Shown one piece after another: positions 1 through 64,000 of a stretch of DNA of 64,000 nucleotides. Both the position numbers and the translations under genes were made by a program. How positions within the stretch are numbered: the stretch's first letter is position 1; each line of letters opens with the position of its first letter. The notes under the pieces were generated by a model. That model worked only from the letters and a program-made list of their open reading frames with translations, had not been told where the DNA came from and did no database searches. Origin of the DNA: Candidatus Latescibacterota bacterium (GTDB taxonomy: Bacteria > Krumholzibacteriota > Krumholzibacteriia > WVZY01); contig WVZY01000011.1 in NCBI GenBank assembly GCA_011772205.1, forward strand, positions 1-64,000. Reading direction: 5' to 3'.

Positions 1-13
1 TCGTCTTTTGCTG

Positions 14-90
<77 letters not shown>

Positions 91-105
91 TCAATCCGAG
101 GGGTT

Positions 106-134
106 ATTATTCACTCGTGAGCGGCAAAAGTCAA
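106..134 (-). promoter_or_regulatory. Sigma-70 promoter of the initiator tRNA
   Basis: On the minus strand TTGACT and AATAAT are separated by exactly 17 bases, with the -10 ending about 16 bases before the mature tRNA 5' end. Spacing and position fit a housekeeping promoter. Confidence 0.6.
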
Positions 135-189
135 GAATAATCAAGGGATTTCCCCGCATTTTCCAATATATCCTAGCGTTCGGAGGATA

Positions 190-216
190 TTAACAAAAGA
201 GCGGCCATCTGGCCGC
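190..216 (-). terminator. Probable terminator of the eno-ftsB operon
   Basis: GCGGCC/GGCCGC form a 6-bp stem with a 4-base loop, followed on the minus strand by TCTTTTGTT. It lies 145 bases downstream of the ftsB stop. The stem is short, so this is a moderate call. The rest of 135-360 shows no gene. Confidence 0.5.
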
Positions 217-360
217 ATGACTAGCCGAGTATTCTACCTACTCCCTCTATATTATAGTAGATTTTCGAAACCCGCGTGCCTCCTTCCGAGAAGACCGTTC
301 CAGAGGCTCCGAATAGCAACACGGCAATAGCAACTCCGCCAATAAAAATCCGAGAATCCC

Positions 361-804
361 TCACTCCTCGAGCGCCCGGGCCTGCCGGTCTTTGGGGACA
401 ATCTTGTATACCTTGTCCCCGGGTTTCAGCAGCCCGTACCGCTCGCGGCCGATTTTTTCGAAATAGAAGGGGTTGTTTCGCATGCGCTCGATTTCTCTTT
501 CGAGAAACTCGAGGTCCTCTTGCAATCTCGTAATGTCATTCTCGAGTTCGGCCGTTTTGTTCCGCAGCACGAATATTTTGATCGCACCGCTGTCTCCGAG
601 AACGAAAACGTATATCAACGAAGCAATCACCAGCAGAAAAAAGAACTTCTGAATGCCATCGCTGATGACGGCCTGGTGCTGATAGAACTTTCTCAGGAAA
701 GGATAGTCTTTGAGGCTCCCGCCGGATGTGATGGAGCGCTTGCCCGATCGGCGGCGCTTGTCTTTCTGATGTTTTTGCGAGGGATCGGAACCCCAGTAGC
801 GCAT
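361..804 (-). CDS. ftsB: FtsB/DivIC-family septum formation initiator
   Basis: A 147-residue bitopic protein. It has a basic cytoplasmic N-terminus (about residues 1-50), one transmembrane segment (about 53-70, FFFLLVIASLIYVFVLG), then a heptad-rich periplasmic coiled coil (about 75-110) and the family's C-terminal NPFYFEKIGRERYGL-like motif. FtsB/DivIC links the early and late divisome with FtsL and FtsQ and activates septal wall synthesis. The ATG follows the eno stop directly (TAAATG), with GGAG inside the end of eno serving as ribosome site, so the two genes are translationally coupled. The eno-ftsB pairing is common in bacteria. The N-terminal tail is longer than in E. coli FtsB. Confidence 0.9.
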   Translation of the reverse strand: MRYWGSDPSQKHQKDKRRRSGKRSITSGGSLKDYPFLRKFYQHQAVISDGIQKFFFLLVIASLIYVFVLGDSGAIKIFVLRNKTAELENDITRLQEDLEFLEREIERMRNNPFYFEKIGRERYGLLKPGDKVYKIVPKDRQARALEE

Positions 805-2124
<1,320 letters not shown>

Positions 2125-2137
2125 TTAAGGCAAACAA

Positions 2138-2166
2138 ACTGTAGAAACGGGCGCCGGAATGTGTCA
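2138..2166 (-). promoter_or_regulatory. Sigma-70 promoter of eno
   Basis: On the minus strand TTGACA and TACAGT are separated by 17 bases, giving a leader of about 40 nt before the eno ATG. It is a near-consensus housekeeping promoter. Confidence 0.7.
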
Positions 2167-2232
2167 AGATAAAACAAGACAACAGGTCTTGGCGGAGGTC
2201 GCATCGTCCCGGCTGGAGAGGGAAGCACCTCG

Positions 2233-2907
2233 ATGCCTCGGCATTCGTCTCAGCAGCACCGGGATCGAGTGCGATCTGCTCTGTCGATTGATTCCGACGG
2301 CAGTGCAATCCCACCTGCCCAACTGAGAAAGATTCGGGTGAAGGAAGAGGATATTGAACTGATATCTCTTGCCAAGGCTGGGCAGGAAAAGGCTTTTCGC
2401 GCGCTCCTCGGTAAATACCAGGGGTCCGTTTACAGCATCTGCCTCCGAATGGTGCGTGACCGCGAGCAAGCAGCGGATCTCGCGCAGGACGTGTTTCTCA
2501 AAGTCTTCACCATGCTGGACCGGTACGATCCCTCCTATGCCTTCTCGAGCTGGCTCTTCAAGATCACGTCCAACCTCTGCATCGATCACCTTCGGAAACG
2601 CCGGGTGGAGACGTACCCGATGGAGGCGCCGCTCGAGGGCAATGACGGGGAATTCGCGCGCCAGTACGAGGCGCCGGACCCGACGCCGGAAACCCAGATG
2701 ATCCGGAAAGAGCAAATGGCCTCACTCGACAAAGCCGTTGATGCCCTCCCTCCCCACTACCGAATGATCATCCTGTTGAGGCACCAGGAGAATCTCTCCT
2801 ACGATGAGATCGCCGTCGCATTGAACATCCCCCTGGGCACGGTGAAGGCCCGGATCCACCGCGCCAGGGAGATGCTGAAGGAACGCCTGAAGAAAGAAGA
2901 TATATAG
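2233..2907 (+). CDS. ECF (group 4) RNA polymerase sigma factor
   Basis: A 224-residue RpoE-like factor. Region 2 lies around residues 40-110 (YSICLRMVRDREQAADLAQD, then FSSWLFKITSNLCIDHLRKRR). Region 4 lies around 165-222 (LPPHYRMIILLRHQENLSYDEIA with the LGTVKARIHRARE helix-turn-helix). No region 3 is present. An AGGGAAG ribosome site supports ATG 2233; a GTG at 2338 would remove the unconserved first 35 residues. Downstream come a DUF4097 protein and a zf-HC2 membrane protein, so this is likely the regulator of the envelope set that follows, with the zf-HC2 protein as its anti-sigma factor. That pairing is inferred from order and family. Confidence 0.92.
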   Translation: MPRHSSQQHRDRVRSALSIDSDGSAIPPAQLRKIRVKEEDIELISLAKAGQEKAFRALLGKYQGSVYSICLRMVRDREQAADLAQDVFLKVFTMLDRYDPSYAFSSWLFKITSNLCIDHLRKRRVETYPMEAPLEGNDGEFARQYEAPDPTPETQMIRKEQMASLDKAVDALPPHYRMIILLRHQENLSYDEIAVALNIPLGTVKARIHRAREMLKERLKKEDI

Positions 2908-3018
2908 TAGCAAATTAAATTATAATGAGTTATGTTTGGGGTTGCGGGCTCCGGTTCACTAGCACCGTGACGCCTGGCCCTGGAATCGCATCCCCTCCTG
3001 TAGCCCCGGATTTTTCGA

Positions 3019-3044
3019 GAACTTTCCGGTGTGGTTCTTCGTAG
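3019..3044 (+). promoter_or_regulatory. Possible ECF-type promoter before the DUF4097 gene
   Basis: GAACTT followed 14 bases later by TCGTAG resembles the GAACTT / TC-type pattern of RpoE-like factors. It lies about 50 bases upstream of the DUF4097 start, where an autoregulated promoter would be expected. The spacing is slightly short, so this is only suggestive. Confidence 0.3.
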
Positions 3045-3091
3045 TAGTGGACTGAGGGAGCCCTAGAATTTGAGGAATGAGGTCGGTCAAA

Positions 3092-4198
3092 ATGACGGTA
3101 GTAATGAGAATGCATAAGACCAAGATAGCTCTCCATCTGTCGTTTTTCGTTCTCACTCTTGCTGTGGCGGTCAATTCCCTCGCGGGGACGCTTCGCGAAG
3201 AGGTAAAGAAGACGTTCCCTCTAAGTGGTGAGACCCAGCTCCACATCAAGAATTCAAGAGGCAAGACGATCATTATTGGGAAAGAGGGCCTCAAACAGAT
3301 CTCCATCGAAGCCACCAAGATCGTCAAAACGAAGAGCGAAGAGGCAGCCGAGGAATTGATGAAGGCACTCACCTTCGAAGTCAAAAGTGAAGGGGATGTG
3401 GTTTGGATCATCACGCATCACCCCGATGAGCAGAAGGAAGAGAAGACTATCTGGTCCTTCTTCAAGGGCCTGAGACACCGCACAGCAGTTGACTTCATGG
3501 TCCAGGTGCCCCGCAGTTTCAGCGCCCAGGTGACGACGACGAGCGGTGATGTCGAGGTTGCCTCGATCGATGGTAACGCCAAGCTCGTCGGTACGAGTGG
3601 AGATGTTCGTATCGGAGAAATCGGCGGATCGGCCTATCTCGAGTTCACCAGCGGCGACGTCGAGATAAAAGAGGTCAAAGGCAAGGTGAAAGTCGCGCTT
3701 TCGAGCGGTTCGGCCTACGTGGATAAAGTCGGTAAAGACCTCCTGCTGGCGGCAACGAGCGGAAATGTGAAAGCCTTCAATATTGGCGGAAACGCTGACG
3801 TTCAGCTCGTCAGCGGGGATCTGATCATGAAGGGCTGCAAGGGGAGTCTCAAATCGGTGAGCGCCAGCGGCGACATGGTCATTAAGGATGTCGACGGCAG
3901 CATAGAGGTGAACTCTTCGAGCGGCGACATCGAGATATTCCTCATGCCGCTCGGCGAGAATAAATACAACCTGAACACCTGCAGTGGGGACGTGGACGTC
4001 ATTTATCGGCTCGGAAGAAACCTTGGATTCCTGCTCGACGTAAATACGATGAGCGGCTCGATCGAAGGCGATATGGATATCAAACTGGAGAAAGTGTCCC
4101 GCCGACATTTGAAAGGCATTGTCGGAAACGGGAAGGCAACCATTGTCATCGCAACGGCAAGCGGTGATGTATCGATTTACAAGGGCAACGGAGATTGA
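3092..4198 (+). CDS. Secreted DUF4097-type repeat protein
   Basis: About 368 residues. A signal peptide (HLSFFVLTLAVAVNSLAG) is followed by a long array of short beta repeats, each built round SGD(V/I) or SG(N/S), recurring about every 20 residues from roughly residue 150 to the end (TSGDVEVAS, TSGDVRIGE, TSGDVEIKE, SSGDIEIFL, CSGDVDVIY, ASGDVSIYK). DUF4097 proteins fold as right-handed beta-helices and are often encoded beside ECF sigma/anti-sigma genes; their biochemical role is not settled. ATG 3092 has GAGGT nine bases upstream and is preferred to ATG 3077, whose nearest purine tract is too close. The stop is 17 bases before the anti-sigma-like start, so they share an operon. Confidence 0.85.
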   Translation: MTVVMRMHKTKIALHLSFFVLTLAVAVNSLAGTLREEVKKTFPLSGETQLHIKNSRGKTIIIGKEGLKQISIEATKIVKTKSEEAAEELMKALTFEVKSEGDVVWIITHHPDEQKEEKTIWSFFKGLRHRTAVDFMVQVPRSFSAQVTTTSGDVEVASIDGNAKLVGTSGDVRIGEIGGSAYLEFTSGDVEIKEVKGKVKVALSSGSAYVDKVGKDLLLAATSGNVKAFNIGGNADVQLVSGDLIMKGCKGSLKSVSASGDMVIKDVDGSIEVNSSSGDIEIFLMPLGENKYNLNTCSGDVDVIYRLGRNLGFLLDVNTMSGSIEGDMDIKLEKVSRRHLKGIVGNGKATIVIATASGDVSIYKGNGD

Positions 4199-4215
4199 GC
4201 CCAGGAGTAAAACCG

Positions 4216-4863
4216 GTGAACTGCAGCAGTGCATCGAGACTCATTCAGGATTATGTGGATGGACGGCTTTTCGGCCTCGAGCGCAAAGCGTTCGAGGAGC
4301 ATCTATCCGCTTGCCCTGCCTGCTCGAAGGAACTCGAAGCGCACAAGGCCCTCTTCGCGCTTCTCGATCGGCTGGAACCTGACGCACCGCCCGTCTGGTT
4401 CGAGGAAACCATCGTGCGGCAGTTGAAGCTCGAGGGCGCCATATTCGAGCCGAAGGTTCCGCTCCCGAGAAGGATCGCCGCCGCTTACGGCCGGATGCCG
4501 GGAGTCGCGAAGTATCCGCTCGCCACGCTGGTCTCCGCACTGCTGATTTACATTCCGATCCACTTCATGCTCTCGTTTGCGAAGGGATTCGCGGGCAAGG
4601 TAGCCGTATTCGGGTCGGAAAGTCTCGTTGCCGTCGATCGGACGCTCGAGGGGATCAGCGTGCTTTCCCGCTTTTTCGATATCATCGCGAAAGATATCAG
4701 GGCGGTCAAAACGATATTCGGAGCCTTTTTCTCCTTGATTTCTTCGGCTGGCGGAGGCATTGTTCTGCCGATTCTGGGAGTAATTGCTCTATTGACATTA
4801 TTACTGATCCGGCACCTCAGAACCCCACAGAGAAGGAGCCAAAATGCGTCGACTAAATATTAG
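4216..4863 (+). CDS. zf-HC2 membrane protein, probable anti-sigma factor
   Basis: The start is GTG 4216, placed eight bases after AGGAG; a TTG at 4195 has no ribosome site. The protein has about 215 residues. Residues 1-40 hold the zinc-binding anti-sigma domain, with an early Cys and then HLSACPAC (H-x3-C-x2-C). A linker with LPRR leads to a transmembrane segment near residue 105 (LATLVSALLIYIPIHFML) and a second at the C-terminus (VLPILGVIALLTLLLI). ZAS-type proteins hold their ECF sigma factor at the membrane until a signal releases it. The partner is presumably the ECF factor at 2233. The last 20 bases overlap the next gene. Confidence 0.8.
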   Translation: MNCSSASRLIQDYVDGRLFGLERKAFEEHLSACPACSKELEAHKALFALLDRLEPDAPPVWFEETIVRQLKLEGAIFEPKVPLPRRIAAAYGRMPGVAKYPLATLVSALLIYIPIHFMLSFAKGFAGKVAVFGSESLVAVDRTLEGISVLSRFFDIIAKDIRAVKTIFGAFFSLISSAGGGIVLPILGVIALLTLLLIRHLRTPQRRSQNASTKY

Positions 4864-5968
4864 CGGCGTCGGCCTTGCACGCGGCGTTTCTTTTCTCATT
4901 ATAGTGGCAGCAATCACATCCGCCAGCATAACGGAGGTGTCAGGACAAGCGGGCACCGCGGACACCGCGCGCGTCGAAGAGACAGTCAAAGATGAGGAAG
5001 GCAAACAGGTACGCATCCGGATCGATGAAGAAGGGATCAGCATCGAGGGCGGCGATGTAGAGATAGAAGAACCCGAGGATGTCAGAGCGTACCGCAAAAA
5101 AGGCACGGACATCGTCAAATTCGGCGAAGATGTTTATGTTGCCCGGGATGAAATGATCCGAGGCGACCTCGTCGTATTCGGAGGCGACGTGACGGTGGAA
5201 GGAATTGTTGGGGGAAACGTGGTCGTTATCGGCGGGGATATCGAAGTCGGATCCGAAGCTGAAATCAAAGGCGACGCCGTCGTCCTTGGCGGCAATTTGG
5301 AAGAAGAAGTCGGAGCGGTGATTCATGGTGAGCGGGTGATGTTCAAAGGCTTCTTCCCATTCAAGCACGTCACTTTCTTTCCCACATTTCATTCAAAGGT
5401 TTTTCCATTCGTTTTCTTTCCAGTGAAATTCGTACTCAGCCTGATTCTTTCGTTCCTCATCATCCTCTTCATCAGAGAGCGGATATTGAGAAGCGAGCGC
5501 CACCTGACCACCGGCGTATTCAAGAGCTTTGGTATAGGATTCCTCATTATATTCGTTGGCGGCATTACGCTGTTGATTCTCTCGATTCTTCTCTGCATCA
5601 CCATCATTGGGATCCCGCTTGCCTTCATTCTCGTAGTGAGCAGCATCGGTATTCTGCTATTTGCCTGGACGATTGCGGCCTACGCACTCGGTGAGGCGGT
5701 AAGGAAAAAGCTCCAGGTTCAATCGACCAACGCCTTTTTGATCGTATTCATCGGGACCACTGTGTTGTTCCTGCCCGGTTTCATTGGATACGGCTTGTCT
5801 GTGGCCCCTCTATTCAGTCCGCTGGGTGCATTTTTCAAACTGATTGGATTTCTCATCACGACGTTCGCCGAGCTCGCCGGCCTAGGGGCGCTCTTCCTCA
5901 GCCGGTTCGGAGGGAGAGAGCTGGTAGCGCCCGCTCCTGTCCCGGCTCCTGCCCCGGAAACGCCCTGA
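4844..5968 (+). CDS. Bactofilin-like repeat protein with C-terminal membrane domain
   Basis: A 374-residue protein; AAGGAG five bases before ATG fixes the start. It begins with a signal or anchor segment. An acidic region follows, then a short beta-helical stretch (about residues 100-165) with RGDLVVFGGDVTVEG, GGNVVVIGGDIEVG and KGDAVVLGGNLEEE. This is the GD-x-V-hydrophobic-GG pattern of polymer-forming (bactofilin-like) domains. The C-terminal half has four to five hydrophobic helices (VKFVLSLILSFLIILFI; SIGILLFAWTIAAYAL and others) and ends in a Pro/Ala tail. The last membrane protein of the probable ECF operon, it could scaffold or sense the envelope; no function is assigned. Confidence 0.75.
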   Translation: MRRLNISGVGLARGVSFLIIVAAITSASITEVSGQAGTADTARVEETVKDEEGKQVRIRIDEEGISIEGGDVEIEEPEDVRAYRKKGTDIVKFGEDVYVARDEMIRGDLVVFGGDVTVEGIVGGNVVVIGGDIEVGSEAEIKGDAVVLGGNLEEEVGAVIHGERVMFKGFFPFKHVTFFPTFHSKVFPFVFFPVKFVLSLILSFLIILFIRERILRSERHLTTGVFKSFGIGFLIIFVGGITLLILSILLCITIIGIPLAFILVVSSIGILLFAWTIAAYALGEAVRKKLQVQSTNAFLIVFIGTTVLFLPGFIGYGLSVAPLFSPLGAFFKLIGFLITTFAELAGLGALFLSRFGGRELVAPAPVPAPAPETP

Positions 5969-6031
5969 TAATCGGCTTGCATCACGGAGTTTGTCCTTTT
6001 CACAGTGCGGCCCAATAGTTAATGTTTCAGC

Positions 6032-7354
6032 ATGGACAAGCTGACACGCGCGGCCGCTTTGTGCCTTTTCTTCTCTGTCATACTTCAGTTGATCGCACCG
6101 CCTACTGCTGCTCCGGCGACGGTGGAGAACGGTCCCATGGATTGGGCGTATGGATGGGTGGTGGATTCAATCACTGTTTCCGGAAACGAAAAGACCAAAC
6201 CGTTCGTCATCCTGAGGGAAATGGAGATGCGCGTTGGAGATGTGCTGAACAAAGGAGTTTTGGAAAGGGACAAACGCTATCTAGCGGATTTGAGCATCTT
6301 TGCGAATATTGAGATCAACGCCGACTCCATAGGCTTCGGCAGATGTGCCTTGAGGATCCAGGTGATCGAGCGATCGGAATTTTTTCTGAAGACACTCGCA
6401 CCGACGATCAATTACGACTTCGACAAGGATGGCTTCGAGTATGGTGTCAAATGGGAGGATAAGAACTTCAGGGGTAGAAACGAGCAGCTGGGTCTCTCGT
6501 ATGAAAGAGACGCTTCTGATAACGATCATGTATCGTTCGACTGGAATGCTCCTTGGGTGGGCTGGCGCCATATCGGTTTGGGATTCGGATTCTCGTATTT
6601 CCACCGAGCGGACGTCCCCCGCTCGCTGGCAATCGTGGAGCGGTCGGGGTGGCGGGCATCGGCGGCATTCCCAATAACGGCGAGCCGGATATCTCTTGCT
6701 CAAGTCATCGGAAGGCTGGCCATGGATCAGGTGCGCACGGGGAAAGAGGATGGGAACGGTGAAAATCAGGTGTTCGTCTCTCCGCAGATCGGGCTGAGGC
6801 TGGACAGCCGCGACAGCCCATTGCGCCCGCGGCACGGGCGGTACTTTTTTGCGTCCATTCTCGTAAGCCGGTCGGTAACCGGGAGAGAACAGTTCTTCTA
6901 CCAGCTCTTCAATGACATCCGCTTGTTTGCACCCCTTACTGAAAAGGCGGTCCTGGCGGTTCAGTCGAATTTATTTCATCAATTCGATGAGTTCCCTGGA
7001 TATTTCGACGTCGGGCTGGGTGGCGCCGGGACGGTTCGGGGCTATGCGGACGGGAAGTTCATTGGATCCCACAGATGGTACCAATCGGTGGAGTGGAGGT
7101 ACACCGTTCTACCGAGGAAGGTGTTTCGCTTGCCTATCCTGGGCCATGTGGATGTTGTGTTGAATATCGTGCTGTTTATCGACGGCGGCATCGTCTGGGA
7201 TCGCAGGGAAGAGTTTCAGCTCGAGAGGTTCCACGGTGGGACAGGGTTCGGAGTGCGGCTTTATTCCCCGTATCAGGATGTGATTCGTTTCGATTTTGGC
7301 TTCAATGAACGGGGAGATGTCTTCCCGTATCTCAACACGGGTATTCGATTTTAA
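6032..7354 (+). CDS. Single-POTRA Omp85-family outer-membrane protein
   Basis: A 440-residue protein. After a signal peptide there is one POTRA domain (about residues 42-113; it opens VVDSITVSGNEKTKPFVI and includes LREMEMRVGDVLN and a LADLSIFANIEI-like strand). A surface-antigen barrel follows, with many alternating amphipathic strands, the GTVRGY equivalent of the Omp85 VRGF/Y motif, and a terminal Phe (GIRF). BamA has five POTRAs and TamA three, so this is a short Omp85/TamA-like protein, possibly for protein or lipid insertion. It follows the bactofilin-like gene by 63 bases in the same direction and probably belongs to the same envelope set. Confidence 0.85.
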   Translation: MDKLTRAAALCLFFSVILQLIAPPTAAPATVENGPMDWAYGWVVDSITVSGNEKTKPFVILREMEMRVGDVLNKGVLERDKRYLADLSIFANIEINADSIGFGRCALRIQVIERSEFFLKTLAPTINYDFDKDGFEYGVKWEDKNFRGRNEQLGLSYERDASDNDHVSFDWNAPWVGWRHIGLGFGFSYFHRADVPRSLAIVERSGWRASAAFPITASRISLAQVIGRLAMDQVRTGKEDGNGENQVFVSPQIGLRLDSRDSPLRPRHGRYFFASILVSRSVTGREQFFYQLFNDIRLFAPLTEKAVLAVQSNLFHQFDEFPGYFDVGLGGAGTVRGYADGKFIGSHRWYQSVEWRYTVLPRKVFRLPILGHVDVVLNIVLFIDGGIVWDRREEFQLERFHGGTGFGVRLYSPYQDVIRFDFGFNERGDVFPYLNTGIRF

Positions 7355-7503
7355 TCCCTTCGTTCCGTAAGGCTCCGCAGGGATTCCTCACTACACGCCC
7401 GCTTCGCTCGGCTATCCGCCTTCGGCGGAGGATCCTCGCTCGCTCCGCGTAATGGTTCGTCACCCCCAGGGAGCCTTCCGCAACAAGGATCCCCCGATAA
7501 AAA

Positions 7504-7534
7504 GCGAGTCCCGGAACAACGTTCCAGGACTCGC
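7504..7534 (-). terminator. Terminator of the citrate synthase gene
   Basis: GCGAGTCC-x-GGAAC pairs with GTTCC-x-GGACTCGC round a 3-base loop, with one mismatch. On the minus strand TTTTTA follows directly. It sits 30 bases after the gltA stop. The rest of 7355-7503 holds only a small CCGCC/GGCGG hairpin near 7425-7440. Confidence 0.88.
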
Positions 7535-7564
7535 CTCTCGTTCGTCAATTCTAAGCAGGTCTTT

Positions 7565-8836
7565 CTAAGAGCCCATCTGCTTCGCCACCCAATCCGTGCC
7601 TACGGACTTCGGACGTGTGATCGCCGTGCCCAGCGCACGATTGATGACGAGCTGAGACGTCATGCCCATCGCCCTCGATACGGAGAAAAGCACGGTGTAG
7701 TAGGGAAACTCCCTCAGGCCGAAGTGGTAGAGGATCGAGCCGGAGCCTGCGTCCACGTTCGGCCACGGATTCGCTGCCTTACCGTGTTTCTTCAGCACCT
7801 CGGGGACGATCCTGTAGACCTTGCTTACCGTTTGGTAAACATTATCATCCGCGCAGTACTTCTCGCCGAATCCGATGAATGCGACGAACCGCGGATCGGG
7901 GCAGCGGAGAACGGCATGGCCGTAGCCCGGAATTACCTGGCCGCTGTTCAGTGTATCCCAAGCGTACTGCTCGAGCTGCTCGTCCGTGGGGACGCCGTCG
8001 AATTTGTCGATAACACTGAGGATCCACCCCAGGCACTCTTGATTCGCCAGTCCGTGAAGCGGTCCTGCCAGCCCGTTGAGACCTGCGGATACAGAATAGA
8101 ATGGGTCGGAAAGCGCCGAGCCCACGGTGTGGCATGAAAACGCAGAAACGTTTCCGCCTTCGTGATCACTGTGGAGCACGAGATAGAGACGCATTGCTTT
8201 GTAAAAATCTTCGTCGTCGTTGCCCAGCATGTGCGCATAGTTCGCGCCCCAATCGAGGTTGGGATCTCGCGGGATCCTTGGACCTTTGTCGTAACGCATG
8301 CGGTAAATTCCTGCTGCAATCTCGGGCAGCACTGCAAGCAGGTTCAGCGAATCTTCGAGGGCCGGCTCCCAGTAGTCGGTTTTCTTCATGCCCTCGGTGT
8401 AGCGCTTGCGGAATTCCGACTCGTTTTCCATTACGAGGATCGCCGTATCGAGCATCGCCATCGGATGGGACTCTTTCGGCATTGCCTCGAGAACTTTCCA
8501 AACGTAATCAGGCGTTTTTCCACGCTTGCTGTATTCCTTCTGCAGGTCTTTGAGTTCCGCCTCATTAGGAAGCTCTCCGGTAATGAGTAGGAAAAAGATC
8601 TCTTCGGGCAGCTTCTCGGTAAGCTCCAGAATCGGTATGCCGCGAATGATCAGGCCCTTGTCAGGCTCAACGAGGGAGGTGTCACAGATCAAACCCTTCA
8701 CTCCACGCATGCCACCGAACGCCTGCGCAACGGTGACTTCCGAAATCTGCTTGTCGCCATGCCCTTTTAGCAAGGTTTGACGTTCCTCGCGGAGTTTCGG
8801 GATCTGCGAGGCAAACTTTTCGTGCAATGCGGACAT
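7565..8836 (-). CDS. gltA: Citrate synthase, eukaryote-like (type I)
   Basis: Catalyses oxaloacetate + acetyl-CoA to citrate, the entry step of the TCA cycle. The 423-residue chain carries the active-site blocks HSDHEGGNVSAF, GPLHGLANQE and PGYGHAVLR (catalytic His) and NVDAGSG (catalytic Asp). These, and the C-terminal YYTVLFSVSRAMG and RALG..ITRPKS segments, follow the mitochondrial enzyme far more closely than the hexameric GltA of enterobacteria. Such enzymes are known in some bacteria, for example Geobacter. GGAGG seven bases upstream selects ATG 8836 over the adjacent GTG at 8839. It stands alone between a terminator and its own promoter. Confidence 0.95.
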   Translation of the reverse strand: MSALHEKFASQIPKLREERQTLLKGHGDKQISEVTVAQAFGGMRGVKGLICDTSLVEPDKGLIIRGIPILELTEKLPEEIFFLLITGELPNEAELKDLQKEYSKRGKTPDYVWKVLEAMPKESHPMAMLDTAILVMENESEFRKRYTEGMKKTDYWEPALEDSLNLLAVLPEIAAGIYRMRYDKGPRIPRDPNLDWGANYAHMLGNDDEDFYKAMRLYLVLHSDHEGGNVSAFSCHTVGSALSDPFYSVSAGLNGLAGPLHGLANQECLGWILSVIDKFDGVPTDEQLEQYAWDTLNSGQVIPGYGHAVLRCPDPRFVAFIGFGEKYCADDNVYQTVSKVYRIVPEVLKKHGKAANPWPNVDAGSGSILYHFGLREFPYYTVLFSVSRAMGMTSQLVINRALGTAITRPKSVGTDWVAKQMGS

Positions 8837-8977
8837 CACCGCACCTCCTATTGAATGGGATAAATGTATGAGAATAACAATGGAAGCGCATAGCTCCCAT
8901 TCTAACGGTACTTGATTGGAACCCGAATTAGGTTACAGCCGACCCGTTAGCGAGGTATGTGAATTATTTCGCATACA

Positions 8978-9006
8978 TTTTTACCCGGAATCCGCCCAAA
9001 TGTCAA
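8978..9006 (-). promoter_or_regulatory. Candidate sigma-70 promoter of gltA
   Basis: TTGACA and TAAAAA are 17 bases apart on the minus strand, leaving a leader of about 135 nt before the gltA ATG. The -35 is perfect, the -10 weak. Nothing recognisable as a riboswitch was seen in the leader. Confidence 0.5.
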
Positions 9007-9166
9007 CAGATTTCGAGGCGCTTGCGTTCAAGGTTCAGAAGATTCCCATCTTTCTTATCGTTCCTCATCGGTCCCTGTTGTTACTCGAAACAGTCGCGAA
9101 ATTGGGGAAATCTCCTCAAATCCCTTGATCGTGAAACCGGTTATAGTTCAGCGGCTTGCCGAGAAA

Positions 9167-9425
9167 TTAGCTCCGGAGGCGCCTGAAATGGGTGAATTCA
9201 CGCGATACCGAGCCGGCGCCGTCGGTGGAGAAGGGCGCATCAAGATAGACTCGTCTATTGAGAGCGTTGCCTGGTGCCCGGCGTCACTCCTCTAAGTGTG
9301 ATTTATACAGCGGATTATGAATGAGGCGTGGACGTTCCCGCCCCACAGCCGCTGCGGAAGCCGATCGATGCTCGTAAAGGCAAGAGTCGGAACGACCATT
9401 GCAGTTCTTAAGGAGTGCTAGCTAA
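9167..9425 (+). other. Non-coding stretch with nested complementarity
   Basis: No convincing gene lies in 9007-9510. This part can fold. TTAGCT (9167) could close on AGCTAA (9420). Inside, GGAG (9227) pairs with CTCC (9287), GGGCGC (9233) with GTGCCC (9274), and ATAGA-CTCG-TCTAT (9245-9258) makes a hairpin. I could not match it to any riboswitch or RNA family consensus I know (cobalamin, lysine, TPP, FMN, c-di-GMP, tmRNA and RNase P considered). It may be a structured leader of the peptidase gene at 9511, or chance pairing. Confidence 0.3.
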
Positions 9426-9510
9426 ATGCAACTTAAAAGATTTATATCTCCATATCTCAATCAGCTCGCTTAGCTCGTTTCTTCGCTCTTAGGAAATTTC
9501 CATCGACATC

Positions 9511-10644
9511 ATGAGACTGTTCTATCGCATATGCGCGATCGGCTTGCCCTTTCTGTTTCCGTTCTTGGCGGTATCGGGCCACGCCCAGGAGGCATCCAAG
9601 TTCTGTAACGATGGCGTGTCCGCACAGTCATCGTTATCCGGAATGTCCAAGAGCCTCCCTTCGAGCTTCGGCACCGGCATCGAAGGTCTGCGAACGATTT
9701 CTCTGTCGAATGGAATCGAGGCCACGATCCTTCCATCGTCTTACCTGAACGAACGACTCGTTCCTGATATGAACGGGGGCGTCATTCCCCTTGACAATGG
9801 CAGATACTTAACGGTGATCACGGACATCAGGGATCCCGCTATCGCAAATAAAGGAGACGGGGCGTTCCATCCATTCGATGAAGGTCAGGTAATCACCGCG
9901 CTAAAAGAGATATCTTACCCAGGGCTCCATTTGAATGTCACGATATATATTCTTCCTTATCCAAGGAGAAACGTAATCTTGAGTTCCGCAAACGGACACG
10001 AGATTTACCTGAGCCCTCACGTGCTGGAGATTCCCTATAATGTATGTGCTTATATCGTCACGCACGAGATCGGGCACGTCTTTCAGTTCGGGAATCTCCC
10101 GGAAAGTGATGTGGAGAATTGGGACGCGTATAAAAAGCTTCGAGGGATCGACAATCCCTTGAAGTTTTATGAAACGGCCCCTCATGCGTACCGCCCGAAA
10201 GAAGTTTTCGCCGAGGATTTCAGAGTGCTGTTTGGAGGAATAGCGGCCAAATTCGGCGGCATTGTGGAGAACCCGGAACTCCTCTCACCCCTGCAGGTGG
10301 CCGGATTGGAAGCATTCTTCCTATCGTTGAAACCTGTTGACAGACCTGCCGAGACCATCGTGGCTTTGAACGGCTTTCCGAATCCGTTCAATCCACGCAC
10401 GCAGATTCGTGTGGAACTCGGGAACGCGTTTGCCTTGGGAACCGATCGGTTGAGTATTCGGATTTACGATGTTAACGGCGCCTTGGTGCGTGAGCTGTAC
10501 GAAGGTACACCCGCTAGTCGCGAGGTGCGGATCGACTGGAACGGAGCCGCGAACAATGGTACGCAGGTGGCGAGCGCCACCTACTTCGCTCTCGTTCGAG
10601 CAGGGGAGGTTCGAAAGACCGTCAAGCTGCTGATGCTTAAATAG
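9511..10644 (+). CDS. Secreted zinc metalloprotease with FlgD-like sorting domain
   Basis: 377 residues. A signal peptide ends at GHAQ (about residue 26). The zinc motif HEIGH (about residue 186) is followed some 45 residues later by a FAEDF segment that could supply a third ligand. The last 90 residues form the type IX-like/FlgD Ig-like sorting domain: GFPNPFNPRTQI, then LSIRIYDVNGALVREL, WNGAANNG, and the terminal KTVKLLMLK. Such domains direct export and surface attachment in FCB-type bacteria. The substrate is unknown and the peptidase family cannot be fixed by eye. The 3' end runs into a terminator that overlaps rlmN. Confidence 0.8.
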   Translation: MRLFYRICAIGLPFLFPFLAVSGHAQEASKFCNDGVSAQSSLSGMSKSLPSSFGTGIEGLRTISLSNGIEATILPSSYLNERLVPDMNGGVIPLDNGRYLTVITDIRDPAIANKGDGAFHPFDEGQVITALKEISYPGLHLNVTIYILPYPRRNVILSSANGHEIYLSPHVLEIPYNVCAYIVTHEIGHVFQFGNLPESDVENWDAYKKLRGIDNPLKFYETAPHAYRPKEVFAEDFRVLFGGIAAKFGGIVENPELLSPLQVAGLEAFFLSLKPVDRPAETIVALNGFPNPFNPRTQIRVELGNAFALGTDRLSIRIYDVNGALVRELYEGTPASREVRIDWNGAANNGTQVASATYFALVRAGEVRKTVKLLMLK

Positions 10645-10685
10645 AGATTCAGGCCGTCCTCCCGCAACCCGGAACCCCTCCCCGG

Positions 10686-10741
10686 CCCCCTGCTGGCGGA
10701 TCTTTTCCGATCAGCCGACCCCGGCAGGGGGTTTCTTTTTT
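10686..10741 (+). terminator. Terminator of the secreted peptidase gene, overlapping rlmN
   Basis: CCCCCTGCTGG (10686-10696) pairs with CCGGCAGGGGG (10721-10731, one G-U), then TTTCTTTTTT. The 3' arm and T-tract lie inside the last codons of the convergent rlmN gene, where they encode its KKKPPAGVG tail. Confidence 0.88.
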
Positions 10742-11778
10742 GCATCGAGGCTTTCCGTCCACAGCTGGCCGCAAGCGGCGTCGATGTCCGCACCCCTGCT
10801 GCGGCGAATCATGACAGCCGGCGCGATCGGGAGCAGCGTTTGGACGAACCGATTGAGAGTAGGTTCGGATATTCCCTCGAATTTCGGGCCACGCCCGGGA
10901 TTGTAGGGGATCAAGTTGATCTTGAACGGGCCTCCCGCCGAAAGCTTTGCGAGAGCGAGGGCATCGCGTTTCGATGTATTTTCTCCATCGAGCAGTACGT
11001 ACTCGAGAGTCACCCGGCGCCGGGTTTTCCGGTGAAAGTAGCGCGCCGCGTCGAGAATCTCGCTAATCGAGAATCCCGAGAGAGCGGGCATGAGACGCCT
11101 GCGTTTTGCATCGGTGGGAGCGTTCAGTGAAATCGCAAGTGAGCATTTCAGTCCCGCATCCGCCAATTCGATGATTCTATCCGGAAGGCCCGCTGTCGAC
11201 ACGGTGATCCGTTTGCTCCCGGTGTTCAAACCTAGAGGATCGTTCAATACGCCAATGGCATTGGTGAGATGATTGAAGTTGAGCAGAGGTTCCCCCATTC
11301 CCATGAAAACAATGTTGACCTTCTCAGCCTCTGGGAGGCACTCGCGTTTTAGAATGCATATTTGATCCAGAATCTCCCCGGCGGAGAGGTTTCGTTTGTA
11401 AGCCCCCTGGCCCGTGTGGCAGAAAACGCAATCCAATGGGCACCCGACCTGGGTGGAAATGCATAGAGTGATGCGTTTCTCCTGGCGCATCAGCACGGAC
11501 TCGACCGTTTCTCCATCGGGAAGTTCGAATAGAAATTTTTTCGTGCCGTCGAGTTTCGAGATCCGGGCATCGAGCGGCCGGAGCGCCTCCACCACGGCTT
11601 CTGAGTCGAGCGTTTCGCGAAAGGATTTCGACAGGTCCGTCATTTCCGAAAAGTTATGGGCAAGCTTGATATACACCCATTTCGCAACCTGCCTGAACCG
11701 GAACTCCGGCACGCCGTGATCTATAATATACGTGCGGAGCTGTTCGAGGCTCATATTCCGGAGGTGACGCTTGGGCAT
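10711..11778 (-). CDS. rlmN: Dual-specificity 23S rRNA/tRNA adenine-C2 methyltransferase RlmN
   Basis: Radical-SAM enzyme that methylates A2503 of 23S rRNA and A37 of some tRNAs. The chain has about 355 residues from the ATG at 11778 (MPKRHLRNMSLEQLR); an upstream ATG at 11799 adds seven residues. The cluster motif CPLDCVFC (C-x3-C-x2-C) is present with GMGEPLLN for SAM binding. Both family cysteines are visible: one in TLCISTQVGC and one in GADIDAACGQL, the latter forming the methyl-Cys intermediate. The C-terminal KKKPPAGVG tail is not conserved and is encoded across the terminator of the facing gene. Confidence 0.95.
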   Translation of the reverse strand: MPKRHLRNMSLEQLRTYIIDHGVPEFRFRQVAKWVYIKLAHNFSEMTDLSKSFRETLDSEAVVEALRPLDARISKLDGTKKFLFELPDGETVESVLMRQEKRITLCISTQVGCPLDCVFCHTGQGAYKRNLSAGEILDQICILKRECLPEAEKVNIVFMGMGEPLLNFNHLTNAIGVLNDPLGLNTGSKRITVSTAGLPDRIIELADAGLKCSLAISLNAPTDAKRRRLMPALSGFSISEILDAARYFHRKTRRRVTLEYVLLDGENTSKRDALALAKLSAGGPFKINLIPYNPGRGPKFEGISEPTLNRFVQTLLPIAPAVMIRRSRGADIDAACGQLWTESLDAKKKPPAGVG

Positions 11779-11876
11779 TGTACGGGGGCGTGTTCGCATA
11801 GGCGGTGAAATTTTAGGTGTAAGCTTGCGTGTTTTTCGGTAGTTTCCAATATATGAGTTGTGCTATGGGTTTGGAA

Positions 11877-11915
11877 CAAAAAACGCCTCAGAGCCGTGGA
11901 TTCATCCTGAGGCGT
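11877..11915 (-). terminator. Orphan minus-strand terminator-like hairpin
   Basis: ACGCCTCA (11883-11890) pairs with TGAGGCGT (11908-11915), with an inner GGAT/ATCC possibility. Read on the minus strand it is followed by TTTTTTG. No minus-strand gene lies to its right: the next gene (11955) is on the plus strand. It may insulate rlmN from antisense transcription, end a small antisense RNA, or act as a hairpin in the leader of the response-regulator gene. Confidence 0.55.
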
Positions 11916-11954
11916 GAAGTGCGACCGAACCCATCGTAAGGTTGGGTGGGATTT

Positions 11955-13343
11955 ATGGCTAAAACGATATTGATTGCAGACGATGAAAAGGGCATCAGGG
12001 ATTCGCTTCGCCGGCTGCTCGAGTTCGAGAAATACCGTGTGCTCTCCGCCGAGGACGGCCCGAAGGCACTTCAGGTTCTGGAAAAGGAGCTGGTCGACTT
12101 GTTGCTCCTCGATGTCAAGATGCCTGGGATGGATGGCCTCGAGGTTCTCTCGAGAGTGCACAAGGATCAGCCGGAACTCCCGGTTGTCATCATCTCAGGG
12201 CATGGAACCATCCAAACAGCGGTGGAGGCCACTAAACTGGGCGCTTTTGATTTCATAGAGAAACCCATCGATGCCGATCGAATTCTTCTTGTCATCCGGA
12301 ACGGCCTTGCTCAGAGGAAACTTATCCGGGAAAACATCTCTCTCAAGCAAGAGGTCCAGCGCAAGATACAGATTGTTGGCGAGCACGCGGATATGCTCGC
12401 TATCATGGAAACGCTGAAAAAGGTGGCCCCGACAAACGCGCGCGTCCTCATCATGGGTGAAAATGGGACCGGCAAGGAACTCGTTGCGCGGGTGCTCCAT
12501 GAATTGAGCGTCCGGGCCAAGGAGCCTTTTGTCGAAGTCAACTGCGCGGCAATTCCCGAAGAGCTGATCGAAAGTGAGCTTTTCGGTCATGAAAAGGGTG
12601 CGTTCACCGGTGCGATATCGAAACGGATCGGCAAATTCGAGCTCGCCGATGGCGGCACGCTGTTTCTGGATGAGGTTGGAGACATGAGCCTGTCTGCTCA
12701 GGCGAAGGTGCTGCGGGTGCTTCAGGAATCCCAGTTCGAGCGTGTGGGAGGGGCGGAGACGAAACGCGTGGACGTTCGCGTCATCGCCGCGACGAACAAA
12801 GACCTTTTGAAGCAAAGCCAGGAGGGAAGGTTCAGGGAAGACCTGTTTTACCGGCTGAATGTTGTTCCCATAACGATCCCGCCTTTGAGAAAACGCATTT
12901 CCGATCTTCCGCTTCTCGTCGACCATCTGCTCGAGCAGGCCGGCGCGGAGCTCGGCCAGCGGCGGAAGAAGATCAGCAAACGCGCGATCGAAGTCATGAA
13001 AGAGCACCTCTGGCCGGGAAATGTGAGGGAACTCAAAAATCTGATCGAGCGACTGGTGATACTGACGCAGTCCCCGGTTATAGATGCTCACGACCTTCCC
13101 GCCTTGGGGCCTGCGAAAAACATCGAAGAGAGGTTTTTCGATAAAGATCTGTACAACGACTTTAGAGAGGCAGTCGAAAAAGAGTTCTTTTCGAGAAAGC
13201 TGACCGCGAACGGATACAATGTCAGCCGGACGGCCCGCAAGTTGGGGATGCAGAGGAGCAATCTATATAAAAAGCTGGAAAAATACGGCATTCCTTATAA
13301 AAGAGCCCGCGAGGACGATGAGGGTGGAAACAACGAGGAATAA
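11955..13343 (+). CDS. NtrC-family sigma-54 response regulator
   Basis: 462 residues in three parts. A receiver domain (about 1-120) has the acidic pocket DDE near residue 10 and phospho-acceptor Asp53 ([13 protein letters not shown]). The AAA+ domain (about 140-375) has Walker A GENGTGKE, intact GAFTGA for sigma-54 contact, Walker [13 protein letters not shown] and a [13 protein letters not shown] segment. A C-terminal Fis-type helix-turn-helix has [24 protein letters not shown]. It activates sigma-54 promoters when phosphorylated. The start is ATG 11955; a GTG three codons upstream is less likely. No histidine kinase is encoded in the window, so this is an orphan here. It may or may not act on the sigma-54 promoters at 17.2 and 17.8 kb. 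Confidence 0.95.
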
Positions 13344-13468
13344 TAAGGCACTGGAGCATGGGAGGGCGATTGAGCTTCGATGGTACGCCGCCCGATCCAA
13401 TCGCGCCCGGCTGCGCCGCCCTGGGTCGGCGTGGAAGATTTTATGCAAAAGTAGGCAAAATTATCCCT

Positions 13469-13497
13469 TTGACAACCTGTTGTACCCGGGGTATATT
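13469..13497 (+). promoter_or_regulatory. Strong sigma-70 promoter before the small secreted gene and TPR activator
   Basis: TTGACA and TATATT are separated by exactly 17 bases, a near-consensus housekeeping promoter. It lies about 70 bases upstream of the 13576 start. The rest of 13344-13575 shows no gene. Confidence 0.8.
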
Positions 13498-13575
13498 TAT
13501 TTAGAAAAGAAGATTTGCCAATAGTTTTCAAAATCACTGAATATAGATTTTGAGGACAGAGGAGCTGATGGCAGG

Positions 13576-13893
13576 ATGAAACGGGCACTATTCGTATATC
13601 TAGCCGTACTAGCGGTTCTGCTCGTCTATCCATCCACCGATCTTCTTGCAAAATCTCCCAAATCTAGCGATTACCCAACTATAATTATCGTCCCTCCGAC
13701 CATTTATGCTCCAGGACCCAATGATTATTGGGGTACTGGCGGTGAAGATGATGGAGGAGATCCGGGAGACGCCGATGACCTTGCCGGAACCCGAGGAGGC
13801 AAGCCAGTAGACAGGAATTTCCTGCCGGGCTTTGGAGATGCAAGGATCGTTTTGAAGGTTTGGTGGTTGTACTTCTTCCACAGAATCTTTTAA
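13576..13893 (+). CDS. Small exported protein of unknown function
   Basis: 105 residues, unrecognised. Residues 1-25 look like a signal peptide (FVYLAVLAVLLVYPSTDLLA, with AKS at the likely cleavage point). The mature part is rich in Pro, Gly and Asp: a PTIIIVPPTIYAPGP segment, then an acidic GGEDDGGDPGDADDLAG stretch and a TRGGKPVDR turn. It ends in a basic-aromatic tail (VLKVWWLYFFHRIF). It sits 52 bases upstream of the TPR sigma-54 activator under a strong promoter. A secreted peptide precursor or ligand for the neighbouring regulator is one possibility; a spurious reading frame cannot be excluded, but signal peptide, promoter and operon position argue for a real gene. Confidence 0.6.
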   Translation: MKRALFVYLAVLAVLLVYPSTDLLAKSPKSSDYPTIIIVPPTIYAPGPNDYWGTGGEDDGGDPGDADDLAGTRGGKPVDRNFLPGFGDARIVLKVWWLYFFHRIF

Positions 13894-13945
13894 GATCGCC
13901 CGTTTTTGGTGGACGACAGGCTGATCGCTAGCAAGGAACGCTTCC

Positions 13946-16900
13946 ATGTCTGACGCACGGGAAGAAAAAGACTGGCAGGGGCGTAAGCAGGGTCAAGGAG
14001 GGAGGAAGTCGAGATCTGTTTCCTCACCTGGTGAGGAAATCGGTCAAATGCATTATTCCACGGAAAACTACACCACCGCTTTAGAATACTTCTCCAGAGC
14101 ACTTGGATCTCCAGACATATCATCATATCCCGACCGGTTCCGCATCCTTCTACGGATGAGCGATTGCCACCGTAAGAAGGGTCATTATGTGGAAGCTCGT
14201 CAATACCTCGAAAAAGCCCGATCGCTGCTGGACGATGCTGTCGTCGATGAGGATTGCGGCAAGATCGAGTATAGGGAAGCGTATATTCTGCTCGCGCAGG
14301 GCAACTACGATGATGCGCTCCGCATTGGCTTCAGCGCGTACCGGCGGCTGAAGCATTCGGACGAGCATGGCGAAGTCGCGGACATCCAGCTCCTCCTTGC
14401 CAACTGCTACCACCGCTTGGGCTTGAGCAGCGAGGCGGAGGATTTCTTCATGGATGCTCTGTCCTCCTACAGGCGGATTGAGGACCGGATTGGGATCGCG
14501 TACGTATACAATAACCTCGGACTTTTGCATAAGAACGCCTGTCGGTGGAATCGGGCGATCGCATCGCTTTCGAAATCGCACGAACTGGCCAAGACACTCG
14601 GGCTTACCCAGCACTTGATCCGCGTGCAATTGAACCTCGGCGTTGTGTATTCGAAGCTTCGCCGCTTCCCTGACGCCTTGAGCGCCTTTGTGAATGCCGC
14701 CAACATGGCCGAACGGTTCGGAGATAAGAGCAAGCTCACAAAAGCCATCTTGATGCAGGGTAGAACGTACATCCAATGCAGTGATTACGCTAAAGCCGAG
14801 AAGTGCATCGTTCGCGCCCAGGCTATGGCGAACGATCTCGGTTATGGTCGTGAGTCGGCACTCGCCGATGAGTATCTCGGGGAGCTGATGATGGCGAGGG
14901 GCCTGTATCATGAGGCTCTGGTCAACTTCAACAACGGGCTACGCAAGGCAAGAAAGATTGCCCCGGAGGGAGACGTCACCGCTGAGCTGTTGGCGCGATT
15001 GGCCAGTGCTCACTACCACCTGAACAATCCCAAAAAGGCGCTGCTGCTCATCGACGAGGGTCTCGAGGTTGCCAATAACTGCGGTGAGTTTTACGAGATC
15101 GGATTCTTGTACCGGACCAAGGGGCTCTGCCATGGCAAAATCGGTGATCTCAAGCAAGCCATATCCAATCTTACGACCAGCATCGAGATGTTCGACAAGT
15201 TCGGGAATCCTTACGGCAAGACCCAATCCGAGCAGCTCCTATCGAAATCCTATATCCGCGTTCGTACAGAAGCGGGTCTTTTGAAAGCAAAACAGATCCT
15301 TTCCGATAGCATCGTCGGCTCCAGCAAACTGGACGACAGCCAGGGGCAGATTGTTTCCCAGGTTCTCCTCGCCTGCGTGGAGCAGCGCCTGGGCAATCTC
15401 GATGACGCCCTCCTGGCCATCTACGAAGCCGATCGTCTTGCTGAGGAGGAGCAGAATCCCAAGTTCCGCAGATTTCTGGGGGCCATGCGAGCCCGCGTCG
15501 AGGCCAAGATGGCCAGCGCGACCACACGGGTTATCGACCAGTTCTCCATTTTTGGCGATATCCAGACCGGTGCTCGTTCGAGGGAAAAGCTGGTAGAAGG
15601 CCTCAAATCAACCCTGAAAATCATCCTGGACAAGGTGGAAGCGGACAGCGGATTCATCGCGATCCCCGCTCCATCCGGAGGACGCCTGGAAGTGGCCTGC
15701 ACCGAAAAGATGAGCCAGAAAGATGCCCGGTTGATCCTCGGGTCCAATTCGGTTCCCCGGAGCGCGAATCAGAATCAACGAGGACTCACGATCATGGATT
15801 CGCTGAGGGATCCCGAGCTCCGCAAGCTGAGCGACCGCCTCAGCTTCGATCTGAGCACGCTCGTGTTCCAGAACCTGGGATTTGAAGGCGAATCGCTCGG
15901 CATTCTATGCATCCATCAGGAAAGGCCGTCATCCAGCTCGCCGCTGGAACAGGAAGCCCTGAACTTTGTCGCCGCCTATTCGAGCCTTCTCTCGCTGTCC
16001 GTGTACGAACTCATCCGGAATGAGAAAAGGGACAGGCTCAAACCGAAGCGCCAGGCAAAAGGATTTGAGACCATCGTCACGGAAAATCAAGGGATGCTCA
16101 AACTTCTCAACCTCGCCGAGCGTGTTGCGCACTCCGATGCCACCGTTCTTCTACAAGGCGAAACGGGGACAGGGAAGGGGCTCATTGCTTACGCCGTCCA
16201 TTTGCTCAGCGAACGTAGAAATCGCAAATTTATTCACGTAAACTGTGCAGCCATGCCCGAGGCGCTTCTCGAATCCGAGCTGTTCGGACATGTCAGGGGT
16301 GCGTTTACCGGCGCCATTGCCGAAAAGGAGGGGCTGCTGCGCCAAGCCCACGGTGGGACGATTTTCCTGGACGAAATCGGAAAAACATCGTTGGCGATGC
16401 AAGGCAAGTTACTGCAGTTCCTCGACACGGGCAAAGTGAGGAAAGTCGGTTCGAACGATTTCGTCCCTGTCGATGTCCGGGTTATCTGCGCTTCGAAAAC
16501 GGATCTCATGGCGATGTGCAACGAGGGGCGATTCCTCGAGGACTTCTTTTATCGCATCAATGATTTTCCTCTCACTGTTCCGCCGCTCAGGGACCGGAAA
16601 GAAGATATACCGCTTCTTGTTTGTCACTATTTGAACAAGTTCTCATCTGACATGGGTAAATCGGTGGGTCCGTTTTCCGATGAGGGAATGGAACGCCTCA
16701 TGTCCTACCGCTGGCCCGGCAATGTCCGGGAGTTGGAGAAAGTGGTGAAGCGCGCCATCATTCTCGCCGAGTCGGGCGAGGGGCTTGATCTCCACCATCT
16801 TCCCCCGGAGGTTGCTCGTGAGGGCAACGGCGGAGACCGGCAAGCCGGTCAACGGCTTACCTTGAGGGACCGCATCGAGCAGGTGGAAAAAGAGGCCATC

Positions 16901-17014
16901 CTCACCGCCCTGGAGCGCTGCAATTGGAACAGATCTCAAGCGGCCATCGAACTCGGGATTAGCTATCCCAATCTGCTATCAAAGATTAAGCGCTACGGTT
17001 TCAACGGTTGTTAA
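13946..17014 (+). CDS. TPR-GAF-AAA+-Fis sigma-54 transcription activator
   Basis: 1022 residues. A short basic N-terminus is followed by about ten to twelve degenerate tetratricopeptide repeats (roughly 30-525; for example IAYVYNNLGLLHKNACRWNR and GFLYRTKGLCHGKIGDLKQA). A GAF-like sensor domain (about 550-690) and a complete sigma-54 AAA+ domain come next: Walker A GETGTGKG at 738-745, GAFTGA at 785-790, Walker [27 protein letters not shown]. It ends with a Fis helix-turn-helix (NRSQAAIELGISYPNLL). There is no receiver domain, so control is probably by ligand or protein binding to TPR or GAF rather than phosphorylation. AGGA eight bases before ATG supports the start. Two sigma-54 promoters lie just downstream and are the obvious targets. 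Confidence 0.9.
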   Translation: MSDAREEKDWQGRKQGQGGRKSRSVSSPGEEIGQMHYSTENYTTALEYFSRALGSPDISSYPDRFRILLRMSDCHRKKGHYVEARQYLEKARSLLDDAVVDEDCGKIEYREAYILLAQGNYDDALRIGFSAYRRLKHSDEHGEVADIQLLLANCYHRLGLSSEAEDFFMDALSSYRRIEDRIGIAYVYNNLGLLHKNACRWNRAIASLSKSHELAKTLGLTQHLIRVQLNLGVVYSKLRRFPDALSAFVNAANMAERFGDKSKLTKAILMQGRTYIQCSDYAKAEKCIVRAQAMANDLGYGRESALADEYLGELMMARGLYHEALVNFNNGLRKARKIAPEGDVTAELLARLASAHYHLNNPKKALLLIDEGLEVANNCGEFYEIGFLYRTKGLCHGKIGDLKQAISNLTTSIEMFDKFGNPYGKTQSEQLLSKSYIRVRTEAGLLKAKQILSDSIVGSSKLDDSQGQIVSQVLLACVEQRLGNLDDALLAIYEADRLAEEEQNPKFRRFLGAMRARVEAKMASATTRVIDQFSIFGDIQTGARSREKLVEGLKSTLKIILDKVEADSGFIAIPAPSGGRLEVACTEKMSQKDARLILGSNSVPRSANQNQRGLTIMDSLRDPELRKLSDRLSFDLSTLVFQNLGFEGESLGILCIHQERPSSSSPLEQEALNFVAAYSSLLSLSVYELIRNEKRDRLKPKRQAKGFETIVTENQGMLKLLNLAERVAHSDATVLLQGETGTGKGLIAYAVHLLSERRNRKFIHVNCAAMPEALLESELFGHVRGAFTGAIAEKEGLLRQAHGGTIFLDEIGKTSLAMQGKLLQFLDTGKVRKVGSNDFVPVDVRVICASKTDLMAMCNEGRFLEDFFYRINDFPLTVPPLRDRKEDIPLLVCHYLNKFSSDMGKSVGPFSDEGMERLMSYRWPGNVRELEKVVKRAIILAESGEGLDLHHLPPEVAREGNGGDRQAGQRLTLRDRIEQVEKEAILTALERCNWNRSQAAIELGISYPNLLSKIKRYGFNGC

Positions 17015-17028
17015 ATATCTTTATAAAT

Positions 17029-17041
17029 GTTTGCCTGGCGC
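17029..17041 (+). promoter_or_regulatory. Degenerate activator half-palindrome
   Basis: TTGCCTGGC matches nine central bases of the GTTGCCTGGCAAC palindrome at 17643. It lies about 180 bp upstream of the first sigma-54 promoter and could be a second, weaker enhancer site. Confidence 0.3.
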
Positions 17042-17085
17042 TGAAACTTGCTGATTTGTAAAGAGTTGCTTCCTCCTCAGTTTCC

Positions 17086-17098
17086 GTTTCCTGGAAAC
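17086..17098 (+). promoter_or_regulatory. Candidate enhancer site of the first sigma-54 promoter
   Basis: The perfect dyad GTTTCC-T-GGAAAC is centred 127 bp upstream of the -24 element at 17219, the usual distance for a sigma-54 activator. It shares 11 of 13 bases with the palindrome upstream of the second sigma-54 promoter. Confidence 0.55.
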
Positions 17099-17217
17099 TT
17101 TTTTTATATCAACGCCTTTCCCGCATTTTTTTTGAAATACGGGTAATTGGACCATACCGTAACATTATTTTTTCAGTGTAGTTACGAAGATTCTTAATTT
17201 TCGACAAGGCCTTATAA

Positions 17218-17232
17218 TGGCATGGCCCTTGC
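17218..17232 (+). promoter_or_regulatory. Sigma-54 promoter 1 (-24/-12)
   Basis: TGGCATGGCCCTTGC has the invariant GG and GC exactly ten bases apart and fits TGGCAC-N5-TTGC closely. Transcription would start near 17244. No convincing reading frame follows before 17.8 kb; a nominal frame that begins at 17217 covers the promoter itself and was rejected. Confidence 0.8.
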
Positions 17233-17243
17233 CTTTTATAAGC

Positions 17244-17480
17244 GCAGGAAGTCATCCCGTGCGTTTAGGAACTTCCGTCTGGTGGGGGAGAGGATTCTTG
17301 GGGAATCGTGAATTCCCCAAGAATCCGAAAAAGCTGGTTTCGGAGCTGAGAAAAGCAAAAAAACGGAATTATCCCGTTCTTGAGTGTGTCCATCGAGTAA
17401 CAGTGCTTTTCTCGATTTCTCGGCCACCCGAGAAAAAGCTGACGCTCAACGTTTCTCTCTAAGCTGAGCTGCTGGCTTTG
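17244..17480 (+). ncRNA. Putative sigma-54-dependent structured RNA
   Basis: The stretch after sigma-54 promoter 1 lacks a plausible gene but is rich in hairpins. GGAAGT pairs with ACTTCC (about 17249-17276). A perfect 15-bp stem runs from 17292-17306 to 17312-17326 with a 5-base loop. AACGG pairs with CCGTT near 17365, and TTTCTCG with CGAGAAA near 17420-17440. The density of stems directly behind a well-formed promoter suggests a small RNA or long structured leader. The 3' end is not clear and I see no family match. The remaining 17481-17800 holds only the second palindrome and a TAACATGTTA dyad at 17725. Confidence 0.45.
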
Positions 17481-17640
17481 CAAGTTAGTTGATTTCGAGA
17501 GGTGGGGTCTCGAACATTGACAAAGAGGGAAACTGGGCGTCAGTTTTTTATGCCTCTTTTCATGCCTCAAAATCCCCTCCAACCATGCCCCAGCACCGAG
17601 CGAATGCCTCCCATTTCATGTCCTTTTTTTAGGACAGTTG

Positions 17641-17657
17641 TCGTTGCCTGGCAACGA
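17641..17657 (+). promoter_or_regulatory. Candidate enhancer site of the second sigma-54 promoter
   Basis: The perfect dyad TCGTTGCC-T-GGCAACGA is centred 154 bp upstream of the -24 element at 17803. Its core GTTGCCTGGCAAC differs from the first site (GTTTCCTGGAAAC) by one symmetric base change per arm, as expected for two binding sites of one dimeric Fis-type activator. Confidence 0.6.
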
Positions 17658-17801
17658 TTAAATCGGCTCTCTTCAGCAACCTCATCAGCCATTTACTCCG
17701 TCTATCAGTAGTCTTCGATCACCTGTAACATGTTATCAAAAAGCAAATTAGCGAGAGTGCGATCTGGCTGTTCGGGCAGCTTCTCAGTGGTTTTTTCCTT
17801 A

Positions 17802-17816
17802 TGGCATGCCGCTTGC
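17802..17816 (+). promoter_or_regulatory. Sigma-54 promoter 2 (-24/-12)
   Basis: TGGCATGCCGCTTGC has GG and GC ten bases apart and differs from promoter 1 only in the spacer. The start point, near 17828, falls just before ATG 17834 of the lipoprotein gene, so the leader would be almost absent. Confidence 0.82.
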
Positions 17817-17833
17817 GCTATAGGACGAACGAG

Positions 17834-18694
17834 ATGCGGAATCTTAGCGGCATAAGAAAGGGGGGTCAAGACTCGAAAGGTCACGCGGCCCTCTATGCAT
17901 TGATCGGAGCATTGCTGCTGCCGGCGCTAATATACACCGGCTGTTGTGACGAATGTGATGACACAGTGGTAATGATCGATAATGGCCCCCCTTCTGCGCC
18001 GCGAGGCCTCTACAGCGTTACGGGCGATGAAGAAGTAACCTTGTACTGGTACGAGAATCCCGAGCCCGACATCGCTGGTTATGACGTTTATTGGAACGAT
18101 GAGGAAACCGGTTATTACGACTACCTCGCCACCACCCCGCCTGATCAAACCTGGTACGTTGACTATACGATCGCCAACGGCGAAACGCGGTACTACGCGT
18201 TGATCGCTTTCGATACTCAAGGATTAGAGAGTGACTGGAGCTACGAGGTGGCGTTCGATACTCCTCGGCCGGAGGGGTTCAATCTCGTGCTCTATGATTA
18301 TTTGGGGCAAAACAGCAGCCTGAGCGGTTACGACTTCTCCTCGTTGTCGGGAACCGCTCAGGCTTGGGACGACCCTGCCACGGATGTTTACTTCGATCCC
18401 TCAAATGGCGTGAACCTCCTCCGCGCGAGGATCGGAGTAGACATCCAGGATTACGGGCTCATCGATCTGATCGATGTGGATTGGGCCCCTAGTGATGGGT
18501 GGTCCCCTACCCAACAAGCCGAGCTTATCTACGGCCACAGCTACATAGTGAGGATAAGCGACAAGGCAGGCGGCCATAACTATGCAAAGATTTTTGTCAG
18601 CTCTGTCTCTCCCAGCTCTGTAACGCTGGATTGGGCTTACCAAACCGTCGTCAACAACCCGGAACTCACCCCTCGTGGAGGTGCATCAAAATGA
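17834..18694 (+). CDS. Lipoprotein with fibronectin-III-like domain
   Basis: About 286 residues from ATG 17834; the ATG at 17801 lies within the sigma-54 promoter and cannot be used from it. A basic N-terminus and hydrophobic segment (ALIGALLLPALIYTGC) end in a lipobox-like IYTGC. One FN3-like domain follows (about residues 50-145; PSAPRGLYSVTGDEEVTLYW, PDIAGYDVYW, YYALIAFDTQGLES), then a unique region rich in aromatic and acidic residues (about 155-285). FN3 domains mediate binding on extracellular proteins. The stop overlaps the next start (ATGA), so the two proteins are made together, presumably under the TPR activator. No function is assigned. Confidence 0.78.
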   Translation: MRNLSGIRKGGQDSKGHAALYALIGALLLPALIYTGCCDECDDTVVMIDNGPPSAPRGLYSVTGDEEVTLYWYENPEPDIAGYDVYWNDEETGYYDYLATTPPDQTWYVDYTIANGETRYYALIAFDTQGLESDWSYEVAFDTPRPEGFNLVLYDYLGQNSSLSGYDFSSLSGTAQAWDDPATDVYFDPSNGVNLLRARIGVDIQDYGLIDLIDVDWAPSDGWSPTQQAELIYGHSYIVRISDKAGGHNYAKIFVSSVSPSSVTLDWAYQTVVNNPELTPRGGASK

Positions 18695-19908
18695 AAAGCA
18701 CTGACATGGTATCCATGAGAAAGTCCGCTCTGGTGGTGGGACTTGCCTTAGTGGTTCTGGCCTTTGTGGGCGGACTTACCGCTTTGAATGCGGGTATCGC
18801 CTACCGGAACACCGCGGATATCCGGGTCTGGTTGGAGGAAGACTACGACGTTTACCAAGACATGGACGATGTCGTCTTTCACATCAGGGCGGCGCGTGGT
18901 TGCTACGCGCTGGTGTATGTGGTCGACACGGACGGATTCGTCCACGTCATCTACCCGTTCTCTCCCCACGAAAACGCCTGGATCGAGGGTGGTGTCACTT
19001 ATCGATTCTCGGCGTTCGATGTCGGGATGTACGGATTTGATTTCAACAGGGGAATTGCTTTCGTCTACGCAATCGGCAGCCCTTACCCGTTCAACTACTC
19101 GTGCTATGGCGCAAACATTTTCGCCGGTCGTTTCGCGTACCGCATTTACGGAGATCCTTTTGTGGCTTGCAGGCTCTTTTATATCTCCTTGCTTCCGGTA
19201 TGGTGCGATCGCGCGGTGATCGGTATCAGCTTCACGCACTTCTATATAAGAGAATGGGTGCGGTATCCTAGCTACCTTTGCTTCTGTAATGGAGCATCTT
19301 ACCGGATCCGTGGAGGTTACTGCAGCCATTGCGCACCGGTCTACGAAAGATACCGGAGCCACCAGAGAGACCCCTATCGAGTGCTGAGTCCGAAGGTCCG
19401 GTACAGGGGCGACGCATCGGCACACGCAAGGATCGCCCCCGTGCCGGAGAAGCGGAGGGAAGCCATACGCGCAAAGCTAAGCCGGTTCAGAACGGCCACG
19501 CCTTCCAATGAAAAGGAACGGGTGCTGCGCGAGAAGACTATCGGCACGAAAAAGATAATTAGGGAAAAGAGTAGAGCCGTTGAGAAAAACAAGGGGCAGC
19601 GCTCCATCAAAATGAAGCCGGCGACTAAAAAGTCGTCAACGAGCAGCCGCCTTGTCGCTCCAAAGAAGGCTGTGAGGAACAAGGACGTGCGAAGAAATGC
19701 TCAGAAAAGTAGCGTCGTACGCTCGAGCAGCGAGATCGTCAAGAAAGAGAGGAGCAGGACCGTTGCCCTTAAGCAGAAGGCTCAGATCAAGACATCGACT
19801 CCGCCACGCGCGAAGACGGTGAGTGCAGGGAAGACATCCAAAGCAAAGGCATCCGTTGCGAAAGCAAAACGGTCCGTCGGGACAAAGGCTTCGAAGAAAG
19901 CGCGCTAA
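18691..19908 (+). CDS. DUF4384-like exported protein with lysine-rich tail
   Basis: 405 residues from ATG 18691, with GGAGGT eight bases upstream. A signal or anchor segment (about 12-33) precedes a DUF4384-like domain (about 40-125; VWLEEDYDVYQDMDDVVFHI, then YALVYVVDTDGFVHVIYPF and a WIEGGVTYRF strand). A cysteine- and aromatic-rich middle (about 130-220) follows. The last 170 residues are highly basic and low in complexity, packed with Lys, Arg, Ser, Thr and Ala. DUF4384 domains occur in exported or surface proteins; the role is unknown. The tail could bind an acidic polymer such as nucleic acid or envelope polysaccharide. The gene starts within the lipoprotein stop (ATGA). Confidence 0.75.
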   Translation: MKSTDMVSMRKSALVVGLALVVLAFVGGLTALNAGIAYRNTADIRVWLEEDYDVYQDMDDVVFHIRAARGCYALVYVVDTDGFVHVIYPFSPHENAWIEGGVTYRFSAFDVGMYGFDFNRGIAFVYAIGSPYPFNYSCYGANIFAGRFAYRIYGDPFVACRLFYISLLPVWCDRAVIGISFTHFYIREWVRYPSYLCFCNGASYRIRGGYCSHCAPVYERYRSHQRDPYRVLSPKVRYRGDASAHARIAPVPEKRREAIRAKLSRFRTATPSNEKERVLREKTIGTKKIIREKSRAVEKNKGQRSIKMKPATKKSSTSSRLVAPKKAVRNKDVRRNAQKSSVVRSSSEIVKKERSRTVALKQKAQIKTSTPPRAKTVSAGKTSKAKASVAKAKRSVGTKASKKAR

Positions 19909-19969
19909 AGCGCTGGAGGATAGAGTTTGTTCCCCATCGTTGCTGATAGGTTGGTTGGCTGGTAGCAGG

Positions 19970-19987
19970 GCGCTCTGACGAGAGCGC
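19970..19987. terminator. Hairpin after the DUF4384 gene
   Basis: GCGCTCT-gacg-AGAGCGC is a perfect 7-bp stem with a 4-base loop, 62 bases after the stop. No T-run follows, so it may be a processing or Rho-linked structure rather than an intrinsic terminator. Confidence 0.4.
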
Positions 19988-20019
19988 TGGAAGCAGGCTG
20001 GTTTGGTAGCCGACCAAGT

Positions 20020-20085
20020 AAAGGGGAGTTGAGCAGAAGTAAACGTCGATCAGGGGCGGCGGTTTACGGAAGCTCACTCCCCTTT
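20020..20085. other. Long nested stem-loop before the M6-like gene
   Basis: AAAGGGGAGT (20020) pairs with ACTCCCCTTT (20076). After a one-base bulge GAGC pairs with GCTC, and within it GTAAAC (20039) pairs with GTTTAC (20062). The outer ends are A/T-rich on both strands, as in a bidirectional terminator, though only three T residues follow. It immediately precedes the promoter at 20090. Confidence 0.5.
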
Positions 20086-20089
20086 GCTG

Positions 20090-20118
20090 TTGACCTTTGT
20101 ATTCTTATTATATACAGT
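20090..20118 (+). promoter_or_regulatory. Candidate sigma-70 promoter of the M6-like gene
   Basis: TTGACC and TACAGT are 17 bases apart, ending 33 bases before the GTG start at 20152. Confidence 0.5.
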
Positions 20119-20151
20119 AATTGCACTGATTGTCATCAGAAAGATTAGAAT

Positions 20152-23100
20152 GTGAGCGCAAGGGTCTCCTTTTTCTCATTTTTCGCGTCAACCTGCCTTT
20201 TACTGCTCTTCTTAGCCTCTGAAATTCATGCCACAGGCTATAGCCCATCGTACGCTCCCGATAAGCGTTTTTTGGCCGGCCCCAAGTGGCACCAGGCGCC
20301 GGTCAAGCTCAATCGCTTTCAAAGAGAACGCGTCCGGAGTTTGCTCGCTGGCCGCGAAATTGCGCATGCTCAGGCGGCTATGGATACCCTGCGCCTCGTT
20401 GCCATCCAGGTTCAATTCGCCGACAGCCTCATGGGCGGTCAGCCGGGAAGCCGGAGGCCGCAGCTTCGGGATTCGCTGTTCTTTGCAAATGAACTCGAGC
20501 ATCTGACCGACTACTACCGCGGTGCTTCCAGGAACTATCTGACGGTGGCCTGGGAGGTCACCTCACGGCTTTATACGCTTCCCAAAGCCATGGGGTACTA
20601 CGGGAAGGACGGTGAAGAGGAAACGCGGGTAGTGGAAATGGTGCAAACAGTGATCGATTCCGCGGATGACGATGTGGACTTTTCGTTGTTCGATGCGGTG
20701 GTTGTCATCCACGCCGGCGCGGGCCAGGAGACCGATTTGGCGGATGATTCCAGGGAGCAAATCTGGTCGAGCTTCTACGATCTGGACGATATCGATCATG
20801 CATTCCCCGACAGCACTGTCTCGGGTCTGGCGACGAACGACTCGCTCGGCGGTATGCCGTTTTTTGTCGATAACTTCCTCGCGCTTCCCGCCAATGCAAG
20901 CCAAGACGGAGTCATTATCGCGACGTTGGGCATATGGGCATTCGAAACGGGAAGTCGCCTCGGGCTCCTCCCGTTGTTCGACAGCACGCCGGCAGGTTTC
21001 CCGGATTCGCGCGGTGTGGGGAGCTTCTGCCTGATGTCCTACGGGCTGTTCAACACGGCGAGTTTCATACCTGGATTCCCCTGCGCGTTCAACCGGATTC
21101 TGGGCGGCTGGCTGGATCCAGTGTTCGTCGAGAGCGGCGGCCATTTTCGGCTTCGCGATATCAATTCTCCGGCGAACGGAGATACGGCTTGCTTGAAGAT
21201 TCCGGTCACCGAGAGCGAGTACTTTCTCGTCGTCAACCGGGTGCACGACACGAACTTCGACAGTCTGTTCACCTTTGGTGATTTGGACAGCAATCTGGTT
21301 CCCGACAACCCCGATTCGCTTCTGGGAGCGGAATTCGACTTTTTCCTCACCGATGTTACCAATCCCCAGGTCATCAAGCGGGATCCAGATTTTAAGAACA
21401 TGTTCAGGAGATACGTCTCCACCGGCTCGGGCATCTATGTCTGGCACATCGACGAAATGGTCATTCGTGAGGCATTGGAGACCGGATTTCTCCCGAACGA
21501 CTTTGTATCGAGAAAAAGTGTTGATCTCGAAGAGGCCGACGGCGTGCAGGATCTCGACGGGGTGGCAGATCAATCGTTCAGTTTCGGCAGCCACTGGGAC
21601 AGCTTCCGAGCGGGACATATCGACCACTTCAGTCCGGATACCGATCCCGCCTCGAATGCGCACTCGGGTGCGAGGACGGGGATTCGCGTGAGCGGGATAA
21701 CCTCTCCAGCTCCTTATATGGAGTGCGATGTGTCGTTTTCGCTTCCTTACAGCGAAAGGCGAATTCGGTGGGAAGCGACTGCGCCCGGTCAGCCACCGAC
21801 TCCGGTGAACCTCGATGGCGGTGATTCGACGGAGGTCGTCATTCTTGCGGATACCGGCCTGGTATATGTGTTCAAAGCGGACGGTAGCGAGTATGTCGAT
21901 CAGGATGCGGACCCGCAAACCATCGAGCCGTTTCTCACGGTTCCTGGAGCTGTTTGGACGGGGCCTCCGGCGTTTGGGGATATCGACGGCGATTTGGACT
22001 TGGAAATCGTCGCCTCCAGTAAAGACGGGCGGCTGTTCGCCTGGCATGACGACGGCTCGGAAGTGTTCGACGGGGACGGTAATCCATCGACCGAAGGGGT
22101 CCTGTATGCTGGATCGACAATGGTCGCACCACCGCTGCTCTACGATATTATTAGCGGAACAGCCAACCGGATCGCGATCATTGAAAGAGAAGGTGACTCG
22201 CTTGCCGTGAGCTTCATCGATGACACCGGCAACAAGGTCTTCCCATTCATTTGGCCGGGAAGCGAGCCGGCTAAATTCCAGGCTCAGTTCGCCTCAGCTC
22301 CGGCGGTTGCAAACATAGGAGTGCCCAATCTCGTCCATGCTAATCTCGCCGTCGCATGGGCGGATACCGTGGACGGCGTTTACGGCATTTCGTTCCTGCC
22401 TCTCGAGCTTCAGCCGGCGGAATCTTCTGTGGGAGAGCATTCGGTGTTCGGGTCTGCATTCGAGCTCCTGCCGGCGGTGACGTTTCCGCTTCCGGAAGGG
22501 ATCGATGTCGAAGAAATGATTTTTTCGCCGGTGGCGGCAGGTGATCTTGATGCGGACACCTTCGACGAGGTGGTCCTTGCACTCCCCAATGGCGAATTGG
22601 TGACTTATTCATATGGCGCCTTCGCCAGGGGGAGAGAACCCCTCTCCATAGCGGCGCTCCGCGGAAACAATCCATCCGCCCCGGCGCTTGGCGATGTGGA
22701 CAACGACGGAACATTGGAGATAGCGCTTTGGGACGATGACTTTTTTTATCTCTTCAAGCACAACGGCGCATTGTACACCAACTGGCCGAAGCCGGCCCTG
22801 TCCGTGGAATTCCTCGATCTCCCCCCGCTCTCTTTCGACAACCTTCACAAAAGCCCGCTGATCGGGGACATCAACGGAGACGGTGCGGTGGAGATCCTGT
22901 TCCCGACGTCGCAAGGGGCCGTCCGCGCGTTTCACAACGATGGGAGTACGGTTGCCGGCTTCCCGCGGCCGGCACCGGCGTTACTCGATGCCACGCCGTC
23001 CCTCTCCGACATCGATGGGGATGGCGAGGTCTCCCTGCTTGCCGTTGGAACCCTGGCGGCGCTCGAGGGCAGGGACGGCGTCCGCGACACACTCATTACC

Positions 23101-23532
23101 AGCAATGTAGCAATCCTGTCCGTTCAGTCGTTTCCCGGCTCTCAGGCGACGGATGATCAGTTCTGGGCGATGTACCAGAACAGTGTCGACAGGCGGGGGC
23201 GGACCCGCGCTTTGGAACCGCTGCAACAGAGCCCGGCACTCGTGGAAGCGGGATCCTTTATGATTTATCCCAATCCGGTAACGGGTGCCGAAGTGCGGGT
23301 GCGTGTAACGCTGAACCAGAGCGCTACCGTGGGTGTGGAGATCTATAATCTAGAAGGGGAGAGAGCTTTTTCTCACGAATTTGCTGCGAATCCGAGTGGT
23401 GTGATCCAAACACCATTCGATGAAGCTTTGGATGTGAGCAGCCTGAAGAGCGGTATATATTTTCTACGCCTGTCCGTCAGCGGCTCGAGCGAGTCCACGG
23501 CGGAAGTGAAACCATTTGCTATAAAGAGATGA
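20152..23532 (+). CDS. M6-like secreted protein with lost zinc site, FG-GAP repeats and sorting domain
   Basis: 1126 residues from GTG 20152. Signal peptide (about 1-26). Residues 60-480 follow the M6/immune-inhibitor-A layout, including LVAIQVQFADS, FFANELEHLTDYYRGASRNYL and the segment where HExGHxLGLPDLYD is expected. Here that segment reads FETGSRLGLLPLFD, so both zinc-binding His residues are replaced (Phe, Ser) while the rest survives. FG-GAP/VCBS-type repeats follow (about 600-970: GDIDGDLDLEIV, GDVDNDGTLEIA, GDINGDGAVEIL, SDIDGDGEVSLL). A C-terminal sorting domain begins YPNPV and ends SGIYFLRLSV. It is probably a surface binding protein derived from a peptidase. A PorV-like gene follows directly. 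Confidence 0.8.
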   Translation: MSARVSFFSFFASTCLLLLFLASEIHATGYSPSYAPDKRFLAGPKWHQAPVKLNRFQRERVRSLLAGREIAHAQAAMDTLRLVAIQVQFADSLMGGQPGSRRPQLRDSLFFANELEHLTDYYRGASRNYLTVAWEVTSRLYTLPKAMGYYGKDGEEETRVVEMVQTVIDSADDDVDFSLFDAVVVIHAGAGQETDLADDSREQIWSSFYDLDDIDHAFPDSTVSGLATNDSLGGMPFFVDNFLALPANASQDGVIIATLGIWAFETGSRLGLLPLFDSTPAGFPDSRGVGSFCLMSYGLFNTASFIPGFPCAFNRILGGWLDPVFVESGGHFRLRDINSPANGDTACLKIPVTESEYFLVVNRVHDTNFDSLFTFGDLDSNLVPDNPDSLLGAEFDFFLTDVTNPQVIKRDPDFKNMFRRYVSTGSGIYVWHIDEMVIREALETGFLPNDFVSRKSVDLEEADGVQDLDGVADQSFSFGSHWDSFRAGHIDHFSPDTDPASNAHSGARTGIRVSGITSPAPYMECDVSFSLPYSERRIRWEATAPGQPPTPVNLDGGDSTEVVILADTGLVYVFKADGSEYVDQDADPQTIEPFLTVPGAVWTGPPAFGDIDGDLDLEIVASSKDGRLFAWHDDGSEVFDGDGNPSTEGVLYAGSTMVAPPLLYDIISGTANRIAIIEREGDSLAVSFIDDTGNKVFPFIWPGSEPAKFQAQFASAPAVANIGVPNLVHANLAVAWADTVDGVYGISFLPLELQPAESSVGEHSVFGSAFELLPAVTFPLPEGIDVEEMIFSPVAAGDLDADTFDEVVLALPNGELVTYSYGAFARGREPLSIAALRGNNPSAPALGDVDNDGTLEIALWDDDFFYLFKHNGALYTNWPKPALSVEFLDLPPLSFDNLHKSPLIGDINGDGAVEILFPTSQGAVRAFHNDGSTVAGFPRPAPALLDATPSLSDIDGDGEVSLLAVGTLAALEGRDGVRDTLITSNVAILSVQSFPGSQATDDQFWAMYQNSVDRRGRTRALEPLQQSPALVEAGSFMIYPNPVTGAEVRVRVTLNQSATVGVEIYNLEGERAFSHEFAANPSGVIQTPFDEALDVSSLKSGIYFLRLSVSGSSESTAEVKPFAIKR

Positions 23533-23589
23533 TTCGGCTATTCAATTAGTATAGTGATAAATAGTAGAATAGTAATGAGGAGAGGCGAC

Positions 23590-24507
23590 ATGCGAAGAAC
23601 CATAGCACTGCTGATCATTACACCAGCTCTGGCGTTTTCTTACAACCAGGCAATAGCCGGTGATCCCGGTGATGCCGGCGCCTTGTTCTTGCGCATCGGG
23701 CTGGGAGCAAGAGCGTCCGGCATGGGGGAGGCTTTTGTTGGTGTGGCCGAGGATGCCTCTTCGGTTTACTGGAACCCGGGAGCGATGGCTGCCGTGCTGG
23801 GGACGAACGCGCTCGCGATGCACAACGAGTATCTACACTCCCTGAGGCTGGAACAACTCGCACTCACACACGAAACCGACTACGGGACGATTGGTCTAGG
23901 TTTCACGGGTCTTTACATGGATGAGTTGGAAAGGCGCGGTGACTCTCCGACTTCCGTTCCGCTCGGCACTTTTTCCGCTTATGACGTCGCCGTAACCGTC
24001 GGATTCTCGCGTTACATCTTCCCCAATCTTTCAGCGGGAATAGCAGTCAAGCCCGTTTATCAGAAAATCGACGAAGAGTCCGCCATTGGCGTCGCCTTCG
24101 ACGTTGGGGTGTATCACATTGCCAGGATGCCCGGAGTGAAATTCGCCGCGGTCATCACAAATGTCGGAAAACCCATGAAGTTCGTTTCCGAAGAATACGC
24201 CCTTCCGCGCGAGATCAAAATTGGGGGCAGCTATGAGAGGCGGGTTCCAGCCGCAAGAGGTAAAGTGCTCTTTACATTGGATGTTCTATTTCCCAACGAC
24301 GGGGATATCAAGGAACACGCGGGTTTCGAGTATGGGTATACGGGAAGGCTGTTCCTTCGTGCAGGCTATAAAGCGGGTTATGATTCGTTCGGGGCAACGT
24401 TCGGCTTGGGCGTGAAATATAAGAAGCTTATCTTTGACTACGCATTTCTGCTCGTCGATAACGATCTGGGGGATAGCCACCGCCTGGGCGTGGGGTTTAC
24501 TCTTTGA
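23590..24507 (+). CDS. PorV/PorQ-like outer-membrane beta-barrel protein
   Basis: About 305 residues from ATG 23590, which has GAGGAG seven bases upstream. A signal peptide (ALLIITPALAFSYNQAIAG) precedes the diagnostic N-terminal block LFLRIGLGARASGMGEAFVG followed by EDASSVYWNPG. Amphipathic strands of a FadL-like barrel then run to the end, closing with a typical aliphatic/aromatic end (LGVGFTL). In type IX systems PorV receives cargo bearing the C-terminal sorting domain, so its place 57 bases after a cargo-type gene is telling. The last 11 bases overlap the facing lpxH-like gene. Confidence 0.82.
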   Translation: MRRTIALLIITPALAFSYNQAIAGDPGDAGALFLRIGLGARASGMGEAFVGVAEDASSVYWNPGAMAAVLGTNALAMHNEYLHSLRLEQLALTHETDYGTIGLGFTGLYMDELERRGDSPTSVPLGTFSAYDVAVTVGFSRYIFPNLSAGIAVKPVYQKIDEESAIGVAFDVGVYHIARMPGVKFAAVITNVGKPMKFVSEEYALPREIKIGGSYERRVPAARGKVLFTLDVLFPNDGDIKEHAGFEYGYTGRLFLRAGYKAGYDSFGATFGLGVKYKKLIFDYAFLLVDNDLGDSHRLGVGFTL

Positions 24508-25258
24508 ACGCCTCCAGCTCGAGTCTGCCGTTCACGAGTTTTCCATATGTATAATGCTCGATCCATCCCCCAAGGATGAGGAACTCCTTCCCGTCTTCGT
24601 TGATGTGAAGCGGATGGTGAACATGACCCATCACGAAGACGTCGTTCCCCTCTGAGAAAAAGCGTTTGTGAGCGGTAGCGCCGAGCTTTCGCGCTATCGG
24701 TTCATGGTGGGGTCCTGTGCGAAAAGACTTGCTTTGCTTTGAAACGCTGGACGCGATTGCCCCCAGCAGCTCCGGGTGGAGCACACGGGCTGCAGCGACG
24801 ACCACACGATTCCGCAGGAAAGCTCTGAGAACTTTGTAACCGACATCGCCCTTCATGGCGAGATCCCCATGCGCGCATAGGATTTTTCTTCCCTGACAGG
24901 CGATCCGGATCTTCTCTTGGTGAACGGTAATGCCAAGTTCGTTTGGGAAAAAATCTCTCGTCCAACAATCGTGATTACCGCCGAGGAAATGGAGCTGTAC
25001 CCCGCGCCGGCTGCACTGGTGGAGCGCATGGAAGATGTCGAAATAGCGTTTCGGTACGGTGGAACGATATTCGAAATAGAAGTCGAAGATATCCCCGAGC
25101 AGTAAAACAGCGGCGTTGCTTGGGATCCGGCCCATCAGGACGAGGAAACGATTCCGCCGTTCGGTTTCTCCGGGCAAGTCCCGGTTCCTGAAATGGGTGT
25201 CCGCAATGAAAAAAACCTGGCCGGCGGAAATGGGCAGATATGCATCGGTGGCATCCAT
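24497..25258 (-). CDS. lpxH: UDP-2,3-diacylglucosamine hydrolase-like metallophosphoesterase
   Basis: About 253 residues from ATG 25258; a TTG at 25282 would add eight. All five calcineurin-type metal motifs are present: IADTHF, LLGDIFDF, GGNHDCW, CAHGD and GHVHHP. Length, order and the FDFYFEY segment fit the LpxH/LpxH2 family, which cleaves UDP-2,3-diacylglucosamine to lipid X in lipid A synthesis at the membrane. This supports a lipopolysaccharide-bearing outer membrane. The gene stands alone and its 3' end overlaps the PorV-like gene by 11 bases on the opposite strand. Confidence 0.83.
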   Translation of the reverse strand: MDATDAYLPISAGQVFFIADTHFRNRDLPGETERRNRFLVLMGRIPSNAAVLLLGDIFDFYFEYRSTVPKRYFDIFHALHQCSRRGVQLHFLGGNHDCWTRDFFPNELGITVHQEKIRIACQGRKILCAHGDLAMKGDVGYKVLRAFLRNRVVVAAARVLHPELLGAIASSVSKQSKSFRTGPHHEPIARKLGATAHKRFFSEGNDVFVMGHVHHPLHINEDGKEFLILGGWIEHYTYGKLVNGRLELEAFKE

Positions 25259-25758
25259 TGCATGTTCAAATGTATTTGACAAGAGGCGCTGAGCACCTTT
25301 TCTGCTCTTGAGTGACAGATTAGTCTTGCTGCGTCAATAATGAATGCCAAGGGTACTTGGGTCGCCGCGAGGCAATTTTTTTGCCGCATCCAGGCTAATC
25401 TCTTGCCTTTCTGAGGCTATTGTAGCCATAGAGTACTAGCAAGATGCCACGGGAAAATGCAACTAAATTCGCTGCAAGCTCCCTGCGGCGATAAAAGAGA
25501 GTGGAACCCCGAGCAGATATTTGCGGTATAAGACAATAGCGGACGGTGCTGAACGTTGAATGCCGCAAAAAGGGGATTGACATGGAGAAGATAAATCGGT
25601 TATAATTAACGATTTCCTCCTCCATAAAGGGGGAAATCAGCGATATGGGCCGGAAAATTCTTAAGCTCCAGAATCCCTTTCAGGCTCGCTGAAAGTGCCG
25701 TTCCAATAAAGTGTCCGGGGGATGTGGGGAGGGCTACAAGTGGTGGAACTATTAGAGC

Positions 25759-25787
25759 TTGACACATTTTGCCATCTGCGCTACACT
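25759..25787 (+). promoter_or_regulatory. Sigma-70 promoter upstream of htrA
   Basis: TTGACA and TACACT are 17 bases apart, a near-consensus site giving a leader of about 165 nt. Within that leader GACGAAA-gcg-TTTCGTC (25892-25908) is a perfect hairpin and TATA-rich dyads follow. The rest of 25283-25758 shows no supportable gene. Confidence 0.65.
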
Positions 25788-25961
25788 CTAGATGAACGTC
25801 AAGTTATGGTTCCGAAACCTGCTGAAATAGCCCCACCCCTAGGGATGTGAGCGCACTGTAGAGGTATGTACCTTCCCTGACCCCCTGGTCTGACGAAAGC
25901 GTTTCGTCTATAAAGTCCTCTATAGAGTCAAAACGCACGGATGTGCCAGAAGTATGGAGCC

Positions 25962-27458
25962 ATGATGAAATTAAGACTAGGTAAATTTCTTCCAGTGGTA
26001 TTGTTTTTGCTTTCTGGATTGATGTATAACCCCACCTTTGCGGATGAGGCCCCCCTCCCGTCCGAGAAGCGCTCGACCGAGCCCGAGATCACACCCTTTG
26101 CAATTGGAAGCGACGGGCATTCGATTTTCGCTAACGTTGCCGCCAAGGTGAGGCCTGCTGTGGTCTTTATAAAGACGGAAAGAAAGATACCGGAACAAGA
26201 GAGGGATGATCGCCTCGAGCGATTCAGACCATTCGAATTTTTCAGGGATCTGATCCCCGATCCTCACCCGCAGATTCAGGGCGGTGGTTCGGGATTCTTT
26301 ATCGATGATGAGGGCCGCATCCTGACGAACTACCATGTGATCAAGGATGCCGAGACAATCACGGTAGTGGTGGGTGAAGGGCCCGATGAAGAGATCTTTG
26401 AAGCCGAAATCGTTGGTTATGATAGTCGCACGGATATCGCGATTATCCAGATAGAGGAGGTTCTGGAACATCCGATCGTCACGCTGGGCGATTCGGACGA
26501 GATGCTCATTGGCGACTGGGTGATGGCGATCGGCACGCCCTTTGGCGAGCTGTCAGGAACTGTAACCGTGGGGATCGTGAGTGCAAAGAGGAGATCGGGA
26601 TTGAACATCATCGGGGGAGAAGCGGATTACCAGGATTATATCCAAACGGATGCCTCGATCAATTTTGGCAACAGCGGCGGTCCGCTGGTGAACCTGCGCG
26701 GCGAGGCGATAGGGATCAACGCGGCGATCAATCCAACCGGGCAGGGGATCGGATTTGCTATTCCTATCAATATGGCCAAACAAATTATGGGGCAACTCAT
26801 TGAAAAGGGGCATGTTGAGTATGGATACCTCGGTATCTATTTTGACGAGCTCAATAAAACGCTGGCTCAGGGCCTGGGTCTGGATATCGAGAGAGGGATT
26901 TTGGTTAATCAAGTTCTCGAAGATACTCCGGCGGAGAGGGCTGGGCTCCAGCATCACGATATCATTATCGAGTTCGATGGAAAGCCTGTAAGGGATGGTC
27001 AGCGGTTTCGACTAATGGTAGGTAACACACCGGTCGGGTCCGAGGTGCCCATCGTCATTATCCGGGACGGAAAGAGAAAAAAATTGAATATCTCGATTGA
27101 AGAAAGACCACCTGATAGAATCCTTTTAGCAACTCCCGAAACGCGGAGGGAAGGATGGCTGGGTCTCCAGGTGGACGATATCAGCTCGCCGGCTGTGAGA
27201 GAGCAATTTAGAGGGACGAAGCGCTCTGAGAAAGGCGTGTACGTCCTGCGTGTCGAGCCTGGGAGCCCTGCAGCAAGAGCCGGCATTGAAGCCGGGGATA
27301 TCATCACGGAAGTATATTCGCACTCAGTGCCGAATTTGGAGAGCTACGTGGAAATCTCGGAGAAGCTCAAGGACAGAGAAGATCCCATCGCCTTCCTCGT
27401 AAAACGAGGTCGGAATTCGATATACATACCGGTGATTCCGGAAAAGAAGAGAAAGTAA
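25962..27458 (+). CDS. HtrA/DegP-type periplasmic serine protease
   Basis: About 498 residues from ATG 25962 or the adjacent ATG 25965. After a signal peptide comes a trypsin-like domain with the catalytic triad in LTNYHVI (His), SRTDIAII (Asp) and FGNSGGPL (Ser). Two PDZ domains follow (about 280-370, with ERGILVNQVLEDTPAERAGL; and about 400-490, with KGVYVLRVEPGSPAARAG). HtrA proteases degrade or refold damaged envelope proteins. The N-terminal RPFEFFRDLIPDPHPQ segment resembles the LA loop region of DegP. A primary-type sigma factor gene follows 50 bases later on the same strand. Confidence 0.95.
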   Translation: MMKLRLGKFLPVVLFLLSGLMYNPTFADEAPLPSEKRSTEPEITPFAIGSDGHSIFANVAAKVRPAVVFIKTERKIPEQERDDRLERFRPFEFFRDLIPDPHPQIQGGGSGFFIDDEGRILTNYHVIKDAETITVVVGEGPDEEIFEAEIVGYDSRTDIAIIQIEEVLEHPIVTLGDSDEMLIGDWVMAIGTPFGELSGTVTVGIVSAKRRSGLNIIGGEADYQDYIQTDASINFGNSGGPLVNLRGEAIGINAAINPTGQGIGFAIPINMAKQIMGQLIEKGHVEYGYLGIYFDELNKTLAQGLGLDIERGILVNQVLEDTPAERAGLQHHDIIIEFDGKPVRDGQRFRLMVGNTPVGSEVPIVIIRDGKRKKLNISIEERPPDRILLATPETRREGWLGLQVDDISSPAVREQFRGTKRSEKGVYVLRVEPGSPAARAGIEAGDIITEVYSHSVPNLESYVEISEKLKDREDPIAFLVKRGRNSIYIPVIPEKKRK

Positions 27459-27512
27459 CAGCCCCACCCTGGAATTGTTCGGAGTAACGGGCTTTAAGGA
27501 AGGATGATCGAA

Positions 27513-28394
27513 ATGTCGGAGAAGGACGAGAGATACGAGAGAGAAGAGCGGGAAAGCTCGAGCAAAACGCGAAGCTTGGATCTCTACCTTCACGAAATCA
27601 ACAAGACACCGCTTCTAACCAGGGAGGAAGAGAAAGTTCTCGCCCGGCGCATCCGTAAAGGTGATAAGGAGGCACTGGATCAGCTCGTAAAAGCCAACCT
27701 GCGCTTCGTCGTGTCGATTGCAAAGCAGTACGCAAACCAAGGTCTTTCCCTCGAAGATTTGATCAATGATGGGAACCTCGGTCTAATCAAGGCGGCCCAC
27801 CGCTTCGACGAGAAGAGGGGATTCAAGTTCATCTCCTACGCGGTGTGGTGGATTCGCCAGGCGATGCTGCAATCGCTCGCCGAGCATTCCCGGATCGTGA
27901 GGCTCCCTCTGAACAGGGCGGGAACGCTTTACCGTATCGGCAAGGTTTCAAGGCAGCTCGACCAGGAGCTGGGCCGGGCGCCCAACGCCGAGGAGATTGC
28001 CAAGCGGTTGAAAATCTCCGAGGATGAAGTCAAAGATACGATGCACATCGCCAACACTCACATATCTCTCGATGATCCTTATTCGAACGATCAAGATGAT
28101 AATGCCCTCGTCGATTACCTCATGGACGATAGCGCCGAGATGCCCGACGAGCAAACATATTCAAACGCACTCGGTGATGATATGGAAAAGGCGTTGAATA
28201 CGCTGTCTGGGAGAGAAAGAGAAATTCTCGTTTTATATTTCGGATTGAACAACGAAGAGCCGCTTACACTCGAAGAGATAGGGAGGAGGCTCAATCTCAC
28301 CCGAGAGCGGATCCGGCAAATCAAAGAGAAAGCCATCATGCGTTTGAGACATTCTTCGCGGGCGAAGTATCTGAGAGGCTACATGGAAAGCTGA
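27513..28394 (+). CDS. RpoD/SigA-family sigma factor lacking region 1.1
   Basis: About 293 residues. AAGGAAGG favours ATG 27513; ATG 27504 is also open. Region 1.2 starts at SLDLYLHEINKTPLLTREEE. Region 2 has KANLRFVVSIAKQYANQGLS, LEDLINDGNLGLIKAAHRFD, GFKFISYAVWWIRQAMLQ and SLAEHSRIVRLPLN. Regions 3 and 4 follow, with LTLEEIGRRLNLTRERIRQI as the -35 helix-turn-helix. All core regions are intact, but the acidic region 1.1 of RpoD is missing. It could be the primary sigma factor of this lineage or a group 2 paralogue. It follows htrA and ends at a strong terminator. Confidence 0.93.
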   Translation: MSEKDERYEREERESSSKTRSLDLYLHEINKTPLLTREEEKVLARRIRKGDKEALDQLVKANLRFVVSIAKQYANQGLSLEDLINDGNLGLIKAAHRFDEKRGFKFISYAVWWIRQAMLQSLAEHSRIVRLPLNRAGTLYRIGKVSRQLDQELGRAPNAEEIAKRLKISEDEVKDTMHIANTHISLDDPYSNDQDDNALVDYLMDDSAEMPDEQTYSNALGDDMEKALNTLSGREREILVLYFGLNNEEPLTLEEIGRRLNLTRERIRQIKEKAIMRLRHSSRAKYLRGYMES

Positions 28395-28430
28395 ATCAGG
28401 CCCCATGGCTTATAAAGTCCTTTTCTCAGG

Positions 28431-28462
28431 AAATGCCGCTGCCTTCCGGCAGCGGCATTTTT
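28431..28462 (+). terminator. Terminator of the htrA-sigma operon
   Basis: AAATGCCGCTGCC pairs perfectly with GGCAGCGGCATTT round TTCC, with a TTTTT run. The A-tract on the 5' side makes it usable in both directions. Confidence 0.93.
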
Positions 28463-28511
28463 ACGTGCGCGGGGGCTTATGCTGGTATGGGAATTGCTGA
28501 AATATTCTTTC

Positions 28512-28540
28512 TTGACAGCCGGGATGGATTTCTCTAGCCT
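28512..28540 (+). promoter_or_regulatory. Sigma-70 promoter of the M23 peptidase gene
   Basis: TTGACA and TAGCCT are 17 bases apart, about 35 bases before ATG 28576. Confidence 0.65.
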
Positions 28541-28575
28541 ACCTGGGTTTTTAGAGTTTGCGATGAGCTACCAAC

Positions 28576-29508
28576 ATGAAAAGACGTTACTTTACATTTC
28601 TTTACGTGCCCGATGAGAACAAGGCTCCCAAACACCTCAGGGTTTCCCGGGCTTTGGTGTACGGTCTTGCGATGTGCCTGGCGGTAGTCATTGGGATCAG
28701 CACCTGGGCCGTTCTCAGATACGGCGACAAGCTGCATGAGACTTATCGGTTGTCCTACCTCGAAAAGGAGAACGCCGTTCTCAAGGGCAAGGTTGATCAG
28801 TACACGCATGATCTGGAGAAACTGCAAAGACAGGTCGCCCAAAATTTTGACTTTCAGAAGAAAGCCCGGTTGCTTGCAGGCCTCGATGAAATAGATGAGG
28901 ATATTGCCGAAGTCGGTGTCGGCGGTCCCTCGTTTACATATGTCAAGTCGCTCTCGATACTCGATGACGAAACGCGTGAGAAGATCGAGGCTATTGGCGG
29001 GGACCTCGGCAAGCTGCTACGCCAGGCGAAACTTCAAGGAGAAAGCTACTGGACGATTCTCGACACCCTTTCGAAAACAAAGGACCTCCGCGACGCCACT
29101 CCCACTATAAGACCGGTTAAACATGGATTCGTATCGAGCCGTTTCGGCAGGAGGATGGATCCGTTTACTGGGCGGCTCACCTTCCATCGTGGAGTGGACT
29201 ATTCGGTTCGTAAGGGCGCTCCGATATTTTCCACCGCCGACGGTGTGGTGGTGTATACCGGCAAGTGGTCTCGATTCGGACAGATTGTCGAGATTTCTCA
29301 CGGTCACGGTTTCGTTTCGCGGTACGCCCATGTATCGAAGATATTTGTGAAGAAGGGCCAGCGGGTAAAGAGGGGCGATATCATCGCCAGGGTCGGCCAG
29401 ACCGGGAAGGCCACCGCCGCCCATCTCCATTACGAGGTGCTGAAGGACGGTTCCCACAAAAATCCCTTCGTCTTCATGCTATCAGATGAGCAAATTGCCC
29501 GCTACTGA
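28576..29508 (+). CDS. Membrane-anchored M23 (LytM-type) peptidoglycan endopeptidase
   Basis: 310 residues. A transmembrane anchor (about 29-48) is followed by a coiled coil (about 55-95), a linker and an M23 domain (about 180-300). The zinc motifs are HRGVDYS (H-x3-D) and HLHYEV (HxH), with GHGFVSRYAHVS between them. M23 enzymes hydrolyse peptide cross-links of peptidoglycan, or act as activators of amidases. An amidase gene follows 165 bases later, so the pair may cooperate in cell separation or remodelling. The anchor-coiled coil-LytM layout is the one seen in MepM/EnvC-type proteins. Confidence 0.93.
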   Translation: MKRRYFTFLYVPDENKAPKHLRVSRALVYGLAMCLAVVIGISTWAVLRYGDKLHETYRLSYLEKENAVLKGKVDQYTHDLEKLQRQVAQNFDFQKKARLLAGLDEIDEDIAEVGVGGPSFTYVKSLSILDDETREKIEAIGGDLGKLLRQAKLQGESYWTILDTLSKTKDLRDATPTIRPVKHGFVSSRFGRRMDPFTGRLTFHRGVDYSVRKGAPIFSTADGVVVYTGKWSRFGQIVEISHGHGFVSRYAHVSKIFVKKGQRVKRGDIIARVGQTGKATAAHLHYEVLKDGSHKNPFVFMLSDEQIARY

Positions 29509-29673
29509 GCAAGATAGCCCCTCCTCAATTTTCCTTGCCAAGATTTTTCGCTCTGGTCTATGTTGAACATCTACCGGTCTGCCGAATCGAGCTGAAATGC
29601 ATGGGCGGCAGGCGGCTACGCTATTGTGCGGTGGGCAGAAGATTCCGGTTTTGTTACCGAGGGGAACCGAGAT

Positions 29674-31005
29674 ATGGTGCAACTCTTTGGGAATCGCCTT
29701 CTTATCATCCTTTTCTTGAGCGTGTTCCTCCTAACCTTGCTATCCGAATCGGGTTCCGCATCCTCCACTGTTCTTAACATCCGCTACTCCGTCCAATCGG
29801 ACCACACCCGCATCGTCCTCGATCTCACGACGCAAACATCGTATCAGATCGTCAAGTTCAAGAAGCCCAATCGCATAGCGATCAATCTGAAGCGGGTGAA
29901 AGTGAGCGATCGCATTCGCCCCCCACGGATCGCAAACGGAGTGGTCCAGAGGGTGCGCGTGAACCGGCTCTCTTGGGGATCCCAAATTGTCCTCGATCTC
30001 CGAGAAAAAGCCGATTGGAAACATTTCGCGCTCGCAAAAGCAAAAGGGCGACCGAATCGCATCGTGGTGGATGTGTATCCGGTGAGTCGGCCGGCCCAAA
30101 CCAGCTTGCGCGTTCCCGTGGTTATAGGGGGCAGTACCGCTAAAGGTCGACCGGCCGCGAGAGAGTACATCGTCGTGATCGATCCTGGACATGGCGGGAT
30201 GGATCCCGGAACGCGGGGAAAATACGGTCTCATCGAAAAGCACCTCGTCCTCGATATTTCGAAACGAGTGGCGAAAGAGATCAACAATCACAAGGGAATC
30301 AAAGCGGTGCTTACGCGAACGAGAGATGTTTTTATCGAGCCCTCGAGCCGCCCAAAGATTGCCCAACGCAAAGGGGCGGATATCTTTATGAGCATCCACG
30401 CAAACAGCGCGCCGAACCGAAGAGCCCGGGGAACAGAGGTATGGTTTCTCTCTCCGGCAGGAGCATCGGTCGAAGCCTCGAAGCTCATGTCCAATAAGAA
30501 GCAGGCGGCGTCCGAGCTCGGTCTGCAAGCCAAGCCAAGTGATGAAATCCTATCGCTTGTTTTGGACGTCAACCAGAAGGCCATGATGCAGAGGAGCTCG
30601 CTCCTTGCAGAAGAGATCCTCAACGCAATGCGGAGAAAAGGATTTCCTCCTTCCCGAGGTATGAAACAAAAGGCATTGGCTGTTGTAAAAAAAATGATCC
30701 CCTCCGTGCTCATAGAGACCGGCTTCATAGGCAATTCCAGCGATGCAAAGTTCTTGAAGAGCGAAAAGGGTCGGGACATGATGGCAAAAGCGATCGCTAC
30801 GGGCGTCGTATCCTATCTCAAACGATACCCACCCCCTTCCTCCGGCAAGTCGGAAGTGATCGTTCATAAAGTGAAGAAGGGCGAAACCCTCTGGAGGATC
30901 TCGAAACTGTACGGCAGCAGCGTGGGAAGCATTCAAAAAGCAAACGGCCTGGGACGGTCGACGGTTCTCCGGGTGGGGCAGGAACTTCTTATCTTGAGCC
31001 GATAA
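29674..31005 (+). CDS. N-acetylmuramoyl-L-alanine amidase (AMIN-Amidase_3-LysM)
   Basis: About 443 residues from ATG 29674 with GAGGGG nine bases upstream. A signal peptide precedes an AMIN domain (about 30-140; LNIRYSVQSDHTRIVLDL, NRIAINLKRVKV) that targets septa or the wall. The amidase domain (about 165-395) starts VVIDPGHGGMDPG and includes FMSIHANSAPN and the catalytic Glu in VLIETGFI. A LysM domain (about 398-443) binds glycan. It cleaves the lactyl-L-Ala bond of peptidoglycan in the periplasm. The stop overlaps the YbbR start by one base (TAATG). Confidence 0.95.
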   Translation: MVQLFGNRLLIILFLSVFLLTLLSESGSASSTVLNIRYSVQSDHTRIVLDLTTQTSYQIVKFKKPNRIAINLKRVKVSDRIRPPRIANGVVQRVRVNRLSWGSQIVLDLREKADWKHFALAKAKGRPNRIVVDVYPVSRPAQTSLRVPVVIGGSTAKGRPAAREYIVVIDPGHGGMDPGTRGKYGLIEKHLVLDISKRVAKEINNHKGIKAVLTRTRDVFIEPSSRPKIAQRKGADIFMSIHANSAPNRRARGTEVWFLSPAGASVEASKLMSNKKQAASELGLQAKPSDEILSLVLDVNQKAMMQRSSLLAEEILNAMRRKGFPPSRGMKQKALAVVKKMIPSVLIETGFIGNSSDAKFLKSEKGRDMMAKAIATGVVSYLKRYPPPSSGKSEVIVHKVKKGETLWRISKLYGSSVGSIQKANGLGRSTVLRVGQELLILSR

Positions 31006-31958
31006 TGAGCTTGAACTTCAAACGCGCTTTCACTGAAAACATAGCAGCGAAACTGGTCGCGCTCTTTGTTGCGTTGTTCATTTGGTTCAGCGCCAGCGGC
31101 CAGCAGCAGGCCTCCCGTTTTTTTGTCGCCCCAGTGAAGCTGGTCAACACACCGGATTCACTGGTCATCGTTGGCGCATACCCCGAGGAAGCGGAGATCA
31201 CGATATCGGGCACCAAACGCGAACTGCTGTACTTGAGTTTTCGTCGGATCGAAATAGTGGTGAATCTTGCTGCGGCCACTCCTGGACGTTTCCGACAGCG
31301 TTTGTCCGCTTCGAACGTCGTCGTTCGGGGTGGTCTGGATCCCAGGAATGTGCAGATCATCACGCCGTCCTCGATTGATCTCTTTTTCGAGCGCCTGAGC
31401 ACGAAGAGCGTCCCCGTGGATCTCACGGTCATCGGCAGCGTACCGACGGGATACGTGCTCGCAGAAAGCCCAAAGATAGAGCCAACTGTAATTACGATAA
31501 AAGGAGCAGCTACCGCTGTTGCCCGTCAAAAGAGCATTCCCACCAAACCGCTGGATCTTGGAAGAGTCAGAGAATCGTTCGAACGGGAAATCGAGATCGA
31601 CTATGACGGGACGGTATTTCGCTGCGAACCGGATCGGGTGACTGTATCGATAACGGTGAGCGAGCTAGGCGAGCGAGTGCTGCCCAACATTCCTCCCACG
31701 GTTCTTTTCGATGCGGAACAGTACGTGGCAGAAGTCTACCCCAGTGCGGTCTCGCTGACGCTGGCAGGGCTCAAAACCGTGTTGGACACACTTTCCTCAG
31801 GCGATGTATCCATCTTACTCGATGTCAGTGATAAACCTCCGGGACGCTACACTCTCGTTCCCGATGTGATCGTTCCAAAAGGAATCGGTAGTTATTCTCT
31901 GAGCGAAGACAGCATCACCGTCATCGTTCGCAAGGGAACGGCGCGAGGAAACCAATAA
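31005..31958 (+). CDS. YbbR-domain membrane protein (CdaR-like)
   Basis: 317 residues. One N-terminal transmembrane helix (AAKLVALFVALFIWF) is followed by about three extracytoplasmic YbbR repeats, seen by the recurring KSVPVDLTVIGSVPTGYVL / IEPTVITIKGAATAV / RVTVSITVSE pattern. In Firmicutes CdaR regulates the diadenylate cyclase CdaA beside it; here no cyclase is adjacent, while a PgpH-type c-di-AMP phosphodiesterase lies at 39.5 kb. The gene is translationally coupled to the amidase. A wall-linked role is therefore as plausible as c-di-AMP control. Confidence 0.85.
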   Translation: MSLNFKRAFTENIAAKLVALFVALFIWFSASGQQQASRFFVAPVKLVNTPDSLVIVGAYPEEAEITISGTKRELLYLSFRRIEIVVNLAAATPGRFRQRLSASNVVVRGGLDPRNVQIITPSSIDLFFERLSTKSVPVDLTVIGSVPTGYVLAESPKIEPTVITIKGAATAVARQKSIPTKPLDLGRVRESFEREIEIDYDGTVFRCEPDRVTVSITVSELGERVLPNIPPTVLFDAEQYVAEVYPSAVSLTLAGLKTVLDTLSSGDVSILLDVSDKPPGRYTLVPDVIVPKGIGSYSLSEDSITVIVRKGTARGNQ

Positions 31959-31977
31959 GAACATTCCGGCCCGCGCG

Positions 31978-32898
31978 ATGAAAAACAAAGCAAATCTCAT
32001 CGATTACAACATTCTCTCGTCCTACATGGGTAAGTTCCTCACCCTGATTGTAACCCTACTCGTTTTGGGCATTACCATCAGCGCATTGATCGGCGGCGGC
32101 AGAGATGCAAGCGGCGAGGTTTTGACAATCGGCATAGCGTTGGAGGAACCGCTTGAGCAGGCTATAAGCAGGTACGAGCATTTGAGTAACCTCATCGGTT
32201 CGCAGACAAGGCAGGCCGTTGAGGTGGTTCCATATTCGAGCCCTCGTGAGACCCCAGATCTGTACATTGTTTCTCTCAACAAATATCTGGAGATCCACAA
32301 GGCAGTTGATCTCGTGCCGCTCTTCAGCGTTTCAGATTCGCGATTGGACAGAGATGCTGCGATCATCATCACGGCCGATCCTCCTGGTGAGATCGATTAT
32401 GGAAGTATTCCTGCTTCCCGAGTGGCCTTCACTGATTCAATATCCTTGAACGGATTTTTGGTTCAACTCGAGATGCTCGAGAGCGGGGGGTTCCGTGTGC
32501 CGGATCGTTTGGGGGGACTTTGCTTCGAGGGTTCCGCGATGCATTCTGCACGCGTGATCTTCGGTGTTCAGTGGGGTACCTATACGCTCGGTGCCTGCCT
32601 GATGAGCGACCTGCTGTTCTTCATTGGCAGGGGACTCTTGAACTGGAGCGAGATCCGTGTAGTTGCCAGAGCCGAGGCGCTTCCGGAAACCATCATCGCC
32701 GTGCCCCGGGAAAAGGTCGAATATTTCACCCCGGTGCTCGAGGCGGTCAACGGGATTCTCGCGTCCGATAATCCCCCGTTTCGAGAGGAACCAGCGGTGG
32801 TGACAATGCCGGCAGGTGTGGAGCGTCTCGCTCCGGTAGACGATACTCAGATAGAACGAGCCAGGGAGCTGGTGGTTCGTGCGGCCGCGCGATTTTGA
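31978..32898 (+). CDS. PhnD-like periplasmic binding protein, membrane-anchored
   Basis: 306 residues. An N-terminal hydrophobic segment (about 18-38, FLTLIVTLLVLGITISALIG) has no clear cleavage site or lipobox. A type 2 periplasmic-binding fold follows, with LTIGIALEEPLEQAISRYEH and QAVEVVPYSSPRE, resembling phosphonate/phosphate (PhnD) binding subunits. No ABC permease or ATPase gene lies nearby, so it may be a sensor or an orphan binding protein rather than a transporter part. It follows the YbbR gene by 19 bases. The ribosome site is weak and ATG 32026 is an alternative start. Confidence 0.65.
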   Translation: MKNKANLIDYNILSSYMGKFLTLIVTLLVLGITISALIGGGRDASGEVLTIGIALEEPLEQAISRYEHLSNLIGSQTRQAVEVVPYSSPRETPDLYIVSLNKYLEIHKAVDLVPLFSVSDSRLDRDAAIIITADPPGEIDYGSIPASRVAFTDSISLNGFLVQLEMLESGGFRVPDRLGGLCFEGSAMHSARVIFGVQWGTYTLGACLMSDLLFFIGRGLLNWSEIRVVARAEALPETIIAVPREKVEYFTPVLEAVNGILASDNPPFREEPAVVTMPAGVERLAPVDDTQIERARELVVRAAARF

Positions 32899-32916
32899 TA
32901 TTTCCGCGAGTTGGCC

Positions 32917-32945
32917 TTGACATGCACGCTTTTTGAAAATACTTT
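32917..32945 (+). promoter_or_regulatory. Sigma-70 promoter of the EIIA-Ntr gene
   Basis: TTGACA and TACTTT are 17 bases apart, about 40 bases before ATG 32986. The nominal start at 32911 lies upstream of this promoter and was rejected. Confidence 0.65.
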
Positions 32946-32985
32946 CGAGAATTATCGCATAAGCAGGGAGAATACAGGGGTGTTG

Positions 32986-33444
32986 ATGAGATTATCAGAT
33001 CTGTTCAGCGACGAAAACATCGAGCTCGATTTCCCGCCGGCGGAGAAGGAAAAACTCCTCGAAGAAATCATCAAGGATCTCGATTCGAAGGCACTGATCA
33101 AGGACTATGATCTAACCCTTCAGCACGTGATCGAACGCGAAAAAGTGATGAGCACAGGGATCGGGAACGGAGTTGCGATCCCTCATGCCTATTCGGACGG
33201 GGTCAATCAGCTGGTGGCGGGCTTTTTCCGGACGAGCCACGGAGTAGATTTCAGCGCGGTCGACGGAAAGGCGGTTGACCTTATTTTCATCATCCTCGGT
33301 CCGAAGGAGAACAGGCGGGACCACATCAAGATTCTAGCCAAGATTTCCCGTCTGCTCCACCACGAGGAATTCCGAGAAGGTCTGAGAAAAGCTCCTACTC
33401 CCAAAGCGGTCTTCGATGTTTTCAAGCGCTTTGGCGACCGGTAA
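32986..33444 (+). CDS. ptsN: PTS IIA / EIIA-Ntr family protein
   Basis: 152 residues from ATG 32986. The fructose/mannitol-type IIA fold is clear, with the phospho-acceptor His67 in GIGNGVAIPHA. EIIA-Ntr proteins take phosphate from a PTS chain and regulate potassium transport and stress or nitrogen responses instead of carrying sugar. No sugar-specific IIB or IIC is nearby, which favours the regulatory type, and sigma-54 activators occur in this genome. The short length equals E. coli PtsN. Confidence 0.85.
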   Translation: MRLSDLFSDENIELDFPPAEKEKLLEEIIKDLDSKALIKDYDLTLQHVIEREKVMSTGIGNGVAIPHAYSDGVNQLVAGFFRTSHGVDFSAVDGKAVDLIFIILGPKENRRDHIKILAKISRLLHHEEFREGLRKAPTPKAVFDVFKRFGDR

Positions 33445-33534
33445 CCGACCTTCATTGTTCCCATCAACCCCAAACTGGCGATACTCTTGTGATCCCAGTT
33501 CGATGCTTCTGCAGAAAGCACACGGTGAGACTTT

Positions 33535-33954
33535 ATGATGAATAGCCGGTTCAGAATACTTGCCTTGATTCTCTATTTGGCCTTGATCTTTTTCATTTCA
33601 TCGAGACCTCATCTACGACCTCCAGGCCCGGAATTCAAACTCAAAGACAAGCTGGCCCACCTCAGTGAATATTTTATTCTCGGTGCGCTGCTTTTCGAAG
33701 GATTTGGGCGGGGAGTGAGCCGGTCGAAGTTCGGCACCTTTATTTTTCTTTTCGCGGTAGGGACGAGCATTGGGGCTTTGGATGAAATATTTCAGAGTTA
33801 TATACCGGGCAGGGAAATGAGTGCCCACGACTGGCTTTTCGACGCAGTTGGGGTCGGTTTGGGTTCGGGTGTCTTTGTGCATTTTGGATTGAGAAAGAGA
33901 ATTGCGATGAGAAACCGGTCACTGCCGCGCTCTGAAGGGGGTGCGGAGCCTTGA
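33535..33954 (+). CDS. VanZ-family membrane protein
   Basis: 139 residues with three to four hydrophobic helices. Family marks are KLAHLSEYFILGALLFEG, DEIFQSYIPGREMSAHDW and LFDAVGVGLGS. VanZ-like proteins are small membrane proteins of uncertain function, some linked to teicoplanin resistance. The C-terminal tail is basic and ends overlapping the hisS TTG start by three bases. Confidence 0.85.
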   Translation: MMNSRFRILALILYLALIFFISSRPHLRPPGPEFKLKDKLAHLSEYFILGALLFEGFGRGVSRSKFGTFIFLFAVGTSIGALDEIFQSYIPGREMSAHDWLFDAVGVGLGSGVFVHFGLRKRIAMRNRSLPRSEGGAEP

Positions 33955-35222
33955 AATATAAGCGCCCAAGGGGCACGCAGGATATTGTTCCTCCGGCGGT
34001 TCATATCTGGCGGGAAGTGGAAGAGGCGTTCAAGAGGACGTTCGAAAAGCACTGTTATGAGCAGATACGAACGCCGATATTCGAGTCGACGGAATTGTTC
34101 GAGAGAGCTGTCGGCGAGCAGACGGACATCATCTCCAAGGAGATGTATACGTTTACCGATCGGGGTGGCAGGAGCCTGACACTGAGGCCCGAAAACACCG
34201 CCTCCGTGATTCGTGCTTACCTTGAAAGCGGAATGCACCGGCGGGGTGGCATCGTCCGGCTGTATTATATCGGCCCGATGTTTCGTTACGATCGCCCGCA
34301 GGCAGGTCGCTACCGGCAGTTCCATCAGGTTGGATTGGAGGCGATCGGCGGAGCGAGCCCGGCGATCGATGTGGAAGTGATCGAGACCTTCATGATCACC
34401 TTGGAAGAGCTCGGCTTCAGGGGATTGATGCTAAAGCTTAATTCAGTCGGCTGTCGGACGTGCCGGGGCCCTTATCGGAAACTTTTGCTGAAGGCTCTCG
34501 ATGGTGTCCGGGAAGTTCTGTGTTCGGACTGTGAAGATCGGGCTTTCAAAAATCCACTGCGGGTTTTTGATTGCAAGCGGTGCGAAGGGGTAAAGGAAAA
34601 ATTGCCGACAATTCTTGCGAACTTGTGCAAGGACTGCCGGGCGCACTACGATGCAGTGAAAGCGGCGCTCGAGGCGCTTGGCCGGTCTTTCGAGGAAGAT
34701 CCGTATCTCGTGCGTGGATTGGATTATTACACGCGAACGGCGTTCGAAGTGATCCATGGCGATCTCGGCGCTCAGAACGCGCTTTGCGGCGGGGGAAGGT
34801 ACGATGATCTCGTCGAACAATGCGGGGGACCGCCAACGCCGGCCATAGGCTACAGCGCGGGGCTGGAGCGGATTATCAGCGTGCTGCCTAAAGACAGCCC
34901 GGTGCTCCGGGAGGCGGGAGTTCCCCCGGACATTTACGTGGCTTGCGTTGACGAAGGGGGGATGTCCAGGGCATTGAAGATTGCGAGCCTTCTCCGAAGT
35001 GTCGCGGCGGTCGAGGCTGATTTCTCCATGCGGTCGCTGAAAACGCAGCTTCGCAGCGCTGAAAAGAGTGGGGCCAAGATTGCCGCAATCGTCGACAGCA
35101 GCTCTCGGGATGAGATTTTGTGGAAGAACCTCGCCGAAAGGAAGCAGGTGGGCGTTCCGGACGGAGATATCCTCGATTTTGCAAAGCGGACGCTGGCTGC
35201 GAGTAAGGAAGACGGAGCTTGA
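33951..35222 (+). CDS. hisS: Histidyl-tRNA synthetase
   Basis: Charges tRNA-His. The 423-residue class II enzyme opens with PRGTQDIVPPAV. It has motif 2 in FRYDRPQAGRYRQFHQVG and the histidine-specific blocks GLDYYTRTAFEVIH and GGGRYDDLVEQCGGP with GYSAGLERI (motif 3). The C-terminal anticodon-binding domain starts about residue 325 (DIYVACVDEGG). The insertion domain contains four CxxC pairs (CRTC, CSDC, CKRC, CKDC), which could bind zinc. The start is TTG 33951, overlapping the VanZ stop, and the stop overlaps the aspS TTG. Confidence 0.96.
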   Translation: MKYKRPRGTQDIVPPAVHIWREVEEAFKRTFEKHCYEQIRTPIFESTELFERAVGEQTDIISKEMYTFTDRGGRSLTLRPENTASVIRAYLESGMHRRGGIVRLYYIGPMFRYDRPQAGRYRQFHQVGLEAIGGASPAIDVEVIETFMITLEELGFRGLMLKLNSVGCRTCRGPYRKLLLKALDGVREVLCSDCEDRAFKNPLRVFDCKRCEGVKEKLPTILANLCKDCRAHYDAVKAALEALGRSFEEDPYLVRGLDYYTRTAFEVIHGDLGAQNALCGGGRYDDLVEQCGGPPTPAIGYSAGLERIISVLPKDSPVLREAGVPPDIYVACVDEGGMSRALKIASLLRSVAAVEADFSMRSLKTQLRSAEKSGAKIAAIVDSSSRDEILWKNLAERKQVGVPDGDILDFAKRTLAASKEDGA

Positions 35223-37018
35223 ACGAAGGCACCTATATTATCCCATTTTCACGGACGCACCGGTGTGGAGCCGTGAGTGAAGCGGACGTTGGCAAACGAG
35301 TCCGGCTCATGGGATGGGTCGCGAGGATCCGGAATCTCGGCGGACTGCGCTTCATTGACCTGAGGGACCGTTTCGGGACGGTGCAGCTACTCGTGGACCC
35401 GGAAGTAGGAGACCTGGAAGAGATCACGAAGGGCCTCAGGATGGAGGATGTGATTGCCGTGGAGGGCGTGGTGGAGAGGCGTCCGGACGATATGGTACGC
35501 CGGGACAAGCCGACTGGGGCGGTGGAGGTGGCCACCAAGCGAGTCGTAGTCCTCAACCGCTCGGAGGTCCCGCCATTTACCATTACTGAAACGGTAAAAG
35601 CAAATGAGGATCTACGCCTCAGGTATCGGTACTTGGATCTCAGGCGCAGGCCGGTAAAGGAGAAACTGGAACTGAGGCACAAGGTGATTCTCGCCGTCCG
35701 GAATTTTCTCGATGCGAAGGGATTCGTCGAAATAGAAACGCCGATGCTCGTCCGCGCCACGCCCGAAGGCGCCCGCGACTATCTCGTTCCCAGCCGAGTG
35801 CATCCCGGACGATTTTACGCGCTCCCGCAGAGCCCTCAGCTTTACAAGCAAATCCTCATGGTGGCGGGATTCGACAGGTACTTCCAGCTTGCTAGATGCC
35901 TTCGCGATGAGGACCTCCGTGCCGACCGGCAGCCCGAGCATACCCAAATCGATATCGAGATGAGCTTCGTATCGGAAGATGATGTGTTCCGCCTTACCGA
36001 GTCTCTGATGCAAGAGATTTTCAGGGTCGGCCGGGCGGTCGTGCTCGAAACGCCGTTTCCTGTCATGTCGTACGAAGAGGTCATTCTGAAGTACGGAACG
36101 GACAAACCGGATTTGAGGTTGGGAATGGAGATCTTCTCGCTCAGCGAGGCGTTCGAGGGAATGGAGTTCGATGTTATACAGGAAGCACTTGCCCGGAATG
36201 AAGCTGTTCGAGGATTTGTTGTGCCACGCGGGGCGCAATTCAGCAGGAAACAGCTCGAGAGCCTCGAGGAATTGGCCAGAGCTGAAGGCGCGAAAGGCCT
36301 TCTCCACCTCAAATTCCAAGATGGGAAGATGAAAGGTCCCATCGCGAAGTACCTTCGAGAAAGCATCTCTCGAAAACTGATCGAAGTGACCGGTCTCGGC
36401 GAAGGAGATCTTCTCATTGCGATCGCAGGCCCGGAAGTAGAATCTTCTCAAGTTTTGGGCAAGCTTCGGTTCGAAGTCGGCCGGAAGGAATCCGAGAAGC
36501 GGGATGAAAGCTTCCGGTTTTTATGGGTGAACGACTTTCCCCTTTTCGAGTGGGATGAGGATAATAAAAGCTACGTACCTTCCCATCATCTGTTCTCCAT
36601 GCCGAAGGAAGAAGACATCCCCTTCCTCGAAACGGATCCTCTCAAGGTAAGGGCCAATTTGTACGATCTCGTTTGCAACGGCGTAGAGCTTGCCTCTGGG
36701 AGCATCCGTATTCACGTCCGCAAGCTGCAGGAGCGGATCTTGGAAATTGCCGGCATATCCCGCGACGAGGCCGCCAGGAGATTCGGTTTTCTCTTGGAGG
36801 CTTTGGAATATGGTGCTCCCCCGCACGGAGGGATCGCACCCGGTCTCGATCGCATCGTCATGATTCTGGCAGGCTGTGATTCGATACGAGATGTGATCGC
36901 ATTCCCGAAGACCCAAAGGGCGGTGTCGTTGATGGACGATGCTCCATCGCCCGTTGATCCCGGGCAGCTGAAAGAGCTGCACATTCAGCTAAGCGAAGAT
37001 GTCGGAAGGAAAGAGTAG
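35219..37018 (+). CDS. aspS: Aspartyl-tRNA synthetase (bacterial type)
   Basis: 599 residues, class II. An N-terminal OB fold (about 15-105; RVRLMGWVARIRNLGGLRFI) binds the anticodon. The catalytic core includes QSPQLYKQILMVAG, FQLARCLRDEDLRADRQPEH (motif 2) and GIAPGLDRIVMILAG (motif 3). A GAD insert spans about 290-420. The start is TTG 35219, overlapping hisS by four bases; the hisS-aspS pair is widespread. Whether it is discriminating or also charges tRNA-Asn depends on gatCAB elsewhere. Confidence 0.96.
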   Translation: MNEGTYIIPFSRTHRCGAVSEADVGKRVRLMGWVARIRNLGGLRFIDLRDRFGTVQLLVDPEVGDLEEITKGLRMEDVIAVEGVVERRPDDMVRRDKPTGAVEVATKRVVVLNRSEVPPFTITETVKANEDLRLRYRYLDLRRRPVKEKLELRHKVILAVRNFLDAKGFVEIETPMLVRATPEGARDYLVPSRVHPGRFYALPQSPQLYKQILMVAGFDRYFQLARCLRDEDLRADRQPEHTQIDIEMSFVSEDDVFRLTESLMQEIFRVGRAVVLETPFPVMSYEEVILKYGTDKPDLRLGMEIFSLSEAFEGMEFDVIQEALARNEAVRGFVVPRGAQFSRKQLESLEELARAEGAKGLLHLKFQDGKMKGPIAKYLRESISRKLIEVTGLGEGDLLIAIAGPEVESSQVLGKLRFEVGRKESEKRDESFRFLWVNDFPLFEWDEDNKSYVPSHHLFSMPKEEDIPFLETDPLKVRANLYDLVCNGVELASGSIRIHVRKLQERILEIAGISRDEAARRFGFLLEALEYGAPPHGGIAPGLDRIVMILAGCDSIRDVIAFPKTQRAVSLMDDAPSPVDPGQLKELHIQLSEDVGRKE

Positions 37019-37054
37019 CTTTGAACATAGGTCTGTTACTTGTGAGAGTTGCCT

Positions 37055-37081
37055 TCACAAAGCGCTTGCCGGCGCTTGTGA
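37055..37081 (+). other. Stem-loop after aspS
   Basis: TCACAA-A-GCGC pairs with GCGC-TTGTGA round a short loop, with one bulged A. No T-run follows; it may stabilise the 3' end of the aspS transcript. Confidence 0.4.
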
Positions 37082-37096
37082 GCGGAGAGAATCGAC

Positions 37097-37125
37097 TTGA
37101 CATAAGGCTATGCGATTGATAATTT
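37097..37125 (+). promoter_or_regulatory. Sigma-70 promoter of the lipoprotein pair
   Basis: TTGACA and TAATTT are 17 bases apart, about 75 bases before the first lipoprotein start. Confidence 0.7.
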
Positions 37126-37208
37126 TCGCATCGATATCTCGCTTTACGGGTGGAGTCTGCCCGGGAACCCCACACTTTATCTACAAATCTATTATCTAAG
37201 GAGGTCGG

Positions 37209-37565
37209 TTGGGCGTGCGGTGCAAAAAAATCCCGTGGACCATGAGTCCGATGATTATTTTCTTTTCGGCGTTCCTTGGGTGCAGCTCGGCTCCGCCGTG
37301 CCCTGTAACTCCCGTCCATATCGAGGAGACTCGGGAAGACGTGAAAATGATGGAGAGGGATCTCGCAGCAGCAAGAGATAGAGCTGACAAACTAAAAGCG
37401 GAGCTGGATGAAAAGAAGAGTGAGCTCGATTCGAAGAAGGACAAGCCCGGGGAACTTCGTAAGAAGCTGGAGGAGTTGAAGAAAGGCAGCGGACGGGGCA
37501 GCACTAAAGATGAAAAGAAAGATAAAGACGAAGACAAAGAAGAAGGGGAGGGTGAGGGAAAATGA
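37209..37565 (+). CDS. Small coiled-coil lipoprotein
   Basis: 118 residues from TTG 37209 (AAGGAGG four bases upstream) or 116 from GTG 37215. The signal peptide ends in a lipobox-like SAFLGC. The mature protein has an acidic/basic coiled coil (about 40-90: DVKMMERDLAAARDRADKLK) and an extremely charged Lys/Asp/Glu tail. It is not a recognised family; length and form recall Lpp- or OsmY-like spacers. It is coupled to the LysM lipoprotein by an ATGA overlap. Confidence 0.72.
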   Translation: MGVRCKKIPWTMSPMIIFFSAFLGCSSAPPCPVTPVHIEETREDVKMMERDLAAARDRADKLKAELDEKKSELDSKKDKPGELRKKLEELKKGSGRGSTKDEKKDKDEDKEEGEGEGK

Positions 37566-38257
37566 GGTGGATGAAACCCATATTGCACACAGCCCTGTTT
37601 GCGTTGGCCTGCACACTTCTCGTATGCGGCTGCAGTCGGTCCGGCGGCAAGCACATTAATATTTCCTCCGGCGAATACTATTCCGAAGACGAATACGAGG
37701 AGCTCTCGAAAGGGGATAAGGAAGCTTATTGCAAGGATCTCGCAAAAGAGCTTTCCGGGATAAAGAACCACCTGAACGAGCGCAACGAAGAGCTGGAGAC
37801 AACTCGGGACCAGATCGAAAATCTAAGAAAAGAGATCGCTCCTGTGGAGCGCGAGCTTCTCAGAACAGAATCCGATATTCGTACACTCGAGAAGCAAATC
37901 GAATATTTCGAAAACCTCCCGAAGAAATGGGTGATCCAGCCGGGAGAATGCCTCTGGATCATTGCGGGCTACGAAGAGGTGTATTCGGATCCCGTCAAGT
38001 GGCCGAGACTTTACCGGGGCAATATGAACATAATCGAAGATCCGGAATGGATTTGGCCGGATACCATCCTGGTCATTCCCCGCGATTTGCCCAGACAGTA
38101 TATCATTCGCCCTGACGAATATCTATCCTTGATTGCGGGATATTGGGAAATTTACGCCGACCCGCTCGATTGGCCGAAGCTCTATGAGGCGAATAAAGAT
38201 AGGATAAACGATCCGGATCTCGTTATGCCAGAACAGGTTCTCACGATCCCGCGCTAA
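37562..38257 (+). CDS. LysM-domain lipoprotein with coiled coil
   Basis: 231 residues. Lipobox LLVCGC at about residue 23; an acidic segment, then a coiled coil (about 65-120, LNERNEELETTRDQIENLRK). Two LysM-like modules follow (about 122-178 and 180-231), each of the form W/Y-x-I-x-PGE/DE-x-L-x-IAG and ending in LVIPR or LTIPR. LysM binds peptidoglycan or chitin-like glycans, so the protein could tether a membrane to the wall. The modules are of the longer type with a YxDPxxWPxLY insert, common in LysM proteins near the TolA/Pal systems. Coupled to the preceding small lipoprotein. Confidence 0.85.
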   Translation: MRWMKPILHTALFALACTLLVCGCSRSGGKHINISSGEYYSEDEYEELSKGDKEAYCKDLAKELSGIKNHLNERNEELETTRDQIENLRKEIAPVERELLRTESDIRTLEKQIEYFENLPKKWVIQPGECLWIIAGYEEVYSDPVKWPRLYRGNMNIIEDPEWIWPDTILVIPRDLPRQYIIRPDEYLSLIAGYWEIYADPLDWPKLYEANKDRINDPDLVMPEQVLTIPR

Positions 38258-38345
38258 ATATTGCCAGGAGCTGGTTTTTGGCCTATTATTTGTATAGGCC
38301 TCTGAAGGTGGGAACCATGGCAAAATAGTAAGAAGCGAATTGCGC

Positions 38346-38383
38346 ACTCTTGGGAAGGGCCGCCCCCGTCCAAGAGTTTTTCT
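38346..38383 (+). terminator. Terminator of the lipoprotein operon
   Basis: ACTCTTGG (38346) pairs with CCAAGAGT (38370) followed by TTTTTCTCTT. A second hairpin, AGGGATTC/GAATCCCT, follows at 38390-38409, and GGCCTAT/ATAGGCC precedes at 38280-38300. Confidence 0.8.
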
Positions 38384-38480
38384 CTTAATAGGGATTCTTT
38401 AGAATCCCTTTCGTGCTAAAAGGGATAGGTCGGGTCCGGCCTGGTGGAAAAAGCCGGAGGCGATCGGAGGTGTGCAGGAA

Positions 38481-39446
38481 TTGAGAACAAAAAAGAGGGT
38501 GCTGTCGTTCCCGGGCGTGGACCCTCTTCTTCTTTTCGGACCGAATGAGCGTCATCTTCGAGTCGTAGACGAAAGATTCCCCGGGATGGTAGTCGTGAGG
38601 GGCGACGAAATTATTCTCAAGGGGAATGACGAAACATTGGAGTTTCTCACCGGCTTTTTCGGTGAGATAATCGAAACGGCAAGAAGAGGAAGGGCAATCA
38701 GTGAAGGCGATTTCCGCCGGCTCATCGATCGCCCGGAAGGTGATTCGACTCCGCTTTACGATGAGAACGAGAGCGACGTTGTTGTCGTTACGAAAAGCGG
38801 CTATTCTATCAGACCGAAGACGCCAAGGCAGCGGGAATATGTCGAAGCGATCAACAAATGCGATGTCGTGCTCGCTATCGGTCCGGCCGGCACGGGCAAG
38901 ACGTATCTCGCCGTAGCGAGTGCTGTTGCGGCGCTCAAAAGCCGTCGCATCGACAGAATATTCCTCGTGCGGCCCGTCGTCGAGGCCGGTGAGAGTCTCG
39001 GGTTCCTGCCGGGTGATTTCCAGGCGAAGCTGGACCCGTACATGAGGCCGATAGTGGACGCTCTCTACGAAATGCTCGGCCCGGAAAGGACGTTGAAACT
39101 TCAGGAGAACGGAACGATCGAGATTGCTCCGCTGGCTTATATGAGAGGTAGGACCCTCAACAATGCCTATGTAATCCTGGATGAAGCTCAGAACACGACG
39201 GTAATGCAAATGAAAATGTTCCTGACAAGGTTGGGTGCGAACGCAAAAGCGATGGTGAACGGCGATATTACGCAAATAGACCTGGAGCCGCCCTCGCGCT
39301 CCGGTCTCGTAGCGGTTCAAAGTATCCTTGCACGCGTGGACGGCATTCAGTTTGTTTACCTGAACGAGGAGGATGTCATTCGGCATAGGCTCGTTCAGCG
39401 GATCATCACTGCTTTCGACCGAGACAGGAACAACGAAGGAAGCTGA
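38481..39446 (+). CDS. ybeZ: PhoH-family ATPase (PhoH-like, YbeZ)
   Basis: About 321 residues from TTG 38481, placed ten bases after GGAGG; GTG 38472 is only one base from it. The N-terminus is KH-like (about 10-70). The PhoH ATPase domain has Walker A GPAGTGKT, RIDRIFLVRPVVEAG, LGFLPGD and Walker B VILDEAQNTT. YbeZ works with YbeY in ribosomal RNA maturation and quality control. Here the order phoH-pgpH-ybeY-corC keeps the common arrangement with a PgpH gene inserted, as in many Firmicutes and FCB bacteria. Confidence 0.93.
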   Translation: MRTKKRVLSFPGVDPLLLFGPNERHLRVVDERFPGMVVVRGDEIILKGNDETLEFLTGFFGEIIETARRGRAISEGDFRRLIDRPEGDSTPLYDENESDVVVVTKSGYSIRPKTPRQREYVEAINKCDVVLAIGPAGTGKTYLAVASAVAALKSRRIDRIFLVRPVVEAGESLGFLPGDFQAKLDPYMRPIVDALYEMLGPERTLKLQENGTIEIAPLAYMRGRTLNNAYVILDEAQNTTVMQMKMFLTRLGANAKAMVNGDITQIDLEPPSRSGLVAVQSILARVDGIQFVYLNEEDVIRHRLVQRIITAFDRDRNNEGS

Positions 39447-39451
39447 GGCCA

Positions 39452-41734
39452 ATGGAATTCATTCCGTGGAAGATATTCCGTAAAAGGCGGCATGTTTCGA
39501 GAAACGAACGAGCGGAGAAATATTCGAATCATCTAAGGATGAAGGGCGAGATTTACCAGGGCGTGGCCCCACGGCTCCTACTCGTGCTGATTTTTGTGCT
39601 CTGCGGTCTCCTACTGCTTCCACCGGCGCACCGCACGAAAGAAATCGTTTTCAAGACCGGGGATGTGGCGGACAGGGAGATCATTGCGCCGTTCGACTTT
39701 CAGGTTCCGCAACTTCCCGAGCAACTCAGTTTCGAGAGAGCGAAAGCCGCGGTGAATGTTCTCCCCGTTTATGTGCAAGATCGAACTGTCGAGAAGAACT
39801 TCACGAGGGAGCTTGCCACGCTCTTAGACAGCCTTCAATCAATAGCGTCGAACGAATCGCTTACGACCGAGAAAAAAATCGTCGCGACGAACACGGTATT
39901 CCCTTACCTATCCAAAAACTCGAGCCAAGCTCTTGTGAATCCTTCCAGCCTGAAAGGCATAGCGAAGGCGGCCAAGGAGTTCCAGAGTCAGCTGTTCACG
40001 CGGGGTGTGATCAACAACTCAGGTCCGCTCAGGCGAAGTGACTATACGGAAATCTCTGTCCTCGACGGCAATGTGGAAAAGCGCCTGAAGGTCAAAGACA
40101 TCATCGAACAGGGGAGACTCGACCAGCTGATCCGGGAAGAAGCCGTATCGCGGTTTGGGAGGAACCGGGATCGCGCACAGGCGTTCATCGAGCTGGTTCG
40201 AGCCCACGTGCTCCCCACCCTTTTGCTGGACAGCGAGGAAACGCAAAGGCGGCGAGAAGAGGCGATGGAAAGAGTCAAGCCGTATTTCGAGGTTTCAAAG
40301 AATCAGCGGATTATCGGCGCCCATGACAAAGTAACTCGGGAGCAGGAGAACATCCTCAAGGCCTTGGAGCGAACGCGGGCCAGTCTCGAGACCTCTCAAT
40401 CCCCGCTGATGCACATCGGGTTGTATACTTCCGAAGCCCTGAGGCTTGCGATCTTCGGCATTCTGTTCGGAGGGTACCTGTTCATATTTCACCGGAAGAT
40501 CTATCAGGACCTGGTGAAGGTCATCGCGGTATTCTGCATCATGGTGTTGTTTCTCGTTTTTATGGCCGTGGTGGTTCGCTTCTCTCTGAGCCATTTCCTA
40601 ATTCCCGTTGCGTTTGTTTCTTTAATGTTGACAGCGCTGTTCGACTACCGGCTTGGTCTGGTCGGCACCGTCTTCGTTTGCTTCCTCGTGACCCTGGTGG
40701 GAGAGGTACCTGCGAGTGTCGGCTTTGTTTCTCTCCTTGCAGGGACGACCGCCGTCGTCTGGCTGCAGAAGCTCCGATCCAGAACCCATCTTTACTCGGT
40801 TTTTCTCTACATCTCCGTAGCCTACATCGTCGGAATCATAAGCGTCGAGCTCGGGCAGGCCAACAACATCGCATTTTTCTACAAACAGAGCTTGTGGGGT
40901 ATAGCGAACAGCTTTTTCGCGAGCGTATCGGTGATGTTCCTCCTGCCCGTTTTCGAGACGGTCTTTGACCTCACCACCCGGTTTACGCTTCTCGAGCTAA
41001 CCGATCTCAACAAGCCGATCCTGAAGCGTTTGAACATGGAAGCAAACGGCACCTACCACCACTCGATGCTCATCGGAGATCTCGTATCCGCCGTTGCAGA
41101 GGAGATCGGCGCCGATCCGCTGAGGGCACGAGTGATGGCCTACTATCACGATGTCGGTAAGGTTTTCAAGCCGGAGTATTATGCGGAGAACCAGAGCAGC
41201 GATTTCAACAAGCATGAGAAGATCACGCCGCAAATGAGCGGTCTCGTCCTTGTCTCGCACGTAAAGGACGGCGTCGAGCTGGCCCGGGAGGAAAAGCTCC
41301 CCAGCATAGTTATCGATGCCATCCGGGAACATCACGGCAAAACTGTGATGGCGTATTTCTACCAGAAAGCCCTGGAGACAGACTCGCATTCGAGCGTGAA
41401 CAAAGACGATTTTCGTTATCCCGGCCCGCGTCCGAGAAGCAAGGAATCCGCTCTCCTCATGCTGGCGGACACTGTTGAAGCCGCGGTGAGATCTCTGAAA
41501 GCCCCGACACCTGCGCACATCAGAAACATGGTAGTGAAACTGGTCGACTCCCGGATGCATGAGGGTGAGCTGGACGACAGCGGCCTTACGCTGAAGGACC
41601 TCTCGAAAATAAAGGAGAAGTTCATATCAATCCTCACCGGCATCTACCACAAGCGGATTGCGTATCCCGGTCAAGATGAGGAGGAGGAGGAGGAAGAAAA
41701 GGGTGAAGTTGTTGCTAAGCCGGTCCGATCATAA
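39452..41734 (+). CDS. pgpH: PgpH-type 7TM-HD cyclic dinucleotide phosphodiesterase
   Basis: 760 residues. One N-terminal transmembrane helix (about 29-47) precedes a large extracytoplasmic 7TMR-HD domain (about 55-320) and six further helices (about 325-510). A cytoplasmic HD domain (about 520-735) follows, with NGTYHHSMLIGDLVSA, AYYHDVGKVFKPEYY (HD motif) and DAIREHHG. The PgpH/YqfF family hydrolyses c-di-AMP; this identity is by family, not proven for this lineage. The end is a Glu-rich tail (about 742-750) encoded by GGA repeats that also supply the ybeY ribosome site. Confidence 0.93.
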   Translation: MEFIPWKIFRKRRHVSRNERAEKYSNHLRMKGEIYQGVAPRLLLVLIFVLCGLLLLPPAHRTKEIVFKTGDVADREIIAPFDFQVPQLPEQLSFERAKAAVNVLPVYVQDRTVEKNFTRELATLLDSLQSIASNESLTTEKKIVATNTVFPYLSKNSSQALVNPSSLKGIAKAAKEFQSQLFTRGVINNSGPLRRSDYTEISVLDGNVEKRLKVKDIIEQGRLDQLIREEAVSRFGRNRDRAQAFIELVRAHVLPTLLLDSEETQRRREEAMERVKPYFEVSKNQRIIGAHDKVTREQENILKALERTRASLETSQSPLMHIGLYTSEALRLAIFGILFGGYLFIFHRKIYQDLVKVIAVFCIMVLFLVFMAVVVRFSLSHFLIPVAFVSLMLTALFDYRLGLVGTVFVCFLVTLVGEVPASVGFVSLLAGTTAVVWLQKLRSRTHLYSVFLYISVAYIVGIISVELGQANNIAFFYKQSLWGIANSFFASVSVMFLLPVFETVFDLTTRFTLLELTDLNKPILKRLNMEANGTYHHSMLIGDLVSAVAEEIGADPLRARVMAYYHDVGKVFKPEYYAENQSSDFNKHEKITPQMSGLVLVSHVKDGVELAREEKLPSIVIDAIREHHGKTVMAYFYQKALETDSHSSVNKDDFRYPGPRPRSKESALLMLADTVEAAVRSLKAPTPAHIRNMVVKLVDSRMHEGELDDSGLTLKDLSKIKEKFISILTGIYHKRIAYPGQDEEEEEEEKGEVVAKPVRS

Positions 41735-42161
41735 AGAGATTTCCTGGCTCGACCGGAAGACGATCGATTTGTTCCGGCAAATGGCAGCCACCCTCGGGGG
41801 CACGAAAGACGTTGTGGAAGTTGTGCTCGTTCGGGACGCGTTCATTCGGAAGATCAACCGGGAACATAGAGGAGTGGATCGAGCTACGGACGTCATTTCA
41901 TTCTCGTATCTGGAAGATGACCATCCCTGCGGAGAAAACATCGCGGGCGAAATCTACGTGTCATACGAAACGGTGCAAAAGGAGGCGAAAAGACAGGCGG
42001 TGAACCCGAAGCACCTGTTTCTCCGTGTCGGCGTTCACGGATTGTTCCACGTTCTGGGCTACACCCATGAGACGAACGAACGAGCTCGCGAAATGGAGGC
42101 CGAAGAGAGACGGATTTTGGGAACGCATTTGGACGCAGAAACGCTAGATGCGCTGTTCTAA
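41703..42161 (+). CDS. ybeY: Endoribonuclease YbeY
   Basis: 152 residues from GTG 41703, within the last codons of pgpH. The polyG/A tract AGGAGG nine bases upstream is the ribosome site; earlier in-frame ATG codons fall inside that tract. The zinc site HGLFHVLGYTH (H-x3-H-x5-H) is intact, and DVISFSYLEDD is family-typical. YbeY matures the 3' end of 16S rRNA and takes part in ribosome quality control. Overlap with pgpH is 32 bases. Confidence 0.95.
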   Translation: MKLLLSRSDHKEISWLDRKTIDLFRQMAATLGGTKDVVEVVLVRDAFIRKINREHRGVDRATDVISFSYLEDDHPCGENIAGEIYVSYETVQKEAKRQAVNPKHLFLRVGVHGLFHVLGYTHETNERAREMEAEERRILGTHLDAETLDALF

Positions 42162-42203
42162 CCGAAGCAGCTCCTGCCCCGGAGCCGCCGCCAAAAGAAT
42201 TAA

Positions 42204-43472
42204 ATGGGCTTAGAAATCGATCTAGGCGTTTGGCTCGCCTCGATGGCGATCCTGGGCTTCTATGCGGGAACCTATACCGCGCTCGAAATCCTTTCCTGCA
42301 GCAGGCTGGAAAAGCCAACCAATGAAGACAGCGGTCACTTGCAGTTCATTCATCGCCTGCTCGATGCTCCGATTCAAACGAGCCTTTCACTCGGCGTAGG
42401 GAGAGGCCTCTCGCTCGCACTTGTCGTCGTCACCTCTCTCCACATTTCCTTGAAATACCTTTCCGGCCAAACTCTAGCTTTCGCCTTATCGGCGCTGATT
42501 ATCGTCTTCTCTCTTATTGTTCCCCTTCTCTTGTCCAGGGCGGCTGCAGCCAAGGCCCCGGAGAGGTACATTTCAGTTTCCAAATTCGTCGTCTACTCGA
42601 TTTCCTTTTTGTTGAAGCCGTTCGTCGCTGCGCTGGGAAATATCCTCGAGCGGGTCTCCCCAAGGCTCCTCGAATCTTTCGCTTTTCAGATCATACCCCT
42701 TATGCAGAAAATCGAGATGATGGACGACGGAAATGGTTTTTTGGAGAAGGAAGAGCGCGAGATCATGTCCAGCATCTTGGATTTCGGTGATACCAAAGTG
42801 CGCGAAGTCATGGTGCCGAGGATCGACATCGTGGCGGTGAACCGGCATATGGACCAAAACGAAGCGCTCAAAACGATCATGGAAGCAGGCCATTCCAGAA
42901 TTCCTGTCTATGACGGGACGATAGACAAGATTGTGGGGATGGTGTATACGAAGGACCTTTTGAAAAGGATCGTTTCGGAGGACGACTTTTCGCTCGGCGA
43001 GATCTCGAGGGATGTGTTCTTCGTCCCTGAGAGCAAGAAAATCGATGACCTGCTCACCGAGTTCAAAAAACGCAAGAAACACGTTGCAATCGCCGTGGAT
43101 GAGTACGGAGGCACGGCGGGACTCGTCACTCTCGAAGACGTCCTCGAGGAAATCGTTGGCGATATTCAGGACGAGTTCGATGAAGAGGAAGAATTGGTCA
43201 AGAAACTGGATGAGGATACGGCGCTTTGCAACGCAAAGGTTCACCTGGACGAGCTGAACGAAATGTTCGGGCTCGATCTGCCTGAAGGATCGGTGGATAC
43301 GCTGGGTGGATTTCTGTATGAACGGATCGGGAGAGTACCGAGGGTTGGCGATGTGATCCCGCATAAAGGCGTTGATTTCGAAATCAAGTCGGTCCTGCGA
43401 CAAAGGATAGACAAAGTTCTGCTAAAAGGATTAAAGTCGATTCGGAAGCAACTGGAGGGCGGCTTCAGCTAG
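42204..43472 (+). CDS. CorC/HlyC-family CNNM-like membrane protein with CBS pair
   Basis: 422 residues. A DUF21/CNNM membrane part with three to four helices (about 8-150), then a CBS pair (about 205-335; VREVMVPRIDIVAVN and FVPESKKIDDLLTEF, with the conserved HVAIAVDEYGGTAGLVTLED). A C-terminal CorC_HlyC domain (about 345-420; LCNAKVHLDELNEMFGLDLP) follows. These proteins handle Mg2+ or Co2+ export or act as cation sensors. The position after ybeY is the common one. Confidence 0.93.
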   Translation: MGLEIDLGVWLASMAILGFYAGTYTALEILSCSRLEKPTNEDSGHLQFIHRLLDAPIQTSLSLGVGRGLSLALVVVTSLHISLKYLSGQTLAFALSALIIVFSLIVPLLLSRAAAAKAPERYISVSKFVVYSISFLLKPFVAALGNILERVSPRLLESFAFQIIPLMQKIEMMDDGNGFLEKEEREIMSSILDFGDTKVREVMVPRIDIVAVNRHMDQNEALKTIMEAGHSRIPVYDGTIDKIVGMVYTKDLLKRIVSEDDFSLGEISRDVFFVPESKKIDDLLTEFKKRKKHVAIAVDEYGGTAGLVTLEDVLEEIVGDIQDEFDEEEELVKKLDEDTALCNAKVHLDELNEMFGLDLPEGSVDTLGGFLYERIGRVPRVGDVIPHKGVDFEIKSVLRQRIDKVLLKGLKSIRKQLEGGFS

Positions 43473-43500
43473 ACGGCCTGTCGGCACGAGAAAGCGGCAA

Positions 43501-44112
43501 ATGAGATTCTTGAGAAAATATTTCCTCACAGGGATCCTGATTCTGACTCCGGTTCTCGTCACCGGATATATCCTTTGGAAAGTCTTCAGTTCGATCGACA
43601 ACCTCCTGGGCCCTTTACAGAAGAGATATCCAATCATCGACATCCCCGGGTTGGGATTCATCATCATTATTGTGCTCATCGTTCTCACCGGTTTCTTCGC
43701 CGGCAATCTCATTGGGAGACGAATCATCCACGTCGGAGAGCGGTTGCTCAACTATATCCCTCTGGTGCCTCGGATATACAACGCGGTCAAGGAGCTGAGC
43801 CAGGTCTTCCTCGCCGACAGGAAAACCGCGTTCCAGGAGGTCGTCCTCGTTCGCTACCCGCACCCAGGCTCTTTCGCCCTGGCATTTGTGACGCGGGAGG
43901 GGTCCGAATACTTCAACTCCCTCGTTGGCAGCGAAGTCGTGAATGTGTTCGTTCCAACAACACCGAACCCGACCTCGGGATTTCTTCTGCTTGTTCCCAA
44001 AAAGGATGTCCTCAAGGTGAGCATCACCGTTGAGGAAGGCATGAAAATGGTCATATCAGGAGGCGCTTTTTCGCCTCCGATTCTCGAAGGTCTCGCGCGC
44101 CGCGCCGGCTGA
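43501..44112 (+). CDS. DUF502 membrane protein
   Basis: 203 residues. Two transmembrane helices (about 9-27 and 50-72) and a C-terminal soluble domain. Family blocks are LLGPLQKRYPIIDIPGLGF, NYIPLVPRIYNAVKELSQVF, GSFALAFVT and FVPTTPNPTSGFL. The function of DUF502 is unknown. It lies 28 bases after the CorC-like gene and probably belongs to the same operon. Confidence 0.9.
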   Translation: MRFLRKYFLTGILILTPVLVTGYILWKVFSSIDNLLGPLQKRYPIIDIPGLGFIIIIVLIVLTGFFAGNLIGRRIIHVGERLLNYIPLVPRIYNAVKELSQVFLADRKTAFQEVVLVRYPHPGSFALAFVTREGSEYFNSLVGSEVVNVFVPTTPNPTSGFLLLVPKKDVLKVSITVEEGMKMVISGGAFSPPILEGLARRAG

Positions 44113-44161
44113 TCTCCACTTTTTCAAATCGCCCTTGCCAATCTGTTGGCTCTCTTCTACG

Positions 44162-45538
44162 ATGCCTGCTATGGATCGTCCGAGCACCCCAGATATTCCC
44201 GATGTTATCGCGCGCATCCGCCAATTATTGGAGAAAGGCGATATGGAAGCGCTGAGCGCCGAACTCAAACCGCTCCATCCGGCGGATATCGCCGATGTGG
44301 TCCAGGACCTCGATGGTGGCGACCAGGTCGTCGTGCTCAAGCTTCTGGGCAATGAGCGGGCGGCGGAAGTCCTCACAGAGATCGACGAATTTTCCGGCCA
44401 GGCCCTCCTGAAGCTCCTTACGGATCGGGAAGTGGTATCCCTGCTCGGGGAGATGCCCTCCGATGATGCAGTGGACATCATCTCGAGCCTCCCGCCCGAG
44501 AAATCCGAGAAGATCGAGGCGATGCTTCCGCAGGTGGAGCGCGAGAGGCTCCAGGAGCTGCTCGAATTCGAAGAGGATACGGCGGGCGGCATCATGGAAG
44601 TGGAGAGCCTCGCCGTGAGGGAGAGTGCGACAATTCAAGACGCGATTACGCTCGTTCGGGAGAGTGCGGACGAGATCGAGAATGTGCAGAAAATCTACGT
44701 CGTAGATCAACATGGGGTGCTCAAAGGGGCCGTGGCCGTCCTCGATCTGATTCGCCACCCACCGGACGCACCCGTGGCCGAAGTCATGATGACGCACCTG
44801 ATCAAGATACCTGTCGACATGGATCAGGAAGAAGTCGCAAGCCAGTTTGGAAAATACGATGAGTTCGCCCTTCCTGTGGTGGACAAAAAGGAAAGGCTCA
44901 TTGGGAGGATCACTGTTGATGACATCATCGACGTTATGGAAGAGGAAGCCTCCGAAGACATCGCTTGGATTGCGGGTACCCGCGAGGAGGAAATCGGTGA
45001 TCCTTCTCCCATACGAATCTCGCGCTCGCGCCTGCCCTGGCTCGTAGCCGGACTGATCGGAGAGATCTTGAATGCGATCTTGATGAGCCGATACGAAGTG
45101 TCGATACAAACGGCCGTAACGCTCGCGTTTTTTATTCCGCTGCTAATGGGAACAGCAGGGAATATCGGCAGCCAAGCAGCGGTGGTGGTGGTGCGCGAGC
45201 TCGCATTGGGGGAGATCGACGTGGGTCACGCGGGCCGGAGGGTCCTAAAGGAGCTCGTCGTCGCACTATTGAACGGAGTTATTCTTGGTTTTCTCTTGTT
45301 TGCCATCGTCTACCTCTGGCGCCGCGATCCAGGTCTCGGGGGGCTGCTGTGGGTGTCGCTGGTGAGTGTCATGTTCGTAGCCGCATTCATCGGCGCATCG
45401 GTACCTCTTCTGCTCCACAGGCTGAAAGTCGATCCCGCGATCGCCACCGGGCCATTTATCACAGTATCGAACGACATCATCGGTTTGGCGATCTATATGA
45501 CGCTTGCCACCTACTACGTATCGCTCGTCGGTTCGTAA
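44162..45538 (+). CDS. mgtE: Magnesium transporter MgtE
   Basis: About 458 residues from ATG 44162. An MgtE_N domain (about 10-120; HPADIADVVQDL, LLGEMPSDDAVDIISSLP) and a CBS pair (about 130-250; VRESATIQDAITLVRE, GRITVDDIIDVMEEEA) act as the Mg2+ sensor. A five-helix membrane domain (about 280-458) contains FFIPLLMGTAGNIGSQAA and the signature region ITVSNDIIGLAIY. MgtE is a Mg2+-gated channel. With the CorC-like protein just upstream it makes a magnesium-handling cluster. Confidence 0.94.
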   Translation: MPAMDRPSTPDIPDVIARIRQLLEKGDMEALSAELKPLHPADIADVVQDLDGGDQVVVLKLLGNERAAEVLTEIDEFSGQALLKLLTDREVVSLLGEMPSDDAVDIISSLPPEKSEKIEAMLPQVERERLQELLEFEEDTAGGIMEVESLAVRESATIQDAITLVRESADEIENVQKIYVVDQHGVLKGAVAVLDLIRHPPDAPVAEVMMTHLIKIPVDMDQEEVASQFGKYDEFALPVVDKKERLIGRITVDDIIDVMEEEASEDIAWIAGTREEEIGDPSPIRISRSRLPWLVAGLIGEILNAILMSRYEVSIQTAVTLAFFIPLLMGTAGNIGSQAAVVVVRELALGEIDVGHAGRRVLKELVVALLNGVILGFLLFAIVYLWRRDPGLGGLLWVSLVSVMFVAAFIGASVPLLLHRLKVDPAIATGPFITVSNDIIGLAIYMTLATYYVSLVGS

Positions 45539-45643
45539 GCGATGAGCCCGCGCAGCGCTTGCCTTGATGCGTCACAAAATCGCCTCCCAGCGACGCGGGC
45601 ACGCCCGGAATTCATTCTTTAACGCATTGAGGCTGTATAGCTC

Positions 45644-46375
45644 ATGCTGGTGAAAGACGAGGGAATTGTTCTCAAAACCGCAAGGTCGGGTGAGACCAGC
45701 AAGGAGGTTACGTTTTTAGGGAAACAGGGCGGTAAGATCAGGCTGATTGCAAAAGGAGCTCTTGGGGGAAAGAGCGCGTTTCGCGGAGCGCTCGAGCCGG
45801 GCAACCACTTGGAAGCCGTTTATTATTTCAAAGAGGGCAGGAGCCGGTATTATCTCAAAGAAGTGTTTGTCGTGGCCACGGCGACGATAGACAGAAGATC
45901 GCTCCAGGGAATGGCCGCTACCCTGGCCGCTCTCGAGCTTCTCGATCGTGTTTGCTATGCGGGAAGTCCCGATCCCTCCCTGGTAGACGTCGCACTGGAC
46001 TTCGTGCGCTGCCAGCCCGTCGCCGATCCTCTGTTTTTCTTCCTTGCTTTTGAGATCAAGCTGCTGGAGGCGCTTGGGGCTCTTCCGGACCTTTCTGGAT
46101 GCGTGCGCTGCGGCGCTGATGTGGAAGGGGGCAGCTATGATCCCGAAGAAGCGGCGTGCTTTTGTGCCAATCACGAGGTGCCTTCTCCTCAAGCGCAGTC
46201 ACTTTACCGCGACCTTCTCACGTTTGCCTCACGGTGCTTGCGTGAGCCGTTGGAAGGATTGAAGCCGGAACGTGCGGACAGGAAGCTCAGAAAGGATTTG
46301 GGAAAATTGATACACTGGACGTATACTTATCACGTTCAAGGGTACACGCTCCCCGAATCGCTAAAACTTCTTTAG
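45644..46375 (+). CDS. recO: DNA repair protein RecO
   Basis: 243 residues. The N-terminal OB fold opens DEGIVLKTARSGETSKEV, followed by GKIRLIAKGALGGKS. The helical C-terminal part has a zinc-type site (CVRCGADVEGG, then ACFC). RecO loads RecA onto SSB-coated DNA with RecR. It often precedes glyQS, as here, with an 80-base gap. Confidence 0.93.
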   Translation: MLVKDEGIVLKTARSGETSKEVTFLGKQGGKIRLIAKGALGGKSAFRGALEPGNHLEAVYYFKEGRSRYYLKEVFVVATATIDRRSLQGMAATLAALELLDRVCYAGSPDPSLVDVALDFVRCQPVADPLFFFLAFEIKLLEALGALPDLSGCVRCGADVEGGSYDPEEAACFCANHEVPSPQAQSLYRDLLTFASRCLREPLEGLKPERADRKLRKDLGKLIHWTYTYHVQGYTLPESLKLL

Positions 46376-46455
46376 GCATCGTGATGGCAATATCGCAGGC
46401 TAATACGCCGGTCGCGGCCCCAATAGAACGCGCCTCCGGCCGATTTTTTTGAAGG

Positions 46456-47373
46456 ATGAGCATGCAGGCAAGGCAAAGAAAGACGCGAAAGCCCACTTAT
46501 CAGGAGATTATTTTCGAACTCCAAAAATTTTGGATGAAACAAGGCTGCGTTATCCTGCAGCCGTATAACTCGGAAGTTGGCGCGGGTACTCTCAATCCGG
46601 CCACGTTTCTCCGGGTCCTGGGACCCGAACCGTGGCGGGTCGCATACGTGGAACCGTCCAAGCGGCCGAAAGACGGCCGTTACGGTGAAAATCCGAACCG
46701 GGTTCAGCAATTTCTTCAGTACCAGGTTATCCTCAAACCGCCTCCCAGCAATGTCCTCGATATATACATCAAGAGTCTCCGCTCGCTCGGGATAGATCCG
46801 CGGCGCCACGACATCCGTCTCGTCGAGGACGACTGGGAAGCTCCCACGCTTGGGGCGGCTGGACTTGGATGGGAAGTGTGGCTGGATGGAATGGAAATCA
46901 CTCAATTCACGTACTTCCAACAGGCAGGAGGGCTGGAGCTCGATCCCGTCTCGGCTGAGATCACGTATGGGCTTCTCCGTATCTGCTTGTATCTCCAGGG
47001 GGTCGATTCGGTAATGGATATCGAATGGGGGGACGGGGTGTCTTGGGGAGAAATCAACCGCCAAGCGGAGGAGGAGTTCTCCGTTTTTCATTTCGAAAGC
47101 GCCGGAGTGGATCTTTATTTCAAGCTGTTTCAGGAATTCGAGATGGAAGCGGAGCGGATGGTCGATGCCGGTCTCGTACTCCCCGGGTACGATTATGTGG
47201 TGAAGCTTTCGCACATTTTCAACATTCTCGATGCAAGAGGCGCAATCAGCGTTACCGAAAGGACAGGATATATCATGCGCATCCGGGCTTTGGCGAGAAA
47301 GCTCGCCTTGCGTTACGTCGAGAGGAGAGAAGCACTTGGCTTTCCGCTTGTCAAAGGGGGGAAGCGGGGGTGA
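46456..47373 (+). CDS. glyQ: Glycyl-tRNA synthetase alpha subunit
   Basis: 305 residues, catalytic subunit of the tetrameric bacterial enzyme. The opening [58 protein letters not shown] and [19 protein letters not shown] are family hallmarks. A second in-frame ATG lies two codons downstream. The stop overlaps the glyS GTG start by three bases (GTGA), giving coupled synthesis of the subunits. Confidence 0.97.
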
Positions 47374-49544
47374 GAGATTTTCTCCTGGAAATAGGCTGTG
47401 AAGACATACCCGCTTCGTACGTACCTCCAGCCGTCTCCCAGCTGAAGGGCGAGGCGGCAAAGCGCCTGAAGGAACTCCGAGTCGACTACGGCGATATCTA
47501 TGCCACGGGCACGCCGCGGCGGCTGGTGTTGATAATTAAAGGCCTCGCGGCCGCCCAGAAGAGCGAGGTGGATGTGATAACAGGTCCTCCTGTGTCGAAG
47601 AGCTTCTCTGAAGACGGTACTCCTACAAAGGCCGCTATTGGGTTTGCGAAATCGCACGGTCTTCGTGTCGATGATCTCGAAAAAATACAGACCGAGAGAG
47701 GTCAGTATCTGGGATTCAAAAAGCGCCAGCGGAGTCAAAGAACCCAGTCGCTTCTGAAACGAGAAATCCCCGGGGTCCTCGCCTCGCTCAAATTTCCAAA
47801 AACCATGCGGTGGGAGGAGGGGGGAACGAAGTTTGCCCGCCCGATTCGGTGGATCGTTTGTCTTTATGGAGATTCACCGGTCCGCTTCGATTTTGCCGGC
47901 GTGAAAAGCGGGAGCGTATCGTTCTACGTTCCGTGGATCTCTCCGGCAAAAATTCGCATACGCAGCTCGGAACGTTATCTGGAAACGATGACAAAGAAAG
48001 GTATCATCGTTGATCAGAACGAACGTGAAACGCGAATCAAGCAGCTCTGCGGGCGAGCCGCGAAGCGACTGGGACTCACGATCATAGAAGATCCGGGGCT
48101 TTTCAAAGAACTAACGTTCATGCTCGAGAATCCCCATGCATTCGTTGGCGATTTTCCAGAGAAGTACCTTTCGCTCCCGCCGGAAGTAGTAATTACAGCA
48201 ATGAAAACCCACCAGCGTTATCTCGCCCTCCGGGGAAAACGCAAGGCGCTCGTGCCGAAGTTTGTCGCTTTTACCGAAGGAAAGCCGCAAAATCCCCTCG
48301 GGGTAAAGAAAGGGAACGAGAGGGTGCTCGGAGCGCGGCTTGAAGACGCTTATTTCTACTGGCAAGAGGATCTCAAGCGGGGTATCGATGGGCTTTCCAG
48401 CATGCTGGAAAGCATCGTCTTCATAGAGAAACTCGGTACGCTGAAAGACAAAGCTGCGCGATTGGAGTCCCTCATGCTTTTCCTGAACGGCACCTCGGGC
48501 GTAGCGCGGCCGGTGCCAGAGAGGGGGATCAAACGGGTGGCGATCCTTGCAAAAGCCGATCTTGCGAGTGAAATGGTCAAAGACGGCAAGGAATTCACTC
48601 TTCTCGAAGGTCTCATTGGAAGCCATTACGCTTCGGCTTCGGGAGAGGATGATCAGATCGTTTCGGCCATCCGGGAGCAGTATAATCCGCGCTCTCCTGC
48701 TGACGCATTGCCTGAAAGCCCATTGGGGACGTACCTGACGATTGCAGACCGGATCGACACGGTGTGCGGCTGTTTCCTCTCCGGACTCGTCCCGACGGGA
48801 TCCGGCGACCCCTATGGTCTGAGAAGGCTGTCCAACGGCTTATTGAGGGTCATTGAACAAAATCCGCTGGTTCCTCTCGACGAGCTGATCGATCGAGCCG
48901 TTTCATCCTACGTGGCTCAGGGACTGACGGATGGGCAAAGCGCTCAGGAAACGACCGCTCTGTTGAGGGAGTTTTTCACTACCCGGTGCGATGCGTTCCT
49001 TTCCGAGAAGGGATTTCCCTATGACATTGTCAGGGCCGTGACCCGGGTGGCGTGGCCTTTTCCTGGTAAAGCAGTCGAAAGGTGCCATGGAATCGAAAAG
49101 CTTCGGGGAAATGAAGCCTTCGAGCGGCTCATTATCGGTGTAAAACGGGTCGGGAACATACTTGGGGCGGATGACAAGATCTACGGGGTCGATTGGGAAA
49201 CGTTGGAGAAAGCCTTTTTTTCATTCGAGCCTCTCTATGGAGATATCCGATTCGACACCGGCTTGTTCGAGGAATCCATGGAAAGGTTGCTTTACGACGC
49301 GGTGAGTGAAAAAATATCCAAAATCGCCGCGTCGGACAGAAAAGGGGACTTCGATGGCGTGCTCAAGCTCCTCTCCGAACTGGGCCCGCCGATAGATGCC
49401 TACTTCGATGCTGTGCTCGTCAATTGCGAAAATCCTGCGATTCGGATCAACCGAATCCATTTTCTCGCATGTACTTTCGCTATTTTTTCCAGATTCGCTG
49501 ACTTTTCTTGTATAGTTGAAGAGGGCGCTTCAACTACCCAATAG
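47370..49544 (+). CDS. glyS: Glycyl-tRNA synthetase beta subunit
   Basis: 724 residues from GTG 47370, where the family begins ([17 protein letters not shown]); longer upstream frames run through glyQ and are artefacts. Further marks are [17 protein letters not shown], a [20 protein letters not shown] block, [15 protein letters not shown] and [21 protein letters not shown] helical C-terminal anticodon-binding region ends RINRIHFL...FADFSCI. The beta subunit binds tRNA-Gly. GTTGAAG/CTTCAAC at 49515-49534 forms a hairpin over the last codons, without a T-run. Confidence 0.97.
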
Positions 49545-49570
49545 CTCCGGACTTCCCCCGATTTCAATGC

Positions 49571-49600
49571 TTGACACTTTGGCGCTTTTTATGGTACCAT
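49571..49600 (+). promoter_or_regulatory. Sigma-70 promoter of the large secreted protein gene
   Basis: TTGACA and TACCAT are 18 bases apart. Transcription would begin about 320 bases before the ATG at 49926, giving an unusually long leader. Confidence 0.55.
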
Positions 49601-49607
49601 TATCCGC

Positions 49608-49925
49608 GGACTAGGGGCAAAGGGTTATGGTTTGCGGTGTATACCGCAAATCCTCTTGTGAGTACGCATTGCGCGCTACCGTGCGCGCGAAAAGCCGACC
49701 ACCGTTGGTGTCAACCTTTTACTCGACACGTTCTCTTTTACCCAGCGGTTTACCAATAGGCTTAAAAACCTGGAACGCTCACATGTTAGGAGGTGAAAGA
49801 ATTTCGTTTCAGGACGGAATAACGACTTTGCCTCTTGAGTCAGGCGTTTCTGGTTAGAGATGCGCCTACATAAATTGGTTCTCGCGTATTCACTTTTCCT
49901 TCTCAGCAACGATGGGGGAAAAACC
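49608..49925 (+). other. Long 5' leader with hairpins
   Basis: This leader of about 315 nt shows TTTGCGGT-gtat-ACCGCAAA near 49630 and a GCGCGC pair near 49673-49690. A strong AGGAGG near 49791 has no matching start codon except an overlapping GTG that would give a nine-residue peptide. A 76-codon frame from 49627 exists but resembles no protein. The arrangement suggests control by RNA structure or transcript stability for a highly expressed gene. No known riboswitch consensus was recognised. Confidence 0.4.
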
Positions 49926-52900
49926 ATGAGAAAAGTTTTAGTAGTTTCCTTCTGTTTGCTGTTTGTCTTTTCATCGATTGCATTAGCCAAGCCAGCAACG
50001 AAGGGAACGAGCCTGGCCGACAGAAAGGCTCAGGTTGGACCTACTCTCCTGAATCTGGATCTGCCGTTGGAGATGCAGGGTCTAGAAGCGTCCGCGCAAG
50101 CCGACACATTCATTCTGGCCGATTACACTTGGGATCAGGCTCCTCTGTGTGTCGATCACGGATGGATCAAAGCTGACCTTACAGCACAAACCGGCTGCTA
50201 CTTCCATGTAGACGCTGACACTGTAGGATTGAACGGCGGGGACTATGGGAGACTCATTCCCTTGGAAGGCCATCACTCCGCTTGGTGTGGTGCATCTCCC
50301 GATGCAGGCGACCCAGACCTCTGCGGTTATGCCTACCTCCCAGGTTACGGGAATAACTGGAGTCAGGGTTGGTACCACCACTGTATCGAAGTCCCTGATA
50401 CCGAAGAGGTCTATATCGAATATCTCGTCGCTTGGGATTCCGAGCCTGGTTTCGACTACTCGTATCTCGAGTATGCATCGAAGAACACCTGCGATTCGGT
50501 GGCGGATCCGGACGTCATGCCGGCAGCTGACTGGTTCGAGCTCAGCACTTACACCGGCACGGGATTGAAGACATTCGTCCGGGATACGATTCCAGCGGGC
50601 CATGCTGGATCGATCAGGATCCGGTTCACCTTCAGTGCCGACGGCGGGTGGTCTGATCAGGACGGTCTCTGGGACACCGACGGTGCGTTGATCGTCGACA
50701 GCGTCACCGTTCGGTCCGAGGAAGGCACATACTCGCACTTCGATAATTTCGAGGACGAGGCTGCTGGTGATACCCAGACGAATGATGGTGCATGGGAATG
50801 CATCGCCATGGCAGGATATGGATCTTTCGCCGGTCTCTACCCGGGTGTCAGCCTGGTCCAGGAGGATCCTTGTCGGAGCGAGTTGTCATGCATGTGGGCA
50901 TGGATCAATGGATCCACTGCAACGTATGCATGCGGCGGATTCCCTGGTCAGACGGCCGTTCCATATGTGAACCTGCGTGGCCAGTACATATTCAGCGAGC
51001 TATGGTCGCCTCAGATCGATCACGATCCGGATGGCACCTACGGCTCAGTCTATGAGCTGTACTACTGGACGTATTGGGACCATCCGCTCCCGCAGATGAT
51101 CTTCCATGTCTGGCACATCCGCAACTGGATTGCCGGATGTCCGGGTGAATGGAAGGACGAGAACTTCATCTACTACGGCGGGGGTGGAACATGGGGGCAG
51201 AGTGTTCGCCCAGTTGGTCAATTCATCAATCCAGCTGCAGATGCAGTCCAGCTGGCTATCGGTTGCTGGGATTATTGCGGATATTATTGCAGTCCCAGCT
51301 GGCCGGGTGATTGCCACAGCCATACACCGCTGAGCGACCGCGTTTCTCTGCGCCGCATCGGAACGGTCGGCCCTGTGTTTAGCGTCCGGGACATCAATGT
51401 CTGGAACGATACCTTCCCAGAAAATGGCGATTCCTCTGGGACGGCCAGAATTGATGCAGCAATAGACGTTACCACCTATCTCGACGGGTCCAATGTGCCT
51501 GGCGACTCGATGGACATCAAGGTTAGTGAGCCAACCGTCGGATTGTCAGAGGATCCGATTTCAGGATTTGGCCCTGCAGTGTACTGTTATCTCAGCGTCA
51601 ATCCGCAGAGATCAATTACTGTGGCCCAAGGGGAGGAGGATAACCTCCGTTGGCCGATGCTTGACTCGTTGATATGTGACGGACGGCTCTGGTATATGTT
51701 CCGTTTCGACACATCGTTCACAGAGCCGGGTGGCCCGCGTACGGGTCCTGTTCCCGATCAGTTCTGCATCGATGTCAACGACCACTACTTCGTCGACGGG
51801 GATACGCTGTTGTTCTTCTTCAGCGCCACGGATTCAACCCCTAGCACGACCTACTGGAGCCAAAATACAGGCACAGTAACCGTCATCGAAGAAGCCTGCG
51901 CGGATCCGATGGAGATCCAGGTCCTGCCCGGTGCGGGTCCAAGAAGAGGCGGAGACATCCTCTATGTCGATAACTTCAGCGGCAGAGGAGCCGAGCCGTA
52001 CTTCAACTCCGCATTCGAGCTAATGGGGATCATGGACCAAGTTGACCGCTTCGATAAGCGCGGGCCGTCTTCGTTGGTCGGAAATGGTCTTGCGGGTCGT
52101 ATGTGGAGCGTTGCAAACCAGCTGTTCCCGAACTACCGGAAGATTATCTGGAACTCCGGTAACCTCAACAGAGGTACGGTTGGTGACATGAGCGCGAACG
52201 AGACGGATGACTTCGCGATGCTCTATTTCTTCATGGATCAGCATCCGGACCCAGTAGGAGCCGGTATCTACTTCTCCGGCGATAACATGGCCTCAGAATG
52301 GACCACGCTGACGAATCCGTCCTCGTCCCAGTTCATCAACACGTACATTCCGTACCAGTTGGTGGACGATGATCACACGGTGAGCTTCTCCATATCGCCG
52401 CTGGTGATCGGTGAGAATCTCGGGATCTTCGATCACGGTGTTCCACTCGAGGAAGACACGATCGTTGCCTACGGCGGCTGTCCGGGCATCAATGACTTTG
52501 ATGTGATCCGGCCGGTCGCGAGCACGACCCTGGAGATGACGTACGGGGGCTCGGGCGCTGCGAACGACGGTGCCGTTGTGGCGTACGACACGTTGAACGC
52601 GCTGGGCCACCCGACCGCTGTGGTCCTCTCCGGATTCAGCTTCCACTACATCCGTGACGATCGTCCGGCTGGCATCCCCGATCGTGCGGATCATCTGACT
52701 GACATCATCCGGTTCCTGAGGAACCCACTGGACGATCCCACGGGAGCCGGTGGCACGCCGCAGTTCACTAACAGTCTGGCCCAGAACTACCCGAACCCGT
52801 TCAATCCGAGTACGACCATCAAGTACTCGATCAAGGCGCGCGCGAGTGTGTCCTTGAAGATCTACAACGTGGCGGGACAGCTGGTGAGGACGCTGGTGAA

Positions 52901-53042
52901 CGAGGAGAAGCCTGCTGGTGAATACACCAAGGATTGGAAAGGCCGCAACGATGCGGGCAATCCGGTCTCCAGTGGTGTGTACTTCTACAAGCTCGTGACG
53001 AAGAACTTCACGCAGACGAAGAAGATGGTTCTTCTGAAGTAA
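49926..53042 (+). CDS. Large secreted surface protein with FlgD-like sorting domain
   Basis: 1038 residues from ATG 49926, which has GGGGG seven bases upstream and opens a classic signal peptide (KVLVVSFCLLFVFSSIALA). Two beta-sandwich regions of the kind found in immune-inhibitor-A and related exoproteins lie in the N-terminal half (about 110-230, FDYSYLEYASKN and RIRFTFSADGGWSDQDG). A middle region (about 680-930) follows. The C-terminal sorting domain has AQNYPNPFNPSTTIKY, VSLKIYNVAGQLVRTL, WKGRNDAGNPVSSG and the final KTKKMVLLK-type end. No catalytic motif was seen. Strong promoter, long leader and terminator suggest an abundant surface protein. Confidence 0.82.
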   Translation: MRKVLVVSFCLLFVFSSIALAKPATKGTSLADRKAQVGPTLLNLDLPLEMQGLEASAQADTFILADYTWDQAPLCVDHGWIKADLTAQTGCYFHVDADTVGLNGGDYGRLIPLEGHHSAWCGASPDAGDPDLCGYAYLPGYGNNWSQGWYHHCIEVPDTEEVYIEYLVAWDSEPGFDYSYLEYASKNTCDSVADPDVMPAADWFELSTYTGTGLKTFVRDTIPAGHAGSIRIRFTFSADGGWSDQDGLWDTDGALIVDSVTVRSEEGTYSHFDNFEDEAAGDTQTNDGAWECIAMAGYGSFAGLYPGVSLVQEDPCRSELSCMWAWINGSTATYACGGFPGQTAVPYVNLRGQYIFSELWSPQIDHDPDGTYGSVYELYYWTYWDHPLPQMIFHVWHIRNWIAGCPGEWKDENFIYYGGGGTWGQSVRPVGQFINPAADAVQLAIGCWDYCGYYCSPSWPGDCHSHTPLSDRVSLRRIGTVGPVFSVRDINVWNDTFPENGDSSGTARIDAAIDVTTYLDGSNVPGDSMDIKVSEPTVGLSEDPISGFGPAVYCYLSVNPQRSITVAQGEEDNLRWPMLDSLICDGRLWYMFRFDTSFTEPGGPRTGPVPDQFCIDVNDHYFVDGDTLLFFFSATDSTPSTTYWSQNTGTVTVIEEACADPMEIQVLPGAGPRRGGDILYVDNFSGRGAEPYFNSAFELMGIMDQVDRFDKRGPSSLVGNGLAGRMWSVANQLFPNYRKIIWNSGNLNRGTVGDMSANETDDFAMLYFFMDQHPDPVGAGIYFSGDNMASEWTTLTNPSSSQFINTYIPYQLVDDDHTVSFSISPLVIGENLGIFDHGVPLEEDTIVAYGGCPGINDFDVIRPVASTTLEMTYGGSGAANDGAVVAYDTLNALGHPTAVVLSGFSFHYIRDDRPAGIPDRADHLTDIIRFLRNPLDDPTGAGGTPQFTNSLAQNYPNPFNPSTTIKYSIKARASVSLKIYNVAGQLVRTLVNEEKPAGEYTKDWKGRNDAGNPVSSGVYFYKLVTKNFTQTKKMVLLK

Positions 53043-53068
53043 GAAGCGCTTCGAAACAGGCTTCCGAG

Positions 53069-53112
53069 TTGGGGTCGATGGGCTCATCCCATCGGCCCCA
53101 ATTTTTTATTTA
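53069..53112 (+). terminator. Terminator of the large secreted protein gene
   Basis: TTGGGG-x-CGATGGG pairs with CCCATCG-x-CCCCAA round CTCAT, then ATTTTTTATTT. It is a strong intrinsic terminator. Confidence 0.93.
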
Positions 53113-53139
53113 AAAGGCGGTTATGTGAAAAATTTTTCA

Positions 53140-53168
53140 TTGACACCAAAGCGATAAATCCCTTATAT
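53140..53168 (+). promoter_or_regulatory. Sigma-70 promoter of the surface-lipoprotein operon
   Basis: TTGACA and TTATAT are 17 bases apart, about 63 bases before ATG 53231, directly after the preceding terminator. Confidence 0.75.
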
Positions 53169-53230
53169 TTCTATAGCTTCGTGATCAGTCCCCATTCAAA
53201 GCCCCACACTAAAGAAGGAGTCTTTTTTTC

Positions 53231-55120
53231 ATGAGAATGAGAGCGGGCATTTTTATATGTCTTCTGTGCCTATTTATTATTACAATGCTCTCCGGATCCT
53301 GCCGGCGCAATCAGCCCTCCCTTATCGATGCCAACAAACCACCTAGCACCGAGTTATGGTATGCGCCGCCCGAATCGACGGACTATGAGTATCGCGTCCA
53401 TCTCTTTTGGCGTGGAGTCGATAACGACGGCACCGTCATGAGGTACATTTGGACCAAGACGGATACCATCGCACCGGGCGAGCTGGGGTGGAATCCGGCG
53501 GAAAGGCTGCGAGATTTTCGGTCTGGCAGAATAACAACGAAAACAGATTCGATATTTTCCTTCACTGCATTCAGAGCGACGGGTGGCGTTGGCTTGAAAA
53601 AAAACCGCCAGGCCTTTCATGTAGCGGCAATCGATGATAACGGCGTGATCGATCCCTCCCCGGCCAGGGTCGAGTTCATAGCGACGATCGATAAACTTCC
53701 GGAAATGCGTTTCAAGGTTTGGCGCCAGGAGATCCTGCCGTCCTGTAATACGCCGTCTGGTATAGAGAGAGTGTGGCGGGAGATACGATATGATGTGGAT
53801 AATCCACCCACGGTTGGCATGTTCCGCCCGTTCAAGATCGTCTATGAAGGATTCACCCCAAACGGCCGGTTGATCGCATACAAATGGTTCCCGCTCAGCA
53901 CGACCATAGAGATGGAGGGTGCGGGTGAGTGGACGACGGATTTAGGGGATACTATCCGGGATTTCCCCAATACTGGCGATCTCGCGATTCCAAGCGGGGT
54001 ATTTCTTTTTGCTGCTCAATGCAAGGATGAGGCGGAAGCGGAATCCACTGTGGATGCGGGTGGGTTTACGGAGGGAGTCTGTCGAATCATCGTCAATTTC
54101 GATCCCGAGACGGAAATTTTTGAGGTGATCAACACGTATATCATCGATGGCTCTGCCTTTCAGGAAACAGTGAATTTCAAAGACGATGTTCCGGATACAT
54201 TACCGTATGGAAGCTGGGTCAGGTTCGAATATAGAGGAGCGAACGATACAATAGCAACTTTGCAATGTCCAGATATCCGTGATATCACCGTTCCTCGCGA
54301 TTCTTCACTGTGTGAAGACGATACGAATATGTGCATCAAATACCAGAAGAGTTTCTATCGCTCCTCGGAGAGGTTCGCGTTTGCTGAAGCCAGGACTGCG
54401 TGGATGCCTGATAAAGGAGAGGATACCAATCCATACGGCACCTCGGATTCAACGAGTCTGAACATAGGATCGGTCGAGTATAAAGCTCGTGTGAGAAGCA
54501 TAGATGAATACGGCAAATTCGATGGCACACCTTCCGAGTTCGAATTCGTCGGAAATTTTGATCCTGTTCTCGACTCCCTCTATATCATGGATCATCTGGG
54601 CAACAAGATTTACGATGGGGATACGCTTACGTGGAATTGGTGGGATGTTGATTCGGTATTCATTTTCACTCCACCTCCTGTTCGATATGAGAAGAAATTC
54701 TATTTCAGCGTGAACGCTATTGGCCACGATCACCCGAAAGAATTCGGGTCCGGAGTGAAATCCTGGTTATATTTATTCTTTGACATGGAGGGCACATTCA
54801 ACCGGTTCGCTCGGGCGGGAAATTGGATTCCAGGGCAGACTCCGGTTTCCTTAAGCGATTCTTTCAAAGTAACTTTCGTATATTACCCTCCCGATTTTTA
54901 TGGAGATTCGGTCTTTGTAAATCTTCCTCGTTGGGCCAACAAGACGTACGATTTGACATTGAAGGGAAGGGATCTGGAAATAGGCGAAGAATTCGAGCAG
55001 TATATGTTCGTGCGCAAGAAAAAAGAGTTAATCAACTCTTACCCCAGCTCTCTTTTGGGTAGGTGGACGGAAGAAAGAAAAATTCGTTTCCACTTTAGAA
55101 TGATTCGTCCGGGGATGTAA
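53231..55120 (+). CDS. Large lipoprotein, paralogue of the next gene
   Basis: 629 residues. The signal peptide ends in the lipobox LSGSC (about residue 25). The first domain (about 40-150) has NKPPSTELWYAPPEST, YRVHLFWRGVDNDG and a RQAFHVAAIDDNGVID strand pair, a fibronectin-like fold. The next gene opens with an equivalent domain. The remaining 480 residues, rich in Asp, aromatics and beta structure, match no family I recognise. It is the first gene of an operon of three surface proteins. A role as a surface or secretion-linked accessory is inferred only from context. Confidence 0.72.
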   Translation: MRMRAGIFICLLCLFIITMLSGSCRRNQPSLIDANKPPSTELWYAPPESTDYEYRVHLFWRGVDNDGTVMRYIWTKTDTIAPGELGWNPAERLRDFRSGRITTKTDSIFSFTAFRATGGVGLKKNRQAFHVAAIDDNGVIDPSPARVEFIATIDKLPEMRFKVWRQEILPSCNTPSGIERVWREIRYDVDNPPTVGMFRPFKIVYEGFTPNGRLIAYKWFPLSTTIEMEGAGEWTTDLGDTIRDFPNTGDLAIPSGVFLFAAQCKDEAEAESTVDAGGFTEGVCRIIVNFDPETEIFEVINTYIIDGSAFQETVNFKDDVPDTLPYGSWVRFEYRGANDTIATLQCPDIRDITVPRDSSLCEDDTNMCIKYQKSFYRSSERFAFAEARTAWMPDKGEDTNPYGTSDSTSLNIGSVEYKARVRSIDEYGKFDGTPSEFEFVGNFDPVLDSLYIMDHLGNKIYDGDTLTWNWWDVDSVFIFTPPPVRYEKKFYFSVNAIGHDHPKEFGSGVKSWLYLFFDMEGTFNRFARAGNWIPGQTPVSLSDSFKVTFVYYPPDFYGDSVFVNLPRWANKTYDLTLKGRDLEIGEEFEQYMFVRKKKELINSYPSSLLGRWTEERKIRFHFRMIRPGM

Positions 55121-55208
55121 TGCCCGTGGAAGCCAGCAAAGCGTAAAGAGCGTGCGTCATTCTTGGATTGAGAGACGCTCCTTTCAGTTTGTAAAAGAGG
55201 TGAGCCTG

Positions 55209-57515
55209 ATGAACAGAGAAGCCAGCCGCATCAGAAGATTGAGCATCGCTTTCACTATCCTAGCGTTTCTGGTACTCGGCTATCTTGCTTTTGGGTGTTC
55301 CGATAAACTCGGAGTTGAAAAAGAAAATCGGCCGCCTAACGTGTGGCTCTCCAGCGCACCGCCCGAAGGATCCATGAGCAGTTATACGATTCAGATGTTC
55401 TGGGGAGGTTGGGATCCCGATGGTGAAATTGCATACTACGAGTATGCGATTACTGACAACGATACAGGCTACTTCAACCCAGCTGATACAGTTGGGAGTG
55501 ATAAGTGGCACCGAGTTTATTCGAACGATTCAACGTTCACCTTCAGTGCAGACGTTCTCGCCGATAGCAGCGTTTTAGGAGGGCCATTGAGACCGGTTCC
55601 TTTCATCCGCTCGCACACGTTTTTCATACGTGCAGTCGACGAAAAAGGGAAAGCCTCAGAAAATCCCGCTTACAGATCCTTCACTGCTCGGACGCTCTCG
55701 CCGGATGTCGACATCCTGATCCCCGTTTACTCCGGCCAAACGCCCGCTTTGCTCCCCCCCATCACGAGGTTCTATTGGGAAGCCAGAGATTACGTGGATG
55801 ACACCCGGACGAGCCAGGATCCTGATTCGGTTAGGTGGATTTTGCTGAGTATCAAGCCTTTCGGTAACAGCTACGAACGAACACTTGACTATATCAGAAA
55901 AAACCCAACCGCCGATGAATGGTCGGATTGGAATTGGTATAGAGCTCCCTTGGACACTGGCCAATTCTGGATCACGCCGCCTCTCGAATTCGGTAGCTAT
56001 ATGTTTGCAGTTCAGGCGAAGGATGAAGCAGGGGCAGTCACGCCGGTATTCGACGAGAGGCGTAATGCCAGGAGAGTGATCATTTCTAAGCGGACGACAG
56101 GGCCGTATCTTAGATTGCGAAACTCCTTCGTCGGCACGCTCAAATCATCGACCGAGACTACGGTGTTTACGATTATCGACATGCCTGCTGCCGTCCCGCT
56201 TCAATTCGAATTTTCAGCTTCTGCGGCGAGTTACGGTGGTATAGTTGCCGGTTATCGATACGGATGGGATATCACTGATCTTAGTCAAGACGATCAATGG
56301 GCGATTGGTTGGACGCCTTTCAATTGCGATAATTGCCGTGCTTTCTCTGACACCCGGACTTATTACTACGGCACGCACACTTTCCACGTCGAAGCGATCG
56401 ACAACTCGGGATACAAGTCGCGGATCAATGTTAAAATCAACATAGTCCCTTTCACTATGGAGAGGAATCTCCTCATAGTAGATGATTATAAGGAAGAAGA
56501 GATATTGTGCGGTTTGGCCCTAACAAAGGGCGCAATGCCCTGTGACGACGAACACGACGCCTTCTGGGTACGTATGATGCAAAATCTTGAAGACTTTGAT
56601 CCCATCAGCGATATGCAGGAGGTGAGTACGGATCACCCCCTTCCCATCTTTAAACTCGCCCAATACAGATCAGTCATCTGGAATGCGTATGGAGGCTACT
56701 CGAGGGTGCTCCATAAACTTCCTTTCCTCTATGACGTGATCAAATTCATACCGAAAGATCCACAAATCACGGTTATCGGCAAGGTACAGCCGAACCTTGT
56801 TGCCCTGTTTATGGCAGCAGGGGGGCACATTTTGATTTGCGGCGAGCAACCGATGACGCAGGCCATCAACAATCAATTTATGCCGAATGAGCGTTATCCA
56901 TTCATCTTTCAGTTCGAACTTCTGGGAGATCAAGATGGCGATTACGCCAACCAAGTCGATAACCCCGTCGGGGATCAATCATTTGCCTTCCAAGACATGT
57001 GCCTCGACGTTTTGGACATCGCGTATACCGGGTGGAACGTACTAAGGCGGCCCGGATCCGATGAGAATGGATGCGGCGTAACGCATCAACGCTTGGTTCG
57101 GCACATAGAAGACGGTCTTCGTGAATGCTTGCCGATCGATCCGAAATTCCCATTGCTTCAGCTCCGCCCCGAGGTGGGCGAAGTCGGAAGATTTTACGCG
57201 CCTGACGCCAGAGGTTTAAACGACGAGATGTACAATCCTCCGTACTTCATCAGGTGTGGGAGTCTCCGTCTTGAACCGCGCGATTGTTTCGAGCCGATTT
57301 ATGGGCATGGTTGTATTGATGGCATTTCGGCGATTTATAATGCGCCGAATGCTGCATGGACATCGGTGTTCGCAAACGTAATCCCTGATATCCCTGGTGG
57401 AGTCGGAGCACGAAGCGCTACTTGGGGATTCGAACCGGTTTTCTTTGATACAACGGCCGTTCGAGAGGCCGTAGAAGTCATTCTGTTTGACGAGTGGAAG
57501 TTGCCCCAAAAGTAG
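55209..57515 (+). CDS. Large lipoprotein, paralogue of the previous gene
   Basis: 768 residues from ATG 55209, which has AGAGGTG six bases upstream. Lipobox YLAFGC at about residue 32. The N-terminal domain (about 45-170: NRPPNVWLSSAPPEGS, YTIQMFWGGWDPDGEI, HTFFIRAVDEKGKASENP) mirrors that of the upstream protein. A second Ig/FN3-like part lies at about 265-440. The C-terminal third begins NLLIVDDYKEEE and looks like a separate Rossmann-like or DUF4159/GATase-like domain, with FMAAGGHILICGEQPM near residue 545. No function assigned. Confidence 0.72.
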   Translation: MNREASRIRRLSIAFTILAFLVLGYLAFGCSDKLGVEKENRPPNVWLSSAPPEGSMSSYTIQMFWGGWDPDGEIAYYEYAITDNDTGYFNPADTVGSDKWHRVYSNDSTFTFSADVLADSSVLGGPLRPVPFIRSHTFFIRAVDEKGKASENPAYRSFTARTLSPDVDILIPVYSGQTPALLPPITRFYWEARDYVDDTRTSQDPDSVRWILLSIKPFGNSYERTLDYIRKNPTADEWSDWNWYRAPLDTGQFWITPPLEFGSYMFAVQAKDEAGAVTPVFDERRNARRVIISKRTTGPYLRLRNSFVGTLKSSTETTVFTIIDMPAAVPLQFEFSASAASYGGIVAGYRYGWDITDLSQDDQWAIGWTPFNCDNCRAFSDTRTYYYGTHTFHVEAIDNSGYKSRINVKINIVPFTMERNLLIVDDYKEEEILCGLALTKGAMPCDDEHDAFWVRMMQNLEDFDPISDMQEVSTDHPLPIFKLAQYRSVIWNAYGGYSRVLHKLPFLYDVIKFIPKDPQITVIGKVQPNLVALFMAAGGHILICGEQPMTQAINNQFMPNERYPFIFQFELLGDQDGDYANQVDNPVGDQSFAFQDMCLDVLDIAYTGWNVLRRPGSDENGCGVTHQRLVRHIEDGLRECLPIDPKFPLLQLRPEVGEVGRFYAPDARGLNDEMYNPPYFIRCGSLRLEPRDCFEPIYGHGCIDGISAIYNAPNAAWTSVFANVIPDIPGGVGARSATWGFEPVFFDTTAVREAVEVILFDEWKLPQK

Positions 57516-57536
57516 GCAGCAGGGAGGGTATAAGAC

Positions 57537-58877
57537 ATGATTTCAAAACGCCCCTGGGCGACAACAGGGGTAATTTTCGTTCTATTCGTGGCGCTCTTTA
57601 GCAGCCTTGCTAACGGAGCTGCTACTGTGCGGGATTCTCTGGACCTCCAGCAACCCGAGAACGTTTCCGTGCGCGCCGGATTTAACGAGAGTAACAGAAC
57701 GTTTGCTGTTTTTATTGCCTGGGACGATATACCGAATACTGATAGCACCGGCGCGTTTATCCACCCGCCTGATACATCTAGCTGGCGTGTGGAAACACAA
57801 GGACCTCTTTTATCTTTGCCCTCATGTAGTGGTTCATACGAAGGGCCTGTGGATGTTACGATCAGAGTTCGAGCTTTGGACGGCGGACAGGTTGGGTCCG
57901 TAAACGACACCATCCGGGTCCGATACGAGATCCAGGGTTGGGAGGAATGGAACAACATCGTTCAAGTTGGCCACGATTACACTCCAAACACTCCAATTGA
58001 TTTGTTGTTTGTAAACCAGGTAACTCATGAGATCATCGACTTAGGTATCCAATTGACCTTCTCTGATGGTGTCATCGATAAAAACGGCGAGTTTGCTTTT
58101 GGGTGCGAAGATTTTGAAGGCTTTCATGTATGGAGGGGAGTCGAACCGGATGGAAGCGATCTGGTTATTATTGCCGAGTTTTCCAAAGAGGAGGCCGCAA
58201 AAGGCGGCAATCCTGGAGGATCGGTGATCGACTCAATTTATTTCTACGAAATGATCCCTGAACTGAGACAAAACGGTTCCTTTGTTCTCAACATACCACC
58301 AGGTTTTGAACTTCCATTCGATCTGAGCTGTGTGGGGAATGTGATCGATATGCCGCTTGCAGACAATCAGTTCGGCTGGATTGATTGCAATGCATTCAAC
58401 GGTTTTACTTATTACTATGCGGTTACTACATTCGATAGGGGCTACAACATTCGAGCAGGCACCCAGGGATTGCAAAAAGTCGAGAGCTGTTTCCCCGTTA
58501 CTGGTGAACCTTTCAGCTGCTCAGACGACCTTAGGAAATTATCCACCAACGTAGTCCCGCAAAATGATCTGGCTCAAGTGTTCGCGGTTCCAAATCCGTA
58601 TCGTACGGGCGGCAGTGCGTTCACAACGCCCAATTACCACAACTTTCCGGATGACAAAATCCGATTCGTGAACGTGCCCGCGGATTGCATTTTGAAAATC
58701 TACACAGTATCGGGCGACCTCATTTGGGAAACGGAACATCACGATGCCGGCAGTGGAAACATCGAATGGGACGCTCGGAATAGCAGTGGTGAAGACGTTA
58801 CTTCAGGTGTTTATATCTTCAAGGTGGAAAATCCACAGGGTGAGCAAGTATACGGCCGGCTAATCGTCATCCGGTAG
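57537..58877 (+). CDS. Secreted protein with FlgD-like sorting domain
   Basis: 446 residues, 21 bases after the lipoprotein gene. Signal peptide (VIFVLFVALFSSLANGA). Two beta-rich parts without a recognised family, including an EDFEGFHVWRGVEPDGSDL segment and FTYYYAVTTFDRGYNIRAG, both typical of FN3-like modules. The C-terminal domain (about 355-446) has FAVPNPYRTGG, CILKIYTVSGDLIWE, WDARNSSGEDVTSGVYIF and a final RLIVIR. It is probably exported by the same route as the other sorting-domain proteins and may pair with the two lipoproteins. Confidence 0.75.
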   Translation: MISKRPWATTGVIFVLFVALFSSLANGAATVRDSLDLQQPENVSVRAGFNESNRTFAVFIAWDDIPNTDSTGAFIHPPDTSSWRVETQGPLLSLPSCSGSYEGPVDVTIRVRALDGGQVGSVNDTIRVRYEIQGWEEWNNIVQVGHDYTPNTPIDLLFVNQVTHEIIDLGIQLTFSDGVIDKNGEFAFGCEDFEGFHVWRGVEPDGSDLVIIAEFSKEEAAKGGNPGGSVIDSIYFYEMIPELRQNGSFVLNIPPGFELPFDLSCVGNVIDMPLADNQFGWIDCNAFNGFTYYYAVTTFDRGYNIRAGTQGLQKVESCFPVTGEPFSCSDDLRKLSTNVVPQNDLAQVFAVPNPYRTGGSAFTTPNYHNFPDDKIRFVNVPADCILKIYTVSGDLIWETEHHDAGSGNIEWDARNSSGEDVTSGVYIFKVENPQGEQVYGRLIVIR

Positions 58878-59141
58878 CTATTCACCAGATTACTCCCGCC
58901 ACGTTGATTCTGTTCTGCATTTGGAAAAATCCCAGCAGCTTGTCGCTGACGAATGGCTGAATCCCACTCAAGTCTCGTTCCTTCATATGCCAAAGAAAGT
59001 TACCAGTACTTGCTTTGCCTTCCTTCGCTCTTTCGGGGTACCTGGGTTGTTGTGAGCATGGGCAGGTTATTAGGGCTAGAAATGAAACTCCTGGTCCGAT
59101 GATATGATCCTTCATGGATAGAGACGGAATCCCAACAAAAA

Positions 59142-59735
59142 ATGAAGGATCCGTCAATCGCCAAGGATCTTGGCAGCGTAGAGGCTCACCATGAGTTCGA
59201 TATCCTCAGTTACTTCGTAATGGGACCCGAGAAGGTAAGCGAGTTCTCGAAGAATGGAGACATTAACTCAGATGATTATCCGATTATCGAACTTCGGGCA
59301 CCAAAGTCAATGACCAGGCGGAGAACCTGGTTCAGGAATTTGCAGGAGCTTATGAGTATGAGAGAGTCTCCGCTACCGTTCACACGGAATTCGGGACAAT
59401 CGAGCGAGGAGGCCGAAGCTTTTTCTTCAAAATTGAAAAACATTTACGAAGCGGTAGGGACCGTTGTCCAAGGGCAGCTTTTGAATGTCATTCCGTATCA
59501 ATTCCAAGAGGAATATCGCTATTATTTGAAAGCCGCCGATATTTATCCGGAGAATAGAGCAATCCAGAGGTTTAAAGACCTGGCAGAGTCGAGAGCCCTG
59601 ATTCTGTTAGGGGGAGAGTCGCTGGAAAGAGAACGCTGCAATGAAGCTCTCGGATATTACGAGATGTTCGGATTTTTGAGGGATCGATTTTTGTGCGCGA
59701 CGGTTCGCGGATCACGTAAGTATATATATGACTAA
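59142..59735 (+). pseudogene. C-terminal remnant of a spermidine-synthase-like protein
   Basis: 197 codons without an ordinary start context. The beginning matches the end of membrane-fused spermidine-synthase-like proteins: FDILSYFVMGPEKVSEFSK, then GDINSDDYPIIELRAPKS, equivalent to the family's NTDDxPxLEFxAP motif. A helical TPR-like tail follows (YYLKAADIYPENRAIQRF, NEALGYYEMFGF). The methyltransferase-like catalytic core is missing and an in-frame stop lies about 45 bases upstream. It is most likely a truncated gene. In 58878-59141 I see no gene apart from a 91-codon minus-strand frame ending NRINVAGVIW, which could be another fragment. Confidence 0.6.
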
Positions 59736-59752
59736 AGGTTAGGAGGATAGCG

Positions 59753-59966
59753 TTGAGGCTTTATGAATACCAAGCCAAGCGGATTTTCGCTGATCACCAC
59801 ATTCCCTGCCCGAGAGGAATCCTCATTGAAACCTCCGGGGCGTCCGAGCCGGCTTTGTCCCAATGCGAATACTCTGCCGTGCGCAAGGCCCAGGTGCTCA
59901 CGGGTGTGCGGCAAGGAGGGCGGCATCCAATTCGCCGGTATTCTTATAAGTAAAGCTCTTCCTTGA
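59753..59966 (+). pseudogene. sucC: Truncated, frameshifted succinyl-CoA synthetase beta subunit
   Basis: A strong AGGAGG precedes TTG 59753 and the first residues are those of SucC/ATP-grasp (RLYEYQAKRIFADHHIPCPR). The frame continues to KAQVLTG. Near 59909-59911 one or two bases are missing; the next frame resumes with GKEGGIQFAGI, the expected continuation. A stop follows at 59964. Only about 70 of the usual 385 codons remain and no sucD follows. The intact ribosome site and recognisable sequence suggest recent decay or a rearrangement breakpoint. Confidence 0.78.
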
Positions 59967-60056
59967 GATCTGGCCTCCAGATTGCTATACTATGACAGTG
60001 CCCTGAAGGGTATTTTTTATAAGGCTCCATCGATTCCGAGGCCTGGTGAGCCACTC

Positions 60057-62156
60057 ATGAGATTGAAGAAAATTGCTCTCGTGACCGCGTCTTTTTGCGC
60101 ATTGGCATCCCTTCTGAGCCCGGAGTTCCTGATGTCCGGAAAGGGCAAGCTCACGCCGGCCGTGGAGCGGTTCCTCTCCGCCGGAAGTAACGAGCCATTG
60201 AAAATATGGATCTACTTCAACGATCATGGGGAGGGGAATGCAGCGGGATTGCGCCGGGCATTGTCGGAGGTGACGCTCACCGATCGGGCGATTGTGCGGA
60301 GGATGAACCGATCGCGCGGGCCGCTCATCGACGAGCGTGATCTGCCAGTGAGCGGAGCATACCTCGGGGAACTTCGGTCTCTTGGCGTGCGGTTGAGGCG
60401 TGCTTCCAAGTATCTCAATGCGGTGAGCGCGGAGGCTACGCCTGCACAAATCCGCGAGATCTACCGGCTCCCCTTTGTTACGAAAATCGATCGCGTGCAC
60501 GCCTACCGCCGAAGTCCAGTCAAAGAACCGGGGAGAAGTACGGAGACTCTTCTTGACCAGAGTCGCCTTGCCCCAGGCCGAGAGAGGGATCGAGCGCTTA
60601 CCACCGCGGCCGATTACGGCCCCAGCCAAAAACAGGTCGATATGATAAATGTGATTCCCCTCCACGACAGCAACATTCATGGAGAAGGTGTGCTGGTCGC
60701 AATGCTGGACACCGGTTTCAATTTGAGACATGAAGCACTCGATCATCTCAACATCATCGCCGAATGGGATTTTATATTCGATGACAGCGTGACGAGGAAC
60801 CAAGCTGGGGACGTTTCGAACCAACACAATCATGGTACGGTCACGCTCTCTGCTCTGGCCGGTTATGCGCCGGGCGCTCTCATCGGCCCCGCATGGGGAG
60901 CAAGCATCATTCTCGCGAAAACCGAACGTGTCTGGGAGGAGGTCGAAGGTGAGGAGGACGACTACGTGCGGGCTCTCGAATGGGCGGAGAGCCTCGGAGC
61001 CGATGTAGTGAGCAGCTCTCTGGGCTATTTAAAATGGTACACCTATGCGGACCTCGATGGCAATTCGGCGATTACAACCATCGCAGCCGATATCGCCGCC
61101 TCCAAGGGAGTTACCGTAGTAACGGCCGCTGGGAACGAGGGACCGCTGCCCTGGCCCGGTATCATCGCTCCATCCGATGGGGACAGCGTCATCGCCGTGG
61201 GGGCGGTGGACAGCAGTGGATTCATCACGAGTTACAGCTCTCATGGGCCCTCATTCGATGGTCGCATCAAACCGGATGTCATGGCAATGGGATCGTACGT
61301 GGTATCCGCATCTCCATCGGACTCACTGGGCTACACCACTGCCCATGGGACGAGCCTGTCGACACCGCTCGTTGCCGGTTCCGTCGCGCTCCTCCTGCAA
61401 ATGCATCCTAGCTGGACCCCGATCGACGTGTTGAACGCGCTCCGCAATGAAGCCTCGAATTCAGCCACCCCGAATAACGAATACGGTTGGGGCATTATCA
61501 ACGCTTATGCATCTGCTTTGAGCGGTGCGACGGGTATCCTCGAAAACGTGGTGCTCGATTCGAAAGTCCAGAATCAAACGGTGAGAATCACGCTGACCGC
61601 GAGAGGCGGCCCGGGTGCAACCGTCAACCTGCAGCGAAGGGACTGGGGAGTGGAAGTCGAGAATATGTGGTCGGCCTATCGAGTTGTGGAAGAGAATATA
61701 TTTGTTGATTCCCTTTCACCACACGTGTTTGTCGAAAGGCTGCCGCCGGGCATCTACGATTACAGGGTTCAGCTTGCCTTCGACATATCGGTTGTTTCTG
61801 ACCAGTCTGTGCAAGTACGGATCCCACTCGGTTCCCACCTCGGGCAGAGTTATCCCAATCCATTCGTTCGCAGCGGTTCGGGGCGGCTAACCATACCGTA
61901 TACGCTGGGAGGGAGGCCGATAAAATCAGGGGAGAGTCATACGCTTTCGGATCATGTGGACGTCTCGCTGGCGATCTACGACGTAACGGGCGCGCGTGTC
62001 CGCACGCTGTTCAGCGAGTTGGCGCCCCCGGGCGAGTACACTGCTGAATGGAATGGTTTGGATGACCGCGGAGTTCTTGTCTCCTCCGGAGTTTATTACT
62101 ACAGGTTGTCCGTTAGCGGATCATCGTTCTCCAGAAAACTAGTTTTTCTCAGGTAA
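60057..62156 (+). CDS. Secreted subtilisin-like serine protease (S8) with sorting domain
   Basis: About 699 residues from ATG 60057. A signal peptide and an inhibitor-like propeptide (about 30-165) precede the S8 domain (about 190-500). The catalytic residues are Asp in VAMLDTGFN, His in NQHNHGTVTL and Ser in GTSLSTPLVAG, with VVTAAGNEGP for the oxyanion Asn region. A beta domain follows (about 510-600). The C-terminal sorting domain has SYPNPFVRSGSGRLTIPY, VSLAIYDVTGARVRTLF, WNGLDDRGVLVSSGVYYY and a KLVFLR end. It is a cell-surface or released protease. Its leader contains the sucC debris. Confidence 0.9.
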   Translation: MRLKKIALVTASFCALASLLSPEFLMSGKGKLTPAVERFLSAGSNEPLKIWIYFNDHGEGNAAGLRRALSEVTLTDRAIVRRMNRSRGPLIDERDLPVSGAYLGELRSLGVRLRRASKYLNAVSAEATPAQIREIYRLPFVTKIDRVHAYRRSPVKEPGRSTETLLDQSRLAPGRERDRALTTAADYGPSQKQVDMINVIPLHDSNIHGEGVLVAMLDTGFNLRHEALDHLNIIAEWDFIFDDSVTRNQAGDVSNQHNHGTVTLSALAGYAPGALIGPAWGASIILAKTERVWEEVEGEEDDYVRALEWAESLGADVVSSSLGYLKWYTYADLDGNSAITTIAADIAASKGVTVVTAAGNEGPLPWPGIIAPSDGDSVIAVGAVDSSGFITSYSSHGPSFDGRIKPDVMAMGSYVVSASPSDSLGYTTAHGTSLSTPLVAGSVALLLQMHPSWTPIDVLNALRNEASNSATPNNEYGWGIINAYASALSGATGILENVVLDSKVQNQTVRITLTARGGPGATVNLQRRDWGVEVENMWSAYRVVEENIFVDSLSPHVFVERLPPGIYDYRVQLAFDISVVSDQSVQVRIPLGSHLGQSYPNPFVRSGSGRLTIPYTLGGRPIKSGESHTLSDHVDVSLAIYDVTGARVRTLFSELAPPGEYTAEWNGLDDRGVLVSSGVYYYRLSVSGSSFSRKLVFLR

Positions 62157-62283
62157 TGAAAGACTTGCGGTCGGAGGTCATCTATTCGATAAACGCTGTT
62201 GCTCAACCACAGTAGCTTCTCATCTGGCGCATTTCTCGCACCGGTCGATGCTTTCTGGATAGAATTCGAGGTATATTTTTACT

Positions 62284-62309
62284 GGACACCCGCAGTGGGG
62301 TCTTTTTTT
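62284..62309 (+). terminator. Terminator of the S8 protease gene
   Basis: GAC-x-CCC pairs with GGG-x-TC round GCAGT, then TTTTTTT. The stem is short with one mismatch. The rest of 62157-62471 contains no gene. Confidence 0.65.
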
Positions 62310-62471
62310 AATTAGTATCGATTCGTCATTGGGTCGAGCCTTAGCGAGCAAAAAGAAATCGCCTCGACTTCCGCTCGAGACGACTAGCCATAGAGAGATT
62401 GCGATCCTTATTTATTTTCAGCGCATCAAATCGAGCATGCGCTAACTGCATTCGAAGAAAGGGAATCGGAC

Positions 62472-64000
62472 ATGGCCAAGAAATATGTGTACTTTTTTGG
62501 GAACGGCAAGGCCGAAGGAAGTGCCGACATGCGGGAGCTTCTCGGAGGCAAAGGCGCGAACATTGCGGAGATGACCAACCTCGGGATACCCGTTCCGGCG
62601 GGATTTACCATAACGACCGAAGCCTGCAATTATTTCATGAAGAACAACGAGACCTATCCCCCCGGGCTCGAAGCTGAGGTGAAGGATCACTTGAAAAAAT
62701 TAGAGGATGCGATGGGTCGGAAGTTCAGCGATAGCGAGGACCCGCTCCTTGTTTCGGTACGTTCGGGCGCGCCCGCATCGATGCCGGGGATGATGGACAC
62801 TGTTTTGAATCTCGGCTTGAACGAGAATGCCATCGAGGGTTTGATCAAGCGCACGAACAACCCGAGGTTCGCATACGACAGCTACCGGAGATTCATCCAG
62901 ATGTACGGGCATGTTGTCTTGAGCATAAATCCCGGACTGTTCGATGAAAAACTATGGGGGAAAAAGGAACAGCTTGGCGTCAAACAAGACAACGCCATTG
63001 GAGTGGATGACCTGAAACAGCTGATCGCCGAATACAAAAGTATCGTAAAGCGCGAAACGGGCGCGCCTTTTCCCGAACTGCCCGAAGAACAGCTCTGGGG
63101 GGCCATTTCCGCTGTGTTCAAGTCATGGAACAACAAGAGGGCGATATCATACCGGAGGCTTCACAACATTCCCGAACATTGGGGAACCGGTGTGAACGTC
63201 CAGGCGATGGTGTTCGGAAACATGGGTGATGACTGCGCGACAGGCGTGGCCTTCACCAGGGATCCGGCAACGGGCGAGAAGCGGTTTTTCGGAGAGTATC
63301 TCCCGAATGCTCAGGGTGAAGACGTCGTTGCGGGGATCCGCACGCCGCTTCCGATCAGCGAGGAAGAGCGGAAAAAAGGAACCAGGGCCGGGCAGAAGAC
63401 GGATGCGAGCCTCGAGCTCAGAATGCCCGAGGCGTACAAGGAACTGGTCGACATCTATCAAAAGCTGGAGCGGCACTACAAGGATATGCAAGACATCGAG
63501 TTCACCATTCAGGAAAGCAAGCTTTGGATGCTTCAAACCCGCAACGGCAAGCGCACGGGGAGGGCGGCAATCCGCATCGCCATCGATATGGTGGAGGAAG
63601 GACTGATCGACGAAAAAGAGGCGATCACCCGGGTAGACCCCGATCAACTCGAGCAACTCCTCCACCCGATGCTGGATCCCGGTGTCGATCAAAAGCCGCT
63701 TGCCAAAGGGCTCCCTGCGTCTCCTGGCGCCGCATGCGGCAGGGCCGCTTTCACTGTTGACGAGGCGCTTCGCATCACAGGTTCGGGTGAGAAGGTGGTC
63801 CTCGTTCGTGTCGAAACTTCTCCCGAGGATATCGACGGCATGAAAGCAGCCGAAGCCATCCTTACAGCGAGGGGAGGCATGACCTCCCACGCGGCGGTAG
63901 TAGCCAGAGGAATGGGCAAGTGCTGCGTAGTTGGCTGCACTGATCTGCACATCGATACTGCCTCAGGGACATTCAAATTGGGCAGCGAAAGATTCGAAGT
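62472..64000 (+). CDS. ppdK: Pyruvate, phosphate dikinase (partial, cut by window end)
   Basis: The frame is open from ATG 62472 (AAAGGG about ten bases upstream) to the end of the window, 509 codons of an expected 880-900. It interconverts pyruvate, ATP and Pi with PEP, AMP and PPi. The N-terminal ATP-grasp part has GGKGANIAEM, VSVRSGAPASMPGMMDT and DPATGEKRFFGEYLPNAQGE. The phospho-His domain has GGMTSHAAVVARGMGKCC with the catalytic His. The C-terminal PEP-binding barrel lies outside the window. The enzyme points to a reversible, PPi-dependent lower glycolysis. Confidence 0.95.
   Translation, partial: MAKKYVYFFGNGKAEGSADMRELLGGKGANIAEMTNLGIPVPAGFTITTEACNYFMKNNETYPPGLEAEVKDHLKKLEDAMGRKFSDSEDPLLVSVRSGAPASMPGMMDTVLNLGLNENAIEGLIKRTNNPRFAYDSYRRFIQMYGHVVLSINPGLFDEKLWGKKEQLGVKQDNAIGVDDLKQLIAEYKSIVKRETGAPFPELPEEQLWGAISAVFKSWNNKRAISYRRLHNIPEHWGTGVNVQAMVFGNMGDDCATGVAFTRDPATGEKRFFGEYLPNAQGEDVVAGIRTPLPISEEERKKGTRAGQKTDASLELRMPEAYKELVDIYQKLERHYKDMQDIEFTIQESKLWMLQTRNGKRTGRAAIRIAIDMVEEGLIDEKEAITRVDPDQLEQLLHPMLDPGVDQKPLAKGLPASPGAACGRAAFTVDEALRITGSGEKVVLVRVETSPEDIDGMKAAEAILTARGGMTSHAAVVARGMGKCCVVGCTDLHIDTASGTFKLGSERFE

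Follow-up and report, generated by a model that had tools for sequence, protein, structure and literature searches.

The 64-kb window analysed here, that is, the whole stretch of contig WVZY01000011.1 that was studied, comes from a 4.1-Mb Krumholzibacteriota genome and carries what is best explained as a phylum-wide sigma-54 control island in which an activator, a structured RNA and an envelope operon belong together, a reading that comparative sequence analysis supports with a probability of about 0.7. The island is probably a new kind of control locus, and it probably contains a new family of regulatory RNA. In the mechanism proposed, a housekeeping promoter would drive a single operon whose two products are an acidic small protein destined for export and the TPR-GAF activator, and the activator, which carries its sensor in its own N-terminal half, would probably read its cue through this TPR-GAF half and the small protein. 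With one or more activators bound at upstream repeats, RpoN polymerase would be set to open the promoters P1 and P2; P1 would yield a terminated structured RNA as the regulatory arm, and P2 a lipoprotein/DUF4384 operon as the structural arm, beside genes for a type IX-like secreted protein and a PorV-family protein. What the sequence itself shows is the order of the genes, the promoters and the extent, fold and conservation of the RNA; transcription, the pairing of activators with promoters, the part played by the small protein and the RNA's targets are inferred. All features described below lie on the + strand.

The conservation of this arrangement was read from a survey of 39 loci in 39 genomes, each with flanking DNA, in which a response regulator is usually followed, in this sequence, by small gene, activator, P1, RNA, P2 and lipoprotein, with DUF4384 and M6-like genes commonly following the lipoprotein. 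Orthologues of the activator were found across the whole class by a search of relatives, whose named records assign the group to Krumholzibacteriota, and a profile of the TPR-GAF half detected the activator in 77 of 80 Krumholzibacteriota genomes and in 44/46 of those of good quality. All sequences are from uncultured genomes, many of them assembled from metagenomes, and the loci L038 and L044 are broken by runs of N, where a missing gene is no real evidence of absence. The sequence-only reading had proposed looking in related genomes for the order of small exported protein, TPR-sigma54 activator and -24/-12 promoters, and the search of relatives confirmed that it is conserved: the small gene lies directly 5' of the activator in 39/39 loci, P1 is matched in 37/39, with one further locus (L131) bearing a variant -24 element, and P2 and the lipoprotein occur together in 32/32 loci in which a lipoprotein was found. 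The small gene and the promoters are thus clearly kept next to homologous activators. In genome G006 the activator is present twice, and each copy has its own small gene. No published description of the locus was found, the papers listed on Krumholzibacteriota being surveys to judge by their titles and abstracts, and a search for literature on TPR/GAF sigma-54 activators or RNA motifs in Krumholzibacteriota returned nothing relevant.

The island exceeds the coordinates first proposed for it on both sides, with a response regulator at 11955–13343 and a secreted protein and a PorV-family protein at 20152–24507. The response regulator is of the NtrC/NtrX type and has a sigma-54 AAA+ domain (Pfam Response_reg and Sigma54_activat; NCBIfam ntrC/NtrX below cut-off), and its orthologues, 50–81% identical, lie directly upstream in most relatives. 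The description of the region as a self-contained sigma-54 locus therefore holds in part: it is a dedicated locus with an obligate small exported partner, but a second sigma-54 activator, the response regulator, is its constant upstream neighbour.

The operon of the small gene and the activator is preceded by a sigma-70-type promoter, TTGACA-17-TATATT, at 13469–13497, as had been claimed, and most loci have a TTGACA-17/18-TATAAT-like promoter ahead of the small gene, about 90–130 nt 5' of its ATG in most relatives. The small gene (13576–13893) encodes the expected 105-aa protein with a signal-peptide-like N-terminus, judged by eye and hydrophobicity only, a GDADDLAG motif and a hydrophobic aromatic C-terminus; an equivalent gene is present in all 39 loci, with products of about 97–119 aa in relatives, and homologues adjoin the activator in members of the same taxonomic family and order. 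Gly-Asp, part of a GD[AP]DD-like motif, is invariant in an alignment of 23 sequences. Most families also have the hydrophobic aromatic C-terminus, its sequence differing between genera while the arrangement stays constant. The protein has no Pfam or NCBIfam match. It is also acidic.

Fifty-two nucleotides downstream of the small gene begins the activator of 1022 aa (13946–17014), for which TPR, GAF, AAA+(sigma-54) and Fis HTH domains are assigned from Pfam, AlphaFold2 and conservation. Pfam scores are 210 bits for Sigma54_activat, 86 for the AAA lid and 49 for the Fis-type HTH, and GAFTGA is present in the translation, so that the protein has the loop, lid and HTH of a bEBP (AAA+) sigma-54 activator. 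It has no receiver domain, in agreement with the initial claim of a TPR array in place of a phospho-receiver. The GAF domain is absent among the 25 Pfam matches listed for the activator; AlphaFold2 on 20 orthologues (pLDDT 86.5) gives a confident TPR superhelix at about residues 28–500 followed by an alpha/beta, GAF-like domain at about 546–697, and the alignment to the NifA model begins at residue 547, which supports the GAF assignment. Neither a transmembrane segment nor a kinase partner was identified for the activator. The GAF-AAA+-Fis arrangement is that of NifA/NorR-type activators, but in the island's activator some 500 TPR residues precede the GAF domain. TPR sensors are rarely discussed in sigma-54 activators, and here one is tied to a strictly conserved small exported partner, so that a single small gene and a single promoter would suffice to ask what such TPR-activators sense.

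A TPR protein beside a small Sec-type gene recalls the RRNPP receptors of Firmicutes, and the small protein might accordingly be secreted, cut to a pheromone, perhaps its hydrophobic C-terminus, re-imported and bound in the TPR groove, thereby switching the AAA+ domain. The two genes are adjacent (52 nt) and always together, and the C-terminal sequence varies between genera within a constant arrangement, which speaks for such signalling. The published five-part RRNPP signature specifies a receptor of 250–500 aa with TPRs and a Sec-secreted propeptide of 10–100 aa located -60 to 400 bp from the receptor (PMC10075063). The activator has the TPRs but, at 1022 aa, is twice the size range for a receptor, the small protein is narrowly over that for a propeptide, and size, domain architecture and phylum all differ, so that membership of the RRNPP family, to which the sequence-only reading had looked, was not borne out. 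Moreover, conservation in the small protein is highest at its central GD motif rather than in a C-terminal peptide, and the best structural matches of the TPR array are long generic TPR superhelices, e.g., LGN. Long arrays such as that of LGN bind extended peptides. Peptide quorum sensing of the RRNPP kind is thus an improbable alternative to the control island described above.

Both predicted sigma-54 promoters are where they had been placed, P1 (TGGCATGGCCCTTGC) at 17218–17232 and P2 (TGGCATGCCGCTTGC) at 17802–17816, about 32 nt before the lipoprotein start; both are pattern matches with GG-N10-GC -24/-12 elements, both are kept in place in relatives, and the genome encodes RpoN. Because the exact sigma-54 pattern has 51 matches genome-wide, against 21 for a reversed control, two sites 584 bp apart are far beyond chance. 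The palindromes GTTTCCTGGAAAC and GTTGCCTGGCAAC, which had been described as matching, agree with each other at 11/13 positions in the window's genome and are absent from the nearest relatives (7–9/13), and for this reason they are probably not activator sites and were rejected as such. Two other repeats are better candidates. Putative site 1, GTTAAATATCTTTATA (17010–17025), is an AT-rich repeat that shares bases with the activator's stop codon, lies 208 nt ahead of P1 and keeps this position (-207/-208) in four genomes from the window's family (f1), where it is weaker; a related sequence, GTAAAGnnnCTTTA, lies at -127 to -129 upstream of P1 in most of family f4. Putative site 2, TGTCC-N8-GGACA (17619–17636), lies 183 nt upstream of P2 and is found about 148–184 nt upstream of P2 in nearly all f1/f2 and f4/f8 loci, being perfect in 3/4 f1/f2, 7/14 f4/f8 and 1/4 f7 loci; it is weaker in f6 and was not seen in f3 and f5 loci. 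The perfect form has three copies in the 4.1-Mb genome, one of them at P2.

It can be seen from the above that the promoters carry different repeats, and a single activator for both P1 and P2 is therefore not established. Enrichment of site 2 is confined to P2 and that of site 1 falls mainly on P1, and neither turns up at the other promoter beyond background, apart from f4, where site 1 is slightly over-represented at P2, with the qualification that both motifs were derived from the loci in which they were tested and that shuffles guard only partly against such circularity. The simplest reading would be two recognition sequences, which may call for two activators: the response regulator would drive one promoter and the TPR protein the other, so that the island integrates two signals. 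That both activators are constant neighbours fits this arrangement, for which the chances are close to even. In the window's own family, however, the signal of site 1 is weak, with 15/200 shuffles reaching it; its slight excess at P2 in f4 also weighs against two regulators, and one Fis HTH can bind divergent sites.

Between the promoters lies a structured RNA. Where a hairpin-rich transcript had been described, the structure stands, but the feature is better defined as a discrete conserved RNA of about 306 nt, RNA A (17244–17549), which is predicted to extend from P1 to a terminator and is present once per genome, only at this locus; a search of the genomes gave no convincing copies elsewhere. 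Compared with shuffles, its folding has z = -5.9 in the window's family, and the 3' domain (17432–17549) has z = -6.7. Covariation points the same way. In the consensus of the window's family, 11/41 pairs are changed on both sides, a count from 5 sequences and with no control run, while in f6, which has a single RNA of about 300 nt, 39/76 pairs show two-sided changes, above both shuffle and slid controls. Family f4 has two RNAs: RNA A, about 150 nt long after P1, with 12/31 such pairs, and RNA B, an independent RNA of about 100 nt that follows RNA A, has a separate sigma-70-like promoter and ends in a terminator in most loci, with 9/30; for both, no shuffle reached the observed value, which was also above slid controls. 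A sigma-54 transcript should begin 13–15 nt past the -12 element, and the RNA 5' boundary lies 13–15 nt past the -12 element of P1 in 19/21 loci from three families, the two exceptions being f8 loci with the boundary at 33–34 nt. Because this spacing is the one expected of a sigma-54 start, the 5' boundary fits transcription from P1.

The RNA versions of different families are not alignable end to end, and the RNA models R1 and R2 do not find the window's RNA. What they have in common, beyond place, is a hairpin with the apical loop GGUGGGG (17501–17507 in the window), closed by AGA/UCU in f1 and f6; f1/f2 and f6 have the same loop, f4 keeps the same letters, which fold differently in its consensus, and f3, f5 and f7 have looser versions. 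The P1 RNA is predicted to measure about 150–320 nt, with the GGUGGGG hairpin in most clades, and from position, promoter and this hairpin we infer a common ancestral RNA for the versions of the different clades.

An alternative is that the stretch from P1 to P2 serves the lipoprotein operon as nothing more than a long leader or attenuator, since it lies directly upstream of that operon and hairpins are common in leaders. Terminator-like structures, however, end the RNA well before P2 in most loci, P2 lies about 30 nt before the lipoprotein, and f4 inserts a further RNA with its own promoter, so that a leader is very unlikely. A coding leader was rejected because an ORF check found no ORF shared among the loci. 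The interval is thus probably a structured non-coding RNA, not a leader or ORF. A known RNA family was likewise rejected: RNA A and RNA B have no Rfam match at gathering score, the best chance matches reaching E = 0.15 or worse even in permissive searches, and no covariance model of a known class (Qrr, GlmY, CrcZ, 6S, CsrB and others) matched the RNA. The outcome is a probable new non-coding RNA family, or two in one clade, for which promoter, 5' end, terminator and activator can be predicted, in a phylum without cultured model organisms.

Hfq was found in 0/29 Krumholzibacteriota genomes searched, and CsrA is missing from the window's genome, from all six searched members of its family and also from several RNA-bearing f4/f8 genomes. 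Because these genes were not found, the RNA must do without Hfq and, within the window's family, also without CsrA, and an Hfq-type small RNA was rejected. Activators often drive CsrA/Rsm-type sponges, and RNA A has several GGA motifs, as such a sponge would, but the absence of CsrA from the window's genome, its six family genomes and several f4/f8 RNA carriers makes a sponge scarcely credible, and it too was rejected. The RNA of the control island would instead act on its targets through a protein partner or by base-pairing via its G-rich loop.

The island resembles two known systems in working logic and is a member of neither. In the QseG/QseE/QseF-GlmY system of Enterobacteriaceae, an exported protein is needed for the function of a sigma-54 activator that drives a small RNA (PMC6075780). 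The likeness lies in the path from sigma-54 activator to small RNA and in the exported partner, whose role in the island would be analogous; QseF, however, is a response regulator with a kinase and QseG a lipoprotein, whereas the island's activator carries a TPR-GAF sensor but lacks a receiver, and the island's RNA, without an Rfam match, is unrelated. Similarly, LuxO of Vibrio is an NtrC-family sigma-54 activator of small regulatory Qrr RNAs (PMC11407668, PMC8043402), and the control of small regulatory RNAs by an NtrC-family activator would be common to both systems. The island differs in the absence of Hfq from 29 genomes, in having one RNA copy, strict synteny and a TPR sensor, and in a second sigma-54 promoter with envelope genes. 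Qrr RNAs, for their part, use Hfq.

A more specific version of the island, as a signalling locus of a new type across the phylum in which an exported peptide-like protein acts on the TPR-GAF activator, which switches on an RNA family whose GGUGGGG loop acts without Hfq or CsrA, all in concert with a type IX-like envelope operon, is tentative and on present evidence rather unlikely. In one clade, f4, the GGUGGGG loop of RNA A perhaps kisses the CAUCCCC loop of a constitutive partner RNA, a pairing between RNA A and RNA B that rests on invariant loops and is thus outside the reach of covariation.

As for the small protein, its likeliest role would be to inform the TPR sensor of the state of export or of the envelope: stalled export or degradation would bring the protein or a fragment of it to the TPR domain, release the activator and raise the RNA and the envelope operon. 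The promoter of constitutive type, the obligate pairing and the nature of the P2 genes, which encode envelope and secretion proteins, are consistent with this, and E. coli offers a precedent in a periplasmic lipoprotein that governs both a sigma-54 activator and a small RNA of the sigma-54 type (PMC6075780). On the other side, contact of the small protein with the activator is conjectural, and the activator has no identified transmembrane segment or kinase partner, so that this role is possible at somewhat less than even odds.

The operon after P2 begins with a putative FN3-like lipoprotein of 286 aa (17834–18694), with a lipobox-like LIYTGC recognised by eye and orthologues directly after P2 in relatives. 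Its start must be at 17834 since the longer ORF begins, with an ATG at 17801, inside P2. The next gene (18691–19908) encodes a DUF4384-like protein with a basic C-terminal tail, for which the Pfam match is weak (E = 8e-6; 26.3 bits, just under the cut-off of 27); homologues are in place in several families. The proposed lipoprotein/DUF4384 pair thus keeps its lipoprotein after P2, with a corrected start, and a DUF4384 member only narrowly below threshold. Beyond the pair, a secreted, apparently inactivated M6-like protein (20152–23532) has FG-GAP repeats and a T9SS sorting domain. The NCBIfam model T9SSA_dep_M6i reaches 200 bits, below cut-off, and TIGR03296 and Por_Secre_tail are above cut-off, the latter C-terminal at 33.2 versus 23 bits as in T9SS cargo, with inactivated T9SS-dependent metalloproteases as the nearest family. 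It is followed by an outer-membrane protein of the PorV/PorQ family (23554–24507; NCBIfam PorV_fam, 170 bits, above cut-off).

Shortly 3' of RNA A, the predicted structured non-coding RNA that starts at P1 (the sigma-54 promoter 3' of the activator), a second conserved RNA, RNA B, is seen in relatives of families f4 and f8 (loci L049, L051, L052, L104, L111, and others). In these loci, RNA B is about 100 nt long, is preceded by its own TTGACA/TATAAT-like promoter, and carries the hairpin loops AUGGCGAGA and CAUCCCC, with a terminator in most of them; it is present as one copy in each genome and has no match in Rfam. In L102, RNA B is partly duplicated in tandem at about 4620–4720.

In families f6 and f7, a hairpin with a GGCGAGA loop lies at the end of, or after, the P1 transcript (for instance, in L134, L136, and L122), and since it is similar to hairpin 1 of RNA B, the sequences suggest that RNAs A and B form a single transcript in some clades and separate ones in others. 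L038 and L044 are uninformative on the RNA because runs of N break the locus there, about 265–365 nt 3' of the activator stop in L038 and at the 3' end of the activator in L044; these runs fall exactly in the island, and both genomes are otherwise single-contig.

Among the 29 genomes searched for RNA-binding proteins, mostly Krumholzibacteriota relatives, Hfq was found in none and CsrA in 16, while the window's whole family lacks CsrA.

The same island is present in the public records CP070631, CP070677, and CP070763, whose Latescibacterota titles look outdated; the search tool grouped their genomes with Krumholzibacteriota genomes. The M6-like protein at 20152–23532 (forward strand), which has a T9SS sorting tail and FG-GAP repeats, carries a degenerate metal-binding motif, WAFETGSRLGL in place of HExxH.

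Follow-up and report, generated by a model that had tools for sequence, protein, structure and literature searches.

A predicted sigma-54-controlled structured RNA family conserved across the uncultured phylum Ca. Krumholzibacteriota

Introduction

GlmY of enterics is a structured small RNA that can be controlled by sigma-54. Hfq is the usual helper of the small RNAs that act by pairing, and CsrA is the classic client of sponge RNAs. Comparative genomics has also brought to light large orphan structured RNAs such as GOLLD, ROOL, OLE, and raiA. In Vibrio fischeri, the sigma-54-driven Qrr1 RNA is under LuxO and SypG (PMC10162802).

Here, we analyse an intergenic region within the window, i.e., the whole 64,000-nucleotide stretch of DNA under study. 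Comparing the sequences of homologous loci, we conclude that this region most probably encodes a member of a real, undescribed family of sigma-54-controlled structured RNAs. Searching the literature, we found no paper joining "Krumholzibacteri-" with "non-coding RNA".

Results

A conserved -24/-12 promoter lies ahead of the predicted RNA

The earlier note had placed a -24/-12 sigma-54 site at the head of this region.

17218..17232, + strand: sigma-54 -24/-12 promoter assigned to the RNA

This assignment is well supported. At 17218-17232 (+), TGGCATGGCCCTTGC agrees exactly with the consensus, TGGCAYG-N4-TTGC. The motif by itself is weak evidence because the genome contains 15 exact matches against 6 with the reversed control. 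The position of the promoter is fixed in all five homologous loci, and 14-18 bp separate it from the first helix in each aligned relative. Across the phylum, a -24/-12-like site occurs 113-183 nt upstream of the GGTGGGGTC loop in 39 of 41 loci (0.5 expected). The fixed position in five loci and the 39 phylum sites together make the promoter call convincing. All 19 genomes searched, including G000, encode RpoN (PF04552). We consider it very likely, from these comparisons, that the RNA is sigma-54-driven.

The region is predicted to fold into a stable multi-domain structure

17243..17550, + strand: predicted RNA, ~307 nt
17247..17276, + strand: 5′ hairpin GGAAGT...ACTTCC with the nearly invariant loop (C/T)ATCCCGTGCGT in the alignment
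17279..17289, + strand: invariant single-stranded CTGGTGGGGGA (alignment A5)
17292..17326, + strand: perfect 15-bp hairpin, arms 17292-17306 and 17312-17326
17433..17549, + strand: terminal helix closing the 3′ domain, arms 17433-17448 and 17534-17549; terminator with the T-run
17463..17481, + strand: small hairpin GC..AGCTGCTGGCT..GC of the 3′ domain, from the consensus fold
17488..17521, + strand: hairpin with the invariant apical loop GGTGGGG, the phylum-wide signature; GGTGGGGTC at 17501-17509

We set the 5′ end of the predicted RNA ~11-12 nt past the -12 element and its 3′ end at the T-run. Folding a 318-nt stretch, we obtained -126.7 kcal/mol, compared to -96.7 ± 5.3 kcal/mol for the shuffled sequences (z = -5.6); none of the 100 shuffles was equally stable. 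The same block is conserved in G002, G003, G004, and G006. The perfect 15-bp hairpin of the earlier note was recovered with 15/15 pairs and a 5-nt loop. Its broader proposal of a non-coding, hairpin-rich RNA is borne out for the fold and has to be corrected for the end at 17480, which would split the 3′ domain in half; this domain and the terminator reach ~17550. The window contains a second GGTGGGGTC (24706), which we attribute to chance as it lies inside an LpxH-like gene on the opposite strand.

Base-pairing is conserved in close relatives

Performing a DNA search of 38 genomes, we found the homologous stretch in five others, four from the same family and one from the same order. The promoter, both hairpin domains, and the terminator are conserved in these relatives with compensatory base changes, and one of the loci is cut by Ns. 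In the 3′ domain of the window's order, 93.7% of the cells pair and 11 of the 45 pairs show two-sided changes, a count reached by none of 500 shuffles; the slid-structure controls drop to 32-44% paired. The terminal helix (helix 1 of alignment A4) shows two-sided changes in 11 of its 26 pairs. This helix is variable and the apical GGTGGGG loop is unchanging across the window's order. The 15-bp hairpin has 92.8% of cells paired and three two-sided pairs, which is modest alone with five sequences. The 5′ hairpin is paired in all five sequences and, being invariant, is without covariation.

The earlier note had staked its proposal on structural conservation in relatives, and such conservation is evident: the two-sided counts exceed all 500 shuffles and all slid controls in four independent alignments (11/45 in the window's order, and 31/64, 13/31, and 11/29). 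A real, conserved, structured RNA is almost certainly encoded here, judging by the fold and its covariation.

One relative showed an irregularity of its own. In the single-contig genome G005 (L012:2775-2860), the RNA gene enters an N block and continues as unrelated coding sequence. This assembly is probably mis-joined, since the RNA gene runs into Ns and the lipoprotein gene is at ~2.2 Mb, ~0.1 Mb off.

The earlier note had also seen no plausible gene in this region, and we agree. An 81-aa ORF begins at 17217, and indels interrupt the reading frames differently from one relative to another, leaving no conserved frame. One could argue for a small protein or a dual-function RNA from this 81-aa frame and from a frame with a GTG start, opening VRKELP, that recurs in three relatives. 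However, the first of these begins inside the promoter; the second shifts where there are indels, has unrelated 29-45 aa ends, and is missing in G006. The sequence variation tracks base pairs rather than codons. With the frames broken and non-conserved, we rejected the small protein and regard a coding function as very improbable.

The predicted RNA lies between an activator gene and a surface-protein operon

13946..17014, + strand: activator gene with TPR, AAA (sigma-54 interaction), and Fis-type HTH domains and no receiver domain (PF00158, E 2.5e-62; TPR_12, AAA_lid_14, and HTH_8; Pfam)
17619..17636, no strand assigned: palindrome TGTCCTTTTTTTAGGACA, TGTCC-N8-(G/A)GACA, candidate activator-binding site (UAS)
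17802..17816, + strand: second -24/-12 promoter, assigned to the downstream gene; exact consensus, conserved in relatives
17834..18694, + strand: FN3-like lipoprotein gene (ORF) with phylum-wide orthologues
18631..19908, + strand: ORF for a DUF4384-like secreted protein, start uncertain (TTG 18631 or ATG 18691)

The activator gene is the conserved upstream neighbour across the phylum; NCBIfam yields no specific name for it above the cut-off. Judging by its position, the adjacent TPR-AAA-HTH protein likely drives both sigma-54 promoters. The second of these lies ~250 bp past the RNA terminator; a -24/-12-like site in this position, ahead of the lipoprotein gene, is also seen in the f1/f2 and f4 examples and in several f6 loci. 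In the window, the lipoprotein ATG (17834) falls ~7 nt after the predicted start (17827). The same spacing of ~7-12 nt is seen in f1 and several f4 loci, giving scant room for a ribosome-binding site; a normal GGAGGTG leader is present in the f6 homologues. The DUF4384-like ORF matches PF14326 slightly below the cut-off, and its best full-length orthologues are in f1/f2. Downstream of the operon (20152-24507), the window encodes an M6-like protein that carries a type IX secretion sorting tail, and a PorV-family gene comes next; the two make up a type IX secretion-like pair.

The palindrome falls in the interval from the RNA terminator to the lipoprotein promoter, i.e., downstream of the RNA promoter, and recurs at the matching place in G002, G003, and G004 as well as in several f4 loci. 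It might act on both promoters; the protein that would bind it is conjectural. The presence of this conserved palindrome in the same gap might be taken to mean that the conserved sequence works as DNA, through protein sites or a cruciform, rather than as RNA. But the palindrome is outside the RNA, and the two-sided changes, the conservation of loops on one strand only, the promoter before, and the T-run after all fit an RNA; we give the DNA reading hardly any weight.

Synteny reveals diverged versions of the RNA across the phylum

The gene order of activator, gap, FN3-like lipoprotein, and DUF4384-like gene is common across Ca. Krumholzibacteriota. We took 58 loci around the syntenic genes and scored those 51 gaps in which the end of the activator gene was recognised. 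The GGTGGGGTC sequence was present in 41 of these (0.3 expected from shuffles) and GGCGAG(A/C) in 48; the signature loop was missing from two f3 loci and from the single scored f5 locus. The gap sequences are otherwise too diverged across the phylum for a DNA search, and synteny rather than sequence search revealed the diverged RNA versions. Models R1 and R2 of the window-order RNA gave nothing trustworthy outside the order in 80 genomes. Scanning 84,980 genomes with the loop pattern, we obtained five true matches and five chance matches; the latter were in other phyla and were not confirmed by the models. The named matches were Ca. Krumholzibacteriia bacteria and two chromosomes labelled Latescibacterota; from these, we place the window in Ca. 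Krumholzibacteriota. Viral contigs gave no match for the RNA. Taken from these sequence comparisons, the same gap very probably carries a diverged, recognisable RNA almost throughout Ca. Krumholzibacteriota.

We distinguish three architectures. In the window's order (f1/f2), a single predicted RNA carries the 5′ domain and the GGTGGGG domain. In f6, one longer transcript is predicted. Its 5′ hairpin surrounds TTACAGGGA, the GAGGTGGGGTC hairpin is enclosed by a long helix (TTCGTGTTTTCGGGAG/CTCCCGAAACACGAA), and the loop GGCGAGA caps a 3′ hairpin that sits within the terminator; 94.8% of the cells pair in this alignment and 31 of the 64 pairs covary. In f4/f8, a short sigma-54 RNA stops after the GGTGGGG domain (95.8% paired, 11 of 29 pairs covarying), and a separate second RNA with the loops ATGGCGAGA and ATGGACATCCCCTCCGGTG follows behind a TTGA-type promoter (96.4% paired, 13 of 31 covarying).

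The second RNA (e.g., L126:1572-1674) is ~100 nt long; it has a sigma-70-like promoter, and its ATGGACATCCCCTCCGGTG loop is almost unchanging. It was found in the f4/f8 gaps L125-L137, L141, L143, L144, and L181. Most f4/f8 genomes have one copy, located in the gap wherever the gap was fetched. Its model did not find it in the window's order, where we had considered it as a missing partner located elsewhere in the window's family. Rfam gave no match for it in those loci that were scanned.

The arrangement of these loci bears on whether the RNA is free or instead serves the lipoprotein operon downstream as a leader, i.e., as an attenuator or riboswitch. It lies directly upstream of the lipoprotein gene in the same orientation, synteny with that gene is strict, and the terminal helix with its T-run is terminator-shaped. 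Yet a separate, conserved sigma-54 promoter precedes the downstream gene, the conserved domain is closed by the terminal helix with no conserved antiterminator helix to compete with it, and in f4/f8 the second RNA intervenes between the first RNA and the lipoprotein gene. As the RNA has its own predicted terminator and the downstream gene its own predicted promoter, we judge a leader role to be unlikely.

The invariant loops may act in trans

We favour a stand-alone structured non-coding RNA, predicted to be ~265-310 nt in the window's order and up to ~400 nt elsewhere. Sigma-54 RNA polymerase would transcribe it once an enhancer-binding protein, most likely the adjacent TPR-AAA-HTH activator, is active, and transcription would end at the RNA's own intrinsic terminator ahead of the next sigma-54 promoter. 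The RNA and the surface-protein genes downstream of it would belong to one switch. Its stems would present invariant single-stranded loops, namely GGUGGGGUC in nearly all families and AUCCCGUGCGU and CUGGUGGGGGA in the window's order; the model leaves GGUGGGG and AUCCCGUGCG exposed. When the switch is on, these loops may bind an RNA or protein partner, so that the RNA would act in trans. We consider a trans-acting regulatory RNA probable. Conservation, covariation, position, promoters, and the absence from Rfam are what the comparisons show; that the RNA is transcribed, which activator drives it, and that it acts in trans are inferred.

Since the loops presumed to act are invariant, their partners cannot be read from covariation. 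Two candidates were set aside. A direct duplex between GGUGGGG of the first RNA and CCCCUCC of the second did not outperform shuffled sequences, 206 of 1000 of which did equally well. The loop also pairs with the assumed anti-Shine-Dalgarno sequence at -11 to -13.5 kcal/mol; we do not claim Shine-Dalgarno mimicry because the conserved bases (GGGGUC) differ from those that the anti-Shine-Dalgarno sequence would select.

The RNA could also be a scaffold or sponge for a protein, 6S- or CsrB-like in kind, whose repeated G-rich loops would titrate the protein with no need for mRNA pairing. The multi-domain fold, in which invariant loops hold their place across very diverged stems, is in keeping with this, as are the failure to find a C-rich partner in f6 and the failure to find Hfq (PF17209) in any of the 19 genomes searched (controls positive). 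Against it, a search of the window's order yielded no CsrA (0/7 genomes) though other families have it; CsrA cannot for this reason be the general partner, and the sponge has no candidate protein. We hold the sponge to be possible but doubtful. Among the 19 genomes, CsrA occurs in f3, f5, f6, f7, and one of two f4 genomes and was not found in f1, f2, and f8. Since the window's order yielded neither Hfq nor CsrA, the trans-acting RNA that we favour matches neither an Hfq-dependent mechanism of the Qrr type nor a sponge for CsrA.

Discussion

We tentatively propose, at somewhat less than even confidence, a large RNA class, previously undescribed and phylum-wide, that would be permanently tied to a single sigma-54 activator and its surface-protein operon. 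Some families would carry both signature loops, GGUGGGGUC and GGCGAG, on the same transcript; in others, the loops would be divided between one RNA driven by sigma-54 and a partner RNA driven from a sigma-70-like promoter, making a two-RNA switch that works without Hfq and, in the window's order, without CsrA. The structured RNA family described here is new and is conserved throughout a phylum that has not been cultured. The loss or splitting of modules between families, leaving one or two RNAs, offers a natural series for studying how such RNAs evolve and act in bacteria where Hfq was not found. The inducible promoter, the candidate activator, and the defined neighbouring operon make the expression and targets of the RNA directly testable.

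Sigma-54-driven RNAs are known as a kind; the sequence, fold, setting, and taxonomic range of the present family are new. Searching Rfam 15 at the window site (E ≤ 10), we obtained only chance microRNA models, none at the gathering score. At the gathering score, the window and 20 homologous loci gave no family at the RNA site, and at E ≤ 1 the 20 loci gave one sub-threshold ctRNA match and nothing else. The Qrr, GlmY/GlmZ, and CsrB-type models had no match at the RNA site.

Like Qrr of Vibrio, the RNA described here combines a sigma-54 promoter, an NtrC-type activator, and a multi-hairpin non-coding RNA with a terminator; in kind, it would likewise be a regulatory RNA switched by sigma-54. Unlike Qrr, it is about three times longer and has no homologous sequence and no Rfam match, Hfq was not found in the 19 genomes searched, and its activator has TPRs and lacks a receiver domain. 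It resembles GlmY/GlmZ as a structured small RNA for which sigma-54 control is possible, but differs in neighbours, size, and fold, again with no Rfam match. With CsrB/RsmZ it shares many stems, exposed purine-rich loops, and a dedicated activator that would switch its transcription; its loops are, however, GGUGGGG and GGCGAG rather than ANGGA repeats, and the window's order is where CsrA was not found. Like GOLLD, ROOL, OLE, and raiA, the RNA is conserved, large, non-coding, taxon-restricted, and unclear in function. It has no Rfam match and, in contrast to these RNAs, its predicted sigma-54 promoter and fixed activator gene provide a regulatory handle.
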